Positions 1 to 64,000 of a stretch of 64,000 nt of DNA are shown piece after piece; the first letter of the stretch is position 1, and the number at the start of each line of letters is the position of its first letter. Location of the stretch: NCBI RefSeq assembly GCF_019049855.1, contig NZ_JAHLSY010000004.1, positions 62,001-126,000 on the forward strand, given 5' to 3'. Source of the DNA: Hydrogenophilus thiooxidans. GTDB taxonomy: Bacteria > Pseudomonadota > Gammaproteobacteria > Burkholderiales > Rhodocyclaceae. Both the position numbers and the translations under genes were made by a program. Below the pieces are notes generated by a model, which worked only from the letters and a program-made list of their open reading frames with translations, was not told the DNA's origin and made no database searches.

Positions 1-675
1 ATCACCCTGTTGTTGCCACACGGCTACGAAGGGCAGGGGCCGGAGCACTCCTCGGCGCGCATCGAGCGCTACCTCCAGCTTTCGGCCGAGCTCAACTGGC
101 AGGTGTGCCAACCCACCACCGCAGCGCAAATCTTCCATCTGCTGCGTCGGCAGATGCTGCGCCGGCTCCGCAAACCGTTGGTCGTTTTCACGCCGAAGTC
201 GCTATTGCGCTTGAAAGAAGCGGCGTCGCCGCGTGAGGCCTTCACCCAAGGGGGCTTTCAGACGGTGATCGGCGAGGTCGAAGACCTCAATCCGAAGAAG
301 GTGAAACGGGTACTCTTCTGTTCGGGTAAGGTCTATTACGAACTCGCCGCGTATCGCCGAGAGAAAGGGGTCGAGGACGTCGCGATCATTCGGCTCGAGC
401 AGTTCTATCCCTTCCCGGCGAAAGCGCTCGAGGCGGCGCTCGCGCCCTTTACCCAGTTGAAAGAGTACGTCTGGGTGCAAGAGGAGCCCCGCAACCAGGG
501 CGCATGGTACTGGCTGCTGTCGCGTCAGCATCTCGACAACATGCTCGGGAAAGGCAAGCGGCTGCTCCTCGTGGCACGGCCGGCTTCGTCGTCGCCCGCG
601 GTCGGGTACCTCGCCAAACACGTCCAGCAACAGAAAGCCCTCATCGAAAACGCCTTTGGACCCATCGACGCCTAA
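1..675 (+). CDS. sucA: 2-oxoglutarate dehydrogenase E1 component, C-terminal part
   Basis: The last 224 residues are visible; the start lies before the window. E1 uses thiamine diphosphate to decarboxylate 2-oxoglutarate and passes the succinyl group to the E2 lipoyl arm in the TCA cycle. The visible part opens with LPHGYEGQGPEHSSAR, a hallmark of the transketolase-like E1 fold, and continues into the C-terminal domain (CSGKVYYEL, then WVQEEPRNQGAW). The E2 gene follows 18 bases after the stop and the E3 gene after that, so the complex is encoded as one operon. Identification is firm; only the truncation is a limit. Confidence 0.96.
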   Translation: MTLLLPHGYEGQGPEHSSARIERYLQLSAELNWQVCQPTTAAQIFHLLRRQMLRRLRKPLVVFTPKSLLRLKEAASPREAFTQGGFQTVIGEVEDLNPKKVKRVLFCSGKVYYELAAYRREKGVEDVAIIRLEQFYPFPAKALEAALAPFTQLKEYVWVQEEPRNQGAWYWLLSRQHLDNMLGKGKRLLLVARPASSSPAVGYLAKHVQQQKALIENAFGPIDA

Positions 676-693
676 TAAAAGAGGAGAGTCACC

Positions 694-1938
694 ATGTTGA
701 TCGAAGTGAAAGTTCCGCAATTGTCCGAATCGGTTTCTGAAGCCTCGCTGGTCACCTGGCACAAGAAGGAGGGGGAAGCGGTCAAGCGCGACGAAAACCT
801 GGTCGATATCGAAACCGACAAAGTGGTGCTCGAAACGCCAGCACCTGCTGATGGCGTGCTGGTGCGCATCATCAAAAAAGATGGTGAGGCGGTGACCTCG
901 GGTGAAGTGATTGCCGAAATCGACACCGAAGCCCAAGCGGCAGCCACCACCGACGCCGTTTCGGCTGAGCCCGCAGCAGCACCCGCTGCGGCGCCTGCTC
1001 CATCAGTACCGGCGGCCGAGCCTGCGGCAGCTGCGCCTGCTGCCGCTGCGCCTGCTGCCGCGGGTGTTGCCAGTCCCGCCGCGCGCAAGATCCTCGAAGA
1101 GAAGGGGCTCTCGGCGACCGACGTGACCGGAACGGGCCGTGGGGGGCGTGTCACCAAAGAGGACGCGCTTCAAGCTGCGCCGAAGGCAGCAGCGGCGGCG
1201 CCTGTAGCGGCGCCGGTCGCGGCGATGCCGGCGGGCGAGCGTCCTGAGCAGCGGGTTCCGATGACCAAAATCCGCAAGCGGATCGCGGAGCGCTTGCTGC
1301 AGTCGAAGCAAGAGACCGCGATGCTCACCACCTTCAACGAAGTGAACATGTTGCCGGTGATCGAACTGCGCAAGAAGTACGGTGAGCAGTTCGAGAAAGA
1401 GTACGGCGTGCGGCTGGGTTTCATGAGCTTCTTCGTGAAAGCGGCGTGCGCAGCGCTCAAAAAATTCCCGATCCTCAACGCGTCGGTCGACGGCGACGAC
1501 ATCATCTACCACGGTTATATCGACATCGGTATCGCGGTGGGGTCGCCACGCGGATTGGTCGTGCCGATTCTCCGTGACGCGGATCAAATGAGTTTTGCCG
1601 AAATCGAAAAGAAAATCGCCGAATTCGGGCAACGGGCGAAAGATGGACGGCTCACCGTGGAAGAGCTCACCGGCGGTACCTTCTCGATCTCCAACGGGGG
1701 GGTTTTCGGTTCGATGCTCTCGACGCCGATCATCAACCCGCCGCAGTCGGCGATCCTGGGGATTCACGCCACCAAGGATCGCCCAGTGGTCGAGAACGGT
1801 CAGATCGTGATTCGCCCGATCAACTACTTGGCGCTTTCGTATGACCACCGCATCATCGACGGGCGCGAAGCCGTACTCGGGCTCAGAACCATCAAAGAGG
1901 CGCTGGAAGATCCAGCACGCCTCCTTCTCAACCTCTAA
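694..1938 (+). CDS. sucB: Dihydrolipoamide succinyltransferase (E2 of 2-oxoglutarate dehydrogenase)
   Basis: A 414-residue E2. It carries the succinyl group on lipoyl-lysine and transfers it to CoA, forming the core of the complex. Domains in order: one lipoyl domain (residues 1-75, lysine in ETDKVVLE), a long Ala/Pro linker (about 88-128), an E1/E3-binding domain ([12 protein letters not shown] to [13 protein letters not shown]), a second Ala-rich linker, then the catalytic domain ending in [12 protein letters not shown] with the active-site His and Asp. GAGGAG lies just upstream of the ATG. One lipoyl domain and this length are usual for proteobacterial SucB. Confidence 0.96.
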
Positions 1939-1978
1939 AAGCCAGCGGGGCCAACACCAAGACAGGGAGTGAACAACA

Positions 1979-3412
1979 ATGAGCCAACCATCAGAGCAGT
2001 ATGACGTGCTTGTGATCGGCGGTGGGCCAGGCGGTTACGTGGCCGCGATTCGTGCGGCGCAGCTCGGCTTCAAGACCGCGTGCTGTGAGTCGAACCCGTA
2101 CGACGACCCGAAAGGGGAACCGCGCCTTGGGGGGACGTGCCTCAACGTCGGTTGCATTCCGTCGAAGGCGCTGCTGCACACCTCGCATCTTTTTGAACTC
2201 GCGGCGCACGACTTCAGCGCCCAAGGGATCGAGGTCGGCGCGCCCAAGATCGACGTTCCGAAGATGATCGCACGTAAAGACGCGATCGTCACGCAACTCA
2301 CTCAAGGAATCAAAGGGCTTTTTCGCAAGAACAAGGTGACGCTGCTCCCTGGCCACGGTCGGTTCGTTGGCCGTGAAGGCGACACATGGCGCGTCGCGGT
2401 GGGCGAAAAAACCGTCGCGGCAACCCACGTGATCGTCGCAACAGGATCGAAAGCGCGCCATCTGCCCAATATCCCCGTGGATAACCAGGTGATTTGCGAC
2501 AACGTTGGGGCGCTGAAGCTCCAAGCCGTGCCGAAGAAGCTTGCGATCATCGGTGCGGGTGTGATCGGTCTCGAGATGGGGTCGGTGTGGCGGCGCCTCG
2601 GCTCGGAGGTGACGATCCTCGAAGCGGCACCGCAATTTCTTGCCGCCGCCGACCCAGAGATCGCGAAAGAGGCGCAGAAATTGCTCACCAAGCAGGGGCT
2701 CTCGTTCGCGTTCGGCGTCACGATCGACGGCGCCGAAGTCGAAGGGGACGGCGTGGTGATCCGCTACCGCACCGCCGACGGCGCGGAACAGCGGCTCGCA
2801 GCCGATCGGCTGATCGTCTCGGTGGGACGGGTTCCGAACACCGACGGGCTCGACGCCGACAAAGTGGGTTTGACGGTCAATGAACGGGGACAGATCGTCG
2901 TCGATGACCATTGCCGCACCAATTTGCCCAACGTCTGGGCGATCGGGGACGTCGTCCGTGGGCCGATGCTCGCCCATAAGGCGATGGAAGAAGGGGTGAT
3001 GGTCGCGGAGCGGATCGCTGGGCAGGCGGGCCACGTCAATTACGACGCAATCCCTTGGGTGATCTACACCGAGCCTGAAATCGCCTGGGTCGGCAAAACC
3101 GAAACGGAGCTCAAAGCAGCTGGCGTCGACTATCGTGCGGGCAAAATTCCCTTCTTGGCGAACGGCCGCGCGCTGGGCATGGGGGCCGGATATGGGTTCG
3201 TCAAGATGCTCGCCGACGCCAAAACCGACCGCATCTTGGGGGTCCATATCATCGGCCCGAATGCGTCCGAACTGATCGCCGAAGCGGTGGTCGCGCTCGA
3301 GTTTGGCGCCGCAGCCGAAGATCTGGCGCGGATCTGCCATGCCCACCCGACCCTCTCCGAGGTGGTGCATGAAGCGGCGCTTGCCGTCGACAAGCGACCG
3401 CTCCACTTCTAA
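1979..3412 (+). CDS. lpdA: Dihydrolipoamide dehydrogenase (E3)
   Basis: A 477-residue FAD enzyme that reoxidises dihydrolipoamide on E2 and reduces NAD+. Visible features are the N-terminal FAD motif [15 protein letters not shown], the redox disulfide [13 protein letters not shown], an NAD-binding [13 protein letters not shown] segment near residue 190, and the C-terminal [13 protein letters not shown] with the catalytic His-Glu pair. It lies 40 bases after sucB, with AGGGAG before the ATG. The TAA stop is followed at once by the ATG of the next gene. Full length for the family; it probably also serves other 2-oxoacid dehydrogenases or the glycine cleavage system. Confidence 0.95.
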
Positions 3413-4651
3413 ATGGATAGGCCATCGGTTCAACCACCCCGCACCGCGCCCGGTGCGGGGGCAGGGCCGTTGCTTGCCGCGTACGACGCGGCGATCGCTA
3501 CCCGCGGCTACCAACCAGACCCAGCGCAGAAAGCAGCGCTTCAACGGTTACAGCAATTGGCCGACGCGTTGTGCGCGCACTCGGCGCAAGACGACGATCG
3601 GGTAGCATCCGGGCAGCAAACGCAGGGTGGCGCAGCGGCGCCTGCGTCTGGAATCAAGCGGCTCTTAGGCAAACTCTTCGGGCGCAGCGGCGCGGTGGAG
3701 TCCCTTGCGCCCGCCCCGGTGGCAGCGAACCAAACCCCTAAGAGCGTCTATCTCTGGGGTGGTGTCGGGCGGGGAAAGAGTTTCCTGATGGACCTCTTCT
3801 TTGCCAATGTCCCCTTTGCGCGCAAGCGTCGGGTCCATTTCCACGCCTTCATGCAAGAGACGCATGAACGGCTGAAACGGCACAAAAAGCAACCCGATCC
3901 GTTGCGTCTGGTCGCGGCAGAAATCCTCGAGACGGCGCAGTTGCTCTGTTTCGACGAATTTCACGTCAGTGACATCGCCGACGCGATGATCCTTGGGCGG
4001 CTCCTCGATGCGCTCTGGGCGCAGGGCGCCGTGCTCGTGATGACCAGCAATTACCACCCAGACGGGCTCTATCCCAATGGTCTGATGCGGGTCAATTTCC
4101 TCCCGACGATCGAGCGCATCAAAGCGATGTGCGACGTGATCGAGGTCGATAGCGGGACCGACTACCGGTTGCGGACGCTCGAGAACGTCGATCTCTATCT
4201 GACGCCGCTGACGCCGGAAAACGACGCGAAACTCGCTGCCGACTTCCAAGCGTTGACCGGAGCATCACCGCAACCCGGAACGATCACTCTGTTCGAGCGG
4301 ACGATCCCCACGCGCGGCAATGCCGCAGGGGTGATCTGGTTCGATTTTGCCGCGCTCTGTGACGGGCCGCGCGGACAAGCCGACTATCTCGCGATTGCCA
4401 ACGAGTACCATACGGTGATCCTCTCGAACGTTCCGGCGATGTCCCCGGCGCAGGCCGAAGCGGCGCGCCGCTTTACGTGGCTCATCGACGTTCTGTACGA
4501 CCACCGAGTGAAATTGATCGTCTCCGCGGCGGTCGAACCGTACGACCTCTATCCGGAAGGGCGAAACGCGAACGAGTTCGCGCGCACCGTCTCGCGCCTC
4601 TTGGAGATGCGTACCCGAGCGTACCTCGAAGCGGCGCACGCCAGCGACTGA
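3413..4651 (+). CDS. zapE: Cell division ATPase ZapE (AFG1-like)
   Basis: A 412-residue AFG1/ZapE-family P-loop ATPase. In gamma-proteobacteria ZapE associates with the Z ring under stress; mitochondrial homologues handle protein quality. Walker A is GGVGRGKS near residue 117 and Walker B is LLCFDEFHVSD near 177, followed by the sensor segment MTSNYHPDGLYPNGL. The ATG directly abuts the lpdA stop, so translation is coupled. Residues about 63-105 form a Gly/Ala/Gln-rich, low-complexity insertion before the P-loop, which makes it longer than the roughly 375-residue E. coli protein. Confidence 0.9.
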   Translation: MDRPSVQPPRTAPGAGAGPLLAAYDAAIATRGYQPDPAQKAALQRLQQLADALCAHSAQDDDRVASGQQTQGGAAAPASGIKRLLGKLFGRSGAVESLAPAPVAANQTPKSVYLWGGVGRGKSFLMDLFFANVPFARKRRVHFHAFMQETHERLKRHKKQPDPLRLVAAEILETAQLLCFDEFHVSDIADAMILGRLLDALWAQGAVLVMTSNYHPDGLYPNGLMRVNFLPTIERIKAMCDVIEVDSGTDYRLRTLENVDLYLTPLTPENDAKLAADFQALTGASPQPGTITLFERTIPTRGNAAGVIWFDFAALCDGPRGQADYLAIANEYHTVILSNVPAMSPAQAEAARRFTWLIDVLYDHRVKLIVSAAVEPYDLYPEGRNANEFARTVSRLLEMRTRAYLEAAHASD

Positions 4652-4684
4652 TCGCGCAGGGTCTCTTCTGGCACAATACCGGGC

Positions 4685-6769
4685 ATGGTGCCGGAAAAAG
4701 CCCTGCCGGAGATCGATGCGCCCGCCACGAGCGCGCACGCCTCAACCCCGGACGCGTGGGTCGATGCGGTGCGCGCGCTTTTTGCGCCTTCGGGGCGGCT
4801 TGCGCAGAAACTCCCCGATTTTGTCCTGCGTGCGGCACAACAAGAGATGGCGGAGGCGGTCGCGCACGCGATCGCCACACGCGCCATCCTGGTTGCCGAA
4901 GCGGGCACCGGTACCGGCAAGACCTTCGCCTATTTGGCCCCGGCTCTCCTTTCCGGCAGGCGAACCTTGGTGTCGACGGGTACCCGTACTTTGCAAGATC
5001 AGCTCTATCACCGTGACCTGCCGCGGCTCACCGCGGCGCTCGGCGTACCTGTCAAACGCGCCCTCCTCAAAGGGCGCAATAACTATGTCTGTTGGTTTCA
5101 TCTCGAGCGCAATCTCGAAGAAGGGCGCTTCCTAGAGCCGGAAACCGGTGGCTGGTTGCGCGAAATCCGCCGCTTTGCGCGGCACAGCCGAAGCGGGGAC
5201 AAGAGCGAATGTGCTACGGTGCCCGAAAATGCGCCGGCTTGGTCCTACGCCACCTCGACGCGCGACAACTGCGTCGGCAGCGAATGCCCCCATTTCGACG
5301 ACTGCTTCGTCTTCCGCGCACGCCGCGAAGCGCTCGATGCCGAATTGGTCGTCGTCAACCACCACCTCTTTTTCTCCGATCAGCAGATCAAAGAGGAGGG
5401 TGTTGCCGGGCTTTTGCCAGCGTGTGACGTGGTGATCTTCGACGAAGCGCACCAGCTTCCCGACCTGCTCCCCCATTACTACGGCGAGTCGGTGTCGACC
5501 TTCGAAGCATTGCGTCTCGCCCACGATGCGCGCGTTGAGTTGGCGACGCTGGGCGGTGATTTCCGTGACGGCGTGGCGGTGGTCGACCGCTTCGAAAAGA
5601 CGACCCGGGACGTGCGTTTGGCGTTGCCACTCACCGGGACGCTGCGAGGGACGATCGCCGATCTGCCAGATAGCGCCCCTTTCGTCGCAGCGCTCGTCAC
5701 TTGGCAAGCGGCGGCGTCGGCGGTGCATCAGGCGCTTGCGGCGGTTGCCGAACGCACCGAACTGTTGGCGAAGCTCGCGGAGAAGGCCAAACGGTTAGCC
5801 CGCGCGCTCGACACCTGGCAACAGGCCGCACCGACAGGAAACGGTGAAGAGGTGTTCTGGTTCGACGCCAGCGCGCACCATCTGACGCTCAACCGCACAC
5901 CTCTTACTGCAACCGAAGCGGTGCGGGATCTGATCGCCGCGTCGCCCGCGGCGTGGATCTTCACCTCGGCTACCCTCACCGTCGGGGGGCGGTTCGACCA
6001 TTTCCGGCATCAGATGGGGCTTACCCGCATCACCGAAAAACCGAGCACGGCGGCGCGGTGGGAAAGCCCGTTCGACTACCGAAGGCAGGCGCTCTTGATC
6101 GTTCCCGACGCGATTCCCGAACCGAACGCAGCCGGGCATCGCGAAGCGGTCGCTCAGGTGGCGCGGCGGCTTGCCACCGCTGCGAACGGACGGACGCTCG
6201 TGTTGTGCACGGCGCTTGCCGCGATGCGCGCGGTGGCCGAAACGCTGCGCACCCAGGGCGGGACCGACGACGCACCGTTCGTGGTGCTCACCCAAGGAGA
6301 CGCCCCCAAAGAGACGCTGCTCGCGCGCTTTACCACGACGCCACGCGCTGTGCTCGTCGCCAGCCACAGTTTTTGGGAAGGGGTCGATGTCGTGGGCGAA
6401 GCGCTCTCGGTGGTGGTGATCGACCGCTTGCCGTTCGCACCGCCCAACGAGCCGCTCCTAGCGGCCCAGATTGCGCGGATGAAACGCGCGGGCAGCGATC
6501 CTTTCCTCACCCTCCAAGTGCCGCGCGCCGCGACGCTCTTGCAGCAGGGAGCGGGGCGGTTGGTGCGCAGCGAACGGGACCATGGCGTACTTTGCATTTG
6601 TGATGTGCGTTTGGCAACCCGTGGTTATGGCAAGGTTCTGTGGTCGAGCCTGCCCCCGTTCCGCCGCAGTCGCTCGCTCGCGGTCGCGGAAAATTTCTTG
6701 CGCACCCTGTTCCCGGAGCCGCGTGAAACGGCGGCACCAAGCGGCGTTCACTCCGACGGCGCGCCCTGA
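4685..6769 (+). CDS. DinG/YoaA-family ATP-dependent DNA helicase
   Basis: A 694-residue superfamily 2 helicase of the XPD/DinG type. Walker A is EAGTGTGKT near residue 75 and the DEAH box FDEAHQLPD near 252. Between them lie the four cysteines expected for a 4Fe-4S cluster (NNYVCWF, then DNCVGSECPHFDDCF). The C-terminal motifs SHSFWEGVDV and QGAGRLVRSERD correspond to helicase motifs V and VI. Such enzymes unwind 5'-overhang, forked or R-loop substrates during repair. It starts 33 bases after zapE. DinG and YoaA cannot be separated here; length and iron-sulfur cysteines fit YoaA-like proteins well. Confidence 0.88.
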   Translation: MVPEKALPEIDAPATSAHASTPDAWVDAVRALFAPSGRLAQKLPDFVLRAAQQEMAEAVAHAIATRAILVAEAGTGTGKTFAYLAPALLSGRRTLVSTGTRTLQDQLYHRDLPRLTAALGVPVKRALLKGRNNYVCWFHLERNLEEGRFLEPETGGWLREIRRFARHSRSGDKSECATVPENAPAWSYATSTRDNCVGSECPHFDDCFVFRARREALDAELVVVNHHLFFSDQQIKEEGVAGLLPACDVVIFDEAHQLPDLLPHYYGESVSTFEALRLAHDARVELATLGGDFRDGVAVVDRFEKTTRDVRLALPLTGTLRGTIADLPDSAPFVAALVTWQAAASAVHQALAAVAERTELLAKLAEKAKRLARALDTWQQAAPTGNGEEVFWFDASAHHLTLNRTPLTATEAVRDLIAASPAAWIFTSATLTVGGRFDHFRHQMGLTRITEKPSTAARWESPFDYRRQALLIVPDAIPEPNAAGHREAVAQVARRLATAANGRTLVLCTALAAMRAVAETLRTQGGTDDAPFVVLTQGDAPKETLLARFTTTPRAVLVASHSFWEGVDVVGEALSVVVIDRLPFAPPNEPLLAAQIARMKRAGSDPFLTLQVPRAATLLQQGAGRLVRSERDHGVLCICDVRLATRGYGKVLWSSLPPFRRSRSLAVAENFLRTLFPEPRETAAPSGVHSDGAP

Positions 6770-6822
6770 GCGCCTTCCCGCTGCCTCCTTTTTCCGCTAT
6801 CCTTATCGCTTCATGAATTCGG

Positions 6823-7389
6823 ATGAGGGGAATGCGCGTCATCGGTATCGCCGGCTGGTCCGGATCAGGAAAAACGACCTTGATCGAATGCATGATCCCG
6901 GTGTGGTGCGCCCAGGGGTTGCGCGTCGCGACGATCAAACATGCGCACCACGGCTTCGACCTCGATACCCCAGGGAAGGACTCGTGGCGTCACCGCGAAG
7001 CCGGAGCCAGCAAAGTGTTGATGCTTTCCGACGCGCGTTGGGTTTTGATGAGCGAATTGCGCGGCGCGCCGGAGCCCCCCTTCGCCGAGCAGCTGCGGTT
7101 GCTGGCGCCGTGCGATCTCGTCATCGTCGAAGGCTTCAAACGGGCGCCGATCCCGAAAGTGGAAGTGTACCGCCCGGAAGTGGGCAAACCGCCGATCTGG
7201 CCAGAAGAGCCGATGATCCGTGCCGTGGCGACCCCGGGTGGCGAGCAAGCACGGTCGGCGCTTCCTGAGGAGTGCCCGTTGCCCTTGCTCGATCTGGACC
7301 ACCCAGAAGCCGTTGCCGAAGCGGCGCTCGAATTGGCCTACAGTGCCGAGCAATGGGAAGAAGAGGAGATCGAGGACAACCATGAGTGA
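6823..7389 (+). CDS. mobB: Molybdopterin-guanine dinucleotide biosynthesis adaptor MobB
   Basis: A 188-residue GTP-binding protein that assists attachment of GMP to molybdopterin. The P-loop GWSGSGKTTL lies near residue 10, followed by the MobB motifs IKHAHHGFDLDTPGKDSW and VIVEGFKRAPIPKVEVYR. First gene of a molybdenum cofactor operon; its last 8 bases overlap the moeA start. The start is uncertain: an in-frame ATG at 6832 would remove three residues, and a purine-rich GATGAGGGGA touches it. Confident in family, less so in the exact start. Confidence 0.92.
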   Translation: MRGMRVIGIAGWSGSGKTTLIECMIPVWCAQGLRVATIKHAHHGFDLDTPGKDSWRHREAGASKVLMLSDARWVLMSELRGAPEPPFAEQLRLLAPCDLVIVEGFKRAPIPKVEVYRPEVGKPPIWPEEPMIRAVATPGGEQARSALPEECPLPLLDLDHPEAVAEAALELAYSAEQWEEEEIEDNHE

Positions 7390-8584
7390 CTTGATGCCGT
7401 TTGAGGCGGCTCGCGCCCAACTGTTGGCTGCAGTCCGACCGGTTTCCGAATACGAAGTCGTCGCGCTTGCGGCAGCGCGCAATCGCGTTTTGGCCGAGCC
7501 GATCCATTCGCCGATCGCGATTCCCGAGCGTGATACCTCGGCGATGGATGGTTATGCGGTACGCGCGGCCGATGTTGCCGAACCGGGCGTGACGCTCCCG
7601 GTGACGCAGCGCATCCCGGCCGGTTCCGTTGGTGTGCCGTTGCAGCCTGGGAGCGCGGCGCGCATCTTCACCGGTGCGCCGCTTCCCGAAGGCGCCGACG
7701 CGGTGGTGATGCAGGAAATGATCGAAGCGCACGGTGACCACGTGACCTTCCATCACGCGCCGCGGCCCGGGGAAGCGGTGCGGCGCGCCGGGAGCGAAGT
7801 GGCGCACGGCGCGCGGGTACTGGAAGCGGGAACCCGCTTGCGGCCGCAAGAGATCGCGATGGCGGCAAGCGTGGGCTGTGCGCACCTGCCGGTCTTTCGC
7901 CGGGTCAAGGTTGCGCTCTTGGCAACCGGGGACGAGCTGGTCGCTCCGGGTGAGCCGTTGCCGCCAGGAGGCGTCTACAACTCCAACCGCTATCAATTGA
8001 TTGCGCTTCTTGAAGCACTGGGTTGCCTGGTCACCGATTTGGGGGCGATTCCCGATACGCTCGAGGCCACTTGTGACGCATTGGCGCGTGCTGCCGAAGA
8101 CGCCGACCTCATCCTCTCCACTGGGGGCGTTTCGGTGGGAGAAGCGGACCACGTGAAACCCGCGGTCGAACGGCTTGGGCGGCTGGACCTGTGGCGACTG
8201 CGGATCAAACCGGGGAAGCCGCTGGCGTTCGGTCACGTCGGCGCGACCCATTTCGTCGGCTTGCCCGGTAACCCCGTTTCGAGTTTCGTCACCTTTTTGC
8301 TGTTGGTCCGGCCGCTGCTGCTCCGACTCATGGGGGTCGATGACGTCTTACCGCACGTGATCGAAGTGCCGGCAGCATTCGCGTGGACGCGCCCGGACAA
8401 ACGGCGGGAGTTCCTGCGCGCCCGGTTGAATGCGGATGGCGCCGCTGAAATCTTCCCCGATCAGGGTTCGGCAACGATCGCCTCGCTCGTCTGGGCGCAG
8501 GGGTTGGTCGAAGTGCCCGAAGGGACGCCGATCGCTCCGGGTGACCGCGTGCGCTTTTGGCCGATGAGTGAATTATTGGCGTAA
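7382..8584 (+). CDS. moeA: Molybdopterin molybdenumtransferase MoeA
   Basis: A 400-residue enzyme that inserts molybdate into adenylylated molybdopterin. It shows the N-terminal RDTSAMDGYAV motif, the MoCF-domain signature LSTGGVSVGEADH, and KPGKPLAFG with GLPGNPVSSF near the C-terminal beta-barrel. The start at 7382 is inside the end of mobB (ATG within CATGAGTGA), preceded by GAAGAAGAGGAG. An upstream in-frame extension exists but only overlaps mobB and is not MoeA-like. Full length for the family. The next gene, moaD, begins after an 11-base gap. Confidence 0.95.
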   Translation: MSDLMPFEAARAQLLAAVRPVSEYEVVALAAARNRVLAEPIHSPIAIPERDTSAMDGYAVRAADVAEPGVTLPVTQRIPAGSVGVPLQPGSAARIFTGAPLPEGADAVVMQEMIEAHGDHVTFHHAPRPGEAVRRAGSEVAHGARVLEAGTRLRPQEIAMAASVGCAHLPVFRRVKVALLATGDELVAPGEPLPPGGVYNSNRYQLIALLEALGCLVTDLGAIPDTLEATCDALARAAEDADLILSTGGVSVGEADHVKPAVERLGRLDLWRLRIKPGKPLAFGHVGATHFVGLPGNPVSSFVTFLLLVRPLLLRLMGVDDVLPHVIEVPAAFAWTRPDKRREFLRARLNADGAAEIFPDQGSATIASLVWAQGLVEVPEGTPIAPGDRVRFWPMSELLA

Positions 8585-8594
8585 GGAGCATCCC

Positions 8595-8849
8595 ATGGCG
8601 CTTTCCATCAAATACTTTGCGCGCGTGCGCGACGCGCTGGGAACGAGCGGGGAAACACTCGCTTGGAACGCAACGTGGCAAACCGTCGACGATCTGCGTC
8701 AAGCGCTGTGCGCACGGGGTGGGGCGTGGGCCGAGACGTTGAGCCGCGAGGAGATCCACTGCGCGCGCAATCAGCAGATCGCCGCGTGGAACGACCCGAT
8801 CGCCGATGGCGACGAGATCGCTTTCTTCCCCCCTGTGACGGGAGGCTGA
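8595..8849 (+). CDS. moaD: Molybdopterin synthase small subunit MoaD
   Basis: An 84-residue ubiquitin-fold sulfur carrier. It begins MALSIKYFARVRDALG and ends in the required double glycine (FFPPVTGG), whose thiocarboxylate supplies the dithiolene sulfur of molybdopterin. The ATG at 8595 is preceded by AAGGAG at 8583-8588. A longer in-frame reading from 8568 would overlap moeA and has no family support. moaE starts three bases after its stop, giving the usual MoaD-MoaE pair. Confidence 0.94.
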   Translation: MALSIKYFARVRDALGTSGETLAWNATWQTVDDLRQALCARGGAWAETLSREEIHCARNQQIAAWNDPIADGDEIAFFPPVTGG

Positions 8850-8852
8850 GCG

Positions 8853-9320
8853 ATGGCCAAGGACGCAGTGACGATCCGCGTTCAAAGCGAAGATTTCGAC
8901 CCGGGGGTCGAAACGCAGCGCCTTCACGAAGCCGACCCGACCGTGGGCGCTGTCGCCACCTTTCTGGGGCTCGTGCGGGCGCACCCGCAAGAGGATGGCG
9001 CGGTGACGACGATGACGCTGGAACACTACCCAGGTATGACCGAAAAGGCGCTCGCGGCGATCGTCGACGAGGCGCGGCGCCGTTGGCCGCTTACCGCGGT
9101 GACGGTGATTCACCGCGTCGGGCCACTTGCGGTGGGGGACCGCATCGTCTTCGTCGGCTGCGCCAGTAGCCACCGCGCCGCCGCGTTTGCTGCGTGTGAA
9201 TTTCTGATGGATTATCTGAAAACCCGCGCGCCCTTCTGGAAAAAGGAGACGACTGCGTCGGGCGAAACGCGCTGGGTCAAGGCGCGCGCAAGCGACGAAG
9301 AACGCGCCTTGCGCTGGTAA
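8853..9320 (+). CDS. moaE: Molybdopterin synthase catalytic subunit MoaE
   Basis: A 155-residue catalytic partner of MoaD that converts precursor Z (cPMP) to molybdopterin. Family motifs are TFLGLVRAHPQ, LEHYPGMTEKAL, HRVGPLAVGD, the SSHRAAAFAAC segment and the conserved lysines in KTRAPFWKKE. It is the last gene of the mobB-moeA-moaD-moaE operon. moaA, moaB and moaC, needed for the first steps, are not in this window. A weak hairpin follows the stop. Confidence 0.95.
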   Translation: MAKDAVTIRVQSEDFDPGVETQRLHEADPTVGAVATFLGLVRAHPQEDGAVTTMTLEHYPGMTEKALAAIVDEARRRWPLTAVTVIHRVGPLAVGDRIVFVGCASSHRAAAFAACEFLMDYLKTRAPFWKKETTASGETRWVKARASDEERALRW

Positions 9321-9334
9321 GCGCAGTGTCAGCG

Positions 9335-9381
9335 ACCGCTCACGCTCTGCGGCGGTGTTGCGCTCGAGCGGTGTTTCTTTT
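9335..9381. terminator. Possible weak terminator between moaE and phasin gene
   Basis: ACCGCTC (9335-9341) can pair with GAGCGGT (9366-9372), leaving a 24-base loop and followed by GTTTCTTTTTC. It lies between the convergent moaE and phasin genes, where a terminator is expected. The long loop makes it a weak candidate. Confidence 0.3.
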
Positions 9382-9421
9382 TCAGCCGCGGGGCGTTTCA
9401 GCAACTGCGGCGCGTCCCCCC

Positions 9422-9967
9422 TTATTGCTGGGGCTTTTCGGACTGACCGATCCCTGCCATTTTTTGCCACATTTCTGTGGTCATCCGTGTGGCTTCTTGC
9501 ATCGCTTCGAGCGTCTTGCTGGGGTCGGGCCAGAGCGTCTGGCCAATCTGTGTATTACCCCACGGAAAGGGCGGGACAACACCTTTCTGTTCTGCACTTC
9601 CCTGCTGCCACCACCGCTGCCAGAGTGCGCCGCTCGTTTCGAGTGTCCGGGTAAGAAACTGATTCATCTCCGCTTGGCTCTTCACGGTGAGCTGCGCCAC
9701 TTCGTTCATCGCCGCGATCACCTGTTGGGTGACGCGCTGCGCGAACGCTTGTTGCTGCTGCTGTTGCGCCGAAGGGTCACTGGTATCCGCGAGCGCTTGC
9801 GACGCGCGGATACTCTCCTCGAAAAGCGTCCGCGCCAACTCGTTTTGCAACGCGACGAGCCGCTGCGTCTGCGCCATCGCGCTTTGCGTCAGCGCAAGCC
9901 ATTCGTTCATCATCGCTGCCCACGGTTCGTCCGTCGGGCTGGGCTTCGTGGTGGTTTTCTTGCTCAT
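9422..9967 (-). CDS. Phasin-family protein
   Basis: A 181-residue, helical, glutamine-rich protein with no signal peptide. It resembles phasins, which coat polyhydroxyalkanoate granules: amphipathic helices (AQTQRLVALQNELARTL, AQRVTQQVIAAMNEVAQL), a run of six glutamines, and a Trp-rich stretch (ALWQRWWQQ). The ATG at 9967 is chosen because GGGAGGG lies 5-6 bases upstream; an in-frame ATG further up would place that site inside the gene. The PHA synthase at 48.3 kb provides the matching pathway. Family call is from composition and pattern. Confidence 0.7.
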   Translation of the reverse strand: MSKKTTTKPSPTDEPWAAMMNEWLALTQSAMAQTQRLVALQNELARTLFEESIRASQALADTSDPSAQQQQQQAFAQRVTQQVIAAMNEVAQLTVKSQAEMNQFLTRTLETSGALWQRWWQQGSAEQKGVVPPFPWGNTQIGQTLWPDPSKTLEAMQEATRMTTEMWQKMAGIGQSEKPQQ

Positions 9968-10005
9968 GATCATCCCTCCCATTGATGGCCGCGCCTTTGC
10001 CGTTC

Positions 10006-10034
10006 AGTATAGCGAGCACCCACGGAATAAACAA
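10006..10034 (-). promoter_or_regulatory. Predicted sigma-70 promoter of the phasin gene
   Basis: On the minus strand TTGTTT (10034-10029) and TATACT (10011-10006) are separated by 17 bases, about 40 bases before the phasin ATG. It is divergent from the clpB heat-shock promoter. Confidence 0.55.
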
Positions 10035-10040
10035 ATCGCC

Positions 10041-10068
10041 CTTGAAATCGATTTTTTTGCCCCCACAC
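10041..10068 (+). promoter_or_regulatory. Sigma-32 (heat-shock) promoter of clpB
   Basis: CTTGAAA (10041-10047), a 13-base spacer, then CCCCACAC (10061-10068). The enterobacterial sigma-32 consensus is CTTGAAA and CCCCATNT at this spacing, so the match is nearly complete. The clpB ATG is 40 bases downstream. This implies an RpoH-type sigma factor controls clpB here. Confidence 0.85.
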
Positions 10069-10107
10069 TGTGAGATAGCTCTATTTCCGAACGAAAGGGA
10101 ACGAACG

Positions 10108-12687
<2,580 letters not shown>

Positions 12688-12721
12688 TCGCTCCGCAAAC
12701 ACCCTCCTTTCCGCGATCGCC

Positions 12722-12760
12722 ATGGGCATCTGTGCACTGGGCGCAGGTGCCCATTTTTTT
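12722..12760 (+). terminator. Rho-independent terminator after clpB
   Basis: ATGGGCATCTGTGC (12722-12735) pairs with GCGCAGGTGCCCAT (12741-12754) as a 14-bp stem with two G-T pairs and a 5-base loop, followed by a T run to 12760. Confidence 0.9.
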
Positions 12761-12844
12761 GCCCGAAACTGTGTCAGAATCCCAGGGGTTGCCGCTTGGT
12801 GGTGCGCCCAAGAGGGTTGAGTCGGTAACGAAAGGGATCGAGCC

Positions 12845-13807
12845 GTGTGGGGATACTGCAAATATGCGTGCGTACGGTTCCGCCTGCTGTGGGCCGGTGC
12901 GCTCTTCTTTTGCCTCCTGGTCGTACTGGGGACGCGCGCTGCGGCCCAACCGATTCAAGTCATCGACGACACCGGGCGGTCGGTGGTGCTCGTTACCCCG
13001 GCACAACGGATCGTGAGTCTGGCACCGCACGTCACGGAAAACCTCTTTGCCGCCGGGGTCGGTGATCGGGTCGTCGCGGCGGTCGACTACAGCGACACGC
13101 CACCTGAGGCGGCGCGCTTGCCGCGTGTGGGCGGCTACGCGCGACTCGATCTCGAGCGGATTTTGGCTTTCCAGCCAGATCTCATCGTCGCATGGGCAAG
13201 CGGCAACCCCGCGGAGGTGGTCGCGCGCATCGAAGCGCTCGGTGTTCCGGTCTATCGCTCCCAACCCAACCGGCTCGACGACATCGCCAAGACCCTGCGC
13301 AACCTTGCCTACCTCGCGGGTAATCCCGCTGCGGGTGAACGGGCCGCGGAGGCATTCTTGGCGCGTCGTGACGCGTTGGCTGCGCGGTATGCGGGGCGTG
13401 CCCCAGTCCGGGTCTTTTACCAGATCTGGGATCGCCCGCTGCGCACGATTGGCGGGCAGCAGATCCTTACCGACGTGATGCGCCTCTGTGGTGGTGTGAA
13501 CGTCTTCGGAGCGCTTGATGCGCTGGCGCCCACCGTTTCGGTCGAAGCCGTGCTCGCAGCGGACCCCGAGGTGATCGTCGCAAGCGGCATGGGGGAAGAA
13601 CGCCCTGATTGGCTCGACGCGTGGCGCGCGTGGCCGCAACTCACCGCAGTTCGTGCGGACAATCTGGTTTTCATCCCCCCGGCACTCTTGCAACGTCCGA
13701 CGCCGCGGCTGCTCGATGGGGCGGAGCAGCTCTGTACGGCGCTCGAAGCGGCGCGCAGCCACCTAGCGGCGCTGCGTCACGTTCCTGCTTCGGCAGGCAC
13801 GAAATGA
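12845..13807 (+). CDS. btuF: Cobalamin-binding periplasmic protein BtuF
   Basis: A 320-residue class III substrate-binding protein that delivers vitamin B12 to BtuCD. It has a hydrophobic signal segment (about 13-35) ending at AAAQPIQV. The mature part shows RIVSLAPHVTENLFAAG, DLERILAFQPDLIVAW, and the second-lobe TVSVEAVLAADPEVIVASG, as in BtuF. Start is GTG after AAAGGGATC. It lies on the strand opposite btuBCD and its last 31 bases overlap the end of btuD. The C-terminus (HVPASAGTK) is encoded by a palindrome. No B12 riboswitch is seen before it. Confidence 0.9.
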   Translation: MWGYCKYACVRFRLLWAGALFFCLLVVLGTRAAAQPIQVIDDTGRSVVLVTPAQRIVSLAPHVTENLFAAGVGDRVVAAVDYSDTPPEAARLPRVGGYARLDLERILAFQPDLIVAWASGNPAEVVARIEALGVPVYRSQPNRLDDIAKTLRNLAYLAGNPAAGERAAEAFLARRDALAARYAGRAPVRVFYQIWDRPLRTIGGQQILTDVMRLCGGVNVFGALDALAPTVSVEAVLAADPEVIVASGMGEERPDWLDAWRAWPQLTAVRADNLVFIPPALLQRPTPRLLDGAEQLCTALEAARSHLAALRHVPASAGTK

Positions 13808-13810
13808 CGC
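13774..13810. repeat. REP-like palindrome spanning the convergent btuF/btuD ends
   Basis: An interrupted inverted repeat: GCGTCA (13774-13779) with TGACGC (13805-13810), enclosing CCTGC-TTCG-GCAGG (13784-13797). It resembles the dispersed CGTCATTCCTGC...GCAGGAATGACG repeats of many Proteobacteria. It encodes the last residues of both proteins (HVPASAGTK and HFVPAEAGT) and may act as a bidirectional end signal. Confidence 0.65.
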
Positions 13811-14562
13811 CGTGGCGGATTGCCGCACGCAACAAGCGAAAGGCCATAGAGCGTGCTCAACCGTTCCGCAGTCAAGAGGGTGGCGGCTTCGCCCACCTCG
13901 GTGTCGCCATCAGGGGAAAGTAGCACCGCGTGGGTTGCGTAACGTGCCGCCCAATTGAGGTCGTGCAGGGCAGCGATCACAGCGGCCCCGGCGCGACAGC
14001 GCGCCGCCAACTGTTCGAGCACTTGGCGCTGATGGCGCAGGTCGAGGTGATTGGTTGGCTCGTCGAGCAAGTACACGTCCGGTTGCTGCGCCAGTAGGGT
14101 GGCGATCGCAACGCGCTGTTTTTCCCCGCCGGAAAGGGTATGCAACCGGCGCGCTTCGAAACCAGTGAGATCGACCGCCGCCAGCGCTTCACGGGCGATT
14201 GCAACGTCGGCTGCCGTCTCCCAACCCCAGCGGCTCAAATAGGGGTGGCGCCCCACGAGCACCGCTTCGAGCACTGTCGCTTCGCTGGGGAAAAATGGGC
14301 TCTGCGCCAGCCAGCCGCGTCTTTGCGCCTGCTCACGCGCAGACCATTGCGTCAAGGGGCGACCCGCAAGCGTGATCGCTCCGGCGGTAGCACGCCGTAA
14401 TCCGGCCAACGTCGCCAACAAGGTCGATTTGCCTACGCCGTTGGGGCCGAGTACCACCCACCATTCACCCGAATGGACGGAGAGGGAGAGGCCACGGCAC
14501 AACGTGCGGTGCCCCAGCGTGAGCGTGAGTGCGTCGGCGGCAAGGAGCGGTGGGGTGGGCAT
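13777..14562 (-). CDS. btuD: Vitamin B12 ABC transporter ATP-binding protein BtuD
   Basis: A 261-residue ABC ATPase that powers BtuC. Motifs: Walker A GPNGVGKSTL, Q-loop WLAQSPFF, signature LSGGEKQRVAIA, Walker B VYLLDEPTNHLD, and the switch His in ALHDLNWAARY, typical of FecE/BtuD importers. The ATG at 14562 is 20 bases after the btuC stop; a longer in-frame reading would overlap btuC by about 45 bases. Third gene of the riboswitch-led btuBCD operon. Its 3' end overlaps convergent btuF by 31 bases. Confidence 0.93.
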   Translation of the reverse strand: MPTPPLLAADALTLTLGHRTLCRGLSLSVHSGEWWVVLGPNGVGKSTLLATLAGLRRATAGAITLAGRPLTQWSAREQAQRRGWLAQSPFFPSEATVLEAVLVGRHPYLSRWGWETAADVAIAREALAAVDLTGFEARRLHTLSGGEKQRVAIATLLAQQPDVYLLDEPTNHLDLRHQRQVLEQLAARCRAGAAVIAALHDLNWAARYATHAVLLSPDGDTEVGEAATLLTAERLSTLYGLSLVACGNPPRRHFVPAEAGT

Positions 14563-14581
14563 CGCGCGTTTTTCGTCTTCG

Positions 14582-15559
14582 TTAGATGCGCGCGCGCGCC
14601 AAAAGCCACAAAAAGAACGGGACACCAAGAAGCGCCGTCACGATGCCCACGGGCAATTGCAATGGCGCCCAGAGCGTTCGCGCTGCGGTGTCGGCCACCA
14701 TCAAGAGGGTTCCCCCCGCAAGGATGGAACAGGGAATCAACCAGCGGTGGTCGTTGCCGATCATGATGCGCACGGCGTGCGGCACGATGAGCCCAACGAA
14801 ACCCACTGATCCGACCAGCGTTACCGCGGTGGCGGTCAGAAGCGACGCCAGCAGGTAGAGTCCCCACCGCAACTGCGCCACAGGGACACCCACGCTCTGG
14901 GCTGTCGCCTCACCATACGCAAGCGCGTTAAGATCGCGCCCCCACGGTACGAGCAGGAGCGATGCCACGATGAGCGTTGCCATCGGCCACGGCGAAAAGG
15001 CGGCGCCGCTGGCATCCCCCATCAGCCAAAAGAGCATCGAATGGAGTCGCTGCTCCGGCGCCAACGTAAGCAGCAGCGCGACCACGGCGCTTGCGCCCGC
15101 TGCAACGATCACGCCGGTGAGGATGAGCCGCGTGGCCGACCAAGGGCCGGCACCGCGCGCCAAAGCGAAGACGAGCGCCATGACGACGACAGCACCCGCA
15201 AACGCCGCCGCGGCAACCGTAAGTCCCGCCGCGCCGAGCACAATCGCAGCGAGCGCCCCCACCGCCGCGCCACTTGAGACGCCGAGCACGTAGGGGTCGG
15301 CCAAAGGGTTGCGCAATAGCGTCTGCATGAGAAGCCCAGCAAGCGCAAGCAACGCGCCGGCACACCACACCGCGGCGGCACGCGCGCCGCGCAATCCCCA
15401 TACGACGGGAAACGCGGGATGGTCGGGACGCCACACCGCTTCCCAGACGGTTGCAACCGAAAGCGGTAGCGCGCCGACCCCCAGCGCCAAGAGAAACCCC
15501 GCACCGGTCAAACCCACGAGCAAAAGCAGCAACGCGGCACGGTGCTCTGCAAACGGCAT
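14582..15559 (-). CDS. btuC: Vitamin B12 ABC transporter permease BtuC
   Basis: A 325-residue FecCD-family permease with about ten membrane helices. Family markers include LLRNPLADPYVLGVSSGA, the LTGVIVAAGASAVV segment, VGSVGFVGLIVPHAVRI (region that contacts the ATPase) and LPVGIVTALLGVPFFLWLL at the end. The ATG lies 15 bases after the btuB stop. Substrate is assigned from the operon: receptor BtuB and the cobalamin riboswitch lie directly upstream. Confidence 0.93.
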   Translation of the reverse strand: MPFAEHRAALLLLLVGLTGAGFLLALGVGALPLSVATVWEAVWRPDHPAFPVVWGLRGARAAAVWCAGALLALAGLLMQTLLRNPLADPYVLGVSSGAAVGALAAIVLGAAGLTVAAAAFAGAVVVMALVFALARGAGPWSATRLILTGVIVAAGASAVVALLLTLAPEQRLHSMLFWLMGDASGAAFSPWPMATLIVASLLLVPWGRDLNALAYGEATAQSVGVPVAQLRWGLYLLASLLTATAVTLVGSVGFVGLIVPHAVRIMIGNDHRWLIPCSILAGGTLLMVADTAARTLWAPLQLPVGIVTALLGVPFFLWLLARARI

Positions 15560-15574
15560 CGGCGAACGGAGACT

Positions 15575-17416
15575 TTAGTCGCGGTACCGCAAACCGACGA
15601 AAAACGTCCGCCCCGGTTGACGATAGGTCGCGGCCGTCTCATAGGTTTGAGCGAAAAGATTGCGGACTTCCGCTTCCAAACGCCACGACCGCGTTAGCGC
15701 GTAGTGCCACCAGAGGTCGGTTCGCCCGTAGCCGTCGAGTCGGGTGGTATTGGCGACATTGTCCCAGCGGGCGCGCTGGGCGTTGAGGTCGATCCCTGCC
15801 TGCCACCGTTTCGCGTCGTAGAGGAGCGCAGCTGAGAGCGCGGCAGGAGCCCGACGGGGCAGCCGCTTCCCTGTGGCTTCGTCGGTGGCAGTGAGCCAGT
15901 CGGCGTTGACCCGAAGCGTCCACGCGTCGAAGCGGTTGCTCAGCGTCAGTTCCGCCCCTTTGATCCGAGCACGCGCGACGTTTTCTGGCGGCCAACCAGC
16001 GATGAGGTTTTTGACCCGCGCATCGAAAAGCGTCAGCTCCGCAGCGGTGACGCCACGCTGCCAGCGGATCCCCACCTCTTTTTCGTAAGCCGTTTCCGGT
16101 TTCAGATTCGGATTGCCGCCGCCAAAACCGGTGTCGGGCCAGTAGAGCTGGTTGAAGGTCGGCGCTTTGAACGCGCTGCTTGCGGCAACCCGCCCCTGCC
16201 ATTGCGGCGTGAATTGGTAGCGATAGGCCGCCTGGCCCGTGGTTTTCCCCCCGAACTGGGTGTTGTCGTCATAGCGGGTGGTGAGCTGCCAGCCGTGGGG
16301 GCCCTCTTCGGCTTGCCAACCCAGAAGGTAGCCGCGAACGGTTCGGCTGGTGCGGGTGTAGCGGGTGGTCGCGTCCACTTCGGTCGCGGTGAGGTCGAAC
16401 GCGGCTAGGAGCACCCCGAGCGGCAACGCCACCTCGTTTTGCCAACTGAGTTGGCGCTGTGCCGTCGCGAAGCGACTCATGCTGCTGGCGCTCGCAAGCG
16501 CTTTCGACGTATCACGGGTTTCGCCCACACGCAGTGTGGAGAGCCACTCTTTCGTGAGGGGCAGGTGGGCAGTGACTTGGTTGCTGGTGAGGTCTTTGTG
16601 CAGTAACGCATTGTACGTACCCGAACCCCAGGCGTCGTATTCGTTGCGACCGCGGGTTGCGAAACTCGCGAGCGCGATTTCGCCGCCGTTGGCAAGCGAC
16701 CAAGCAAGATGGGCGCTTGCGAAACGGTTGCGCCAACCGTCGCGGTCGGGTTGGTGGTTGGAATTGGCCGGCGTGGTCGCGTCGATCCCCTGGGTTCCTT
16801 CGCCGCCCAGGTCGAGTGCGTAGCGAAAGCGGGTAGTGCCACCAGAGGCGCCAACGCTCGTCAAGTACTGTTCGTGACTTCCCACACCGACGAACGCGCG
16901 CCGGTGGGGGGCTTCGGTCCCTTTGCGGGTAAAGATTTGAATCACGCCGCCGATCGCGTCCGATCCATACAGAGCGCTTGCCGGGCCGCGAACGATCTCG
17001 ATCCGTTCGATCGTTTCAAGCGGTATCGCCTCCAGGGTTGCGGTCCCCAAGGTCGCGGAACCGATCCGCATTCCGTCGATGAGCACTAGTGTATGACGCG
17101 CTTCGGCACCGCGCAGAAAGAGTGATGCCGACGCGCCAGGGCCGCCGTTTTGTGCGATCCGAACCCCCGGGGTCTGGTTCAATAGGTCGACGAGGGTGCG
17201 CGCCCCACTGTGTTCGATCGCGTCGCGGGTGAGCACGGTTACTGCCGAGAGCGACGCGTCGGTACGCGTGGGCGTGCGGCTTGCGGTAACCGCGATCGTC
17301 GGCAGTGTCGGGTCGAACGCAGACATTTGCGCAACGGCGAGCGGCGTAAAGAGAGAACCCAGAGTCAAAAGAAGAAATTGCCCCTTTCTGGGGCGAGCCA
17401 GAGCGGTTACGGACAT
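15575..17416 (-). CDS. btuB: TonB-dependent vitamin B12 receptor BtuB
   Basis: A 613-residue outer-membrane receptor that takes up cobalamin using TonB energy. Signal peptide about 1-29 (FLLLTLGSLFTPLAVA). The TonB box region (TIAVTASRTPT) is followed by a plug domain (LNQTPGVRIAQNGGPG, IERIEIVRGPASALYGSDAIGGVIQIFT) and a beta-barrel with SSAFKAPTFNQLYWP and NPNLKPETAYEKEVG. The ATG at 17416 is preceded by GGGAG at a 9-base distance; a TTG two codons earlier is less likely. It follows a B12 riboswitch. The last strand ends FFVGLRYRD, an aspartate after the usual C-terminal aromatic. Confidence 0.93.
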   Translation of the reverse strand: MSVTALARPRKGQFLLLTLGSLFTPLAVAQMSAFDPTLPTIAVTASRTPTRTDASLSAVTVLTRDAIEHSGARTLVDLLNQTPGVRIAQNGGPGASASLFLRGAEARHTLVLIDGMRIGSATLGTATLEAIPLETIERIEIVRGPASALYGSDAIGGVIQIFTRKGTEAPHRRAFVGVGSHEQYLTSVGASGGTTRFRYALDLGGEGTQGIDATTPANSNHQPDRDGWRNRFASAHLAWSLANGGEIALASFATRGRNEYDAWGSGTYNALLHKDLTSNQVTAHLPLTKEWLSTLRVGETRDTSKALASASSMSRFATAQRQLSWQNEVALPLGVLLAAFDLTATEVDATTRYTRTSRTVRGYLLGWQAEEGPHGWQLTTRYDDNTQFGGKTTGQAAYRYQFTPQWQGRVAASSAFKAPTFNQLYWPDTGFGGGNPNLKPETAYEKEVGIRWQRGVTAAELTLFDARVKNLIAGWPPENVARARIKGAELTLSNRFDAWTLRVNADWLTATDEATGKRLPRRAPAALSAALLYDAKRWQAGIDLNAQRARWDNVANTTRLDGYGRTDLWWHYALTRSWRLEAEVRNLFAQTYETAATYRQPGRTFFVGLRYRD

Positions 17417-17459
17417 GAGCAAATACTCCCAACGTTAGCCATTCCCCCGTGGCTAAGGT

Positions 17460-17675
17460 GGTGGAACCCATTCGCGGCCGGTCTCCGGGCTCGGGCTATT
17501 TTCCACACCGCCTTCCCAGTCAGCCCACCCGATTCGAGCAGCGCTGCCAGTGGCGTGATGGTGCGGACAAAACCCCTACCGTTGCGGGGGCAGCAGCAGC
17601 TTTGCACCGGGGAGTCGGTGCGCACTGCTTTCCCGTTTCACCGCATCGACCAGAGGGGCGGATGCGGCACCGCGA
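17460..17675 (-). promoter_or_regulatory. Cobalamin riboswitch before btuBCD
   Basis: Read on the minus strand, this leader holds the diagnostic AdoCbl elements in order: GGTGAAACGGGAA, then GCTGCCCCCGCAACGGTA, then CACTGG, GGGAAGGCG and the B12 box GCCCGAGCCCGGAGACCGG. Bound cobalamin would fold the RNA so that the btuB ribosome site (GGGAG at 17426-17430) is hidden or transcription stops. No clear U-tract terminator is visible before btuB, so translational control is more likely. The gap from btuB to the next gene (about 290 bases) is mostly this element. Confidence 0.95.
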
Positions 17676-17708
17676 ACACGAATGAAATGCAGTAGCGAAG
17701 TATACGAT

Positions 17709-18674
17709 TTAGCGAGCGCCAAGGTCAATATCGACCGCTTTCGCCGCGCGCGCACCGCTTGCGAGCGCCGAGACGACGTTGGGGAAATCGCGTTCGACGA
17801 GATCGCCCGCGGCGTAGAGGCGCAAAAGCGGCGTTCGCCCCCACCGGTCGGTGATGAGGTAGCCTGCCGCATCGCGGGCGAGCGCCGTGGCGGCGTCGCC
17901 AAGCGCCGCAACCAACCATTCGCTGTTGGGGGCGTAACCGATCAAGAAATGGAGGCGGTCGACCGTTGCGGCTTCCGTTTTGTCGGAAACGGTCTGCCAA
18001 TGCGCAACGAGTTTCCCCGCTTCTCGACAAACGGCACGTAGGGCGGCTTGAGCAACCACCCGCACCCGGTCGGCGAAGCGTGCGGCCGCTTCACGAAGTT
18101 GCCGTTGCGCGCGCGGCTGGGATCGGCAGAGGATGAGCGCATGGCCGCCCAACTCAGCGATCATTTTGGCGTTTTCAAAGGCGTTGTCACCGCCGCCAAC
18201 GATCAGAACGGTTTTGCCTTGGCACTGCTCGAGGTCACGGAACGCAAAGGGGCCATAAGCGACCTCTCCTTCGGTGAGCTCTCCCATTCCGGCCACGGTC
18301 GCAACCGCCTCGGGGCCGCGGTAGCGCAAACCGGTGGCAACGATCACTGCGGCGGCGTGTCGCGGTGTGTCGTCTGCAAGGAAGAGTCGCCACCCCTGTG
18401 GGATCGGAACCAACCGGTGCACTGTACGACCGCATTCGATCGCGATGGCTAAGGCTTCGGCATGTGCGACGAAGCGCTCGCTCATCGCAACGCCGGTCAG
18501 CCCGTGATGCCCCAAAACCCACTCGTTGGCCAGAAAATTGAAGCGCAGAATGCCGCCTGGCGCATCAGCCGCTTCGAGTACGAAGGGGGTGTAACCCAGT
18601 TGTTTTAGCCAGAGCGCGGCCGAAAGTCCCGCTGGGCCTGCGCCGATGACCGCAACGCTCAAAGAATCTGACAT
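17709..18674 (-). CDS. NAD(P)/FAD-dependent oxidoreductase, thioredoxin reductase-like
   Basis: A 321-residue flavoprotein with the two-dinucleotide-domain fold. FAD motif [20 protein letters not shown] at the start, NAD(P) motif [19 protein letters not shown] near residue 160, and C-terminal [21 protein letters not shown] that contacts FAD. The redox-active CxxC of thioredoxin reductase is absent, so it resembles ferredoxin-NAD(P) reductase or YpdA-type proteins. Start at 18674 was chosen because GxGxxG follows at once; the longer reading runs through the nitroreductase gene. It overlaps that gene by 16 bases. Substrate unknown. Confidence 0.8.
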
Positions 18675-19249
18675 GCCTCGTCGAATGCCAGGCGGGGGTT
18701 GCGCGGATACAACTTGCTCGGATCTCCGACACCGAGGTTTACGAGAAACAAAGAGCGAATCGTCGTGCCGGCAAAGAAGAGCTGATCGGCACGCGCTTTG
18801 TCGAACCCAGCCATCGGGCCGCAATCGAGCCCCAGCGCGCGCGCGGCGAGGATCAGATAAGCGCCTTGCAGCGCAGCATCACGAAATGCGGTTTCGCGGG
18901 CAAGAGCCTCGTTGTGTGCAAACCAAGCGCGGGCGTCGGTATGGGGAAAGAGCTTCGGCAGCTGTTCATAGAAGGCAAGATCGTAACCGATCAACACGGT
19001 GACCGGCGCCGCCATGGTTTTCTCGACGTTTCCAGGGTCGAGGGTCTCTTTGAGCTTGGCTTTCGCTTCGGGCGACTTGATGAAGCGAAAGCGGGCCGGG
19101 CATCCGTTCGCAGCCGTTGGTCCCCACTTAAGGAGATCGTAGAGCGTGCGTAGGGTGTCGTCTGGGATGGGTTCTGGCAAGAAACCGTTGTGCGAGCGGG
19201 CTTCGGTAAAGAGTTGCGCCAGCGCGGCGTCAGAAAGCGCAGGGTTCAT
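18659..19249 (-). CDS. Nitroreductase-family protein (RutE/HadB-like)
   Basis: A 196-residue FMN-dependent nitroreductase-fold protein. Its pattern ([62 protein letters not shown]) matches the RutE/malonic semialdehyde reductase branch, about 196 residues long. The ATG at 19249 follows AGGAG. The gene overlaps the downstream flavoprotein, so the two are translated together and may act on related small molecules or pass electrons. No rut genes are nearby, so a pyrimidine-degradation role is not implied. Confidence 0.83.
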
Positions 19250-19322
19250 TTCTGGCTCCTTGAGGGGGTTTGCTGAGCAAAGATGATACCGCACGCAGAG
19301 CGCGCTGATGCGATCTGCCCAC

Positions 19323-21892
<2,570 letters not shown>

Positions 21893-21923
21893 TTCTGACT
21901 CCTTGCAAAAACCGAAAACCCGA

Positions 21924-22235
21924 TCAACCTTCGATCGCGTCGATGCGGATTTCGGTGTAATTCTGCCGATGCCCTTGCCGCTTCATGTAGTGCTTACGGC
22001 GACGCAATTTGAAAATCCGGACCTTGGGGTGGCGTCCGTGTGCGACCACAGTGGCTTTGACAACGGCGCCGTCCACCAACGGGGTTCCGACTTTGACCGT
22101 GTCGCCGCTGCCGACCATCAGGACGTCGGTCAGCGAGAGCTCTGTGCCCACTTCTGCCGGTATCTGTTCTACTTTGATCTTTTCGCCGACGGATACGCGA
22201 TACTGCTTGCCGCCGGTTTTTATGACCGCATACAT
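21924..22235 (-). CDS. rplU: Ribosomal protein bL21
   Basis: A 103-residue 50S protein that binds 23S rRNA. It begins [19 protein letters not shown] and ends with the basic [20 protein letters not shown] region typical of L21. First gene of the rplU-rpmA-obgE-proB operon, with a near-consensus promoter lying in the end of the upstream UvrA-family gene. Confidence 0.97.
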
Positions 22236-22279
22236 GGCGCTGCTCCAGTCTATTCAAGCTAAGGGATGAAGAACATAGA

Positions 22280-22308
22280 ATTTTATGATTTTGTCGCAGT
22301 TTCGTCAA
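22280..22308 (-). promoter_or_regulatory. Sigma-70 promoter of rplU-rpmA-obgE-proB
   Basis: On the minus strand TTGACG (22308-22303), a 17-base spacer and TAAAAT (22285-22280), about 45 bases before the rplU ATG. It overlaps the last codons of the upstream uvrA-like gene. Confidence 0.75.
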
Positions 22309-24799
22309 TGGCTTGGTACCCGTCAGACGTCTGAGCGCAACAATATCCGCCATTCGGTCCCCCTTCTGGCCCCAGCTCGATCAGCCAGTCGGCGTGGCGC
22401 AAAAAATCGGGGTCGTGTTCGGCAGCGATCAGCGTGTGTCCCGCGTCGCGCAACAGAAAGAGTGCGGTGAGCAGTTTTTCGATATCGGCGAAATGCAGCC
22501 CCGTGGTGGGTTCGTCCAGAAGGTAGAGCGTCGGTGAGGGGGCGGGTTTGGCGAGTTCGCGCGCCAATTTGAGCCGTTGCGCTTCGCCGCCGGATAGGGT
22601 GGGCGCCGGTTGCCCCAGCGGCAGGTAATCGAGCCCGAGTTGAACGAGCGTGGTCAGCACGCGGCGGATCTGAGGATGGTTGTCGAAAAGCTTCAGCGCG
22701 TCTTGTGCCGAAAGCGCGAGCGCCTCGCTGATCGTCACTCCTCGATAGCGAATTTCCAAGGTTTCGCGATTATAGCGGGCACCGTGGCATGCGGGGCAGG
22801 GTTCGATCACCGGTGGAAGGAACTGCATCTCGATTTTTCGCCACCCTTCGCCCTGACACACTTCGCACCGTCCGCCCCGGACGTTATACGAAAACCGGCT
22901 GGCAGAGTACCCGCGGGCGCGTGCTTCGGGGGTCTGCGCGAAGAGATCGCGCAACGCACCCATGATCCCGGTAAACGTCGCAGGGGTGGAACGCGCGTTG
23001 TGCCCGATGGGCTGCTGGTCGACGGTGATGATGCGCTGCCAAGGCAGTGGCTCATCGCCCGTCGCGGCGGAACTGGGCGGCGCCGCGCAGGTGCCGGGCA
23101 TGAGTCGGCCCCAAGCGGGGTCGCTGGGCTGTTTGGCGAGCGTCGCACGCACGTACGGTTCGAGCGCGTCGAAAAGCAGTGACGATTTTCCCGCGCCGGA
23201 AACTCCGCACACAGCGATCAGGGCGCCTACCGGGTAGGCGATGGGGTCGCCTTTGAGATTGTGCACGCGGGCGCCGAGATGCCACACGGCGGGGTGCTCT
23301 GGCGCGATCGGTTTGCGGTGCGCGGAGAGATCGATCGGTTTGCGCAGAAAGTGGCCCGTGGGGGTGTTCGCGGCGGTGAGACCGCGATAATCGCCTTGAT
23401 AGACCACTTCTCCGCCGTGTGCTCCGGCACCCGGACCGATTTCGATCAGGTGGTCGGCAGCGTGCATCGTCGTTGCGTCGTGTTCGACGACGACAACGGT
23501 ATTGCCCGCGTCGCGTAACTGCTCGAGCGCGGTGAGCACTTTCCGGATGTCCCGCGGATGGAGTCCGCTCGTGGGTTCGTCGAGGACGAAGAGCACGCCC
23601 GAAAGCGCGTTACTCAGTTGGGTGGCGAGTCGCACCCGCTGCCGTTCGCCCCCGGAAAGGGTGGGGGTGCGTCGGGCCAAAGTCAGGTAGCCCAACCCCA
23701 ACGCAACCATCTGTCGGAGGCGCACCTCGATCAACTGAAGGATCGGTTGCGCAACCGGATGGGTGTGGTAGTGCGCTGACCATTCGCGAACGGCAGAATG
23801 CAACGCTTCGAGAGGCAGCGCTTCGAGTTCCGGTAAGGTTGCGCCCTCGAATCGGACCGCGCGAGCGGCGGGGTTGAGACGGGTACCAAGACAATCGGGG
23901 CACAGGTGGGTGTGGTCCGCTGGTGGGGGGTTGGCTGGTGCCGTTTGGGGTGGCTGGGCGCGCTCGATCATGCCTAGGCCATGACACGTGGGGCAGGCAC
24001 CGGCGGGGTGATTGAACGACAAATGGTGTGGCTCGAGTTCGGCCGCAGTGAAACCGCACCGCGGACAGGTGGGGTGGGTATCGAAGCGTAGCGTTGCGCT
24101 CTGGTCGAGGTCACAAACCAGCGCGGTTCCGGAACCGAGCGTCAAAGCGTGTTCCAGGCTGTCAGTGAGCCGCGCGCTCTGCTCGGGGCGAACTTTCAGA
24201 CGGTCGATCACCACCGCCGCGTTTTCGGGGATGGGGCCGAAGCACGAATCGAGCTCGACCGTTTGCTGGTCATGCCAGAGACGGGCGTAACCAGCAGCGC
24301 GCAATGCCTCAAAGGTGGTGAGGTGGTTGGGAAGCGCGCGTTTCGGAACCAGCAGCGCAATCCGCGCTCCTTCCCAGCGGTTCAGTACGGTATCGCGGAT
24401 TTCGGCCAGCGAATGACGGGCCAGGGGTTCGTCGGGATGGTGGGGGCAGTGCGGCGTTCCCAGCCGCGCGAACAGCAAACGCAACGCGTCAAGCACCTCG
24501 CTCATCGTGCCGACCGTCGAACGGGGGGAAGCGTTGAGGGTCTGTTGCGTCAGGGCGATCGCTGGGCGTAATCCGCTGATCCAGTCGACGTCGGGCCGTG
24601 GCAGTTGGTCGAGCCACTGTCTGGCGGAAAGCGAAAGGGCATCGAGGTAACGCCGCTGCCCCTCGGCAAAGAGGGTGTCGAACGCCAGGGATGATTTCCC
24701 GGAACCGGATACGCCGGTGATCACCGTTATCTGGTTGTCGGGTATCGTGAGGGAGATATTTTTGAGGTTGTGGGTGCGAGCACCGCGAATGGTGATCAT
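22283..24799 (-). CDS. UvrA-family excinuclease ATPase, probable paralogue
   Basis: An 838-residue double ABC ATPase of the UvrA family, which detects DNA damage. First P-loop TGVSGSGKSSLAFDTL near 30; a UvrB-binding-like region (about 130-215, ending VVIDRLKVR); zinc module CPRCGF...CPTCHGLG; signature LSGGERQRVRLATQLS; second P-loop CGVSGAGKSSLLFD; zinc module CEVCQGEGW...CPACHGARYN; signature LSGGEAQRLKLAREL. It is about 100 residues shorter than usual UvrA and early segments (SLSARQWLDQLPRPDVDWISGL) diverge, suggesting a paralogue. The ATG is 15 bases after the tRNA-Lys 3' end, with no clear ribosome site. Confidence 0.85.
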   Translation of the reverse strand: MITIRGARTHNLKNISLTIPDNQITVITGVSGSGKSSLAFDTLFAEGQRRYLDALSLSARQWLDQLPRPDVDWISGLRPAIALTQQTLNASPRSTVGTMSEVLDALRLLFARLGTPHCPHHPDEPLARHSLAEIRDTVLNRWEGARIALLVPKRALPNHLTTFEALRAAGYARLWHDQQTVELDSCFGPIPENAAVVIDRLKVRPEQSARLTDSLEHALTLGSGTALVCDLDQSATLRFDTHPTCPRCGFTAAELEPHHLSFNHPAGACPTCHGLGMIERAQPPQTAPANPPPADHTHLCPDCLGTRLNPAARAVRFEGATLPELEALPLEALHSAVREWSAHYHTHPVAQPILQLIEVRLRQMVALGLGYLTLARRTPTLSGGERQRVRLATQLSNALSGVLFVLDEPTSGLHPRDIRKVLTALEQLRDAGNTVVVVEHDATTMHAADHLIEIGPGAGAHGGEVVYQGDYRGLTAANTPTGHFLRKPIDLSAHRKPIAPEHPAVWHLGARVHNLKGDPIAYPVGALIAVCGVSGAGKSSLLFDALEPYVRATLAKQPSDPAWGRLMPGTCAAPPSSAATGDEPLPWQRIITVDQQPIGHNARSTPATFTGIMGALRDLFAQTPEARARGYSASRFSYNVRGGRCEVCQGEGWRKIEMQFLPPVIEPCPACHGARYNRETLEIRYRGVTISEALALSAQDALKLFDNHPQIRRVLTTLVQLGLDYLPLGQPAPTLSGGEAQRLKLARELAKPAPSPTLYLLDEPTTGLHFADIEKLLTALFLLRDAGHTLIAAEHDPDFLRHADWLIELGPEGGPNGGYCCAQTSDGYQAIDETATKS

Positions 24800-24814
24800 G
24801 GAACGTGACTTTGC

Positions 24815-24890
24815 TGGTGGGTCGTGCAGGATTCGAACCTGCGACCAACGGATTAAAAGTCCGCTGCTCTACCAGCTGAGCTAACGACCC
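24815..24890 (-). tRNA. tRNA-Lys(TTT), with encoded CCA
   Basis: A 76-base cloverleaf on the minus strand. The acceptor stem is GGGTCGT/ACGACCC; the D arm has AGCTCAGCTGGTAGAGC; the anticodon loop CTTTTAA gives anticodon TTT; the T arm is GGTTCGAATCC; and CCA is encoded at 24817-24815. TTT reads AAA and AAG lysine codons. Confidence 0.97.
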
Positions 24891-24930
24891 ACTCTGGTTT
24901 GCCCGGCGTTGCACCGTGCGAAGAGCCGCT

Positions 24931-24959
24931 ATGGTACGGATTTTTGTTTCGCGTGTCAA
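24931..24959 (-). promoter_or_regulatory. Sigma-70 promoter of tRNA-Lys
   Basis: TTGACA (24959-24954), a 17-base spacer and TACCAT (24936-24931) on the minus strand, about 40 bases before the mature tRNA 5' end. It may also serve the uvrA-like gene that starts just after the tRNA. Confidence 0.8.
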
Positions 24960-25022
24960 CCCATTCCTGAAAGAGAGGCGCTGTGGAACAATAACACGTA
25001 ACGAAAAGTTGAGGTATTCGCG

Positions 25023-25607
25023 ATGCTCGATCGTGAGGGTTATCGCCCAAACGTGTGCATCGTCTTGGTTAATGCGCGTAATCAGGTTTTTTGGGGAAAA
25101 CGGATCCGTGAGCATTCGTGGCAGTTTCCACAAGGGGGGATCAAGCAGGGGGAGACCCCTGTGGAAGCGATGTACCGCGAGCTCCATGAAGAGATCGGTC
25201 TCAGACCCGAACATGTGGAGATTCTCGGCCATACGCGCGATTGGCTCAAGTACGATGTGCCCCGCCGTTGGATCAAGCGCCAATGGCGAGACAGCTACCG
25301 TGGGCAGAAACAGTTGTGGTTTCTCCTGCGCTTCGTCGGACGGGATTTCCAGGTCAGCTTGCGCGCCACGCACCACCCCGAGTTCGACGCGTGGCGCTGG
25401 GCTTATTACTGGGTTCCGTTGGGTGGGGTGATCGCGTTCAAACGCCCCGTTTACCAGCAGGCGTTGGTCGAGTTGGCCCGTTTCCTGCCCGTACCGCCCC
25501 CGCCGCAGCGTTCGGACTATGCCCAACTGTGGCGCAAGCAAGCGGGGGAGCGAGGGGCGCAACAGGAGGCGTTGCTGCCCATCTCTCAAGAGCCGGTTTA
25601 TTGTTGA
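25023..25607 (+). CDS. rppH: RNA pyrophosphohydrolase RppH
   Basis: A 194-residue Nudix hydrolase that removes pyrophosphate from 5'-triphosphate RNA and so starts mRNA decay. The Nudix box reads [22 protein letters not shown] (about residues 38-59, split here as [12 protein letters not shown] and [10 protein letters not shown]). [11 protein letters not shown] precedes it and KQLWFLLRF follows, as in RppH. The C-terminal 35 residues are Pro/Gln-rich and variable. The stop abuts that of the convergent OsmC gene with no gap. Confidence 0.94.
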
Positions 25608-26027
25608 TCACGTTTCGTCGATGATCTCCCACGTGTGCTCGATCTGCGCGGTCTTGCCGAGCATGATCGACGCGGAGCAATATTTTTCCGCGGAGAGTTC
25701 AACGGCACGCTTGACTTTGTTGGGGTCGAGGTTACGCCCCTTCACCAGGTAGTGGAATCGGATTCGGGTAAAGACTTTGGGGTCCTTCTCTGCGCGCTCC
25801 GCGGAGAGCGTGACCGTGCAGCCGGTCACCGGTTGCCGTCCTTTTTCCAGAATGGCGACGACGTCGAATGCCGTGCATCCCCCGGCACCAGCAAGCAGCA
25901 GCTCCATGGGCCGCGGGGCCAAGTTGCGCCCACCAGCCTCTGGCGCCCCGTCCATCACGACCGTGTGTCCCGAGCCGGTCTCTGCGAGAAACGTCTTTGC
26001 CGTTACCCAACGAACCGTACATTCCAT
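25608..26027 (-). CDS. OsmC-family protein
   Basis: A 139-residue OsmC/Ohr-fold protein of the YhfA type. These dimers carry two cysteines that reduce organic hydroperoxides. The first cysteine is in LLAGAGGCTAFDVV and the second in SAEKYCSASIML, both in the expected places. RPMELLLAG matches the family signature. The start follows AGGAGAAAAGC. It converges on rppH. Peroxidase activity is inferred from the cysteines only. Confidence 0.87.
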   Translation of the reverse strand: MECTVRWVTAKTFLAETGSGHTVVMDGAPEAGGRNLAPRPMELLLAGAGGCTAFDVVAILEKGRQPVTGCTVTLSAERAEKDPKVFTRIRFHYLVKGRNLDPNKVKRAVELSAEKYCSASIMLGKTAQIEHTWEIIDET

Positions 26028-26130
26028 GCTTTTCTCCTCTTTGATCCATGCTGCCGATTGTAACCAACGTGCTACCCGTCGCGTCTGCGATCGGGAATAA
26101 GCGATAGCTAATGATCAATAAAAATTATTA

Positions 26131-26145
26131 TTGTGCAACGCACAA
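26131..26145. promoter_or_regulatory. Inverted repeat just upstream of the sRNA promoter
   Basis: TTGTGC-AAC-GCACAA, a perfect 6-bp inverted repeat with a 3-base centre, ending 7 bases before the -35 hexamer of the predicted small RNA. It lies in a very AT-rich block (about 26108-26152). It could be an operator; the regulator is unknown. Confidence 0.5.
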
Positions 26146-26152
26146 AAAAAGC

Positions 26153-26181
26153 TTGCATTCTGGCCCGCGGTTCAGTATAGT
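26153..26181 (+). promoter_or_regulatory. Sigma-70 promoter of candidate sRNA
   Basis: TTGCAT (26153-26158), exactly 17 bases, then TATAGT (26176-26181). The AT-rich stretch upstream could act as an UP element. No protein gene follows before the terminator about 80 bases later. Confidence 0.75.
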
Positions 26182-26187
26182 AACGCC

Positions 26188-26291
26188 TGAGCGCAACGGA
26201 AACGGTTTTTCCGGTGTGCATGGGTGTCTCCTCCACCTCCTCCTTTGGTGTGGATTGTGCGCCGCCACATTCAAGTGGCGGCGTTTTTTTT
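26188..26291 (+). ncRNA. Candidate small RNA with anti-Shine-Dalgarno motifs
   Basis: A predicted transcript of about 100 bases between osmC and the LTXXQ gene, with a near-consensus promoter and its own terminator. It has a 5' hairpin (26191-26202 with 26208-26219, one mismatch and a G-T pair), then a C-rich stretch at 26228-26243 that reads CTCC four times, then a 9-bp terminator hairpin (26260-26268 with 26275-26283) and eight T residues. The CTCC motifs are complementary to GGAG ribosome-binding sites, the mark of some trans-acting sRNAs. No convincing ORF lies here. The rest of the roughly 390-base gap holds only an upstream AT-rich block and the next gene's terminator. Function is inference. 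Confidence 0.7.
26260..26291 (+). terminator. Rho-independent terminator of candidate sRNA
   Basis: CGCCGCCAC (26260-26268), loop ATTCAA, GTGGCGGCG (26275-26283), then T x8 (26284-26291). A perfect 9-bp GC-rich stem. Confidence 0.93.
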
Positions 26292-26345
26292 GCATAAAAC
26301 GGGTGTGGGGCGCAATGGCGCGCACGGTGATCCATGCGCGTGGTC

Positions 26346-26379
26346 GAAAAAAACCCGCTTACCCAGTGGGCAAGCGGGT
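26346..26379 (-). terminator. Rho-independent terminator of the LTXXQ gene
   Basis: On the minus strand ACCCGCTTGCCC (26379-26368) pairs with GGGTAAGCGGGT (26364-26353), loop of three bases and one G-T pair, followed by a T run (26352-26346). It lies about 40 bases after the end of the minus-strand gene and faces the sRNA terminator. Confidence 0.92.
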
Positions 26380-26420
26380 CGAACGGGGGGGGGAGAAGTC
26401 CCTAGGAAGGGTGAAAAAGC

Positions 26421-26948
26421 TTACCGGTGCTTCGGTTTGCGGTGTTCGCCCCGTTTCGGCATGAACTCCTGGTCGAAAATGCGTTTTTGCGCATCTGTGA
26501 GCTGATCGTAGAACGATTCGACGATCTGGCGCTCTTTGCGCGCATCTTCGATCATCTCTTGGAGCATCGTTTCGCGCAGTTTCAAGCGCTCCAGTACCTT
26601 ATCTGTCTCCTGGAACGCATCTTGTTTCGCACGATGCGCTTCGAACCGTTTTTCGTGCAGCGCTTGCCATTCGTTGCGAAACGCTTGCCAAGCCGGTTTC
26701 TGCGCCTCGGTGAGTTGCAGGAGAACCTCCAGGCGGTCGAGTTTTGCCGCTTGCCGTTCCGCCATCTGCTCTTTCCACGCTTCGGGGTCGGCAGGCATGC
26801 GCGGCCCCATCTCTTTGGGCGCCATCATGCCGGGACCATGAGGCATTTCGTCCATCGGGGAACGTGCCCAGCTGGTCATTGCGGTGGCGACAAGGCCAGA
26901 AACCAGAAGGGATGTCAGAGTCGTACGTGCGATTTGCTTGCGTGCCAT
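26421..26948 (-). CDS. Periplasmic LTXXQ-motif protein (Spy/CpxP-like)
   Basis: A 175-residue protein with an N-terminal signal sequence (SLLVSGLVATAMTSWA). The mature part is Met/Pro-rich at first, then long charged helices with two LTxxQ-type motifs: LLQLTEAQKPAW and FYDQLTDAQKRIF, the hallmark of Spy/CpxP proteins. Those are periplasmic chaperones or stress sensors under Cpx/Bae-type control. Start ATG follows AGGAGA. It is divergent from a response regulator gene, and a CpxR-like box lies between them, so it probably belongs to that system's regulon. Confidence 0.85.
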   Translation of the reverse strand: MARKQIARTTLTSLLVSGLVATAMTSWARSPMDEMPHGPGMMAPKEMGPRMPADPEAWKEQMAERQAAKLDRLEVLLQLTEAQKPAWQAFRNEWQALHEKRFEAHRAKQDAFQETDKVLERLKLRETMLQEMIEDARKERQIVESFYDQLTDAQKRIFDQEFMPKRGEHRKPKHR

Positions 26949-27044
26949 TTTGCGTTCTCCTGAAAAAGGTTATGGGGTTCGATCGGTCGGGTCAGTCCCG
27001 ACGGTTGTCATTAGACCATTGGGCGGCAACAGAACGATTGCGCC

Positions 27045-27072
27045 GTTACGTCAAAACGTAACAAAACGTAAC
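27045..27072. promoter_or_regulatory. CpxR-like binding site between LTXXQ gene and its regulator
   Basis: Two tandem decamers AAAACGTAAC (27053-27062 and 27063-27072) create GTAAC-N5-GTAAC; an inverted GTTACG lies at 27045-27050. The E. coli CpxR box is GTAAA-N5-GTAAA. The site lies in the divergent promoter region, about 45-55 bases from plausible -10 elements on both sides (TCTAAT minus, TACACT plus). Confidence 0.65.
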
Positions 27073-27136
27073 AGCGGCGATGCGTCGCGGAATTCTTTGT
27101 ACACTTCGGGAAGTTCACGGACGAAAAGGAGCACGG

Positions 27137-27880
27137 ATGGGGTTGCCCTCGGTCTTGGTCGTGGATGACGACCCGGAGTTGCGAACGCTTCTCGTTGCCG
27201 ATCTCAATCGGCGCGGTTTCGCAGCGCATGCAGTGCGAGACGGTGCAGCGCTCGACGGCGTGTTGGCGCAAGGGCTGCCCGATATCCTCGTGCTCGACTG
27301 GATGTTACCCGAAGAGGACGGTCCGACCATTTTGCGACGGCTCCGTGCCAATCCCGCCACTGCCCACTTGCCGGTTTTGATGCTGACGGCGCGCGCCGAC
27401 GATTTCGATCGGATTGCTGGCTTGGAGATGGGGGCCGATGACTATTTGACCAAACCGTTTCTTCCGCGGGAACTGGAAGCGCGGTTACGAGCGATTCTGC
27501 GCCGTACCCGTGGGCTGGGTGGGGGAGCAGCTGCAACGCCGCACGGGTTGGCGCCAACTGCTTGGCGGATTGGGCCGTGGCGTTTCGATGTGGCGCGTCG
27601 CTGTCTGGTTGCCGTAGATGGGACGATCCAGCCGCTCACCGGGAGTGATTTCGCGTTGCTCTCTTTGTTCGTGCACCATCCGGGTGAGGTGCTCCATCGC
27701 GACTACCTCATGCGCGCAACCCGGGGGCGTGAATCGGACGTTTTCGATCGTGCGATCGACGTTGCGGTGAGTCGGTTGCGGGCGAAGCTCGGGCACGATC
27801 GTGACGGGATGCCCCTTTTGCGCGCCGTTCGCGGACAAGGGTACGTGTTGAGCGCATCCGTAGCGGCGGAGGATTCGTGA
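27137..27880 (+). CDS. OmpR-family response regulator, Cpx-like
   Basis: A 247-residue regulator. The receiver domain starts VLVVDDDPELRTLL; the phosphorylated Asp is residue 54 (VLDWMLPEEDG), with T in LMLTARAD and K in YLTKPF. A winged-helix DNA-binding domain follows (about 150-240, LTGSDFALLSLFVHHPGEVLHRDYL, RGQGYVLSA). The ATG at 27137 follows AAAAGGAG; upstream in-frame codons are not family-like. Its stop overlaps the kinase GTG start (GTGA). Context with an LTXXQ gene and a CpxR-like box suggests an envelope-stress role; that part is inference. Confidence 0.9.
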   Translation: MGLPSVLVVDDDPELRTLLVADLNRRGFAAHAVRDGAALDGVLAQGLPDILVLDWMLPEEDGPTILRRLRANPATAHLPVLMLTARADDFDRIAGLEMGADDYLTKPFLPRELEARLRAILRRTRGLGGGAAATPHGLAPTAWRIGPWRFDVARRCLVAVDGTIQPLTGSDFALLSLFVHHPGEVLHRDYLMRATRGRESDVFDRAIDVAVSRLRAKLGHDRDGMPLLRAVRGQGYVLSASVAAEDS

Positions 27881-29175
27881 GCAACGACTGGCAGCAGGCG
27901 TGGCGACGACTGCAGATCCGTTTGGTCGCGACGCTGACCCTCCTCATCGTGGTCTTGGTCGCTACCTCGTGGGGATTTTGGGTGGCGATGATCGCCCAAG
28001 AACGGCAGGCCCACGTTGCCGAGCAGGTCAAAAACGCATTGACCCAAGCGGCCGAGTTGCTGGCAAACGGTGGCTGGCTGTACGAAGGGGCGACGCCGTT
28101 CCCGCCCTTGCTTGTTTGGCAAGGGCTGCCTCCGCCAGGAAGCCAGGTGCAGCCGCTTCGCGATCCGTGGCCGGAGACGTTACCGGGAATCGGTGCACCT
28201 GTCGCGTGGGTGAGCGCTGAGCAGGAGGGGGTGACCGTACTGCTTCCGGACGGTCGCCCCCTTTCGGCGACGCTCTTGCTGCCCCCGCCGCCGTCCCGAG
28301 AAGGGATGGGGTGGGCGCTTTTGGCCTTGCTGGTCGTTGCAGCCGGAAGTGGTGCGTTGGCCTATTGGGGTTTGCGTCAGGTCATGCAGCCGCTACTGTC
28401 CGCAATTTCGGTGGTGGCGCAGGGAACTGTGGCAGCCAACGACGATGCTGCCGCGCACGGTGGCGTTCCCAGGCACCGCGGGGCAACCGCCGCCACCATC
28501 GCCTGGTTGGAAGCACAGATCGAACGCCTGGTACGCGAACGCACCTTGCTGATCTCTGGTATCGCACACGATTTGCGAACACCGCTTGCGCGGTTGCGCT
28601 TGCGCGCGGAATTGTTGCCTCATGACGAGGTTCGGCAGGGAATCGTGCGCGACCTCGACGAGCTGACCTACCTTGCCGATCAAGCGAACGCCTACCTCCA
28701 TTCGCTCGCACCGCCGCTTGCGGTGGAATGTCACGATCTGGTGCAGTGGCTGAAAACCCGCTATGGTGATTGGCCAGCGGTGACGCTTGTGGTACCACCA
28801 TCCGCCCCGCTTGCCACTGACTTCGGTTTGTTGGCGCGCCTCATGGACAATCTGGTCGAAAATGGCCTTGCCCATGCGCAGCGGGTGTGGATTTCACTCG
28901 CTCCGGAATCCAACGAGTGGGTCGTGCAGGTCGACGATGATGGCCCCGGTATCCCGGAAGCCGAGCGCGAGCGGGTCTTTGCTCCGTTCGTCCGCCTTGA
29001 CGCAGCGCGTAGCCGGGAAGCGGGGCGTGGGGTCGGATTGGGGCTGGCGATCGTGCGCAATTTGGCCGAACGGTTGGGAGAAGGGTTACAGCTTGACGAT
29101 TCGCCGTACGGTGGGTTGCGGGCAATCGTGCCCCTGTACGATTTGGGAGATACACGAAAAAAGGGGCCGAAATGA
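27877..29175 (+). CDS. Sensor histidine kinase, Cpx-like partner
   Basis: A 432-residue membrane kinase. Helices at about 14-38 and 145-165 bracket a roughly 100-residue periplasmic sensor, followed by a HAMP-like linker. The phosphorylated His is residue 231 (SGIAHDLRTPLARLR). ATP-binding boxes: DNLVENGLAHA (N), DDDGPGIPEAERERVF (G1), GVGLGLAIV (G2). Starts with GTG in the response regulator stop. Its TGA overlaps the ATG of the following glycosyltransferase gene, making one tight three-gene unit. Signal unknown. Confidence 0.9.
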   Translation: MSNDWQQAWRRLQIRLVATLTLLIVVLVATSWGFWVAMIAQERQAHVAEQVKNALTQAAELLANGGWLYEGATPFPPLLVWQGLPPPGSQVQPLRDPWPETLPGIGAPVAWVSAEQEGVTVLLPDGRPLSATLLLPPPPSREGMGWALLALLVVAAGSGALAYWGLRQVMQPLLSAISVVAQGTVAANDDAAAHGGVPRHRGATAATIAWLEAQIERLVRERTLLISGIAHDLRTPLARLRLRAELLPHDEVRQGIVRDLDELTYLADQANAYLHSLAPPLAVECHDLVQWLKTRYGDWPAVTLVVPPSAPLATDFGLLARLMDNLVENGLAHAQRVWISLAPESNEWVVQVDDDGPGIPEAERERVFAPFVRLDAARSREAGRGVGLGLAIVRNLAERLGEGLQLDDSPYGGLRAIVPLYDLGDTRKKGPK

Positions 29176-30827
29176 AACGAGTCTCGCGTTGGGCCGTATG
29201 GGTTTTGCTCTGGTCCGTAGTGGGAGCGGGCGTTGCCATCGTTGTTCGTCACCCCTTTCCGATCGACGAGACCCGCTATTTGGCTGTGGCGTGGGAGATG
29301 CATTGGCGAGATCGCTGGTTGCTGCCAGTGCTGGAGGGGGAGCCCTACGTGCAGAAGCCGCCGCTTCTTTTCTGGCTGATCCGCGTGGGCTGGCTCGCCT
29401 TTGGCGTCTCCGAGGAGTGGCCGAGGGTAGTGGTTGCCCTCTTTGCGGTGCTTGCGCTCTGGGCAACCGCCGAATTGGCCAAGCGCCTGAGTGCGCAATC
29501 GGCAATACCCATCCCCGAAGAGGCATCTTGGTTGGCGCCACTGGTGCTTGCCGGCTTCGTTGCTTGGCCGGCCTGGAGTAGTGCGCTCTACTTCGATGTG
29601 CCCCTGACCGCTTGCGTCGTCTTGGGGGCATTGGCACTCGTTCGTCTGGCAAGCACGGGACAAGGAGGCGTTTGGCTTGCGCTGGCAACGGGATTTGGGG
29701 CGCTCATGAAGGGGCCGCTGGTGGCGATCCCCTTTGTGGGTTTGGTGGCGCTTCTGCCTATTTGGGCGGTCTGGCACCCGTGGCGTCTCCGGTTCCGACT
29801 TCAGTTGCGGGCGATTGGCTGGGGAGTGGTGGGCGCGCTCCTGCCGCTAGCCTGGCTTTTGGCGGTGTATGTTACTTACGGCAGTGACGTGGTTGGGGAG
29901 GTGCTGCGCGCGCAAGGAATAGGCCGGTTGGAGGAGGGAGCCGACCATGCCGCGCCCGGCTGGTGGTATCTGCCGGTGGTCGTTGCGATGGTCTGGCCGA
30001 TGGGCTGGTTTGGGGGCGCATGGCGGCAACTCTGGCGGGCGAGGGCTCTCCCGGCGGTGCGGTTTGCGTTCGCTGCGGTTCTCCCCTCGCTCCTTATTCT
30101 GAGTGCGATTGCCGGAAAACGGGCGCAGTATCTGTTGCCGCTCCTACCTTTTTGGGCGCTGGCGTTTGCTCTTGGCGCGTTGGGAAAGTGGCGCGAAGAA
30201 GAGGCAGCAACCCGAGAACGTTGCCAAGAGCGTTCGCTGGTGCAATGGGGGCAGGCGTTGCCGCTTCTGCCGATGCTCGGTGGGGGCCTACTCCTTGTAG
30301 TGGCCCCGATGATTCCCAAATGGCGCGAGAATGTCGCGTGGCTCACCCCCCGTTGGGCAGTCGTCGGGTTGGGGCTCCTTCTGCTCTTTGTTGCCGCGTG
30401 GTGGGTTGCCACGTGGTTGCGTCGGGTGGCGCAAGGGGGAAGGGGATGGCAAAGCATACCCCATTCCCTCCATCCCGCAGCGACGGCGATTTGCCTAACC
30501 TGGAGCGTGGTTTTATGGTTCAACGCCACCGCCTCGTGGGCCAGCGACGGCGCCTTCAATCCGCAACCGATCGCTGAGCGGCTATCGGCCGCGCAAGCGG
30601 CGGGGCGGCCGGTCGTTTGGGTGGGAGGGCGCCATCACGCCGCCTGGCATTTCGCTGCACGTCGTACCGAACCCCTCCCGCGAATCGCGCCGGAGGCGCT
30701 ACCCGATTGGCGGGCGCGTCATCCCGACGGGTTGGCGCTCGTTCCGGTCAGTAACCGCACACTTTTGGCGCAATACGACGATTGTCTGCGCTGGCGTAGC
30801 GACTGGGTCTGTTTCCTGGCTCACTGA
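29172..30827 (+). CDS. ArnT/PMT-family membrane glycosyltransferase
   Basis: A 551-residue integral membrane protein of the dolichyl/undecaprenyl-phosphate mannosyltransferase superfamily. The N-terminus has PIDETRYLAVAWEMHW, which holds the catalytic acidic residue of the first periplasmic loop, and GEPYVQKPPLLFWLI, both typical of ArnT-like lipid A transferases. About eleven membrane helices follow, then a soluble C-terminal segment. It overlaps the kinase by four bases (ATGA), so it is likely co-regulated with the stress system and may modify the envelope. The sugar (aminoarabinose or other) cannot be told. Confidence 0.82.
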   Translation: MKRVSRWAVWVLLWSVVGAGVAIVVRHPFPIDETRYLAVAWEMHWRDRWLLPVLEGEPYVQKPPLLFWLIRVGWLAFGVSEEWPRVVVALFAVLALWATAELAKRLSAQSAIPIPEEASWLAPLVLAGFVAWPAWSSALYFDVPLTACVVLGALALVRLASTGQGGVWLALATGFGALMKGPLVAIPFVGLVALLPIWAVWHPWRLRFRLQLRAIGWGVVGALLPLAWLLAVYVTYGSDVVGEVLRAQGIGRLEEGADHAAPGWWYLPVVVAMVWPMGWFGGAWRQLWRARALPAVRFAFAAVLPSLLILSAIAGKRAQYLLPLLPFWALAFALGALGKWREEEAATRERCQERSLVQWGQALPLLPMLGGGLLLVVAPMIPKWRENVAWLTPRWAVVGLGLLLLFVAAWWVATWLRRVAQGGRGWQSIPHSLHPAATAICLTWSVVLWFNATASWASDGAFNPQPIAERLSAAQAAGRPVVWVGGRHHAAWHFAARRTEPLPRIAPEALPDWRARHPDGLALVPVSNRTLLAQYDDCLRWRSDWVCFLAH

Positions 30828-31468
30828 ATCGCCCACCATGCGCCAACGAGCGCCGCAATCGCAAGGGGAACGACACCCCACCTCCTGGGGGAGGAGATTC
30901 CTTCTTCGGCGTGGGCGACCTGTTTGATCCCAGTCACCATCGCCCGTGGCAAGGACTCGCGGTGGGCGATGCTGCCCACTGTAACCCCGATGAGATGGAC
31001 CGCGATGGCCAGAAGAAAGAGGTTGGCCAACGCTTCATGGCTCTCCTCAAGCCACTTACCCCCCCAATCGTTGAACGTGAGCCAACCGGTCAATGGTGTG
31101 ATGACCGCCAGCAACAGGAGGGCGACGACCGCATAGCCGCCTGCCGGGTTGTGGCTCGTATAGTGGGGCGCCGTTTGACCACTCAGGAGCGCGGCGGCGA
31201 GAGCGCGTAGGTAGGCGACCGCTTCGTGTGGGGGACGGATGAATGCCGTAAAGCGCGCAGGAGACGATCCAACCAACCCCCAGAGGATGCGAAAAAACGC
31301 GATCCCCAACGCCGCTCCGCCGCTTGCGGCATGAATCAGGCGCAGCGTTTCGAACTCGCCCGTCAGCCAGGCAATTGATACGGTAACAGCCAGGAGCCAG
31401 TGGCTAACCCGAACCGGCAGGTCCCATACCAGTGCGCGCGCGCGATGGGATTGCGGTGCATTTGCCAT
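30821..31468 (-). CDS. Cytochrome b561-family membrane protein
   Basis: A 215-residue four-helix cytochrome b of the Ni/Fe-hydrogenase/DHC-linked b561 type. Heme-binding histidines are seen in VRVSHWLLAVTVSIAW, RLIHAASGGAALG, EESHEALANLFLLAIAVHLIGV. It starts with ATG after GGGAGGATCGGTG and overlaps the diheme cytochrome stop (TGATG). It would pass quinol electrons to the periplasmic cytochromes encoded upstream. Its 3' end overlaps the convergent glycosyltransferase by seven bases. Confidence 0.88.
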   Translation of the reverse strand: MANAPQSHRARALVWDLPVRVSHWLLAVTVSIAWLTGEFETLRLIHAASGGAALGIAFFRILWGLVGSSPARFTAFIRPPHEAVAYLRALAAALLSGQTAPHYTSHNPAGGYAVVALLLLAVITPLTGWLTFNDWGGKWLEESHEALANLFLLAIAVHLIGVTVGSIAHRESLPRAMVTGIKQVAHAEEGISSPRRWGVVPLAIAALVGAWWAIQ

Positions 31469-31974
31469 CACCGATCCTCCCGCTTGGTCGCTTGAGGAAG
31501 ACGGACGTCGTGCTCGTCGAATAGACCCCGTTCAGCCCCTTGGTGGCAGGCGCCACAATTCGCTGGCGACAGAACCGCAGAGCTTTGCCAGAGCGATGCA
31601 GAAACTTTCCGATGTTCTTTCAGAAAATAGCTCGTTTGGGTAAGACGCGGAGGATTGCCGGGCGCGTTGCCCACTTTTCGAGGGTCCCCAGCCTCTCGGA
31701 TGAGGTAGTCGGTGATGGCTTGCGTAGCCGCTTGCGACAACGCCACGCTTTCGCCATAATGGTGTTCAAGCTCAGCCATCACGGTGCGCCAATCGTTCGC
31801 ATTGAGGAGTCTGGGCGGAAAAGGAACATGGCAGCTGCCACACTCGTCGCGAAACGGTTGCGGCGCCGTTTGGAGCCAATCGCTGCGCTGATCGGCAAAG
31901 GCGGGGAGCAGCGCACAAAAGCTGAGCGAAGCCCCAACAGCGAGTGGGCGGATGAAAGAGAGTTGGCACGGCAT
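31468..31974 (-). CDS. Diheme cytochrome c (DHC family)
   Basis: A 168-residue periplasmic protein. Signal peptide about 1-27 (SLSFCALLPAFA). Two heme motifs: RDECGSCHVPFPPRLL near residue 45 and PANCGACHQGAERG near 140. DWRTVMAELEHHYGESVALS is typical of the dihaem cytochrome c family that partners SHP. ATG follows AAGGAG. Second gene of the SHP-DHC-b561 operon; it probably carries electrons between b561 and SHP. Confidence 0.9.
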   Translation of the reverse strand: MPCQLSFIRPLAVGASLSFCALLPAFADQRSDWLQTAPQPFRDECGSCHVPFPPRLLNANDWRTVMAELEHHYGESVALSQAATQAITDYLIREAGDPRKVGNAPGNPPRLTQTSYFLKEHRKVSASLWQSSAVLSPANCGACHQGAERGLFDEHDVRLPQATKREDR

Positions 31975-31986
31975 CGGATCGCTCCT

Positions 31987-32406
31987 TTAGCGAAGGGTGG
32001 AGAGAAAAGCAAGAAGGTCGGCCTGCTCCTGCAGCGTGCATTCCCGACCGACCACTTCCGTACAGTTACGGCGGAACCACTTGGCGATTTTCGCCGAATC
32101 GGTGAACCGCTCCGGGTTGGCTACTGGGGCCAACGGCTTGATGCGCTTACCGGTGATGGTGTGGCGCCCCTCCTGGCGCGGGTCATCGCCGTGGCAACTG
32201 CTACAGGAAGGCATTGTGCTGTTGTGCGCAAAGCGAGTGAAATAGAAAGTTCGCCCCCGCTCAGAACTGGGTTGAAAATTCGGGTCTTGCTGTTGGGCTG
32301 CTTGCGTCAGCCGCGCAAGTTCCGCCGTAGGCTGCGCGGCCCAAACCAGGGTGCCGCCGTGGGCGAGTACCGCTAGGGTTGCCAGGATCCCAATGCGCCG
32401 CAACAT
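31987..32406 (-). CDS. SHP-type monoheme cytochrome c (DUF1924)
   Basis: A 139-residue periplasmic cytochrome. Signal peptide about 1-22 (LATLAVLAHGGTLVWA). One heme motif CSSCHGDDPRQEGRH, then KPLAPVANPERFTDSAKIAKWF and RRNCTEVVGRECTLQEQADL. In the characterised sphaeroides heme protein an Asn in the same kind of segment is the sixth heme ligand and leaves when oxygen or other ligands bind. ATG at 32406 follows AAAGGAGG; the longer reading adds a non-signal extension. First gene of the operon. Physiological role is not settled for the family. Confidence 0.87.
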   Translation of the reverse strand: MLRRIGILATLAVLAHGGTLVWAAQPTAELARLTQAAQQQDPNFQPSSERGRTFYFTRFAHNSTMPSCSSCHGDDPRQEGRHTITGKRIKPLAPVANPERFTDSAKIAKWFRRNCTEVVGRECTLQEQADLLAFLSTLR

Positions 32407-32456
32407 TCGTGCCTCCTTTCGTCGTGTCGCTCGGATCATGCGATTGTGGGGCAAGC

Positions 32457-32477
32457 ATCTGAACGGCAGATGAATGT
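32457..32477 (-). promoter_or_regulatory. Direct-repeat box A before SHP operon
   Basis: On the minus strand ATTCA-TCTGCCG-TTCA: two TTCA half-sites 11 bases apart (32474-32471 and 32463-32460). Same form as boxes B and C in this locus. Confidence 0.65.
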
Positions 32478-32480
32478 GCC

Positions 32481-32500
32481 ATTCAGCTTCGGTTCATCCT
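32481..32500 (+). promoter_or_regulatory. Direct-repeat box B before PepSY-regulator-kinase operon
   Basis: ATTCAG-CTTCG-GTTCATC (32481-32498): TTCA half-sites 11 bases apart, followed 11 bases on by TATTTT as a possible -10. Eleven-base spaced direct repeats are the usual target of PmrA/QseB-type regulators, and such a regulator is encoded just downstream. Confidence 0.68.
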
Positions 32501-32546
32501 CGCGCGATATTTTGGGTGCGGTATTGGTGAGAAAGGGTACGGGGGT

Positions 32547-32909
32547 ATGAAGCGAAGGGTGACCGCGCGCGCGAAGCGGGCGCACGGTGTGCGCTACTCC
32601 CTGGTAGGTATCGCAGTGGCCTGCGCCTGCCTTACGGTCCTGCCGTTTGGCCACGCCGATGAGCGTAAACTCCGGCATGAGGAGCTCTTTGACGCGGTGC
32701 GTGTAGGGAAGATCGTGCCGCTTGAGTCGCTCCTTGCTCAGCTGCGCGCGACACTCCCGGGGGAATTGATCGAAAGCGAGTTGGAACGCAAGGCGTGGTC
32801 TCCTTCGGGGTGGGTCTATGAGGTGAAGTGGCTTACCCATGACGGGCGGCTCCTCAAGCGCTACTACGACGCGCAGACGGGCCAGCTGTTGCGCGAGAAA
32901 ACGGAGTGA
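32547..32909 (+). CDS. PepSY-domain exported protein
   Basis: A 120-residue protein with a long N-terminal signal or anchor (YSLVGIAVACACLTVLPFGHA). The mature part has the PepSY pattern: VGKIVPLESLLAQLRATLPGELIESELERKAW, then WVYEVKWLTHDGRLLKRYYDAQTGQLL (written here in part: LLAQLRATLPGELIESEL and KRYYDAQTGQLL). Small PepSY proteins often sit beside two-component genes and may inhibit proteases or act as sensors. It overlaps the regulator region with no gap, so all three genes are one operon. Confidence 0.85.
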   Translation: MKRRVTARAKRAHGVRYSLVGIAVACACLTVLPFGHADERKLRHEELFDAVRVGKIVPLESLLAQLRATLPGELIESELERKAWSPSGWVYEVKWLTHDGRLLKRYYDAQTGQLLREKTE

Positions 32910-32911
32910 CG

Positions 32912-33586
32912 ATGCGTCTTTTGCTGGTTGAAGACGATCCAGAGCTGCGTGCGCAGCTTGCCGCAGAGCTTCGCCAGGCCGGTTTTGCGGCCGACGTCGC
33001 TGCCTCGGCGCGGGCCGCGACCGCGTGGGTGCGCGAAGGGGTGCATGATCTCATCATCCTCGACCTGGGGCTGCCGGATGGCGATGGGGTTGCGCTCCTC
33101 AAAGCGTGGCGCGCTGAGGGGGTGTCTATCCCTGTGTTGATCCTTACCGCGCGTGACGCCTGGTTCGAAAAAGTGAGTGGGATCGAAGCAGGCGCGGATG
33201 ACTACGTCACCAAACCCTACCATCCCCAAGAGTTGTTGGCGCGTGTGCGGGCGTTGTTCCGCCGCGCCGTTGGCACCTCAAACGGCGTCGTGACAGTGGA
33301 AGGGCTCGTGATCGACCTGATGGCGCAGCAGGTTCGGCGCAACGGGCAGCCTGTGCCGCTTACCGCGAAGGAGTGGTCGCTTCTCGAGGCGCTCGTCACA
33401 CGCCCCGGGCGGGTCGTCACCAAAGATTTTTTGCGCGCTCGGCTTTATCACGATGGGGAGGATCCCGATTCCAACACCGTTGAAGTCTTCATGGCCCGGC
33501 TGCGCCGCAAACTGCCTGAGCTGCACCTTACCACGGAACGGGGGCTCGGCTACCGGTTGCTGTTGCCCAGGGGGCGAGGGTCTTAG
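32912..33586 (+). CDS. OmpR/PmrA-type response regulator of the SHP locus
   Basis: A 224-residue regulator. Receiver: LLLVEDDPELRAQLAAEL, phosphorylated Asp at residue 51 (IILDLGLPDGDG), LILTARDAW, YVTKPYHPQELLAR. The winged helix follows (LTAKEWSLLEALVTRPGRVVTKD, ERGLGYRLLLP). The ATG at 32912 follows GGAG by five bases; a GTG two codons earlier overlaps the PepSY stop and is an alternative. Close to QseB/PmrA regulators, which bind direct repeats spaced 11 bp, as found in the promoters of this locus. Confidence 0.9.
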   Translation: MRLLLVEDDPELRAQLAAELRQAGFAADVAASARAATAWVREGVHDLIILDLGLPDGDGVALLKAWRAEGVSIPVLILTARDAWFEKVSGIEAGADDYVTKPYHPQELLARVRALFRRAVGTSNGVVTVEGLVIDLMAQQVRRNGQPVPLTAKEWSLLEALVTRPGRVVTKDFLRARLYHDGEDPDSNTVEVFMARLRRKLPELHLTTERGLGYRLLLPRGRGS

Positions 33587-33588
33587 CC

Positions 33589-35004
33589 GTGGTTGCAACG
33601 TTACGGGCGCAATGGATTTTGATCGCTCTTGGGGTGACGACCCTTTCGCTCGCTGCTTTGGCGCTCTGGCTGCAAAATGAGTTTCATGACCATCTCGAGG
33701 AGTTGGCGGTAGCGGAACTGCACCACCAGCTCGACGAGGTGACGGCGGTGGTCACGGAACTTTCTGGGGGTGACGCTTCTGGTGGCTTGCCGCAGCGCGT
33801 CAGTGAGCAGCTTGGCGACTTGCGGTGGCAAAAACCCTATTCCGGGTGGTATTGGCAGATTGAGCGGCGCTCGGAACCGCGCGGCGTATGGACCTCCCGG
33901 TCGCTATGGGATCAGCGGTTGCCAGAAGCGGTAGAAGGCGAGGAGGTCCCGCTCGGTCGGGTACACCGCATCTCTTCGGTGGTCGGACCAGACGGCCAGA
34001 AGTTGCTCGTATTGGCGCGGACTCTGGTGACCGAAGAGGGGAGTCGCTGGCGTGTGCAGGTTGCTCGGGATCAGGCGCAGCTGGAGTGGCTTGAGGCCGA
34101 TTTTCGGCACGAGCTTGCGTGGGCGCTCACAGGGGTGGCCGCGCTGCTCTTGGCAGGCGGCCTGCTGCAAAGCTACCTTGGTATCCGTCCGTTGCAGCAG
34201 GTACGCCGCGCCCTCGAGGCGGTGCGCAGCGGTCAAACCGAGCAGGTAACGGGGCGCTACCCGGAGGAGATTGCCGAGGTGGTTGCGGCCCTCAACCATG
34301 TGCTGGCTACGCTGCGGCAGCAAAATGAGGCGGCGCGAACCCAGCTTGGGGCGCTTGCGCACGCCCTCAAGACGCCGCTTGCGGCGATCGTTCAGATTAC
34401 CCGTGAGGGGGCGGGGCAGCCTTGGGCGATGCGAATCGAAGCGCAAGCGGAGCTTGCCCATCAGCACGTGCGCCACTACTTGGCGCTCGCGCGTGCCGAG
34501 GCGAGTCGCGCCGCATTGGGCAAACGGGCCAATCTGGCTGAGGTGTTGGCGAAAACTTTGGCTGCGTTTGAGACGATTTTTGCCGAGCGTGCGCTGCGCT
34601 GGGAACGCTGCTGGCCAGCAATCTGTTGGGTGGTGGGTGATGCGCGCGATCTCATCGAGTTGCTTGGCAACCTGCTCGAAAATGCGGCACGCCACGCAAC
34701 CAGCGCGGTGGCGGTGGAGGTAACACCGGAGACGTGCGCCGGCGAGGCGGGGTGGCGGCTGCGCATCGACGACGATGGCCCCGGGTTCGCGGCAACGGCA
34801 AGTGGCGCAGTGCCTGCTGACGAAGCCAACCGCGATGCGTCGTCCCCGGAACTGTTGCCCCGTGCCGGGTTGGGGATGACCGTTTCCCGGACCATCGTGA
34901 GCGCGCTCGGGGGAACGATTGTGTGGACGCACAGCGAACGGCTTGGGGGGTGTTGCGTCTCGGTTTGGCTCCCCGAGCGCTTCCAGACTCGGTCTCCCCA
35001 GTGA
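33589..35004 (+). CDS. Sensor histidine kinase of the SHP locus
   Basis: A 471-residue kinase related to PhoQ-type sensors. Membrane helices at about 8-27 and 183-203 enclose a 155-residue periplasmic domain rich in charged residues. HAMP (about 204-250) is followed by phosphorylated His258 in LGALAHALKTPLAAI. ATP-binding motifs: GNLLENAARHA, DDDGPGF, and GLGMTVSRTIVSALGG. Start GTG lies two bases after the regulator stop, with GGGCGAGGG before it. The signal may relate to the redox or ligand state of the neighbouring cytochromes; that is speculation. Confidence 0.9.
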   Translation: MVATLRAQWILIALGVTTLSLAALALWLQNEFHDHLEELAVAELHHQLDEVTAVVTELSGGDASGGLPQRVSEQLGDLRWQKPYSGWYWQIERRSEPRGVWTSRSLWDQRLPEAVEGEEVPLGRVHRISSVVGPDGQKLLVLARTLVTEEGSRWRVQVARDQAQLEWLEADFRHELAWALTGVAALLLAGGLLQSYLGIRPLQQVRRALEAVRSGQTEQVTGRYPEEIAEVVAALNHVLATLRQQNEAARTQLGALAHALKTPLAAIVQITREGAGQPWAMRIEAQAELAHQHVRHYLALARAEASRAALGKRANLAEVLAKTLAAFETIFAERALRWERCWPAICWVVGDARDLIELLGNLLENAARHATSAVAVEVTPETCAGEAGWRLRIDDDGPGFAATASGAVPADEANRDASSPELLPRAGLGMTVSRTIVSALGGTIVWTHSERLGGCCVSVWLPERFQTRSPQ

Positions 35005-35019
35005 AATTGGGCACAGGTT

Positions 35020-35040
35020 ATTCAGGCTGTGTTCATCTTC
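35020..35040 (+). promoter_or_regulatory. Direct-repeat box C before the orphan acidic-loop gene
   Basis: ATTCAG-GCTGT-GTTCATC (35020-35037), identical half-sites and spacing to box B (ATTCAG-N5-GTTCATC). It lies 16 bases after the kinase stop and about 70 bases before the next gene, so that gene has its own regulated promoter. Confidence 0.68.
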
Positions 35041-35107
35041 CCATCGCAAAATGCAAACTGAGCGCACTGCTCACAGGTTCCCTATCGTACGCATGAAGGA
35101 GATGATG

Positions 35108-35722
35108 ATGTCGGCAAATGAACTCTATCGATTTTCGATCGCCAATGGTACTGTCTCGGGTGTCTTCGAGATCGAGCACGGTCGGGTGAAAGCCAAAGCG
35201 ATCAAGCCGGGAACCACCTACACGGTTCAGGGTAACCAAGTGATCAAGACCGAGATCAAGAAAGGGGTTCAGAAGGTAACTGTCTATGACGACAGCGATG
35301 GCGACGGGTACTACGTCGAGCTCTCTCATGTAAATACTTGGCCGGGAACCTCAGGCACAGGGAGCGGCGGGGTAACCGGAACTGGGGCAGGGAATCGGGC
35401 TGGAACCGCTACTGGACCGGGAACGTTCCGGACCAGTTACGGCAGCCAAAAGCAGTTCCAGTTCAATGCCGACGGTACGCTGCAGGCTGTTCTCGAAGTC
35501 AAAAACGGCTGGACGAAAGCGGAATCGCTCTGGCAGTACCGATCGGTCGAAGCGATCGACGATCTGGTGCTCGTTCAAAAAATCACCGGCAAGTGGGAGA
35601 TCTACCGCGATGGCAACGGTGACGGCGTCTATACCGAAGTAGCCGAAGGGTACGGCGACGTCCATGCCGTCGATCTCACAGGTATCGTTTCGGCTACCAA
35701 CGCAAACCTGAGCCTTCTCTAA
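35108..35722 (+). CDS. Unrecognised protein with acidic DxDxDG loops
   Basis: A 204-residue protein I do not recognise. It has no cysteines, no classical signal peptide and no membrane helix. Two beta-rich halves are joined by a Gly/Thr-rich linker (about 80-110). Each half has an acidic loop: VYDDSDGDGYYVE near 65-77 and IYRDGNGDGVYTEV near 165-178, resembling calcium-binding DxDxDG sites. The C-terminus is hydrophobic (SATNANLSLL), which would suit type I secretion but does not prove it. ATG at 35108 follows AAGGAG by six bases; two ATG codons just before are alternatives. A direct-repeat box upstream links it to the SHP regulatory system. Confidence 0.72.
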   Translation: MSANELYRFSIANGTVSGVFEIEHGRVKAKAIKPGTTYTVQGNQVIKTEIKKGVQKVTVYDDSDGDGYYVELSHVNTWPGTSGTGSGGVTGTGAGNRAGTATGPGTFRTSYGSQKQFQFNADGTLQAVLEVKNGWTKAESLWQYRSVEAIDDLVLVQKITGKWEIYRDGNGDGVYTEVAEGYGDVHAVDLTGIVSATNANLSLL

Positions 35723-35742
35723 CGCGCTTACCGTGCTTGGGG

Positions 35743-35778
35743 AAGAAGGGGCGTGCAAGGTCGCGCCTCTTCTTTTTT
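35743..35778 (+). terminator. Rho-independent terminator after the acidic-loop gene
   Basis: AAGAAGGGGCG (35743-35753) pairs with CGCCTCTTCTT (35764-35774) with one G-T pair and a 10-base loop, followed by T residues to 35778. Confidence 0.82.
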
Positions 35779-35815
35779 GAGAGGGGCGTTTCGTCGGCAA
35801 AGTGGTCGCCAGCGC

Positions 35816-35845
35816 TTGACAGATGGTGAATTTTTCCATTATCAT
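35816..35845 (+). promoter_or_regulatory. Sigma-70 promoter of rplM-rpsI
   Basis: A perfect TTGACA (35816-35821) with TTATCAT at 35839-35845 (spacer 17-18), about 60 bases before the rplM start. Confidence 0.75.
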
Positions 35846-35905
35846 TTCGCGCTTCTGGGTAGCGGCTTTGCTCGCGGCCAAACAAAAGACAGTCAGAGGA
35901 TGCAC

Positions 35906-36334
35906 ATGAAAACCTTTTCCGCCAAACCGCATGAAGTAGAGCGCGACTGGTACGTCGTCGATGCGTCCGGCAAGGTTTTGGGGCGTTTGGCCTCGGAAAT
36001 CGCACGGCGCCTTCGCGGCAAGCACAAGTCGATCTATACCCCGCACGTCGATACCGGTGACTATATCGTCGTGGTGAACGTCGATAAAATCCGTGTCACG
36101 GGGAACAAGGCGACCGACAAGAAGTATTACCGCCATTCGGGCTACCCTGGTGGGCTATACGAAACCACATTTGAAAAACTTCTGGCGAAGCATCCGGAGC
36201 GGGTTCTGGAAAAAGCGGTCAAAGGGATGTTGCCGAAGGGGCCGCTTGGGTACCGGATGATCAAAAAGTTGAAGTGCTACGCAGGGCCGGAGCATCCGCA
36301 CGCTGCGCAGCAACCCAAACCGCTCGATATCTGA
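35906..36334 (+). CDS. rplM: Ribosomal protein uL13
   Basis: A 142-residue 50S protein, exactly the usual length. It begins [20 protein letters not shown] and includes [37 protein letters not shown] and a C-terminal [11 protein letters not shown]. The ATG at 35906 is supported by AGAGGA upstream; an ATG two codons earlier overlaps that site. Followed after 10 bases by rpsI, the standard pair. Confidence 0.97.
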
Positions 36335-36344
36335 GGAGCGTACG

Positions 36345-36737
36345 ATGGCGGTCAATCAAAACTACGGAACCGGGCGCCGCAAAGAGGCAGTGGCGCGCGT
36401 CTTTCTGAAGCCGGGTACAGGCAATATCGTCGTGAACGGCAAGCCGGTCGACAGCTATTTTTCGCGCGAGACCGCACGGATGATCGTGCGTCAGCCGCTC
36501 GAACTCTTGGGCGTTGCCGGGCAGTTCGATTTCACCATCACGGTGAAAGGTGGGGGTGAATCGGGGCAAGCCGGTGCGGTGCGTCATGGGATCACCCGCG
36601 CGCTGATCGACTACAACCCGGAGTGGAAAGCGCAATTGCGCGCAGCCGGGTTCGTGACCCGCGACGCCCGCGAGGTCGAACGCAAGAAAGTGGGTCTCAA
36701 GAAAGCCCGCCGCGCCGAGCAGTACTCGAAGCGGTAA
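36345..36737 (+). CDS. rpsI: Ribosomal protein uS9
   Basis: A 130-residue 30S protein with [16 protein letters not shown] at the start, [19 protein letters not shown] in the middle and the conserved C-terminal RRAEQYSKR tail that reaches the P-site tRNA. Ends the rplM operon; a strong terminator follows. Confidence 0.97.
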
Positions 36738-36758
36738 GCAAAAGATCTTTTCCAGACG

Positions 36759-36785
36759 AAAAAGCCACCTTGCGGTGGCTTTTTT
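36759..36785 (+). terminator. Rho-independent terminator after rplM-rpsI
   Basis: AAAAAGCCACC (36759-36769), loop TTGC, GGTGGCTTTTT (36774-36784), with the T run to 36785. Confidence 0.92.
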
Positions 36786-36826
36786 GTTATCCTGTCACCA
36801 GACAATCAATCAGGCAAGGAGTGGCG

Positions 36827-37855
36827 ATGATTCGTGTCGGTATCGTTGGAGGAACCGGTTACACGGGTGTCGAATTGTTGCGGCTACTGGTCGGCCATCC
36901 AGACGTCACGTTGCATGCGATCACTTCGCGGGGCGAAGCGGGTACCCCTGTGGCGCAGCTCTTTCCGTCGCTGCGCGGGCGGGTCGATCTGGCGTTTTCC
37001 CATCCGGACGAAGCACCGCTCGATGCCTGTGACGTCGTGTTTTTTGCGACGCCAAACGGAATCGCGATGCACGAGGCGCCAAAGCTCCTCGCCAAAGGGG
37101 TTCGGGTGATCGACCTTGCAGCGGACTTTCGTCTGCGGGATGTTGCGGTTTGGGAGCGCTGGTACGGGATGCGACACGCTTCGCCCGAATGGGTGGCCAA
37201 AGCAGTCTACGGCCTACCTGAGCTCTTCCGTGACGAAATTCGTACCGCGCAGCTCGTGGCCAATCCGGGCTGTTACCCCACGGCGGTGCAGCTTGGTCTT
37301 GCGCCGCTCGTCAAAGCGCAGGTGGTAAGCTGCGAAGGGTTGATCGCCGATTGCAAATCGGGTGTCTCGGGCGCTGGGCGCAAAGCGGAGGTGCATACCC
37401 TTTTTGCAGAAGCCAGTGACAATTTCAAGGCATACGGTGTTGCCGGGCATCGCCACCAACCCGAAATCGTGCAGGGTTTGACCCGTTTGGCCGGTAGAGC
37501 GGTCGAATTCACGTTCGTGCCCCATCTCACTCCGATGATTCGCGGTATTCACGCCACACTCTACGCGGAACTCACCACGGAAGTCGACCTCCAACCCCTC
37601 TACGAAGCCTTCTATCGCGAAGAGCCGTTCGTCGACGTCTTGCCTAGCGGGGCGCATCCCGAGACCCGTTCCGTGCGCGCGTCGAACCTCTGCCGCATTG
37701 CGGTCCATCGCCCCGGAAACGGTCGCCGTGTGGTGGTCCTGTCGGTGATCGACAATCTGGTGAAAGGGGCGGCTGGGCAAGCGGTGCAGAACATGAATCT
37801 GATGTTTGGCCTGCCCGAGACGACGGGGCTCATGCAGGTGCCCGTTAGCCCATGA
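36827..37855 (+). CDS. argC: N-acetyl-gamma-glutamyl-phosphate reductase
   Basis: A 342-residue NADPH enzyme for the third step of arginine synthesis. The NADP motif [18 protein letters not shown] is at the N-terminus; the catalytic Cys is in [15 protein letters not shown] near residue 147; [12 protein letters not shown] and [12 protein letters not shown] are family signatures. ATG at 36827 follows AAGGAG; earlier in-frame codons run through the rpsI terminator. Probably its own transcript. Confidence 0.96.
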
Positions 37856-37921
37856 TGGGGGTTGCAATTTTCCGAGTAAAACGCTAAGTTATTGCTATTG
37901 GTACGAACAAGGAGTGACCCA

Positions 37922-38269
37922 ATGAGCGAAGCAATCGTCGACGATGTCCTGGTATTTACCGATGCCGCTGCTGCGAAAGTGCGCGAACTGATCGAAGAGG
38001 AAGGTAACCCCAATCTGAAATTGCGCGTGTTCATCACGGGTGGCGGATGTTCCGGTTTTCAGTATGGATTCACCTTCGACGAGGAGGTTGCGGACGACGA
38101 TACGGTGATCGAAAAAGGCGGTGTGACGTTGTTGATCGACTCAATGAGTTACCAATATCTGGTGGGTGCCGAAATCGACTACGTCGAAGACCTCAACGGT
38201 GCGCAATTCGTGATTCGTAACCCCAACGCGGTGACGACGTGCGGCTGTGGCTCGTCGTTTTCTGTCTGA
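37922..38269 (+). CDS. erpA: Iron-sulfur cluster insertion protein ErpA
   Basis: A 115-residue A-type carrier that delivers 4Fe-4S or 2Fe-2S clusters to apo-enzymes. The three cluster cysteines are in [12 protein letters not shown] and [29 protein letters not shown] is typical of ErpA. ATG at 37922 follows AAGGAG. It starts 66 bases after argC, has its own terminator, and is a usual neighbour of argC in betaproteobacteria. Confidence 0.95.
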
Positions 38270-38291
38270 ATCGCGAGACCGCCGAACAGTG

Positions 38292-38317
38292 AACCGCCCC
38301 ACAGGGGCGGTTTTTTT
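38292..38317 (+). terminator. Rho-independent terminator after erpA
   Basis: AACCGCCCC (38292-38300), loop ACA, GGGGCGGTT (38304-38312), with a T run from 38311 to 38317. Confidence 0.92.
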
Positions 38318-38332
38318 GTGGTACGATGTGAC

Positions 38333-38349
38333 GTTGACGTTAACGTAAC
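38333..38349. promoter_or_regulatory. ACGTTAACGT palindrome before the SDR gene
   Basis: A perfect 10-bp palindrome ACGTTAACGT (38337-38346) within GTTGACGTTAACGTAAC, directly before the ribosome site of the dehydrogenase gene. It resembles operators of MerR-family LiuR-type regulators of branched-chain acyl-CoA catabolism, as I recall the motif; no such regulator is seen here. Confidence 0.45.
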
Positions 38350-38362
38350 AAAGGAGGAGCCG

Positions 38363-39130
38363 ATGTTGATTTCGGATCGCGTTTTCGTGATCACCGGTGC
38401 CGCGTCGGGTTTGGGCGCAGCAACGGCACAAGCAGCGGTGGCGCACGGTGCCAAAGTGGTGTTGCTCGATCGCGATGCGGAAAAGGGTTCGGCGGTCGCA
38501 GAGCAACTGGGTGCCGCTGCGCGGTTTTGCTCGTGTGACGTTACCGACGAAGCTTCGGTGCGGGAGGCGCTCGAGGCGGGGGTGACGGTGTTTGGACGCA
38601 TCGATGTCTTGGTGAACTGCGCCGGGGTGGCGCCGGCGGAAAAATTGGTGGGTCGCGAAGGGCCGCACGCCCTCGCTTCGTTCGAACGTACGATCGCGAT
38701 CAACCTCACCGGCACCTTCAACACGATGCGGCTTGCGGCGGCGCGGATGATCGGCAACGCGCCCAACGAGCACGGCGAACGTGGGGTAATCATCAATACC
38801 GCGTCGATCGCAGCGTTCGAAGGGCAGATCGGTCAAATTGCGTATGCCGCGTCGAAAGGGGGGATCGTCGCGATGGCGCTCCCTGCAGCACGGGAGTTGG
38901 CGCGCTACGGGGTGCGGGTGATGACCATTGCGCCCGGGATCATGGAGACCCCAATGCTCCTGGGGATGCCGCAAGAGGTGCAACAGTCGCTGCACGCGAT
39001 GGTTCCTTTCCCGCAGCGCATGGGCAAACCGGCCGAATATGCCGCACTGGTGCTGCACATCGTGAGCAACCCGTATCTCAACGGTGCGACCATTCGCCTC
39101 GACGGCGCAATCCGGATGGGCGCGAAGTAA
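38363..39130 (+). CDS. Short-chain dehydrogenase, 3-hydroxyacyl-CoA dehydrogenase type 2-like
   Basis: A 255-residue classical SDR. NAD motif VFVITGAASGLGAA, VLVNCAGVAP, catalytic Ser in IINTASIAAFEG and YxxxK as YAASKGG. The sequence IGQIAYAASKGGIVAMALPAA and APGIMETPML resemble bacterial and mitochondrial HSD17B10-type 3-hydroxyacyl-CoA dehydrogenases, which act in fatty-acid or isoleucine breakdown. ATG at 38363 follows AAGGAGGAG. A possible LiuR-like operator precedes it. Substrate is inferred from similarity only. Confidence 0.83.
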   Translation: MLISDRVFVITGAASGLGAATAQAAVAHGAKVVLLDRDAEKGSAVAEQLGAAARFCSCDVTDEASVREALEAGVTVFGRIDVLVNCAGVAPAEKLVGREGPHALASFERTIAINLTGTFNTMRLAAARMIGNAPNEHGERGVIINTASIAAFEGQIGQIAYAASKGGIVAMALPAARELARYGVRVMTIAPGIMETPMLLGMPQEVQQSLHAMVPFPQRMGKPAEYAALVLHIVSNPYLNGATIRLDGAIRMGAK

Positions 39131-39256
39131 GGCTAAGTCAGGGCGCGTCGATCCTACCGGCAGCGGGGCACCCGTTGCGGGGTGCCCGCAGCACGAGCCG
39201 ATCGTCGGGTACAATCGCTACTTCCGCCCGCGGGTGTGGCCCAATCCCGTCCGTTC

Positions 39257-41752
39257 ATGAACGAAACTGCTGAAACCGAAGAGACCTGTTACCACTGTGG
39301 TTTGCCGATTCCCCCGGAAAGTCACTATTGGGTGACGATCGACGGCACCCCCCGGCGGATGTGCTGCGCCGGGTGTGAAGCCGTTGCCAACGCGATTGTT
39401 TCAGCGGGCTTGACCAATTACTACCGCCATCGCGACGCGATGCCGGAACCGGTGCGCGAAGCCTTGCCCGATCTCCTGAAAACTCTGGAGACGTTCGACG
39501 CGCCGGAGTTGGTCGAACAGCTCTCGCGTCCCGCGTCCCCGCATGAGCGCGAAGTTTCGCTGATTCTCGAAGGGATTACCTGCGCCGCGTGTGTTTGGCT
39601 CAACGAACAGCATCTGCGGCGGCAAAAAGGGGTGACCCACGTCGAGATCAACTACGCCACCCGGCGTGCGCTCGTGCGCTGGAACCCAGATGAGACGTCG
39701 CTTTCGCGGATTCTGCAGGCGGTCGCTGAGATCGGCTACCGCGCCTATCCGTTCGACCCCGAAACGAGCGAAGCGGTAGCCCAGCGCGAGCGGCGTGCGA
39801 TGCTCTGGCGGGTTTTCGTTGCGGGCTTTGCGTCGATGCAGGTGATGATGTATCTGGTGCCGACCTACCTCGCCGGTGACGGTGAGATGGACCCCAGCTA
39901 CCGTCAGCTCTTCTACTGGGCCTCGTTTCTCTTGACCCTTCCCGTGATGTTTTATTCGTGTGGCCCCTTTTATCGCAACGCATGGCGCGATCTCAAGCAG
40001 CGTCGCATCGGAATGGATGTTCCGGTCGCGCTTGGGCTGCTGATCGCGTTCGGCGCCAGTGTTTTCGGGATGCTGACCGGCTACTCCGACGTCTATTTCG
40101 ATTCGGTGAGCATGTTCGCCTTTTTCTTGCTGACGGGTCGCTATTTCGAAATGGCGGCGCGCCAGCGCGCGGTCCGTGGTCTTGATGAGCTGGCGCGTGC
40201 ATTGCCTGCGGTGGCCGAGCGGTGGAATGGTGAAACGCAAACGTTCGAGGTTGTCCCTGCGGTCCGCCTCACCACGGGAGATCGCATCCGCGTCAAACCG
40301 GGTGAGGTCTTCCCCGCAGATGGCGTGGTGGTCGAAGGAGAGAGTGACGCCGTCGAGGCGATTCTCACCGGCGAGAGCCGACCGGTACCCAAACGGGTCG
40401 GAGACGAAGTGATCGGCGGCAGCATGAACGGCAGCGGCGTGGTCGTCGTCGAGGTGACCCACGTCGGCGAAGCATCCCGTCTGGCGAGTATTCGTCGGTT
40501 GGTCGAACGGGCGCAAAGCGAACGCCCCCGCATCGCGTCCGAAGCCGATAGGCTTGCGGGGCGCTTCGTTGGCACCGTTTTGGCGTTGGCGCTCGCTACC
40601 GCGCTCTTTTGGGCGTGGTGGGCACCAGAAAGGATCGTACCCTCGGTGGTTGCCGTATTGATCGTCGCGTGTCCTTGTGCGCTGGCGTTGGCAACACCGG
40701 CCGCAGTCACCGCCGCAACCGATGCGCTGTTGCGACGTGGTGTTTTGGTCACGCGGGGTCATGTTTTGGAAACCGCAGCACGTATCACCGATTGCATTTT
40801 CGACAAAACGGGGACACTCACCGAAGGGGAACCGATGCTCCGATCGGTGCGGTTGTTGGATCCTGCCCGCTGCGACGAAGCGCAGGCACTTGCGCTGGCG
40901 GTCGCCCTTGAAGCGGGGAGCAACCACCCGATCGCGCGCGCGTTTCGGCAAAGAGTGCCAGCTGGCGTCGAAACGGAGCCACCGCACACGGTGGTCGCGT
41001 TGCGGCACGAAACCGGTGGCGGGCTCTTCGCATCGATCGAAGGACGGCGGGTCGCCTTGGGGCGCCCAGCGTGGGTCGAAGCGACGCTGGGTCTGGTGCC
41101 GTTGCCGCCGCACGCTCAGGAAGGGGCAAGTGACCAGACTTCAGAGACCGTGGTCGCGCTTGCCGATGAAACCGGCTGGCTCGCGCTCTTCTTCCTCGAG
41201 GACGGGTTGCGACTGGAGGCGCCTCAGGTGATCTCCCGGTTGGTGCAAGCAGGGGTCACGCCCCATCTCTATTCGGGGGACCGCGCGCCAGCGGTGGCGG
41301 CGGTTGCGCAGGCGGTCGGGATTGCCGACGCCGAAGGGGAGCTCCTGCCTGAGGCCAAGCACGAGCGGCTCTTGGCTCTACGAGCGCAGGGAGCGGTCGT
41401 GGGGATGGTCGGAGACGGTGTCAATGATGCCCCCGTGCTTGCAGCGGCCGATGTCGGTATCGCGATGGGAAGCGGCGCCGATCTGACCCGCCATCATGCC
41501 GACGTGATCCTGGTACGGGATTCGCTTTGGGGTGTGTGGCTGCTTTATCGGCAGGCGAAACGAACGCTCGCGATCATTCGGCAAAATCTGCACTGGTCGT
41601 TTGGGTACAATCTCGTGGCGATACCGCTGGCAATGGCAGGCTGGGTGACGCCGTGGCTTGCGGGAATCGGCATGGCGGCCAGTTCGTTGCTCGTCGTGCT
41701 CAATGCACTGCGCCTACAGCGGCTTCCGGTCGATCCGGAACAAGGGGTGTGA
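39257..41752 (+). CDS. ccoI: Copper-transporting P-type ATPase for cbb3 oxidase assembly (CcoI/FixI)
   Basis: An 831-residue P1B ATPase that supplies copper for cytochrome cbb3. It has an N-terminal cysteine-rich module (CYHCGLPIPP, MCCAGCEAVANAI), a heavy-metal domain (EGITCAACVWLNEQHL), eight predicted membrane helices with the CPC metal site (IVACPCALALATP), the TGES phosphatase loop (ILTGESRPVP), the phosphorylation site FDKTGTLTEGE, and GDGVNDAPVLAAADVG. The ATG at 39257 lacks a strong ribosome site. ccoS starts one base after its stop and ccoN lies 500 bases on, so the role in cbb3 assembly is well supported. Confidence 0.92.
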   Translation: MNETAETEETCYHCGLPIPPESHYWVTIDGTPRRMCCAGCEAVANAIVSAGLTNYYRHRDAMPEPVREALPDLLKTLETFDAPELVEQLSRPASPHEREVSLILEGITCAACVWLNEQHLRRQKGVTHVEINYATRRALVRWNPDETSLSRILQAVAEIGYRAYPFDPETSEAVAQRERRAMLWRVFVAGFASMQVMMYLVPTYLAGDGEMDPSYRQLFYWASFLLTLPVMFYSCGPFYRNAWRDLKQRRIGMDVPVALGLLIAFGASVFGMLTGYSDVYFDSVSMFAFFLLTGRYFEMAARQRAVRGLDELARALPAVAERWNGETQTFEVVPAVRLTTGDRIRVKPGEVFPADGVVVEGESDAVEAILTGESRPVPKRVGDEVIGGSMNGSGVVVVEVTHVGEASRLASIRRLVERAQSERPRIASEADRLAGRFVGTVLALALATALFWAWWAPERIVPSVVAVLIVACPCALALATPAAVTAATDALLRRGVLVTRGHVLETAARITDCIFDKTGTLTEGEPMLRSVRLLDPARCDEAQALALAVALEAGSNHPIARAFRQRVPAGVETEPPHTVVALRHETGGGLFASIEGRRVALGRPAWVEATLGLVPLPPHAQEGASDQTSETVVALADETGWLALFFLEDGLRLEAPQVISRLVQAGVTPHLYSGDRAPAVAAVAQAVGIADAEGELLPEAKHERLLALRAQGAVVGMVGDGVNDAPVLAAADVGIAMGSGADLTRHHADVILVRDSLWGVWLLYRQAKRTLAIIRQNLHWSFGYNLVAIPLAMAGWVTPWLAGIGMAASSLLVVLNALRLQRLPVDPEQGV

Positions 41753-41753
41753 G

Positions 41754-41951
41754 GTGGAACTCGAAATCTTGTACCTGTTGATCCCGCTTTCGCTGGTTTT
41801 GGTGGTGGTGATCGGGGTGGTCTTCTGGTGGGCGGTAAAACGCGGCCAGTTCGACGACCTCGAGGGGCCGGCCTACCAAATCCTTTTCGACGAGGAACCC
41901 ACCAAACCGGAAAGCCGTCCAGACGCAGCGGCGCGCGAGACGAAAAAATGA
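41754..41951 (+). CDS. ccoS: Cbb3 oxidase assembly protein CcoS
   Basis: A 65-residue single-helix membrane protein. The helix (LYLLIPLSLVLVVVIGVVF) is followed by the family motif WWAVKRGQFDDLEGPAYQIL and a charged tail. CcoS is needed for cofactor insertion into cbb3 oxidase. The start is GTG at 41754, one base after the ccoI stop, with AAGGGG upstream. An FNR-type box begins 7 bases after its stop codon. Confidence 0.93.
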   Translation: MELEILYLLIPLSLVLVVVIGVVFWWAVKRGQFDDLEGPAYQILFDEEPTKPESRPDAAARETKK

Positions 41952-41958
41952 ACCTCTG

Positions 41959-41972
41959 TTGACCTGCGTCAA
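41959..41972 (+). promoter_or_regulatory. FNR box 1, before the candidate sRNA
   Basis: TTGACCTGCGTCAA; the FNR consensus is TTGAT-N4-ATCAA. A perfect TATAAT at 41995-42000 puts the box centre 41.5 bases before the expected start at 42007, the classic position for FNR-activated class II promoters. Confidence 0.82.
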
Positions 41973-42006
41973 AGAACCGCAAAGGCGTTACGGATATAAT
42001 GTTTCT

Positions 42007-42089
42007 GCGGTTCGCGCAACGTGGCGGCCGTTGGGTTTCTTGTCTCTCTGTTGGGGTTGGGGGTGCGAACGATTCGCACCCTTTTTTTT
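42007..42089 (+). ncRNA. Candidate FNR-activated small RNA
   Basis: A predicted transcript of about 83 bases between ccoS and ccoN. It starts after the FNR-box promoter (TATAAT at 41995-42000). It has a small 5' hairpin (CAACG 42017-42021 with CGTTG 42029-42033), a pyrimidine-rich single-stranded segment (TTTCTTGTCTCTCTG, 42036-42050), and ends in a perfect terminator (42061-42089). No ORF of note. Analogous FNR-activated sRNAs are known (FnrS in E. coli, AniS in Neisseria), but no sequence kinship is claimed. It could instead be a transcription attenuator. The remaining bases to ccoN hold a second FNR promoter. Confidence 0.65.
42061..42089 (+). terminator. Rho-independent terminator between ccoIS and ccoN
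   Basis: GGGTGCGAA (42061-42069), loop CGA, TTCGCACCC (42073-42081), then T x8 (42082-42089). It would end the candidate sRNA and any readthrough from ccoIS. Confidence 0.93.
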
Positions 42090-42153
42090 ATCTGGAGTTT
42101 CAAATTCCCTGAAGGCAACACCCGAATCGCTTTGTTACAATCAGAACGCTTTG

Positions 42154-42167
42154 TTGATTTAGGTCAA
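42154..42167 (+). promoter_or_regulatory. FNR box 2, promoter of ccoNOQP
   Basis: TTGATTTAGGTCAA, close to the TTGAT-N4-ATCAA consensus. A -10-like TATCCT lies at 42189-42194, placing the box about 40-41 bases before the predicted start near 42201. ccoN begins 50 bases further on. Confidence 0.82.
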
Positions 42168-42250
42168 AACTTCTTTTTGCAATCGGTGTATCCTAATGGG
42201 TGGCGGCATTGACGCCGGTGTTTTGGGTATCTCTGGATAGGAGAGGTCTT

Positions 42251-43684
42251 ATGGAAGCGCAAACGACTTATAACTACAAAGTCGTGCGCCAGTTCGCCAT
42301 CATGGCGGTGATCTGGGGCATCGTGGGGATGGCTGTGGGGGTGCTTATCGCCTCCCAGCTCGTTTGGCCGCAGCTCAACTTTACCGAGCTCGGTGAGTGG
42401 TTCCACTTCGGTCGCTTGCGGCCGTTGCACACCAACGCCGTGATCTTCGCTTTCGGCGGGTGTGCGCTTTTTGCTACGTCGTACTACGTGGTGCAGCGTA
42501 CCTGCCATACGTCGCTTTTCGCGCCCGCGTTGGCCACCTTTACCTTCTGGGGCTGGCAAGTGGTCATTCTGCTTGCGGCGATCACTTTGCCGCTCGGGAT
42601 CACCACAGGTAAGGAGTACGCCGAACTCGAATGGCCAATCGACATTCTAATCACGTTGATTTGGGTCGCGTACGCGATCGTCTTCTTTGGAACCATTGCG
42701 AAGCGCAAGACCAGCCACATCTATGTCGCGAACTGGTTCTACGGCTCGTTCATCATCGCGGTGGCGCTTCTTCACATCGTCAATAGCGGCGAAATGCCGG
42801 TGACGCTGTGGAAGTCCTATTCGCTCTACGCCGGAGCGGCAGACGCGATGGTGCAATGGTGGTATGGCCACAACGCGGTCGGCTTCTACCTCACCGCGGC
42901 GTTCCTTGGGATGATGTACTACTTCGTTCCGAAACAGGCTGGACGCCCGGTCTATTCGTACCGTCTTTCGGTCGTCCACTTCTGGGCGCTCATCTTTACC
43001 TATATGTGGGCAGGGCCGCACCACCTCCACTACACGGCGCTACCGGACTGGACGCAGTCGCTTGGGATGATCTTCTCGCTGATTCTCCTTGCGCCCTCCT
43101 GGGGTGGGATGATCAACGGGATCATGACCCTTTCGGGTGTCTGGTACAAATTGCGTGACGACCCGATCCTCAAGTTCTTGATCGTCTCGCTCTCCTTCTA
43201 CGGGATGAGCACGTTCGAAGGTCCGATGATGTCGGTGAAGACGGTGAATGCGCTCTCGCACTACACCGACTGGACCGTCGGTCACGTCCACTCCGGCGCG
43301 CTCGGTTGGGTGGGGATGGTCTCGATCGGTTCGCTCTACTACCTGATCCCACGGCTCTACGGCAAAACCGAAATGTGGTCGAAAGAGCTTGTGACGCTCC
43401 ACTTCTGGATCGCAACCATCGGGATCGTGCTCTACATCGCGTCGATGTGGATCTCCGGGGTGATGCAGGGGTTGATGTGGCGCGCCACGAACGCCGACGG
43501 GACGCTCACCTATGCGTTCATCGAGTCGGTGAAGGCTTCGTACCCCTTCTGGGCGATCCGCGCGCTCGGGGGTCTGCTCTACGTCTCTGGCATGGTGATC
43601 ATGCTCTACAACGTGGTGAAGACGATTGCGGGCGCTCAGCCGGTGGAAGAACGCATCCTGCCAGCTCCTGCAGCAGCGCACTGA
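42251..43684 (+). CDS. ccoN: Cytochrome cbb3 oxidase subunit I (CcoN)
   Basis: A 477-residue heme-copper oxidase subunit with about twelve helices; it holds heme b, heme b3 and CuB and reduces oxygen. Ligand histidines are seen in [41 protein letters not shown] and [14 protein letters not shown]. The [10 protein letters not shown] motif is typical of the C family (cbb3), with the cross-linked Tyr on a different helix than in aa3 oxidases. ATG follows GGAGAGG. First gene of ccoNOQP behind an FNR box. Confidence 0.96.
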
Positions 43685-43702
43685 TCGGTTGAGGAGAAAA
43701 CC

Positions 43703-44344
43703 ATGGCTCATTCGAAACACGACATCATCGAGCGCAGTTTGCCGCTCCTGATCATCTTTACGTTGATCACGGTGAGTATCGGCGGGTTGGTTGAGATCGT
43801 ACCGCTCTTCTTCCAGCACTCGACCACCAAGCCGATCGACCGCGACGGCAAACCGCTCGACGTCAAACCGTACGACGCGTTGCGGCTCACCGGACGCGAT
43901 ATCTATATCCGTGAAGGGTGCTACAACTGCCATTCGCAGATGGTGCGCCCGTTCCGTGCGGAAACCGAGCGGTATGGCCACTATTCGGTTGCAGGCGAAT
44001 ACATCTACGACCGTCCGTTCCAATGGGGTTCGAAGCGGACGGGGCCAGACCTGCACCGTGTGGGCGGACGCTATTCGGATGAGTGGCACCGCGCGCACCT
44101 CAACAACCCGCGGGACGTCGTGCCTGAGTCGAACATGCCGGCATTCCCGTGGCTGAACCGCCCGATCAAGCAGAGCGACATCGATGCGATCCAAGCAAAA
44201 ATGCGGGCGCTGCAAAAGCTCGGGCACCCTTACACGGAAGAGGAGATTGCCAACGCGCCGAAGATGCTCGAAGGCAAGAGCGAAATGGACGCGGTGATCG
44301 CCTACCTCCAAGGGTTGGGTCGGGCGCTCTCCAATTTCCAGTGA
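43703..44344 (+). CDS. ccoO: Cytochrome cbb3 oxidase subunit II (CcoO)
   Basis: A 213-residue membrane-anchored monoheme cytochrome c. One N-terminal helix ([19 protein letters not shown]), then heme motif [17 protein letters not shown] and the distal ligand Met in [10 protein letters not shown]. It carries electrons from CcoP to CcoN. ATG is preceded by GAGGAG. It lies 18 bases after ccoN. Confidence 0.96.
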
Positions 44345-44369
44345 CGGCGATGAGGTAAGGGGCTGAGCG

Positions 44370-44546
44370 ATGGATCTCAACGATTGGCGTGCGTTGGAAA
44401 CGGTGTTGGCGTTCGTCTGTTTCTTGGCGATCGTCGCGTGGGCCTATAGCAGCCGCGCCAAAAAGGGGTTCGACGAAGCGGCTCAGATCCCTTTCCTCGA
44501 CGAACCGGGTGAACGTCATAACGAGAGAGGATCGAATCATGGCTGA
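44370..44546 (+). CDS. ccoQ: Cytochrome cbb3 oxidase small subunit CcoQ
   Basis: A 58-residue gene: MDLNDWRALETVLAFVCF begins it, followed by a single membrane helix and the conserved AYSSRAKKGFDEAAQIPFL tail of CcoQ/FixQ. It stabilises the oxidase complex. The ATG follows AAGGGGCTGAGCG. Its last 8 bases overlap the ccoP start, so the two are translationally coupled. Easy to miss because of its size. Confidence 0.92.
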   Translation: MDLNDWRALETVLAFVCFLAIVAWAYSSRAKKGFDEAAQIPFLDEPGERHNERGSNHG

Positions 44547-45432
44547 TTTCATCAGTCCCTTCTGGGATCTGTACGTAAAGGTGCTGGTTGCGCTGTCGCT
44601 TCTCTTCTGCGTCTTCGTGATCGCAATGAACATGCGCGCCACTGGCAAAGTAGGGGAATTGCAGCCCCATAGCTGGGACGAAAACCTGCAAGAGTGGAAC
44701 AATCCACTGCCGCGCTGGTGGATGTACCTCTTCTGGTTGACGGTGCTCTTTGGGATTGCGTACCTCGTGATCTACCCGGGCTTTGGCAGCTTCAAAGGAA
44801 TCGCGGGGTGGAGTTCCGTTGGCCAGTGGGAAAAAGAGATGAAGGCGGCGGATGAAAAGTATGGCCCGCTCTATGCCAAATACCGCAATATGGATGTCAA
44901 AGCCATTGCGGCCGATCCGGAAGCGATGGGGATGGGCAAGCGCCTCTTTCAAACCTACTGCATGCAGTGCCATGGTGCTGACGCACATGGAGCCAAGGGC
45001 TTTCCCAATCTCACCGACAAAGACTGGTTGGGCGGCGACGGCTCTCCCGATTACATCAAGGCGACCATCACCAATGGCCGTATGGGGGTGATGCCGCCGT
45101 TCCCGCAGTTGGGTGAGGAGGGGGCAAAGAGTGTCGCCCATTATGTCCGCTCCCTCTCGGGGCTTGCCCACGACGCAACCCGTGCGCAACAAGGGGCGAA
45201 ACTCTTTGCCGAGAACTGCGCTGCCTGTCATGGCCCCGACGGTAAAGGGAATCCTCTGGTTGGGGCACCTAACCTGACCGATAATGTCTGGCTCTACAGC
45301 TCGTCCGAAGCGCAGATCATGAGCAACGTGATGAACGGTCTGAACAACCGGATGCCGGCTTTCGGCGAGTTCCTCGGGCAAGACAAAGTCCACCTCTTGA
45401 CGGCGTACGTCTGGAGCCTCAGCAACAAGTGA
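44539..45432 (+). CDS. ccoP: Cytochrome cbb3 oxidase subunit III (CcoP)
   Basis: A 297-residue diheme cytochrome c with two N-terminal helices (VKVLVALSLLFCVFVIAM and WMYLFWLTVLFGIAYLVIY) and two heme motifs, YCMQCHGADAHG near 140 and NCAACHGPDGKG near 225. Met ligands lie in GVMPPFPQL and RMPAFGEFL. It takes electrons from soluble cytochromes. The ATG at 44539 overlaps ccoQ and is preceded by AGAGAGGATC. Longer in-frame reading upstream overlaps ccoQ only and is not used. Confidence 0.95.
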   Translation: MADFISPFWDLYVKVLVALSLLFCVFVIAMNMRATGKVGELQPHSWDENLQEWNNPLPRWWMYLFWLTVLFGIAYLVIYPGFGSFKGIAGWSSVGQWEKEMKAADEKYGPLYAKYRNMDVKAIAADPEAMGMGKRLFQTYCMQCHGADAHGAKGFPNLTDKDWLGGDGSPDYIKATITNGRMGVMPPFPQLGEEGAKSVAHYVRSLSGLAHDATRAQQGAKLFAENCAACHGPDGKGNPLVGAPNLTDNVWLYSSSEAQIMSNVMNGLNNRMPAFGEFLGQDKVHLLTAYVWSLSNK

Positions 45433-45440
45433 TTCTGCGT

Positions 45441-45462
45441 GGCGCTGCCTTCGGGCAGCGCC
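45441..45462 (+). other. GC-rich hairpin between ccoP and ccoG
   Basis: GGCGCTGCC (45441-45449), loop TTCG, GGCAGCGCC (45454-45462). A perfect 9-bp stem with a stable UUCG tetraloop but no T run after it. It may protect the ccoNOQP mRNA 3' end or mark processing rather than terminate. Confidence 0.65.
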
Positions 45463-45544
45463 CGTCGGTGCATTGTTTCCAACCCCGTGGATTTACTGCG
45501 AAAGCGGTCGCAGTCTGAGAAAATAAGTAAAGAAGGAAATGGTG

Positions 45545-47059
45545 ATGGTTACGGAAACGGAAAACCAGCAAACCGGGGAGTCTCGCTCGACCTCAGGTGA
45601 AGCCTCCTCCGCGCAAGCAGGCGCGCCGGTTGCTTCTCACTCGCAAGCCACGCGTAACCCATCGCGTGCACAGCTCGAAAACGAAGAGCAATCGCTCTAC
45701 ACGAAACGCAAAAAGCTCTATGTGCGGTCCACGAGCGGTACGTTCCAAAATTGGCGGTGGTTCTTTGTTTTTCTCACCCAAGCGATCTTCTATGGTTTGC
45801 CGTGGCTAGACTGGAATGGCCGTCAGGCGGTGCTCTTTCACCTGGTCGAACGGAAGTTTTACCTTTTTGGATGGGTCTTCTGGCCGCAAGACGTCTTCTT
45901 TTTGGCCATTATCTTGATTCTCTCGGCGTACGCGCTTTTCTTCTTCACGACGATCGCCGGGCGGCTCTGGTGCGGCTACACCTGTCCTCAGACGGTCTAC
46001 ACCGAGATTTTCATGTGGTTCGAAGAGAGAATCGAAGGGGACCACATCAAGCGGCGCAAACTCGACCAGGCTCCATGGAACGCGGAAAAGGTTTTGCGGC
46101 GTGGCGGAAAATATCTGGTGTGGATTCTCTTTTCGTTATGGACGGGCTTTACGCTCGTGATGTACTTCACCCCGCGCGAAGAGCTGCTAGCCGAGTTGGC
46201 AACCCTCAGCTTTGGGCCGTGGGAGTGGTTCTGGATCTTTTTCTACGCCGGTTTTACCTATTTGCTTGCGGGCGTCTTGCGGGAACAGGTCTGTAAATAC
46301 ATGTGTCCGTACGCTCGCTTCCAGGGGGTGATGTTCGATCCGGATACGCTGATCATCACCTATGATGATGAGCGGGGTGAGCCGCGGGGACCGCGGAAAA
46401 AGGGGATCGATCCGCGATCGGTTGGCAAGGGAGATTGCATCGACTGTGGCATTTGCGTCCAGGTTTGCCCCACTGGGATCGATATCCGCAATGGGTTGCA
46501 ATATGAGTGCATTGGGTGTGCCGCGTGCATCGACGCGTGCAACGAGGTGATGGATAAGATGGGGTATCCCCGTGGCTTGATTCGGTACAGTACGGAAAAC
46601 GCGATGCTCCACCACTGGAGCCGGGAGCAGGCGTGGCGTCGGGTGTTGCGGCCCCGGGTGCTGGTTTATGGCGTTCTGCTTGCGCTCTTTACCGGTGTGC
46701 TCCTTTATAAAATTGCGACCCGTCCGGATGTGCGCGTCGATGTGCTCCGCGACCGCGCGGCGCTTTCGCGCGAGTTGCCGGGCGGCTGGATCGAGAATGT
46801 CTATACGCTGCGGTTGATGAACATGGCGGAGCGGCCACGGCAGTACGCGATCTCAGTGAGTGGGATTCCTGGGCTACGTTTAGAGGGTCCCGAATCGATC
46901 GCAATGCCTGCTGCGACCACGGAATCGGTCGTCGTCTCGGTGCAAGCGCCTGCGCAAGCGGTGAAACCGGGGCGTTACGACATCGAGTTCGAGATTCGGG
47001 TTGCCGACGAACCCGAAAATGTCACGCGTGAGCATGCAACCTTCTTGGTGACGGAGTAA
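45545..47059 (+). CDS. ccoG: Cytochrome c oxidase accessory protein CcoG
   Basis: A 504-residue membrane ferredoxin (RdxA/FixG type), implicated in reducing copper for cbb3 assembly. After a polar N-terminus (about 1-60) come five helices, the CGYTCPQTVYTE and CKYMCPYARFQ motifs, two 4Fe-4S motifs (CIDCGICVQVCPTGID and CIGCAACIDACNEVMD), and a C-terminal immunoglobulin-like domain. ATG 45545 is seven bases after GAAGGA; an ATG two codons earlier is too close. Followed after seven bases by ccoH. Confidence 0.94.
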   Translation: MVTETENQQTGESRSTSGEASSAQAGAPVASHSQATRNPSRAQLENEEQSLYTKRKKLYVRSTSGTFQNWRWFFVFLTQAIFYGLPWLDWNGRQAVLFHLVERKFYLFGWVFWPQDVFFLAIILILSAYALFFFTTIAGRLWCGYTCPQTVYTEIFMWFEERIEGDHIKRRKLDQAPWNAEKVLRRGGKYLVWILFSLWTGFTLVMYFTPREELLAELATLSFGPWEWFWIFFYAGFTYLLAGVLREQVCKYMCPYARFQGVMFDPDTLIITYDDERGEPRGPRKKGIDPRSVGKGDCIDCGICVQVCPTGIDIRNGLQYECIGCAACIDACNEVMDKMGYPRGLIRYSTENAMLHHWSREQAWRRVLRPRVLVYGVLLALFTGVLLYKIATRPDVRVDVLRDRAALSRELPGGWIENVYTLRLMNMAERPRQYAISVSGIPGLRLEGPESIAMPAATTESVVVSVQAPAQAVKPGRYDIEFEIRVADEPENVTREHATFLVTE

Positions 47060-47066
47060 CGCAGGA

Positions 47067-47582
47067 ATGGACCGTCCGGAGACCAACCCAACGCCTTGGT
47101 ACAAGCAACGGTGGCCGTGGTTGCTGATGGCGCCGCCGCTTGTGGCTGTGGTCGCGGGTTTTTACACCTTGAAATTGGCGATTCAGAGCTGGGATGGGTT
47201 GGTGTCGGACGATTACTACAAAGAAGGGTTGGCGATTCAACAGCGGATCGATCGTACTGCAAAAGCGGCTGAACTGGGTCTTGCCGCGTGGGTGCAATGG
47301 AACGATGGGCGTTTAACCCTATGGTTCGACCCGGCGCGTCTCAAAATCGATCCGCCGCATCTCATTACCGTGCGTTTCGTTCATCCGACGCAGAGCGGGA
47401 AAGACCAGCAGCTCAACCTGGTGCTCGATCAGGGACGCTACTGGGCCCCGCTCGCGTTGCCGACGATGGGGCGTTGGAACGTGGTCATCGAAGACGAGTC
47501 CCGCCAGTGGCGACTGAGCGGAACCATTGTTGTCCCGACAGAGAGAGAGGAACTCATCCAACCCATTGTTCCCAATGAGTAA
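47067..47582 (+). CDS. ccoH: Cbb3 oxidase assembly protein CcoH (FixH)
   Basis: A 171-residue membrane-anchored protein. One helix (WLLMAPPLVAVVAGFYTL) is followed by the FixH signature SDDYYKEGLAIQQRIDRTAKA and a periplasmic beta-domain. It is required for stable cbb3 assembly. It follows ccoG by seven bases and is followed after 11 bases by a DUF3149 peptide gene. Confidence 0.92.
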   Translation: MDRPETNPTPWYKQRWPWLLMAPPLVAVVAGFYTLKLAIQSWDGLVSDDYYKEGLAIQQRIDRTAKAAELGLAAWVQWNDGRLTLWFDPARLKIDPPHLITVRFVHPTQSGKDQQLNLVLDQGRYWAPLALPTMGRWNVVIEDESRQWRLSGTIVVPTEREELIQPIVPNE

Positions 47583-47593
47583 AGGAGGGCATC

Positions 47594-47731
47594 ATGTCTG
47601 ACGTACTGCGGGAGTTCTTCACCACCGATATCGGGTTGTTGAGCCTCTTTACGATAAGTTTTGTAATTGTGATGGCGAGCTTCATCTACCGCTTCGTCAA
47701 GCGGCATATGAACGACAAGCCGGAAGCGTAA
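47594..47731 (+). CDS. DUF3149-family small membrane protein
   Basis: A 45-residue peptide starting MSDVLREFFTTDIGLLSL, with one helix (LLSLFTISFVIVMASFIY) and a basic tail RFVKRHMNDKPEA. This matches DUF3149 peptides found after ccoH in betaproteobacteria; function unknown. ATG follows AAAGGAGG. It closes the ccoGH transcription unit and a strong terminator follows. Confidence 0.85.
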   Translation: MSDVLREFFTTDIGLLSLFTISFVIVMASFIYRFVKRHMNDKPEA

Positions 47732-47764
47732 CGAAGGACAGCCGAATCACGAACCGTGTGCCGA

Positions 47765-47801
47765 TAAGGCCTTCCTCGCTTGACGAGGAAGGCCTTATTT
47801 T
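47765..47801 (+). terminator. Terminator after the cco region
   Basis: TAAGGCCTTCCTCG (47765-47778), loop CTTGA, CGAGGAAGGCCTTA (47784-47797), then TTTT. A perfect 14-bp stem that also lies before the convergent uspA end, so it may work both ways. Confidence 0.87.
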
Positions 47802-47829
47802 CGATCGGAACAACGCAATCTGCTGCCAG

Positions 47830-48273
47830 TTAGCGATAGACCAGAACCGGCAGTTTGGTGTGCGAGAGGACCTTATTGGTGACGCTCCCGAGGAGCAGTC
47901 GGGCGATGCCACTGCGGCCGTGGGACGCGATGAAAATGAGATCGCAACCGTGCCGTTCCGCTGCGTCGATGATTGCGTCAGCGGGAGCGTCGCTCACCAC
48001 GGTATCGCTATCTGCTTCGACTCCGGCCTCGCTGGCCTTTTCTTTCGCTGCGTTGAGGATGGTATGGGCTTCTTCCTGAGCGGCTTTGCGGAACTGTTCC
48101 GGTGTCGTGGGATCGATCAGCGCCCCCTCGCCATAGACCGGAAGGGGGAAATCGGGTTGGGCATAGAAAAAGGTGATGCGGGCGTTGAGGGCTTTTGCGA
48201 ACGCCACCGCTCGTTCGACCGCAGCGAGCGAAAGTTCGGAACCATCGGTGGGGACGAGAAGATGGCGAAACAT
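47830..48273 (-). CDS. Universal stress protein A family protein
   Basis: A 147-residue single-domain Usp. It starts MFRHLLVPTDGSELSL; the ATP-binding motif is seen as IASHGRSGIARLLLGSVTNKVL followed by LPVLVYR (shown in parts: SHGRSGIARLLLGS). Such proteins bind ATP and help survival under starvation or oxygen limitation. ATG 48273 follows AAGGAG. Position beside the cbb3 genes would suit low-oxygen induction, but no FNR box is visible before it. Confidence 0.9.
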   Translation of the reverse strand: MFRHLLVPTDGSELSLAAVERAVAFAKALNARITFFYAQPDFPLPVYGEGALIDPTTPEQFRKAAQEEAHTILNAAKEKASEAGVEADSDTVVSDAPADAIIDAAERHGCDLIFIASHGRSGIARLLLGSVTNKVLSHTKLPVLVYR

Positions 48274-48344
48274 GGCAAGGCTCCTTCCATTTGTGTTAGA
48301 TTGAGCCATTATAGCCGAATGGTGAAAAGGGAAAGGGGAGTGTC

Positions 48345-50057
48345 GTGAAAATGCTCCAGTCGACGCCAGAAAAGATGGCCGAGGTGCTTCACCAGATGGC
48401 GGAGGAGAGTTGGGATCCGATCGGAATGAGCGCGCCGCTTTTGCATGCGCTCTTTGCGTGGGGTGCGCACCCACTCGAAGCGAGCGCGTTATGGTGGCGC
48501 GCTGCCGAAGATGGTGCGCGCTGGCAGCAGTTCGTATGGCAGCGTGCGCTGGGCGAAACGAATTCGCCCGTACCGTTTCCGCCGGTGGCCGATGACGCCC
48601 GCTGGGATCATCCGGCGTGGCAGGTTCATCCATTCTGGGCCGGTTGGCAGCAAGCCTATTTGGGTGCGACGCGTCTCATTCAGGATGCACTCTACGCCAC
48701 GCCTGGACTGAGCGAAAAGGAGCGCCGCCGTGCGGCGTTCTGGCATCGCACCTTTGCCAACGCGCTGGCGCCGACGAACTTTTTCTGGAGCAACCCAGAG
48801 GCGCAACGCCGCGCATTGGCAAGTGGCGGCGCATCGCTGTGGCAGGGGGTGAAGAACTTCTGGGCCGATCTCGCCGCGGGACAGGTGCGGATGTCCCGTA
48901 CCGACGATTTCCGTGTCGGCGAGAATCTGGCGACCACCCCGGGGCAGGTGGTGGCTCGCACCGCGTTGGTCGAGGTGATCCGCTACCATCCGACAACGCC
49001 CAACCAATACGCGCGGCCGATCGTGATCGTCCCGCCGTGGATCAACAAGTTTTACATCCTCGATTTGACGCCGGAAAAAAGCCTGGTGCGCTTTTTGCGC
49101 GATGCGGGTTTCGACCTCTTCATCATCAGTTGGCGAAACCCCACTGCCGAAATGGCGGCAACCACTTTCGAGGATTATTTGCGCTTGGGGATCGATTTTG
49201 CGGTGGAGACGGCGCGGACCTTGAGTGGCAGCGATAAGGTTCAGGCGGTCGGTTATTGCCTGGGGGGAACGGCGCTGGCCAGTTACGCGGCCGCAAAAGG
49301 GGTAGAGCCGGGAAGCGAAACGCCCCTTGCCAGCGTGACGTTCTTCACGACACTGGTTGATTTTTCCGCACCAGGGGATATCGAGGTGTTCGTCGATCCC
49401 GGAACCGTGCGCTATCTGTGCCACAAGATGCGGCTTACGGGGTATCTCGACGGGGCGGAGATGGCGGCTGCGTTTCGGTTGTTGCGCGCCAATTCCCTGA
49501 TTTGGTATTACGTTGTGCATGGGTGGCTCTATGGCGAAGAGCCGCAGCCATTTGACGTGCTCTATTGGAACATGGATACCACACGGATGCCCGCCGCGAT
49601 GCACTGCTGGTATCTGCGCGAACTCTACCTGAAGAATCGCCTGATTCAGCCCGGTGCTTTGCAGTTGATGGGGCAGCCGATCGACCTACGGGCGATCACC
49701 GTACCGGTCTATGCCGTGGGTGCGGAAGACGATCACATCGCGCCGTGGCGACAGACTTATCAGTTACTCAAACACGTGCGTGGCCCCAAACGGTACGTCT
49801 TGTCGAATTCGGGGCATATCCTCGGTATCGTGAACCCGCCCAAGGATCCGCCCAAGCGCCATTACCGGGCGAGCGACTTCGCTTCGCTCGTGCCAAAGGC
49901 CGAGGAGTGGTTTGCGGCGACCGACCCCCAGCCCAACAGTTGGTGGCCCGACTGGGTGGATTGGTTACGGCGCGAAGCTGGGGCGACGAAAGCGGCATCG
50001 ACTCCGGAAAAGTGGCCCAATCTGGGCGCAGCGCCAGGGCGGTACGTCCATGAGTGA
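48345..50057 (+). CDS. phaC: Class I poly(3-hydroxyalkanoate) synthase
   Basis: A 570-residue synthase that polymerises hydroxyacyl-CoA. The lipase-like box is GYCLGGTALA with the catalytic Cys near residue 306; the catalytic Asp is in VGAEDDHIAPW and His in SNSGHILGIVNPP. N-terminal TNFFWSNPEAQRRAL and PPWINKFYILDLTPEKSL are class I signatures. Start is GTG after AAAGGGGAG; an ATG two codons on is possible. No phaA or phaB lies beside it, but a phasin gene is at 9.4 kb. Confidence 0.93.
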   Translation: MKMLQSTPEKMAEVLHQMAEESWDPIGMSAPLLHALFAWGAHPLEASALWWRAAEDGARWQQFVWQRALGETNSPVPFPPVADDARWDHPAWQVHPFWAGWQQAYLGATRLIQDALYATPGLSEKERRRAAFWHRTFANALAPTNFFWSNPEAQRRALASGGASLWQGVKNFWADLAAGQVRMSRTDDFRVGENLATTPGQVVARTALVEVIRYHPTTPNQYARPIVIVPPWINKFYILDLTPEKSLVRFLRDAGFDLFIISWRNPTAEMAATTFEDYLRLGIDFAVETARTLSGSDKVQAVGYCLGGTALASYAAAKGVEPGSETPLASVTFFTTLVDFSAPGDIEVFVDPGTVRYLCHKMRLTGYLDGAEMAAAFRLLRANSLIWYYVVHGWLYGEEPQPFDVLYWNMDTTRMPAAMHCWYLRELYLKNRLIQPGALQLMGQPIDLRAITVPVYAVGAEDDHIAPWRQTYQLLKHVRGPKRYVLSNSGHILGIVNPPKDPPKRHYRASDFASLVPKAEEWFAATDPQPNSWWPDWVDWLRREAGATKAASTPEKWPNLGAAPGRYVHE

Positions 50058-50094
50058 CACGGTACTTGTTCCTGACGGGCGCGCGCTTCTTCCC

Positions 50095-50847
50095 TTAGGG
50101 CGCGGTGGCGTTTGCCGGATCGGTACGTTCGGGATAGAGGAGTTGCCGTAACCCTTCACGGTTCAGCAGTGCGATTTCGCGGCGATCGACGCGGAGATAG
50201 CCCGCTTCTTGAAACGCGGAAAGGGTGCGCGAGACGGTCTCCAGTTTGAGCCCAAGGTACGAGCCGATCTCTTCGCGGGTCATCCGCAGGCGAAACTGGT
50301 TTGGGGAGAAGCCGCGGGTAGCAAAGCGCTGCGAGAGGTTGAGCAGAAACGCCGCCAGTCGCTCTTCGGCGCGCATCGATCCCAAGAGCGTCATTACCCC
50401 TTGTTCGCGGACGATTTCGCGCGACAGCACTTTATGGAACTGGGTCATCAACGCGGGAATCTCTTGGGCGAGCGCTTCGAGCTGCGCGTATTCGATCACG
50501 CAGACTTCGCTGTCTTCGAGCGCAATCGCTGTGACCGCGTGGCGTCCGCTGCCGATGCCGTCGAGCCCGAGGAGCTCTCCGGTCATTTGAAACCCAGTGA
50601 CTTGTTCGCGACCGTCTGTGAGGGTGAGGACGGTTTTGAACGAGCCGAGGCGCACCGCATAGAGCGCTTCGAATGGCGCTTGACTTTCGAAGAGTGCCTG
50701 GTGGCGTTTCACCCGCTTGCGAACCGAGACCAAGGTGTCGAGCTTTTTGAGGTCGTTTGCGGGTAGCCCGACGGGTAGGCAGAGCTCGACGAGGTTACAT
50801 TGCGCGCAGGCGATGCGCAACTGTTCGGGTAGCGCCGCGGGTCGCAT
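50095..50847 (-). CDS. fnr: FNR-type oxygen-sensing transcription regulator
   Basis: A 250-residue CRP/FNR protein. It carries all four cluster cysteines: IACAQCNLVELCLP (C14, C17, C23 from this start) and C116 in DSEVCVIEY, so it should hold an oxygen-labile 4Fe-4S cluster. The recognition helix ETVSR (in GLKLETVSRTLSAF) is the FNR type that reads TTGAT half-sites. ATG 50847 is chosen because GGAG lies six bases upstream; ATG 50883, 12 codons earlier, lacks a ribosome site. FNR boxes in this window precede the candidate sRNA, ccoN and hemN, which are likely targets. Confidence 0.92.
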   Translation of the reverse strand: MRPAALPEQLRIACAQCNLVELCLPVGLPANDLKKLDTLVSVRKRVKRHQALFESQAPFEALYAVRLGSFKTVLTLTDGREQVTGFQMTGELLGLDGIGSGRHAVTAIALEDSEVCVIEYAQLEALAQEIPALMTQFHKVLSREIVREQGVMTLLGSMRAEERLAAFLLNLSQRFATRGFSPNQFRLRMTREEIGSYLGLKLETVSRTLSAFQEAGYLRVDRREIALLNREGLRQLLYPERTDPANATAP

Positions 50848-50882
50848 CGCGTTCTCCAGGGGTTGGGGTTTTTGGCCGCTCA

Positions 50883-50896
50883 TTGAGGTGCGTCAA
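50883..50896. promoter_or_regulatory. FNR box 3 between fnr and hemN
   Basis: TTGAGGTGCGTCAA. A -10-like CATAGT at 50919-50924 puts the box centre about 41 bases before a predicted hemN start near 50931. It also lies 36 bases before the fnr start, so it could give autoregulation. Confidence 0.7.
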
Positions 50897-50959
50897 AGAC
50901 AGTCGTCCTTTTTTGTGCCATAGTATCGGATTGTGATCGAGTCCGCAAGGAGCGTGACC

Positions 50960-52354
50960 GTGAGTCACTTTTCGCAAACGGTGGTCTTCGACCCGGAGTT
51001 GATTCGCCGTTTCGATATCGCAGGGCCGCGTTACACCTCTTACCCCACGGCCGACCGTTTCGTCGAGGCGTTTGGTCCAGAGGCGTACGGAGAAGCTCTG
51101 GCCAGTCGAGCCGTTGCTGGGGCGCAGCGGCCGCTTTCGCTCTACGTCCATATTCCGTACTGCAACACCATCTGCTACTACTGTGCGTGCAACAAGATCA
51201 TCACCAAAGACCATTCCCGTTCGTCGCGTTATCTCGATTACTTGGAACGGGAGATGGCGCTCGTTGCCGAAAAGCTCACCGGCAGCCGTACGGTTGCGCA
51301 GTTACACTTTGGCGGCGGCACCCCTACCTTTTTGCACGAATCGGAGCTGCGTCGGCTGTGGGCTGCGATTCGGCGCACCTTCACCTTGATCGAGCACGGG
51401 GAGTATTCGATCGAGGTCGACCCCCGCAAGGTGGGCCGCGAGCAGGTTTTTTTGTTGCGCGAACTCGGGTTCAACCGCATGAGTATCGGGGTGCAAGATT
51501 TCGATCCCGTGGTGCAACGTGCGGTGAACCGCGTGCAATCGCTGGAAGAGACGCAAGGGGTGTTGGAAGCGGCACGGCAGGCGGGGTTTCATTCGGTGAG
51601 TTTCGATCTGATTTACGGGTTGCCGCATCAATCGGTCGCGCGCTTTGCCAAAACGCTCGACGCGGTGATCGCGCTCGCGCCGGATCGGCTGTCGCTCTAC
51701 AGTTACGCCCATCTGCCACGTCTCTTCATGCCGCAGCGCCGAATCGACGAAGCGACACTACCCAGCGCAGCGGAGAAATTGGCGATTCTCAAGATGGCGA
51801 TCGAACGGCTGACCGACGCGGGGTATGTCTATATCGGGATGGATCACTTCGCCAAACCGGAAGACGAGTTGGCTGTGGCGCAGCGCGAAGGGCGGCTGCA
51901 TCGCAATTTTCAGGGGTATTCGACGCACGCCGAATGCGATTTGGTCGCACTGGGGATTTCGGCAATCAGTAAGATCGGTCCTTATTACGCGCAAAACCAC
52001 AAAACGGAAGAGCCTTATTACGACGCGCTCGACCGGGGTGAGTTGCCAACGCTGCGCGGGGTGGCGATGAGCCCGGACGATGTGTTGCGCCGCTCGATCA
52101 TCCAGGCGTTGATGTGCCACTTCGAGCTTTCGATCGACGCGGTCGAAGAGGCCAATTTGATCGACTTTGCGCACTACTTTGCGCCGGAGTTGGCCGATTT
52201 GCGCGAGATGGAAGCAGCCGGGCTGGTGACGGTGGGCGATCGTTGGATTACCGTGTTGCCGAAAGGTCGCCTGTTGGTGCGGGCGATCGCGATGGTCTTC
52301 GACCGCTACCTGCGCGCCGACCGCGAGCGCACCCGCTATTCGAAAGTGATCTGA
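50960..52354 (+). CDS. hemN: Oxygen-independent coproporphyrinogen III oxidase
   Basis: A 464-residue radical SAM enzyme that makes protoporphyrinogen IX without oxygen. The cluster motif [12 protein letters not shown] near residue 65 is the CxxxCxxCxC form of true Hem[14 protein letters not shown] at the N-terminus and HFGGGTPTF are also diagnostic. The start is GTG 50960, seven bases after AAGGAG; earlier in-frame GTG codons lie at or before that site. Likely FNR-activated, which fits heme supply for the cbb3 oxidase at low oxygen. Confidence 0.94.
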
Positions 52355-52365
52355 GCGGGGGATTT

Positions 52366-53088
52366 GTGGGGTCGGTTGGCGGTTATCTGGCGGTATTCCT
52401 CATCGGTCTCTTGGGCGGTGTGCACTGCTTCGGCATGTGCGGCGGGATCGTCGGGGCGTTGTCGCTGCAGACGAACCCTACCGCGGGTAGTGGCCCGGCG
52501 CGGTGGCTTTTGCACCTGACCTACAATCTGGCGCGGATCACCACCTATACCGTGTTGGGCGCGGTGCTTGGCGGTTTGGGGGCGATCGCGACTGTTCTCG
52601 AATCGGTGCTGCCCATTCAATTGGGGCTCTACGTGGTCGCAAACGGTCTGCTGATCGCGATGGGGCTCTATCTGTTGGGGCAGACGCGTTGGTTGGCGCC
52701 GGTCGAGCGCATAGGCCAGTTGCTGTGGGTCCGGGTGCAACCGCTGACCCACCGACTCTTACCGGTCCGGTCGATCCCTCAGGCGGCGCTCCTGGGCGGC
52801 CTCTGGGGGTTTCTCCCCTGTGGCTTGGTCTATAGTGTGCTCGCCACCGCGCTGATGAGCGGCAGTGCCGAACGGGGTGCGCTGGTGATGTTGGCGTTCG
52901 GGGTCGGGACGTTGCCCAATTTGTTGCTGGCTGGCTTGATGTTCCAGCGTTTCCGGCGTTGGGCACAGCATCCGCGGGCGCGGTGGGGCGCGGGCCTCGT
53001 CGTGATCGCGTTCGGGTTGTGGGGGTTGTGGCGCGCACCGGAACTGGGCGGTGCGATCTGGCAAGGGGTGGTCTGTCATACGCCGTGA
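52366..53088 (+). CDS. DsbD/SafE-like membrane protein, possible cbb3 maturation factor
   Basis: A 240-residue protein with about six helices. The repeated motifs GLLGGVHCFGMCGGIVGAL and GLWGFLPCGLVYSVL are typical of the DsbD_2 / 'sulfite exporter TauE/SafE' group, each with paired cysteines or a cysteine in a membrane helix. Members near ccoGHIS are linked with copper handling or cbb3 maturation. Start GTG 52366 follows GGGGGA; it begins 11 bases after hemN. Exact function not established. Confidence 0.78.
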   Translation: MGSVGGYLAVFLIGLLGGVHCFGMCGGIVGALSLQTNPTAGSGPARWLLHLTYNLARITTYTVLGAVLGGLGAIATVLESVLPIQLGLYVVANGLLIAMGLYLLGQTRWLAPVERIGQLLWVRVQPLTHRLLPVRSIPQAALLGGLWGFLPCGLVYSVLATALMSGSAERGALVMLAFGVGTLPNLLLAGLMFQRFRRWAQHPRARWGAGLVVIAFGLWGLWRAPELGGAIWQGVVCHTP

Positions 53089-53185
53089 GGGGATCGTTCG
53101 CGCGTTGCACACGAGCGGTGGCTGGGTTTGGCGGGCTTTGCCCGTATAATTGCACACGGTTTTTTAGCCACTAGGGAGTGATGTG

Positions 53186-53718
53186 ATGGCGTTTGAACGC
53201 GTTTCCGCTGGCAAAGACGTGCCGAACGATGTCAATGTGATCATCGAAATTCCGGCGCAGGCCGACCCGATCAAGTTCGAAATCGACAAAGACAGCGACG
53301 CAATCTTCGTCGATCGCTTCATGGGGACGTCGATGCGTTACCCCCTCAACTATGGGTATATTCCCCATACCCTCTCCGACGACGGCGATCCGGTGGATGT
53401 GCTGGTGATGACGCCGTTTCCGGTTCCGCCGGGGGTAGTGATTCGCTGCCGCCCGGTTGGGATCTTGAAGATGGAGGATGAGAGCGGGGTCGATGCGAAG
53501 GTGATCGCTGTGCCGGTAAGTAAATTGACGCCGCTCTACGACACGATCCAGTCGCTCGACGATTGTCCCAAATTGATCCTCGAGCAGGTGAAACATTTCT
53601 TCGAGCACTACAAGGATCTCGAGCCGGGCAAGTGGGTGAAGGTCACGGGCTGGGGTGGCGTCGATGAGGCGAAAGCCGAGATCCTGAACGGCGTCAAAAA
53701 CGCGGCGAAATCACGGGA

Positions 53719-53722
<4 letters not shown>
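53186..53722 (+). CDS. ppa: Inorganic pyrophosphatase
   Basis: A 178-residue family I soluble pyrophosphatase. Metal and substrate motifs: [30 protein letters not shown], the signature [11 protein letters not shown] and [16 protein letters not shown] 53186 follows AGGGAG by seven bases. A TATAAT at 53145-53150 is its probable -10. The stop overlaps the nadE ATG. Confidence 0.96.
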
Positions 53723-55702
<1,980 letters not shown>

Positions 55703-55772
55703 GCGCGCGAGGTGGTGCGGTGCTACTCGGGGGCAGTGGGCGCGAAGTGGGCTTACCCGTCACGAAGTAAGC

Positions 55773-57502
<1,730 letters not shown>

Positions 57503-59872
57503 CTATTCGGTTGTGGTGAAAGGGATTTCGCTCAGCGGCGGAGTGGGTTCGACGGCGCGCGGGCCGACGTTCGCTTCGGCAACGGTGAGCGCGGTCATAT
57601 TGACGATGCGTCGCACCGTCGAAGTCGCGGTGAGGATATGGACCGGTTTGGCAACACCCAGCAGCATCGGCCCGATTGCGATGCCGTTCCCAGCAGCGGT
57701 CTTGAGGAGATTGTACGCGATATTCGCGGCATCGATGTTCGGCAGGACCAACAGGTTGGCTTCGCCGGTTAGCGTCGAGCGCGGCATGAGTTCCGCGCGC
57801 ATCGTGGGGTCGAGCGCGATGTCGCCGTGCATTTCCCCGTCGACCTCGAGCCACGGCGCGATCTCGCGCAAGATTGTGAGGGCATTGCGCATTTTCACGG
57901 CGCTTGCGGCATCCGACGAACCAAAATTGGAGTGGGAAAGGAGCGCCGCTTTGGGGGTGATGCCGAAACGCATCATCTTGCGCGCGGCCATGCGGGTGAT
58001 TTCCGCGATCTGCTCCGCGGTGGGGTCATTGTTGATGTGGGTATCGACCAAAAAGAGCTGGCGGTTGGGCAACAAAAGCGCGTTCATCGCGGCGTAGCAG
58101 GTGGCGCCGGGGCGTTTGCCGATCACCTGATCGATGTAGTTGAGGTGCATCGTGGGCACACCCCACGTACCGCAGATGAGGCCATGGACTTCCCAATGGC
58201 GAAGAAGCATCGCGCCAATGAGCGTATGCCGTCGCCGCATTTCGATCTTCGCCAGTTGAGGTGTGACGCCGCGCCGCTCCATGATCTGGTGGTACTCTTG
58301 CCAGAGTGCGCGATAGCGCGGATCGTTTTCGACGTTCACCACTTCGTAGTCGACCCCTTCGCGCAGGCGCAGACCGAAGCGTTCGATCCGCTGGGCGATC
58401 ACTGCGGGGCGGCCGATGAGCACCGGTCGCGCAATGCCTTCGTCGACCACCACTTGCGCTGCGCGCAGCACGCGCTCCTCTTCGCCTTCGGCGTAGGCAA
58501 TCTTCTTGAATTTCGCGCGTTTCGCGATCGCATAGACCGGTTTCATCAAGGTGCCGGAGGCATAGACGAAGTTCTGGAGCCGTTCGCGATAGGCGTCGAA
58601 ATCGTCGATTGGGCGCGTCGCGACGCCGCTTGCGATCGCAGCTTGCGCGACCGCCGGGGCGATGGTGAGCATCAAACGGGGGTCGAACGGTTTGGGGATG
58701 AGGTAGTCGGGGCCAAAACGGAGCTTTTCCCCCGCGTAGGCGGCGGCGACCACTTCGTTCTCTTCGGCTTGCGCGAGTGTCGCGATCGCTTGCACCGCCG
58801 CGATCTCCATTTCGTCGGTGATCGTGGTCGCGCCCACATCGAGTGCGCCGCGGAAGAGGTAGGGAAAGCAGAGGACATTATTGACCTGGTTGGGATAGTC
58901 GCTACGGCCGGTGGCGAGAATCGCGTCCGGTCGAACCGCTTTCGCGGCTTCCGGCAGGATTTCTGGGGTTGGGTTGGCCAGCGCGAAGATGATCGGTTTT
59001 TCCGCCATCTTCGCCACCATCTCGGGCTTGAGGACGCCACCTGCGGAAAGCCCCAGGAAAATGTCGGCCCCTTCGATGACTTCGGCAAGGGTGCGCGCCA
59101 CGGTTTTTTGGGCGAACTGCGCTTTATCGGGGTCCATCAGTTCGGTACGGCCTTCATAGACCACGCCTGCGATGTCGGTTACCCAGATGTTGGCTTTCGG
59201 AAGACCCAGTTTGACGAGCAGGTTGAGGCACGCAAGCGCCGCAGCGCCCGCCCCGGCAGTGACCAATTTGACCTGGTCGATCGACTTGCCCGTCAGGGTG
59301 AGTGCGTTCAACAGCGCCGCCGCGACGACGATCGCGGTACCGTGCTGGTCGTCGTGAAAGACAGGGATTTTCAGACGTTCGCGCAACCTACGTTCGACGA
59401 GGAAGCAGTCCGGAGCTTTGATGTCTTCGAGGTTGATCCCCCCGAAAGACGGTTCCAGCGCGGCGATGACTTCGACCAATTTTTCCGGGTCTTTTTCGTT
59501 GATTTCGAGATCGATCGCGTCGATGCCGGCAAATTTTTTGAACAGGACCGCTTTGCCCTCCATCACTGGTTTCGCGGCAAGCGGCCCGATCTCCCCGAGT
59601 CCCAGGACCGCGGTGCCGTTGGTGATGATCGCAACGAGGTTGCTGCGGTTGGTGTAGCGGGCGGCGGCGCTCGGGTCTTCGACGATCGCTTCGCACGGCG
59701 CGGCGACGCCGGGTGAATAGGCGAGCGCGAGATCGCGCTGGTTCGACAGCGCTTTGGTGGGGACGATGGCCCATTTTCCGGGGGTGGGATGTTCGTGGTA
59801 GTCGAGCGCAGCGCGCTTCAATTCCTCACGCGCTTGCTGCACGGCTTCGGGGCCTGTGGTCGATTGCGTCAC
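57503..59872 (-). CDS. maeB: NADP-dependent malic enzyme with phosphotransacetylase-like domain
   Basis: A 789-residue fusion. The N-terminal malic enzyme (about 1-430) converts malate to pyruvate and CO2: [48 protein letters not shown], and [13 protein letters not shown]. The C-terminal part (about 440-775) is a phosphate acetyltransferase-like domain that is thought to bind acetyl-CoA as a regulator rather than catalyse. Start is GTG with AGGGAG seven bases upstream. Length is normal for MaeB. It ends ten bases before trxB begins on the same strand. Confidence 0.94.
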
Positions 59873-59972
59873 AATGTCACTCCCTGAGTTCGGAAGGTGG
59901 CGAAACGAGCGATTTTAGTACGAGCGGTTTGGCTGTGTGCGGTTGAGAAAGTTCGTACTCGATTGCGCTCGG

Positions 59973-59978
59973 TATAAT
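59973..59978 (+). promoter_or_regulatory. -10 element before ftsK
   Basis: A perfect TATAAT about 40 bases before the chosen ftsK start, with only a weak -35 (TTCGTA, 15-base spacer). It argues against the more upstream in-frame ftsK starts. Confidence 0.55.
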
Positions 59979-60014
59979 AGCCTGTTGTTGTGCGATCGAC
60001 GAAATGGCGCGGTT

Positions 60015-62573
60015 TTGACGAAGAGACGTTTCGCCCGCTTGCTCCATGAGGGGAGTTGGCTGCTTTTGGCAGCGGTGGGCGCCTATTTTGCGCTCGTTCT
60101 GCTCGGGTACCATCCGGAAGATCCAGGGTGGTCGAAAAGCGGGACGGCGCTCACGGTCCAGAATCCGGGCGGGCGGCTCGGTGCCTGGATTGCCGATCTG
60201 TGGTTTTTCACCTTCGGTTGGTCGGCGCTGTGGTGGATCGGGCTCTTCGTCCGTGGCGTGGTGGGGTGGTGGCGCGCTTTTACCCATCGTGCGCTGGAAA
60301 AGGGCGACGCGCATCTGGACGGTTCGTTAGCTGACTGGTGGCATTGGCGATGGTCGTGGGCAGGTACCACACTGGGTTTCCTGCTGTTGCAGGTGAGTTC
60401 CAGTGCGCTGGAATTTTTGCGCTTTCACCGTTTTGGCGACAGCCTGCCGCAAGGGGCGGGGGGGGCGCTTGGGCACGCACTGGGTCAATTCGTTGCGTTG
60501 CGGTTGGGGTTTGTGGGCGGAACGTTGCTTTTGCTGGCGCTTTTTCTGGTCGGGTTTAGCCTAACCTGGGGGGTGAGTTGGGGCGAAGTCACGGAAGCCA
60601 TCGGGCGGTGGCTGGAGGCGCATTGGCGCCGGTGGCAGGAGGGCAGAACGGGGCGGGCAGAGGCCTCCTCGACGGTGGCGCGGATGGGTATCCCCAATCT
60701 GCGGGGGGTGTGGCGACAAGGGGTTCATCACCTGCACCAGGCAGTTTTGGGGGCGGCTCGTGCGCTGCACGCATTGGGGTGGCGCCTTATGCAGCGCGCC
60801 AAACGATTGGCACAACCGCCGACGGCGTTTGGGCCGATCGAGGAGCCGCGCTGGGCGGCGGCGTCCTCGCTCGACGCCTCCGGTGCGGACGAGGTGTCGG
60901 ACGTTGTTGCACCGTTGCCGACGGGTGGCGATGAGCCGGATCGCACGGAACCCGAAGCCGTCGTGAAGCCGGAAATGCCCACCGCATCGGTTGCGTCCCA
61001 AACGCCCGTTGCTTCGGAGCGGATTCCGGCTGAAGTCCACCCGCCCCGCGTTCAGGGGGCAGTGGAAAAAGGGGCACGCCTGGCGCCGAAACCGGGGGAT
61101 TCCCCCATTCCGCCGCTTGCGCTCCTTGACCAGCCAAAGCCGCAACCCAACTCGGTGACGCCAGAGCAGATCGCAAAGACCTCGCAGCTGATCGAGGCGA
61201 AATTGGCGGAATTCGGGGTGCGCGTCACGGTGGTGGGCGCAATCCCGGGTCCTGTGGTGACGCGCTACGAGATCGAGCCGGCCACTGGGGTGAAAGGGGC
61301 ACAGATCGTCAATTTGGCGAAGGATTTGGCGCGCGCGCTTTCGCTGGTTTCGATTCGCGTGGTCGAGATCGTTCCCGGCAAGAGCTGTATGGCGCTCGAG
61401 GTTCCGAACCCTACGCGGCAGATCGTGCGGTTGCGGGAAGTGCTCGATGCTTCGGTCTATCGCAATGCCAAATCGCCTCTGACGGTGTGTCTGGGCAAAG
61501 ATATCGGCGGTGCGCCGGTGGTGGCCGATCTGGCGAAGATGCCCCACCTCCTTGTAGCCGGAACGACCGGTTCCGGCAAATCGGTTGGGGTCAATGCGAT
61601 GATCTTGTCGCTGCTTTACAAATCGGGACCCGACGCGGTGCGGTTGATCATGATCGACCCGAAAATGCTCGAATTGTCGATCTACGAAGGAATTCCGCAC
61701 CTTCTGGCGCCGGTGGTGACCGACATGCGGTTGGCGGCGCAGGCGCTCAACTGGTGTGTCGGTGAGATGGAGCGGCGCTATAAGCTGATGGCGGCGTTGG
61801 GCGTGCGCAACATCGCTGGGTTCAACGCGCTCATTACCGAAGCGGCCGCAAAGAAGGAGTACGTCCCTAACCCCTTCTCGCTTTCGCCGGAGCATCCCGA
61901 GCCGCTCGAGAAGCTGCCGTATATCGTGGTCATCGTCGATGAATTCGCCGATTTGATGATGGTAGCGGGAAAGAAGATCGAGGAGCTGATCGCTCGCTTG
62001 GCGCAAAAGGCGCGCGCCGCGGGGATTCACCTGATCCTTGCGACGCAGCGTCCCTCGGTCGATGTGATCACGGGTCTGATCAAAGCGAACATCCCCACTC
62101 GGATTGCGTTTCAAGTCTCCTCCAAGGTCGATTCCCGAACGATCCTCGACCAGATGGGCGCAGAGGCGCTTCTTGGGATGGGCGATATGCTCTTTCTGGC
62201 ACCCGGGATGGGGACACCGCAGCGGGTGCATGGGGCGTTCGTCGCCGACGACGAGGTGCATCGCGTGGTGAATTACCTCAAGCCCTTCGGGCCGCCGGAG
62301 TATGTCGACGCGATCACTGCCGATGACGACGACGCGCCAGGGTCGGAGTGGAGCGATGGCGCGGGGGATGCCGAGCGCGATCCCCTTTATGATCAGGCGG
62401 TCGAGATCGTCTTGCGGACGCGGCGTCCTTCGATCTCGCTGGTGCAGCGCCATCTGCGCATCGGCTATAACCGGGCGGCGCGCCTCATAGAGGCGATGGA
62501 GCAGGCGGGTTTGGTTTCGCCGCCAGAGGCGAATGGCAACCGCAAAGTGTTGGTACCGGAGCAAAACGGATGA
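60015..62573 (+). CDS. ftsK: DNA translocase FtsK
   Basis: An 852-residue translocase (from this start) that pumps the chromosome terminus through the septum and activates XerCD. The N-terminal region has four membrane helices (about 15-190), then a Pro/Ala-rich linker (about 260-365), the alpha/beta motor with Walker [13 protein letters not shown] and Walker [14 protein letters not shown], and a gamma winged-helix domain ([22 protein letters not shown]) that reads KOPS sites. No ATG fits: the start is probably TTG at 60015, just before TKRRF and after a TATAAT; exact start is uncertain. Shorter linker than E. coli FtsK, as in many betaproteobacteria. Confidence 0.92.
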
Positions 62574-63268
62574 AGGCGTGTGGCGCAAAACGGTTTTTGA
62601 GGGGGTGGGTTGCGTTGCTTCTCTTTTCATTCGTGCTCATACCCCTAAGTGAGGCGCAATCGGCAGCGGACGAGCAGACGCAAAAGGCGTGGGCAACGCT
62701 CATCGCTTGGGGAGAAGGGGTTACCTCTGCAGAGGGGGTGTTTCGCCAGATCGAGCGCCGGAGTGACGGGCGGCGGCGGGAGTTGGAAGGGGTATTCGCA
62801 TTCGTCAAACCGTTACGTTTTCGTTGGACGATCGAGCGCCCTTTCGTGCAGGTGACCGTGAGTGACGGCACGACCCTCACCGTATGGGATCCAGAACTTC
62901 GCCAAGCCACGGTGCAGCCACTCGATCCTGCTGCGTTACGCGCCGGGCCACTCGCTTTTTTTCTGGCACCCGAGACGCTGCCCGAGAGATTCACCTTGGA
63001 ACGTTTTACCCAAGCAGGCGGGGTGCTTCGCTGGTCGTTACGGGCGCGAACCGATGACGCGGTGGTACGCCGCGTCGAGGTCACCATCGCAGACGAGCGT
63101 CTGCGTGCGCTCACGATCGAAGACGCGTTGGGTCAGACGAGCGAATTGCTGTTTACCCGCTTCGAACGCACAATGCCGCAACCGGAAGCGTTCCAACTCA
63201 CGTTGCCTCCGGACGCCGTCGTGTTGCGCACCCCGCAGGGTGCTGCTGCTGCGGAGACGCCGCGGTGA
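62570..63268 (+). CDS. lolA: Outer-membrane lipoprotein carrier protein LolA
   Basis: A 232-residue periplasmic chaperone that carries lipoproteins from LolCDE to LolB. Signal peptide about 1-30 ([14 protein letters not shown]). The mature part has [35 protein letters not shown] and the beta-strand pattern of LolA. It overlaps the ftsK stop by four bases (ATGA) and the rarA start by four (GTGA), the widely conserved ftsK-lolA-rarA order. Confidence 0.92.
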
Positions 63269-64000
63269 GCCGTGCGACAACGCCCTCCATCCAACCCGTT
63301 CCGTTGGCGGAACGGATGCGGCCGCAGCGGCTCGAGGATGTGGTGGGACAGTCCCATCTCGTGGGGCCTGGAAAACCGCTCACGCTTGCTGCCACGCGCC
63401 GACAGCTCTTTTCCATGCTCTTCTGGGGGCCGCCCGGCGTGGGCAAAACGACCCTTGCGCAGTTGGTGGCACGCAGTTGCGACGCGCAGTTCATTGCCCT
63501 TTCCGCGGTGACCGCAGGGGTGAAAGAGCTGCGTGAAGTGGTGTCTTGTGCCGAAGCGGCGCGGCAGAGCGGGCAAGCCACGGTGCTCTTTCTCGACGAG
63601 ATCCACCGTTTCAACAAGGGGCAGCAAGACGCCCTGTTACCCCATGTCGAAAGTGGGGTGGTGACGCTGATCGGCGCAACGACAGAGAACCCCTCGTTCG
63701 AAGTCAATGCCGCGCTTCTGTCCCGCTTGACGGTTTTCCGGCTTGAACCCCTTTCGCCAGACGCATTGCGGCAGTTGCTCGACCGAGCGACGGCGCGCTT
63801 TCCAGACGAAGCGGTGGCGCTCGAAGATTCGGTGCGCGAGATGCTGGTTGCCCAGTCCGACGGCGACGCGCGGCGGCTTTTGAACGACTTGGCCTGGCTC
63901 TGGGCGGCCGCGAAAGCACACGGATACACCGTCATCGACAGCGAATTCGCGATCGCGACCCTGGGGGCGCGACTGCGTCGTTTCGACAAAGGTGGCGATG
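63265..64000 (+). CDS. rarA: Replication-associated recombination protein RarA (MgsA), N-terminal part
   Basis: The first 245 residues of an AAA+ ATPase; the gene runs off the window. It acts at stalled forks together with SSB. Visible are LAERMRPQRLEDVVGQSHLVG, Walker A GPPGVGKTTLAQLVA, FIALSAVTAGVKELREVV, Walker B LFLDEIHRFNKGQQDALLPHVE (in part: FLDEIHRFNKGQQ) and sensor 1 IGATTENPSFEVN. Start GTG at 63265 lies in the lolA stop. Family call is firm. Confidence 0.94.
   Translation, partial: MSRATTPSIQPVPLAERMRPQRLEDVVGQSHLVGPGKPLTLAATRRQLFSMLFWGPPGVGKTTLAQLVARSCDAQFIALSAVTAGVKELREVVSCAEAARQSGQATVLFLDEIHRFNKGQQDALLPHVESGVVTLIGATTENPSFEVNAALLSRLTVFRLEPLSPDALRQLLDRATARFPDEAVALEDSVREMLVAQSDGDARRLLNDLAWLWAAAKAHGYTVIDSEFAIATLGARLRRFDKGGD

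Follow-up and report, generated by a model that had tools for sequence, protein, structure and literature searches.

The closest described relatives of the element studied here are the double-hairpin small RNAs of the Rfam family RF02278, represented in B. cenocepacia by ncS03, ncS05, ncS27 and ncS62. These RNAs (PMC5688073) and S17 of Bordetella pertussis (PMC11722255), relatives of the element, have been shown or proposed to block ribosome-binding sites, and overexpression of ncS27 slows growth (PMC5688073); according to a review, it also affects genes for amino acids and carbohydrates (PMC10987360). RF02278 RNAs are reported to be toxic in E. coli (PMC5688073, PMC4603805), but this toxicity is not universal, since overexpression of the relative S17 left the exponential growth of E. 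coli BL21 unimpaired (PMC11722255). ncS03, ncS05 and ncS27 rise 4.3-8.0-fold in glucose medium and the same double-hairpin RNAs 2.6-3.9-fold in starvation, and the regulator of sRNA accumulation in B. cenocepacia is stated to be unknown (PMC5688073). In Bordetella pertussis, deletion of S17 raises 91 genes by the text of the report and 92 by its abstract, 70 of the raised genes are complementary to the RNA in or close to their ribosome-binding sites, and reporters have confirmed a direct target; the authors postulate that some unnamed factor represses the S17 promoter, and they state that hundreds of species conserve the core of this type of RNA (PMC11722255).

A second line of background concerns polyhydroxybutyrate (PHB). 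PhbF (PhaR) of Herbaspirillum seropedicae represses PHB genes, whose promoters carry an operator with TGC and GCA triplets; the MEME motif TG[N]TGC[N]3GCAA lies inside the footprint, and the regulon members named in the text consulted are all PHB protein genes (PMC3206438). PhaR sites are not settled, since that of Ralstonia eutropha is described as 12-bp repeats unrelated to the repeats of Paracoccus (PMC3206438). A PHB-linked small RNA negatively controlled by AniA (PhaR) is reported from Sinorhizobium meliloti: this RNA, MmgR, resembles the present case by its PHB/PhaR link, and differs in being alphaproteobacterial and in lowering phasin levels (PMC8401924). Riboregulation of PHB synthesis in Cupriavidus necator is called undeciphered in the same source (PMC8401924).

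The window analysed here is a 64,000-nucleotide stretch of Hydrogenophilus thiooxidans DNA. A search with Rfam covariance models identified in it a full-length match to RF02278 (54.7 bits, E 3.1e-8, model positions 1-64 of 64), above the gathering cut-off of 50 bits. The element is therefore a member of RF02278, ordinary as a small RNA and belonging to a family already described (Table 1). Two CTCCTCC within three bases occur nowhere else on either strand of the window, and the RNA folds with z = -3.85 (1 of 200 shuffles was equally good); together with the full-length covariance match, these features argue that the element is not a product of chance.

Every element of the architecture proposed by a first-pass annotation, made from the sequence alone, is present, and the annotation is right in almost all details: the TTGCAT-N17-TATAGT promoter, the 16-base C-rich run with four CUCC motifs, the small TCCAC/GTGGA hairpin and the perfect 9-bp terminator with eight T residues. 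The 5' hairpin, described there as having 12 bp, exists with a close count: two blocks totalling 11 pairs if counting begins at the predicted start (z = -2.17), or 18 pairs when the bases from 26183 are counted in. The compact layout also stands, its elements lying at or next to their proposed places, but mechanical ORFs do overlap the element (e.g. 26111-26464, +), which the annotation had described as having none. Two features had escaped that annotation, namely the membership in RF02278 and a palindrome just upstream of the promoter.

The primary transcript would start about 7 bases after the -10 box, where we placed it by inference, and may be cut as S17 is (PMC11722255). Compared with the B. 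cenocepacia RNAs, the full-length match, the double CU-rich run and the two hairpins with terminator are shared, while the window RNA adds a leader hairpin and comes from a different host lineage, the nearest named match being a Hydrogenophilus MAG. S17 likewise has a CU-rich 5' end in its mature form and a -35 TTGCAT with a 17-base spacer, but its long form measures 190 nt and contains a small ORF (PMC11722255). S17 adjoins coq7 (PMC11722255), and a coq7-OsmC pair adjoins the sRNA in two relatives (L066 and L037); judged by this neighbourhood, the window RNA may be a positional relative of S17.

Table 1. Features of the sRNA locus (positions in the window)
Feature	Position	Strand	Basis or remark
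OsmC-family gene, conserved divergent neighbour	25608-26027	-	Pfam PF02566, E 1.3e-19
Palindrome TTGTGCAACGCACAA (TTGTGC-AAC-GCACAA), candidate PhaR/PhbF operator	26131-26145	.	7 bases before -35
-35 box TTGCAT	26153-26158	+	sequence, script check; identical hexamer, spacing and -10 in L089 (Hydrogenophilus MAG)
-10 box TATAGT	26176-26181	+	17-base spacer from -35; script check
Predicted primary transcript, ~104 nt	26188-26291	+	inferred from promoter and terminator
5' leader hairpin, 5+6 pairs	26191-26219	+	folding; sequence varies among relatives
RF02278 core; with S17-like cutting, probably the mature form (~66 nt)	26225-26290	+	covariance match, PMC11722255
Anti-Shine-Dalgarno run CTCCTCCACCTCCTCC	26228-26243	+	four overlapping CTCC
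Hairpin 1, TCCAC 26232-26236 / GTGGA 26250-26254	26232-26254	+	covariance match, folding
Intrinsic terminator: 9-bp stem 26260-26268 / 26275-26283, eight T 26284-26291	26260-26291	+	

Matches to RF02278 (E <= 1e-3) were found in 39 of the 41 genomes of the family, 29 of them above the cut-off, and in 188 of 300 genomes of the order (114 above the cut-off). A sample of the class gave matches in 83 of 274 genomes, of which three, all within the order, pass the cut-off; the other 80 lie outside the order and have weak matches only. None was obtained in the control genomes (0/14 in each of the family, order and class searches). The RF02278 family thus seems, judging from these weak matches, to extend beyond the order. 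In the class loci outside the order (L006-L032), RF02278-like elements reach up to 48.7 bits, many share the core CTCCTCCATCCTCCTTTGGTGGTTT, and in several a common TTGAC...TATTAGAA promoter precedes sequence resembling AATACTTACATACTGATT. Some single genomes hold RF02278-like elements in tandem, spaced by about 130-155 bases (G263:C3:217943-218301, G145:C83:5201-5393 and G177:C27:1129-1336).

The H. thiooxidans genome itself (2.31 Mb) contains three matches, that is the window element and two below the cut-off, on contigs C45 (43.5 bits) and C10 (33.6 bits). The latter two (L002, C45:105418-105484, -; L003, C10:23593-23658, +) are CU-rich, terminator-ended elements that both occur in the same-genus genome G288 as well, and neither has the palindrome.

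The sRNA loci compared here are the best-scoring 30 of each search rather than a random draw. In an alignment of 37 sequences chosen from 60 loci, the window included, the TGTCTCCTCCACC-CTCCTCC run and GTGGATT are nearly invariant, and the central run is one C shorter in the window and in the Hydrogenophilus MAG (L089) than in most aligned relatives. Stems were counted sequence by sequence, the terminator being out of register in the MAFFT alignment: among 59 loci (L001, L004, L005 and L033-L089 minus L061), 57 have a TCCA...TGG hairpin and 58 have a terminator stem that is perfect over 8-12 pairs, and the 34 distinct inner 7-mers of these stems indicate that their sequence changes with pairing kept. 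The 5' leader is unconserved in sequence but shows a folding tendency: over the 36 loci whose start could be usably estimated, the mean z is -1.42, and 16 fall below -1.5. A 32-base stretch of the core has an exact match in one named record of the scanned collection, that of the MAG, own-genome records being possibly excluded; there, the TTGCAT-17-TATAGT promoter and the near-palindrome TTGTGCAAAGCGCAA are kept despite a different spacer and leader. Conservation, which the first-pass annotation had expected of the promoter, the C-rich run and the terminator, is therefore borne out for the latter two; as to the promoter, position and palindrome are kept in most loci of the order, but the letters of the -35 and -10 boxes vary.

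As for its function, the two CUCCUCC stretches would pair with GGAGG ribosome-binding sites and lower the translation of a set of mRNAs. The first-pass annotation had likewise taken the RNA for a trans-acting translational repressor, a reading that gains support from the published action of its relatives S17 and the double-hairpin RNAs. A rival reading, which we regard as unlikely though the most viable of the alternatives, is that the RNA mimics the 16S anti-Shine-Dalgarno tail and brakes translation in general, without a defined target set. The run CACCUCCUCCUUU does resemble the 3' tail of 16S rRNA. Among 217 called genes in a 284-kb sample of the genome, matches of at least 7 nt to the sRNA occur at 25 start regions versus 9 gene-internal controls, and matches of at least 8 nt at 9 gene starts versus none of the internal controls; the first of these differences, by which start regions pair somewhat better than gene interiors, fits a general brake, as do the toxicity of RF02278 RNAs in E. 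coli and the slower growth under ncS27 overexpression (PMC5688073, PMC4603805). Against it stand the 91 (or 92) genes raised upon S17 deletion and the reporter-confirmed direct target of S17 (PMC11722255).

The palindrome upstream of the promoter links the sRNA to phasin genes. The genome contains four exact TGTGC-N3-GCACA sites: one is at the sRNA promoter, one at the promoter of a phasin gene (PF09361, C13:91477), and two are inside long ORFs. The phasin site (C13:91361) lies ahead of the promoter with the same spacing as at the sRNA, and a second site, TGTTGCACTGCAACA, is found near the start of the phasin gene. A second phasin-like gene is present in the window itself (about 9653-9913, -).

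We built a matrix exclusively from 29 phasin-promoter sites of the family, with no sRNA promoters, by searching for a TGC/GCA core before the TTGA[CT] box in 30 promoters (L122, an incomplete locus, was dropped, and L100 and L131 were unused). With this matrix the window palindrome reaches 22.0 bits and exceeds every one of 1256 control windows (160 bases each, taken from locus flanks), whose 99th percentile (12.1) served as the threshold. This threshold is passed by 51 of the 59 sRNA upstream regions of the order, against a mean of 0.97 and a maximum of 5 of 59 for shuffled upstreams, and a mean of 0.95 and a maximum of 6 for column-permuted matrices. The order loci are mostly not close copies, as they form 56 clusters, 50 of which have the site in their first member. 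Among the eight failing loci is L061, the 3' UTR of a phasin gene. Of the 27 upstreams from outside the order, 2 pass. Two loci of one genus from there (L015 and L020) have, immediately before the sRNA, a TGTTGC-N3-GCAACA that is perfect or nearly so, and a search for PhaR was positive in one of their two genomes. We could not find any genome-wide enrichment of the site in the H. thiooxidans genome (47 places with at most one mismatch versus 52 for the reversed control). The elements on C45 and C10 were considered as further PhaR-controlled copies and rejected, their upstreams scoring 3.6 and -2.3 with the matrix.

The palindrome might instead serve the divergent OsmC gene or another factor, the sRNA, although an RF02278 member, being controlled otherwise. 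OsmC adjoins the sRNA within the examined flank in 46 of 60 loci, always divergently (46/46), and 44 of these 46 have the site, so that one intergenic region is common to both genes. However, the site is also kept in 8 of the 14 loci with no OsmC in the examined flank, including three from multi-copy genomes (L062, L067 and L086), which favours the sRNA as its client. It further holds its position relative to the -35 box of the sRNA in two modes: among 50 loci with a plausible promoter, sought only near the site, it lies 5-8 bases before the -35 box in 25, and the -35 box is inside the site in 23. The identical layout at phasin promoters also speaks against an operator owned by OsmC. We consider this alternative improbable, and the OsmC gene is probably not part of the function of the sRNA.

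Downstream, the gene order coq7 - OsmC - sRNA - rplM is observed in L066 and L037. That the element is a leader or attenuator of rplM-rpsI rather than a free sRNA is very improbable: rplM (PF00572) does follow on the same strand in four relatives (L066, L080, L077 and L037, the four such loci that were scanned), but the window has no rplM just downstream on the same strand and its element is complete although the next gene, for an LTXXQ protein (26421-26948, -), is on the opposite strand, and Northern blots and 5'-RACE have shown relatives to be discrete RNAs (PMC11722255). Elsewhere in the window, a cobalamin riboswitch was identified at 17459-17689 (-, 104.5 bits).

The promoter site shared by the sRNA and phasin genes suggests PhaR/PhbF, a repressor tied to polyhydroxybutyrate granules, as the candidate regulator. 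PhaR is encoded in the H. thiooxidans genome (PF07879, C13:134895-135071, E 9.7e-30). The window site keeps the TGC/GCA triplets and agrees with the phasin promoters of the family, but departs from the published PhbF consensus (PMC3206438) at two of its fixed positions. Leaving out five loci whose genomes lacked a phaR search, the site is present in 50 of 58 loci from genomes with phaR and in 2 of 23 from genomes without it. Within the order these counts are 49/53 and 1/4, and outside it 1/5 and 1/19. Site and phaR hence share a phylogenetic split, and their association is support, not proof, for a PhaR link. Exceptions go both ways: L053 has the site and phaR was not found in its genome, and loci with phaR and no site number 4 of 53 in the order (one being the phasin 3' UTR L061) and 4 of 5 outside. 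The rise of ncS03, ncS05 and ncS27 in glucose medium fits a release by granule formation, whereas their rise in starvation counts against it.

Phasin genes are connected to RF02278 in another way. Among the 75 RF02278 matches of the family, 12, in 10 of the 41 genomes, are located 253-292 bases beyond the end of a phasin domain and in the same orientation, a count made without the 14 lowest-scoring phasin rows; in the 8 of the 12 whose sequence was read, the phasin stop codon is closely followed by the module, and all 12 are below the Rfam cut-off, with at most 46.2 bits. By cmscan at E 1, an RF02278 match follows the gene in 10 of the 30 phasin loci L102-L131 (L102, L105, L109, L111, L114, L115, L117, L120, L122 and L126), and 9 of these 10 contain GTCTCCTCCTCC. 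Phasin mRNA is thus, to judge from these modules, a likely second source of RF02278-like RNAs. As several phasin 3' modules give weak scores with RF02837 (anti-hemB) too, a relationship between the two Rfam families is possible. The 3' UTR of the H. thiooxidans phasin was examined as a module of this kind, and at E 1 neither L099 nor L100 gave a match.

Concerning individual targets, both phaC genes of the 284-kb sample are among the 9 starts with matches of at least 8 nt, a post hoc find. When the best-scoring phaC of each relative genome is taken, 3 of 30 starts reach 7 nt and none reaches 8, but this set holds a different paralogue, corresponding to the third phaC of H. thiooxidans on C12. 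Two sets of 20 phaC genes, one phaR-linked and the other of the third kind, assigned by rank and position without a tree, each have 7 starts reaching 7 nt and 2 reaching 8, one of the two in each set coming from the same-genus genome. For comparison, 7 nt are reached by 13 of 143 ORFs of phasin and phaC loci, a set that includes the phaC and phasin ORFs themselves and has uncertain starts, and by 4 of 29 phasin starts. These counts give at most a weak hint that the sRNA targets PHA synthase. Among candidate targets with strong GGAGGA sites, a dehydrogenase gene of the window (38318-39130) has an 11-nt match to the sRNA. The phaR-linked phaC of genome G308 (L184) has a 10-nt match of its ribosome-binding region AAGGAGGAGGA to the seed of the family sRNA, the longest match found at the 70 phaC starts examined in relatives. 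The window also encodes a PHA synthase (48345-50057, +; PhaC_N, E 3.1e-57), one of three PhaC_N matches in the genome.

We consider it probable, with good confidence, that the window encodes a Hydrogenophilus-type RF02278 sRNA that masks GGAGG sites and is, most likely, repressed by PhaR and released together with phasin. The RF02278 gene would yield a transcript of about 104 nt that is probably processed to about 66 nt; PhaR would repress its promoter through the PhaR/PhbF-type operator; polyhydroxybutyrate granules would draw PhaR off the DNA, so that the sRNA would be released together with the phasin gene; and, during carbon storage, it would dampen uptake and catabolism. With moderate confidence, we lean towards extending this to the Betaproteobacteria, where RF02278 RNAs may form the RNA arm of the PHB granule regulon: granule formation would free Shine-Dalgarno-masking RNAs, from PhaR-repressed sRNA genes and, in part of the family, from phasin 3' UTR modules, that slow carbon uptake and growth.

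In the literature covered, including the accessible text of PMC8401924, PMC9049629, PMC11332829 and PMC10987360 and excluding the 2019 NcS27 paper and most subscription papers, we found no published link between PhaR and RF02278. The PhaR-type control of RF02278 promoters is apparently the new part, the kind of sRNA and its Shine-Dalgarno masking being already published. If true, the PhaR operator and the phasin 3' modules would tie the question of how RF02278 RNAs are controlled to that of PHB riboregulation, and the shared promoter site suggests an answer to what switches the RF02278 family on.
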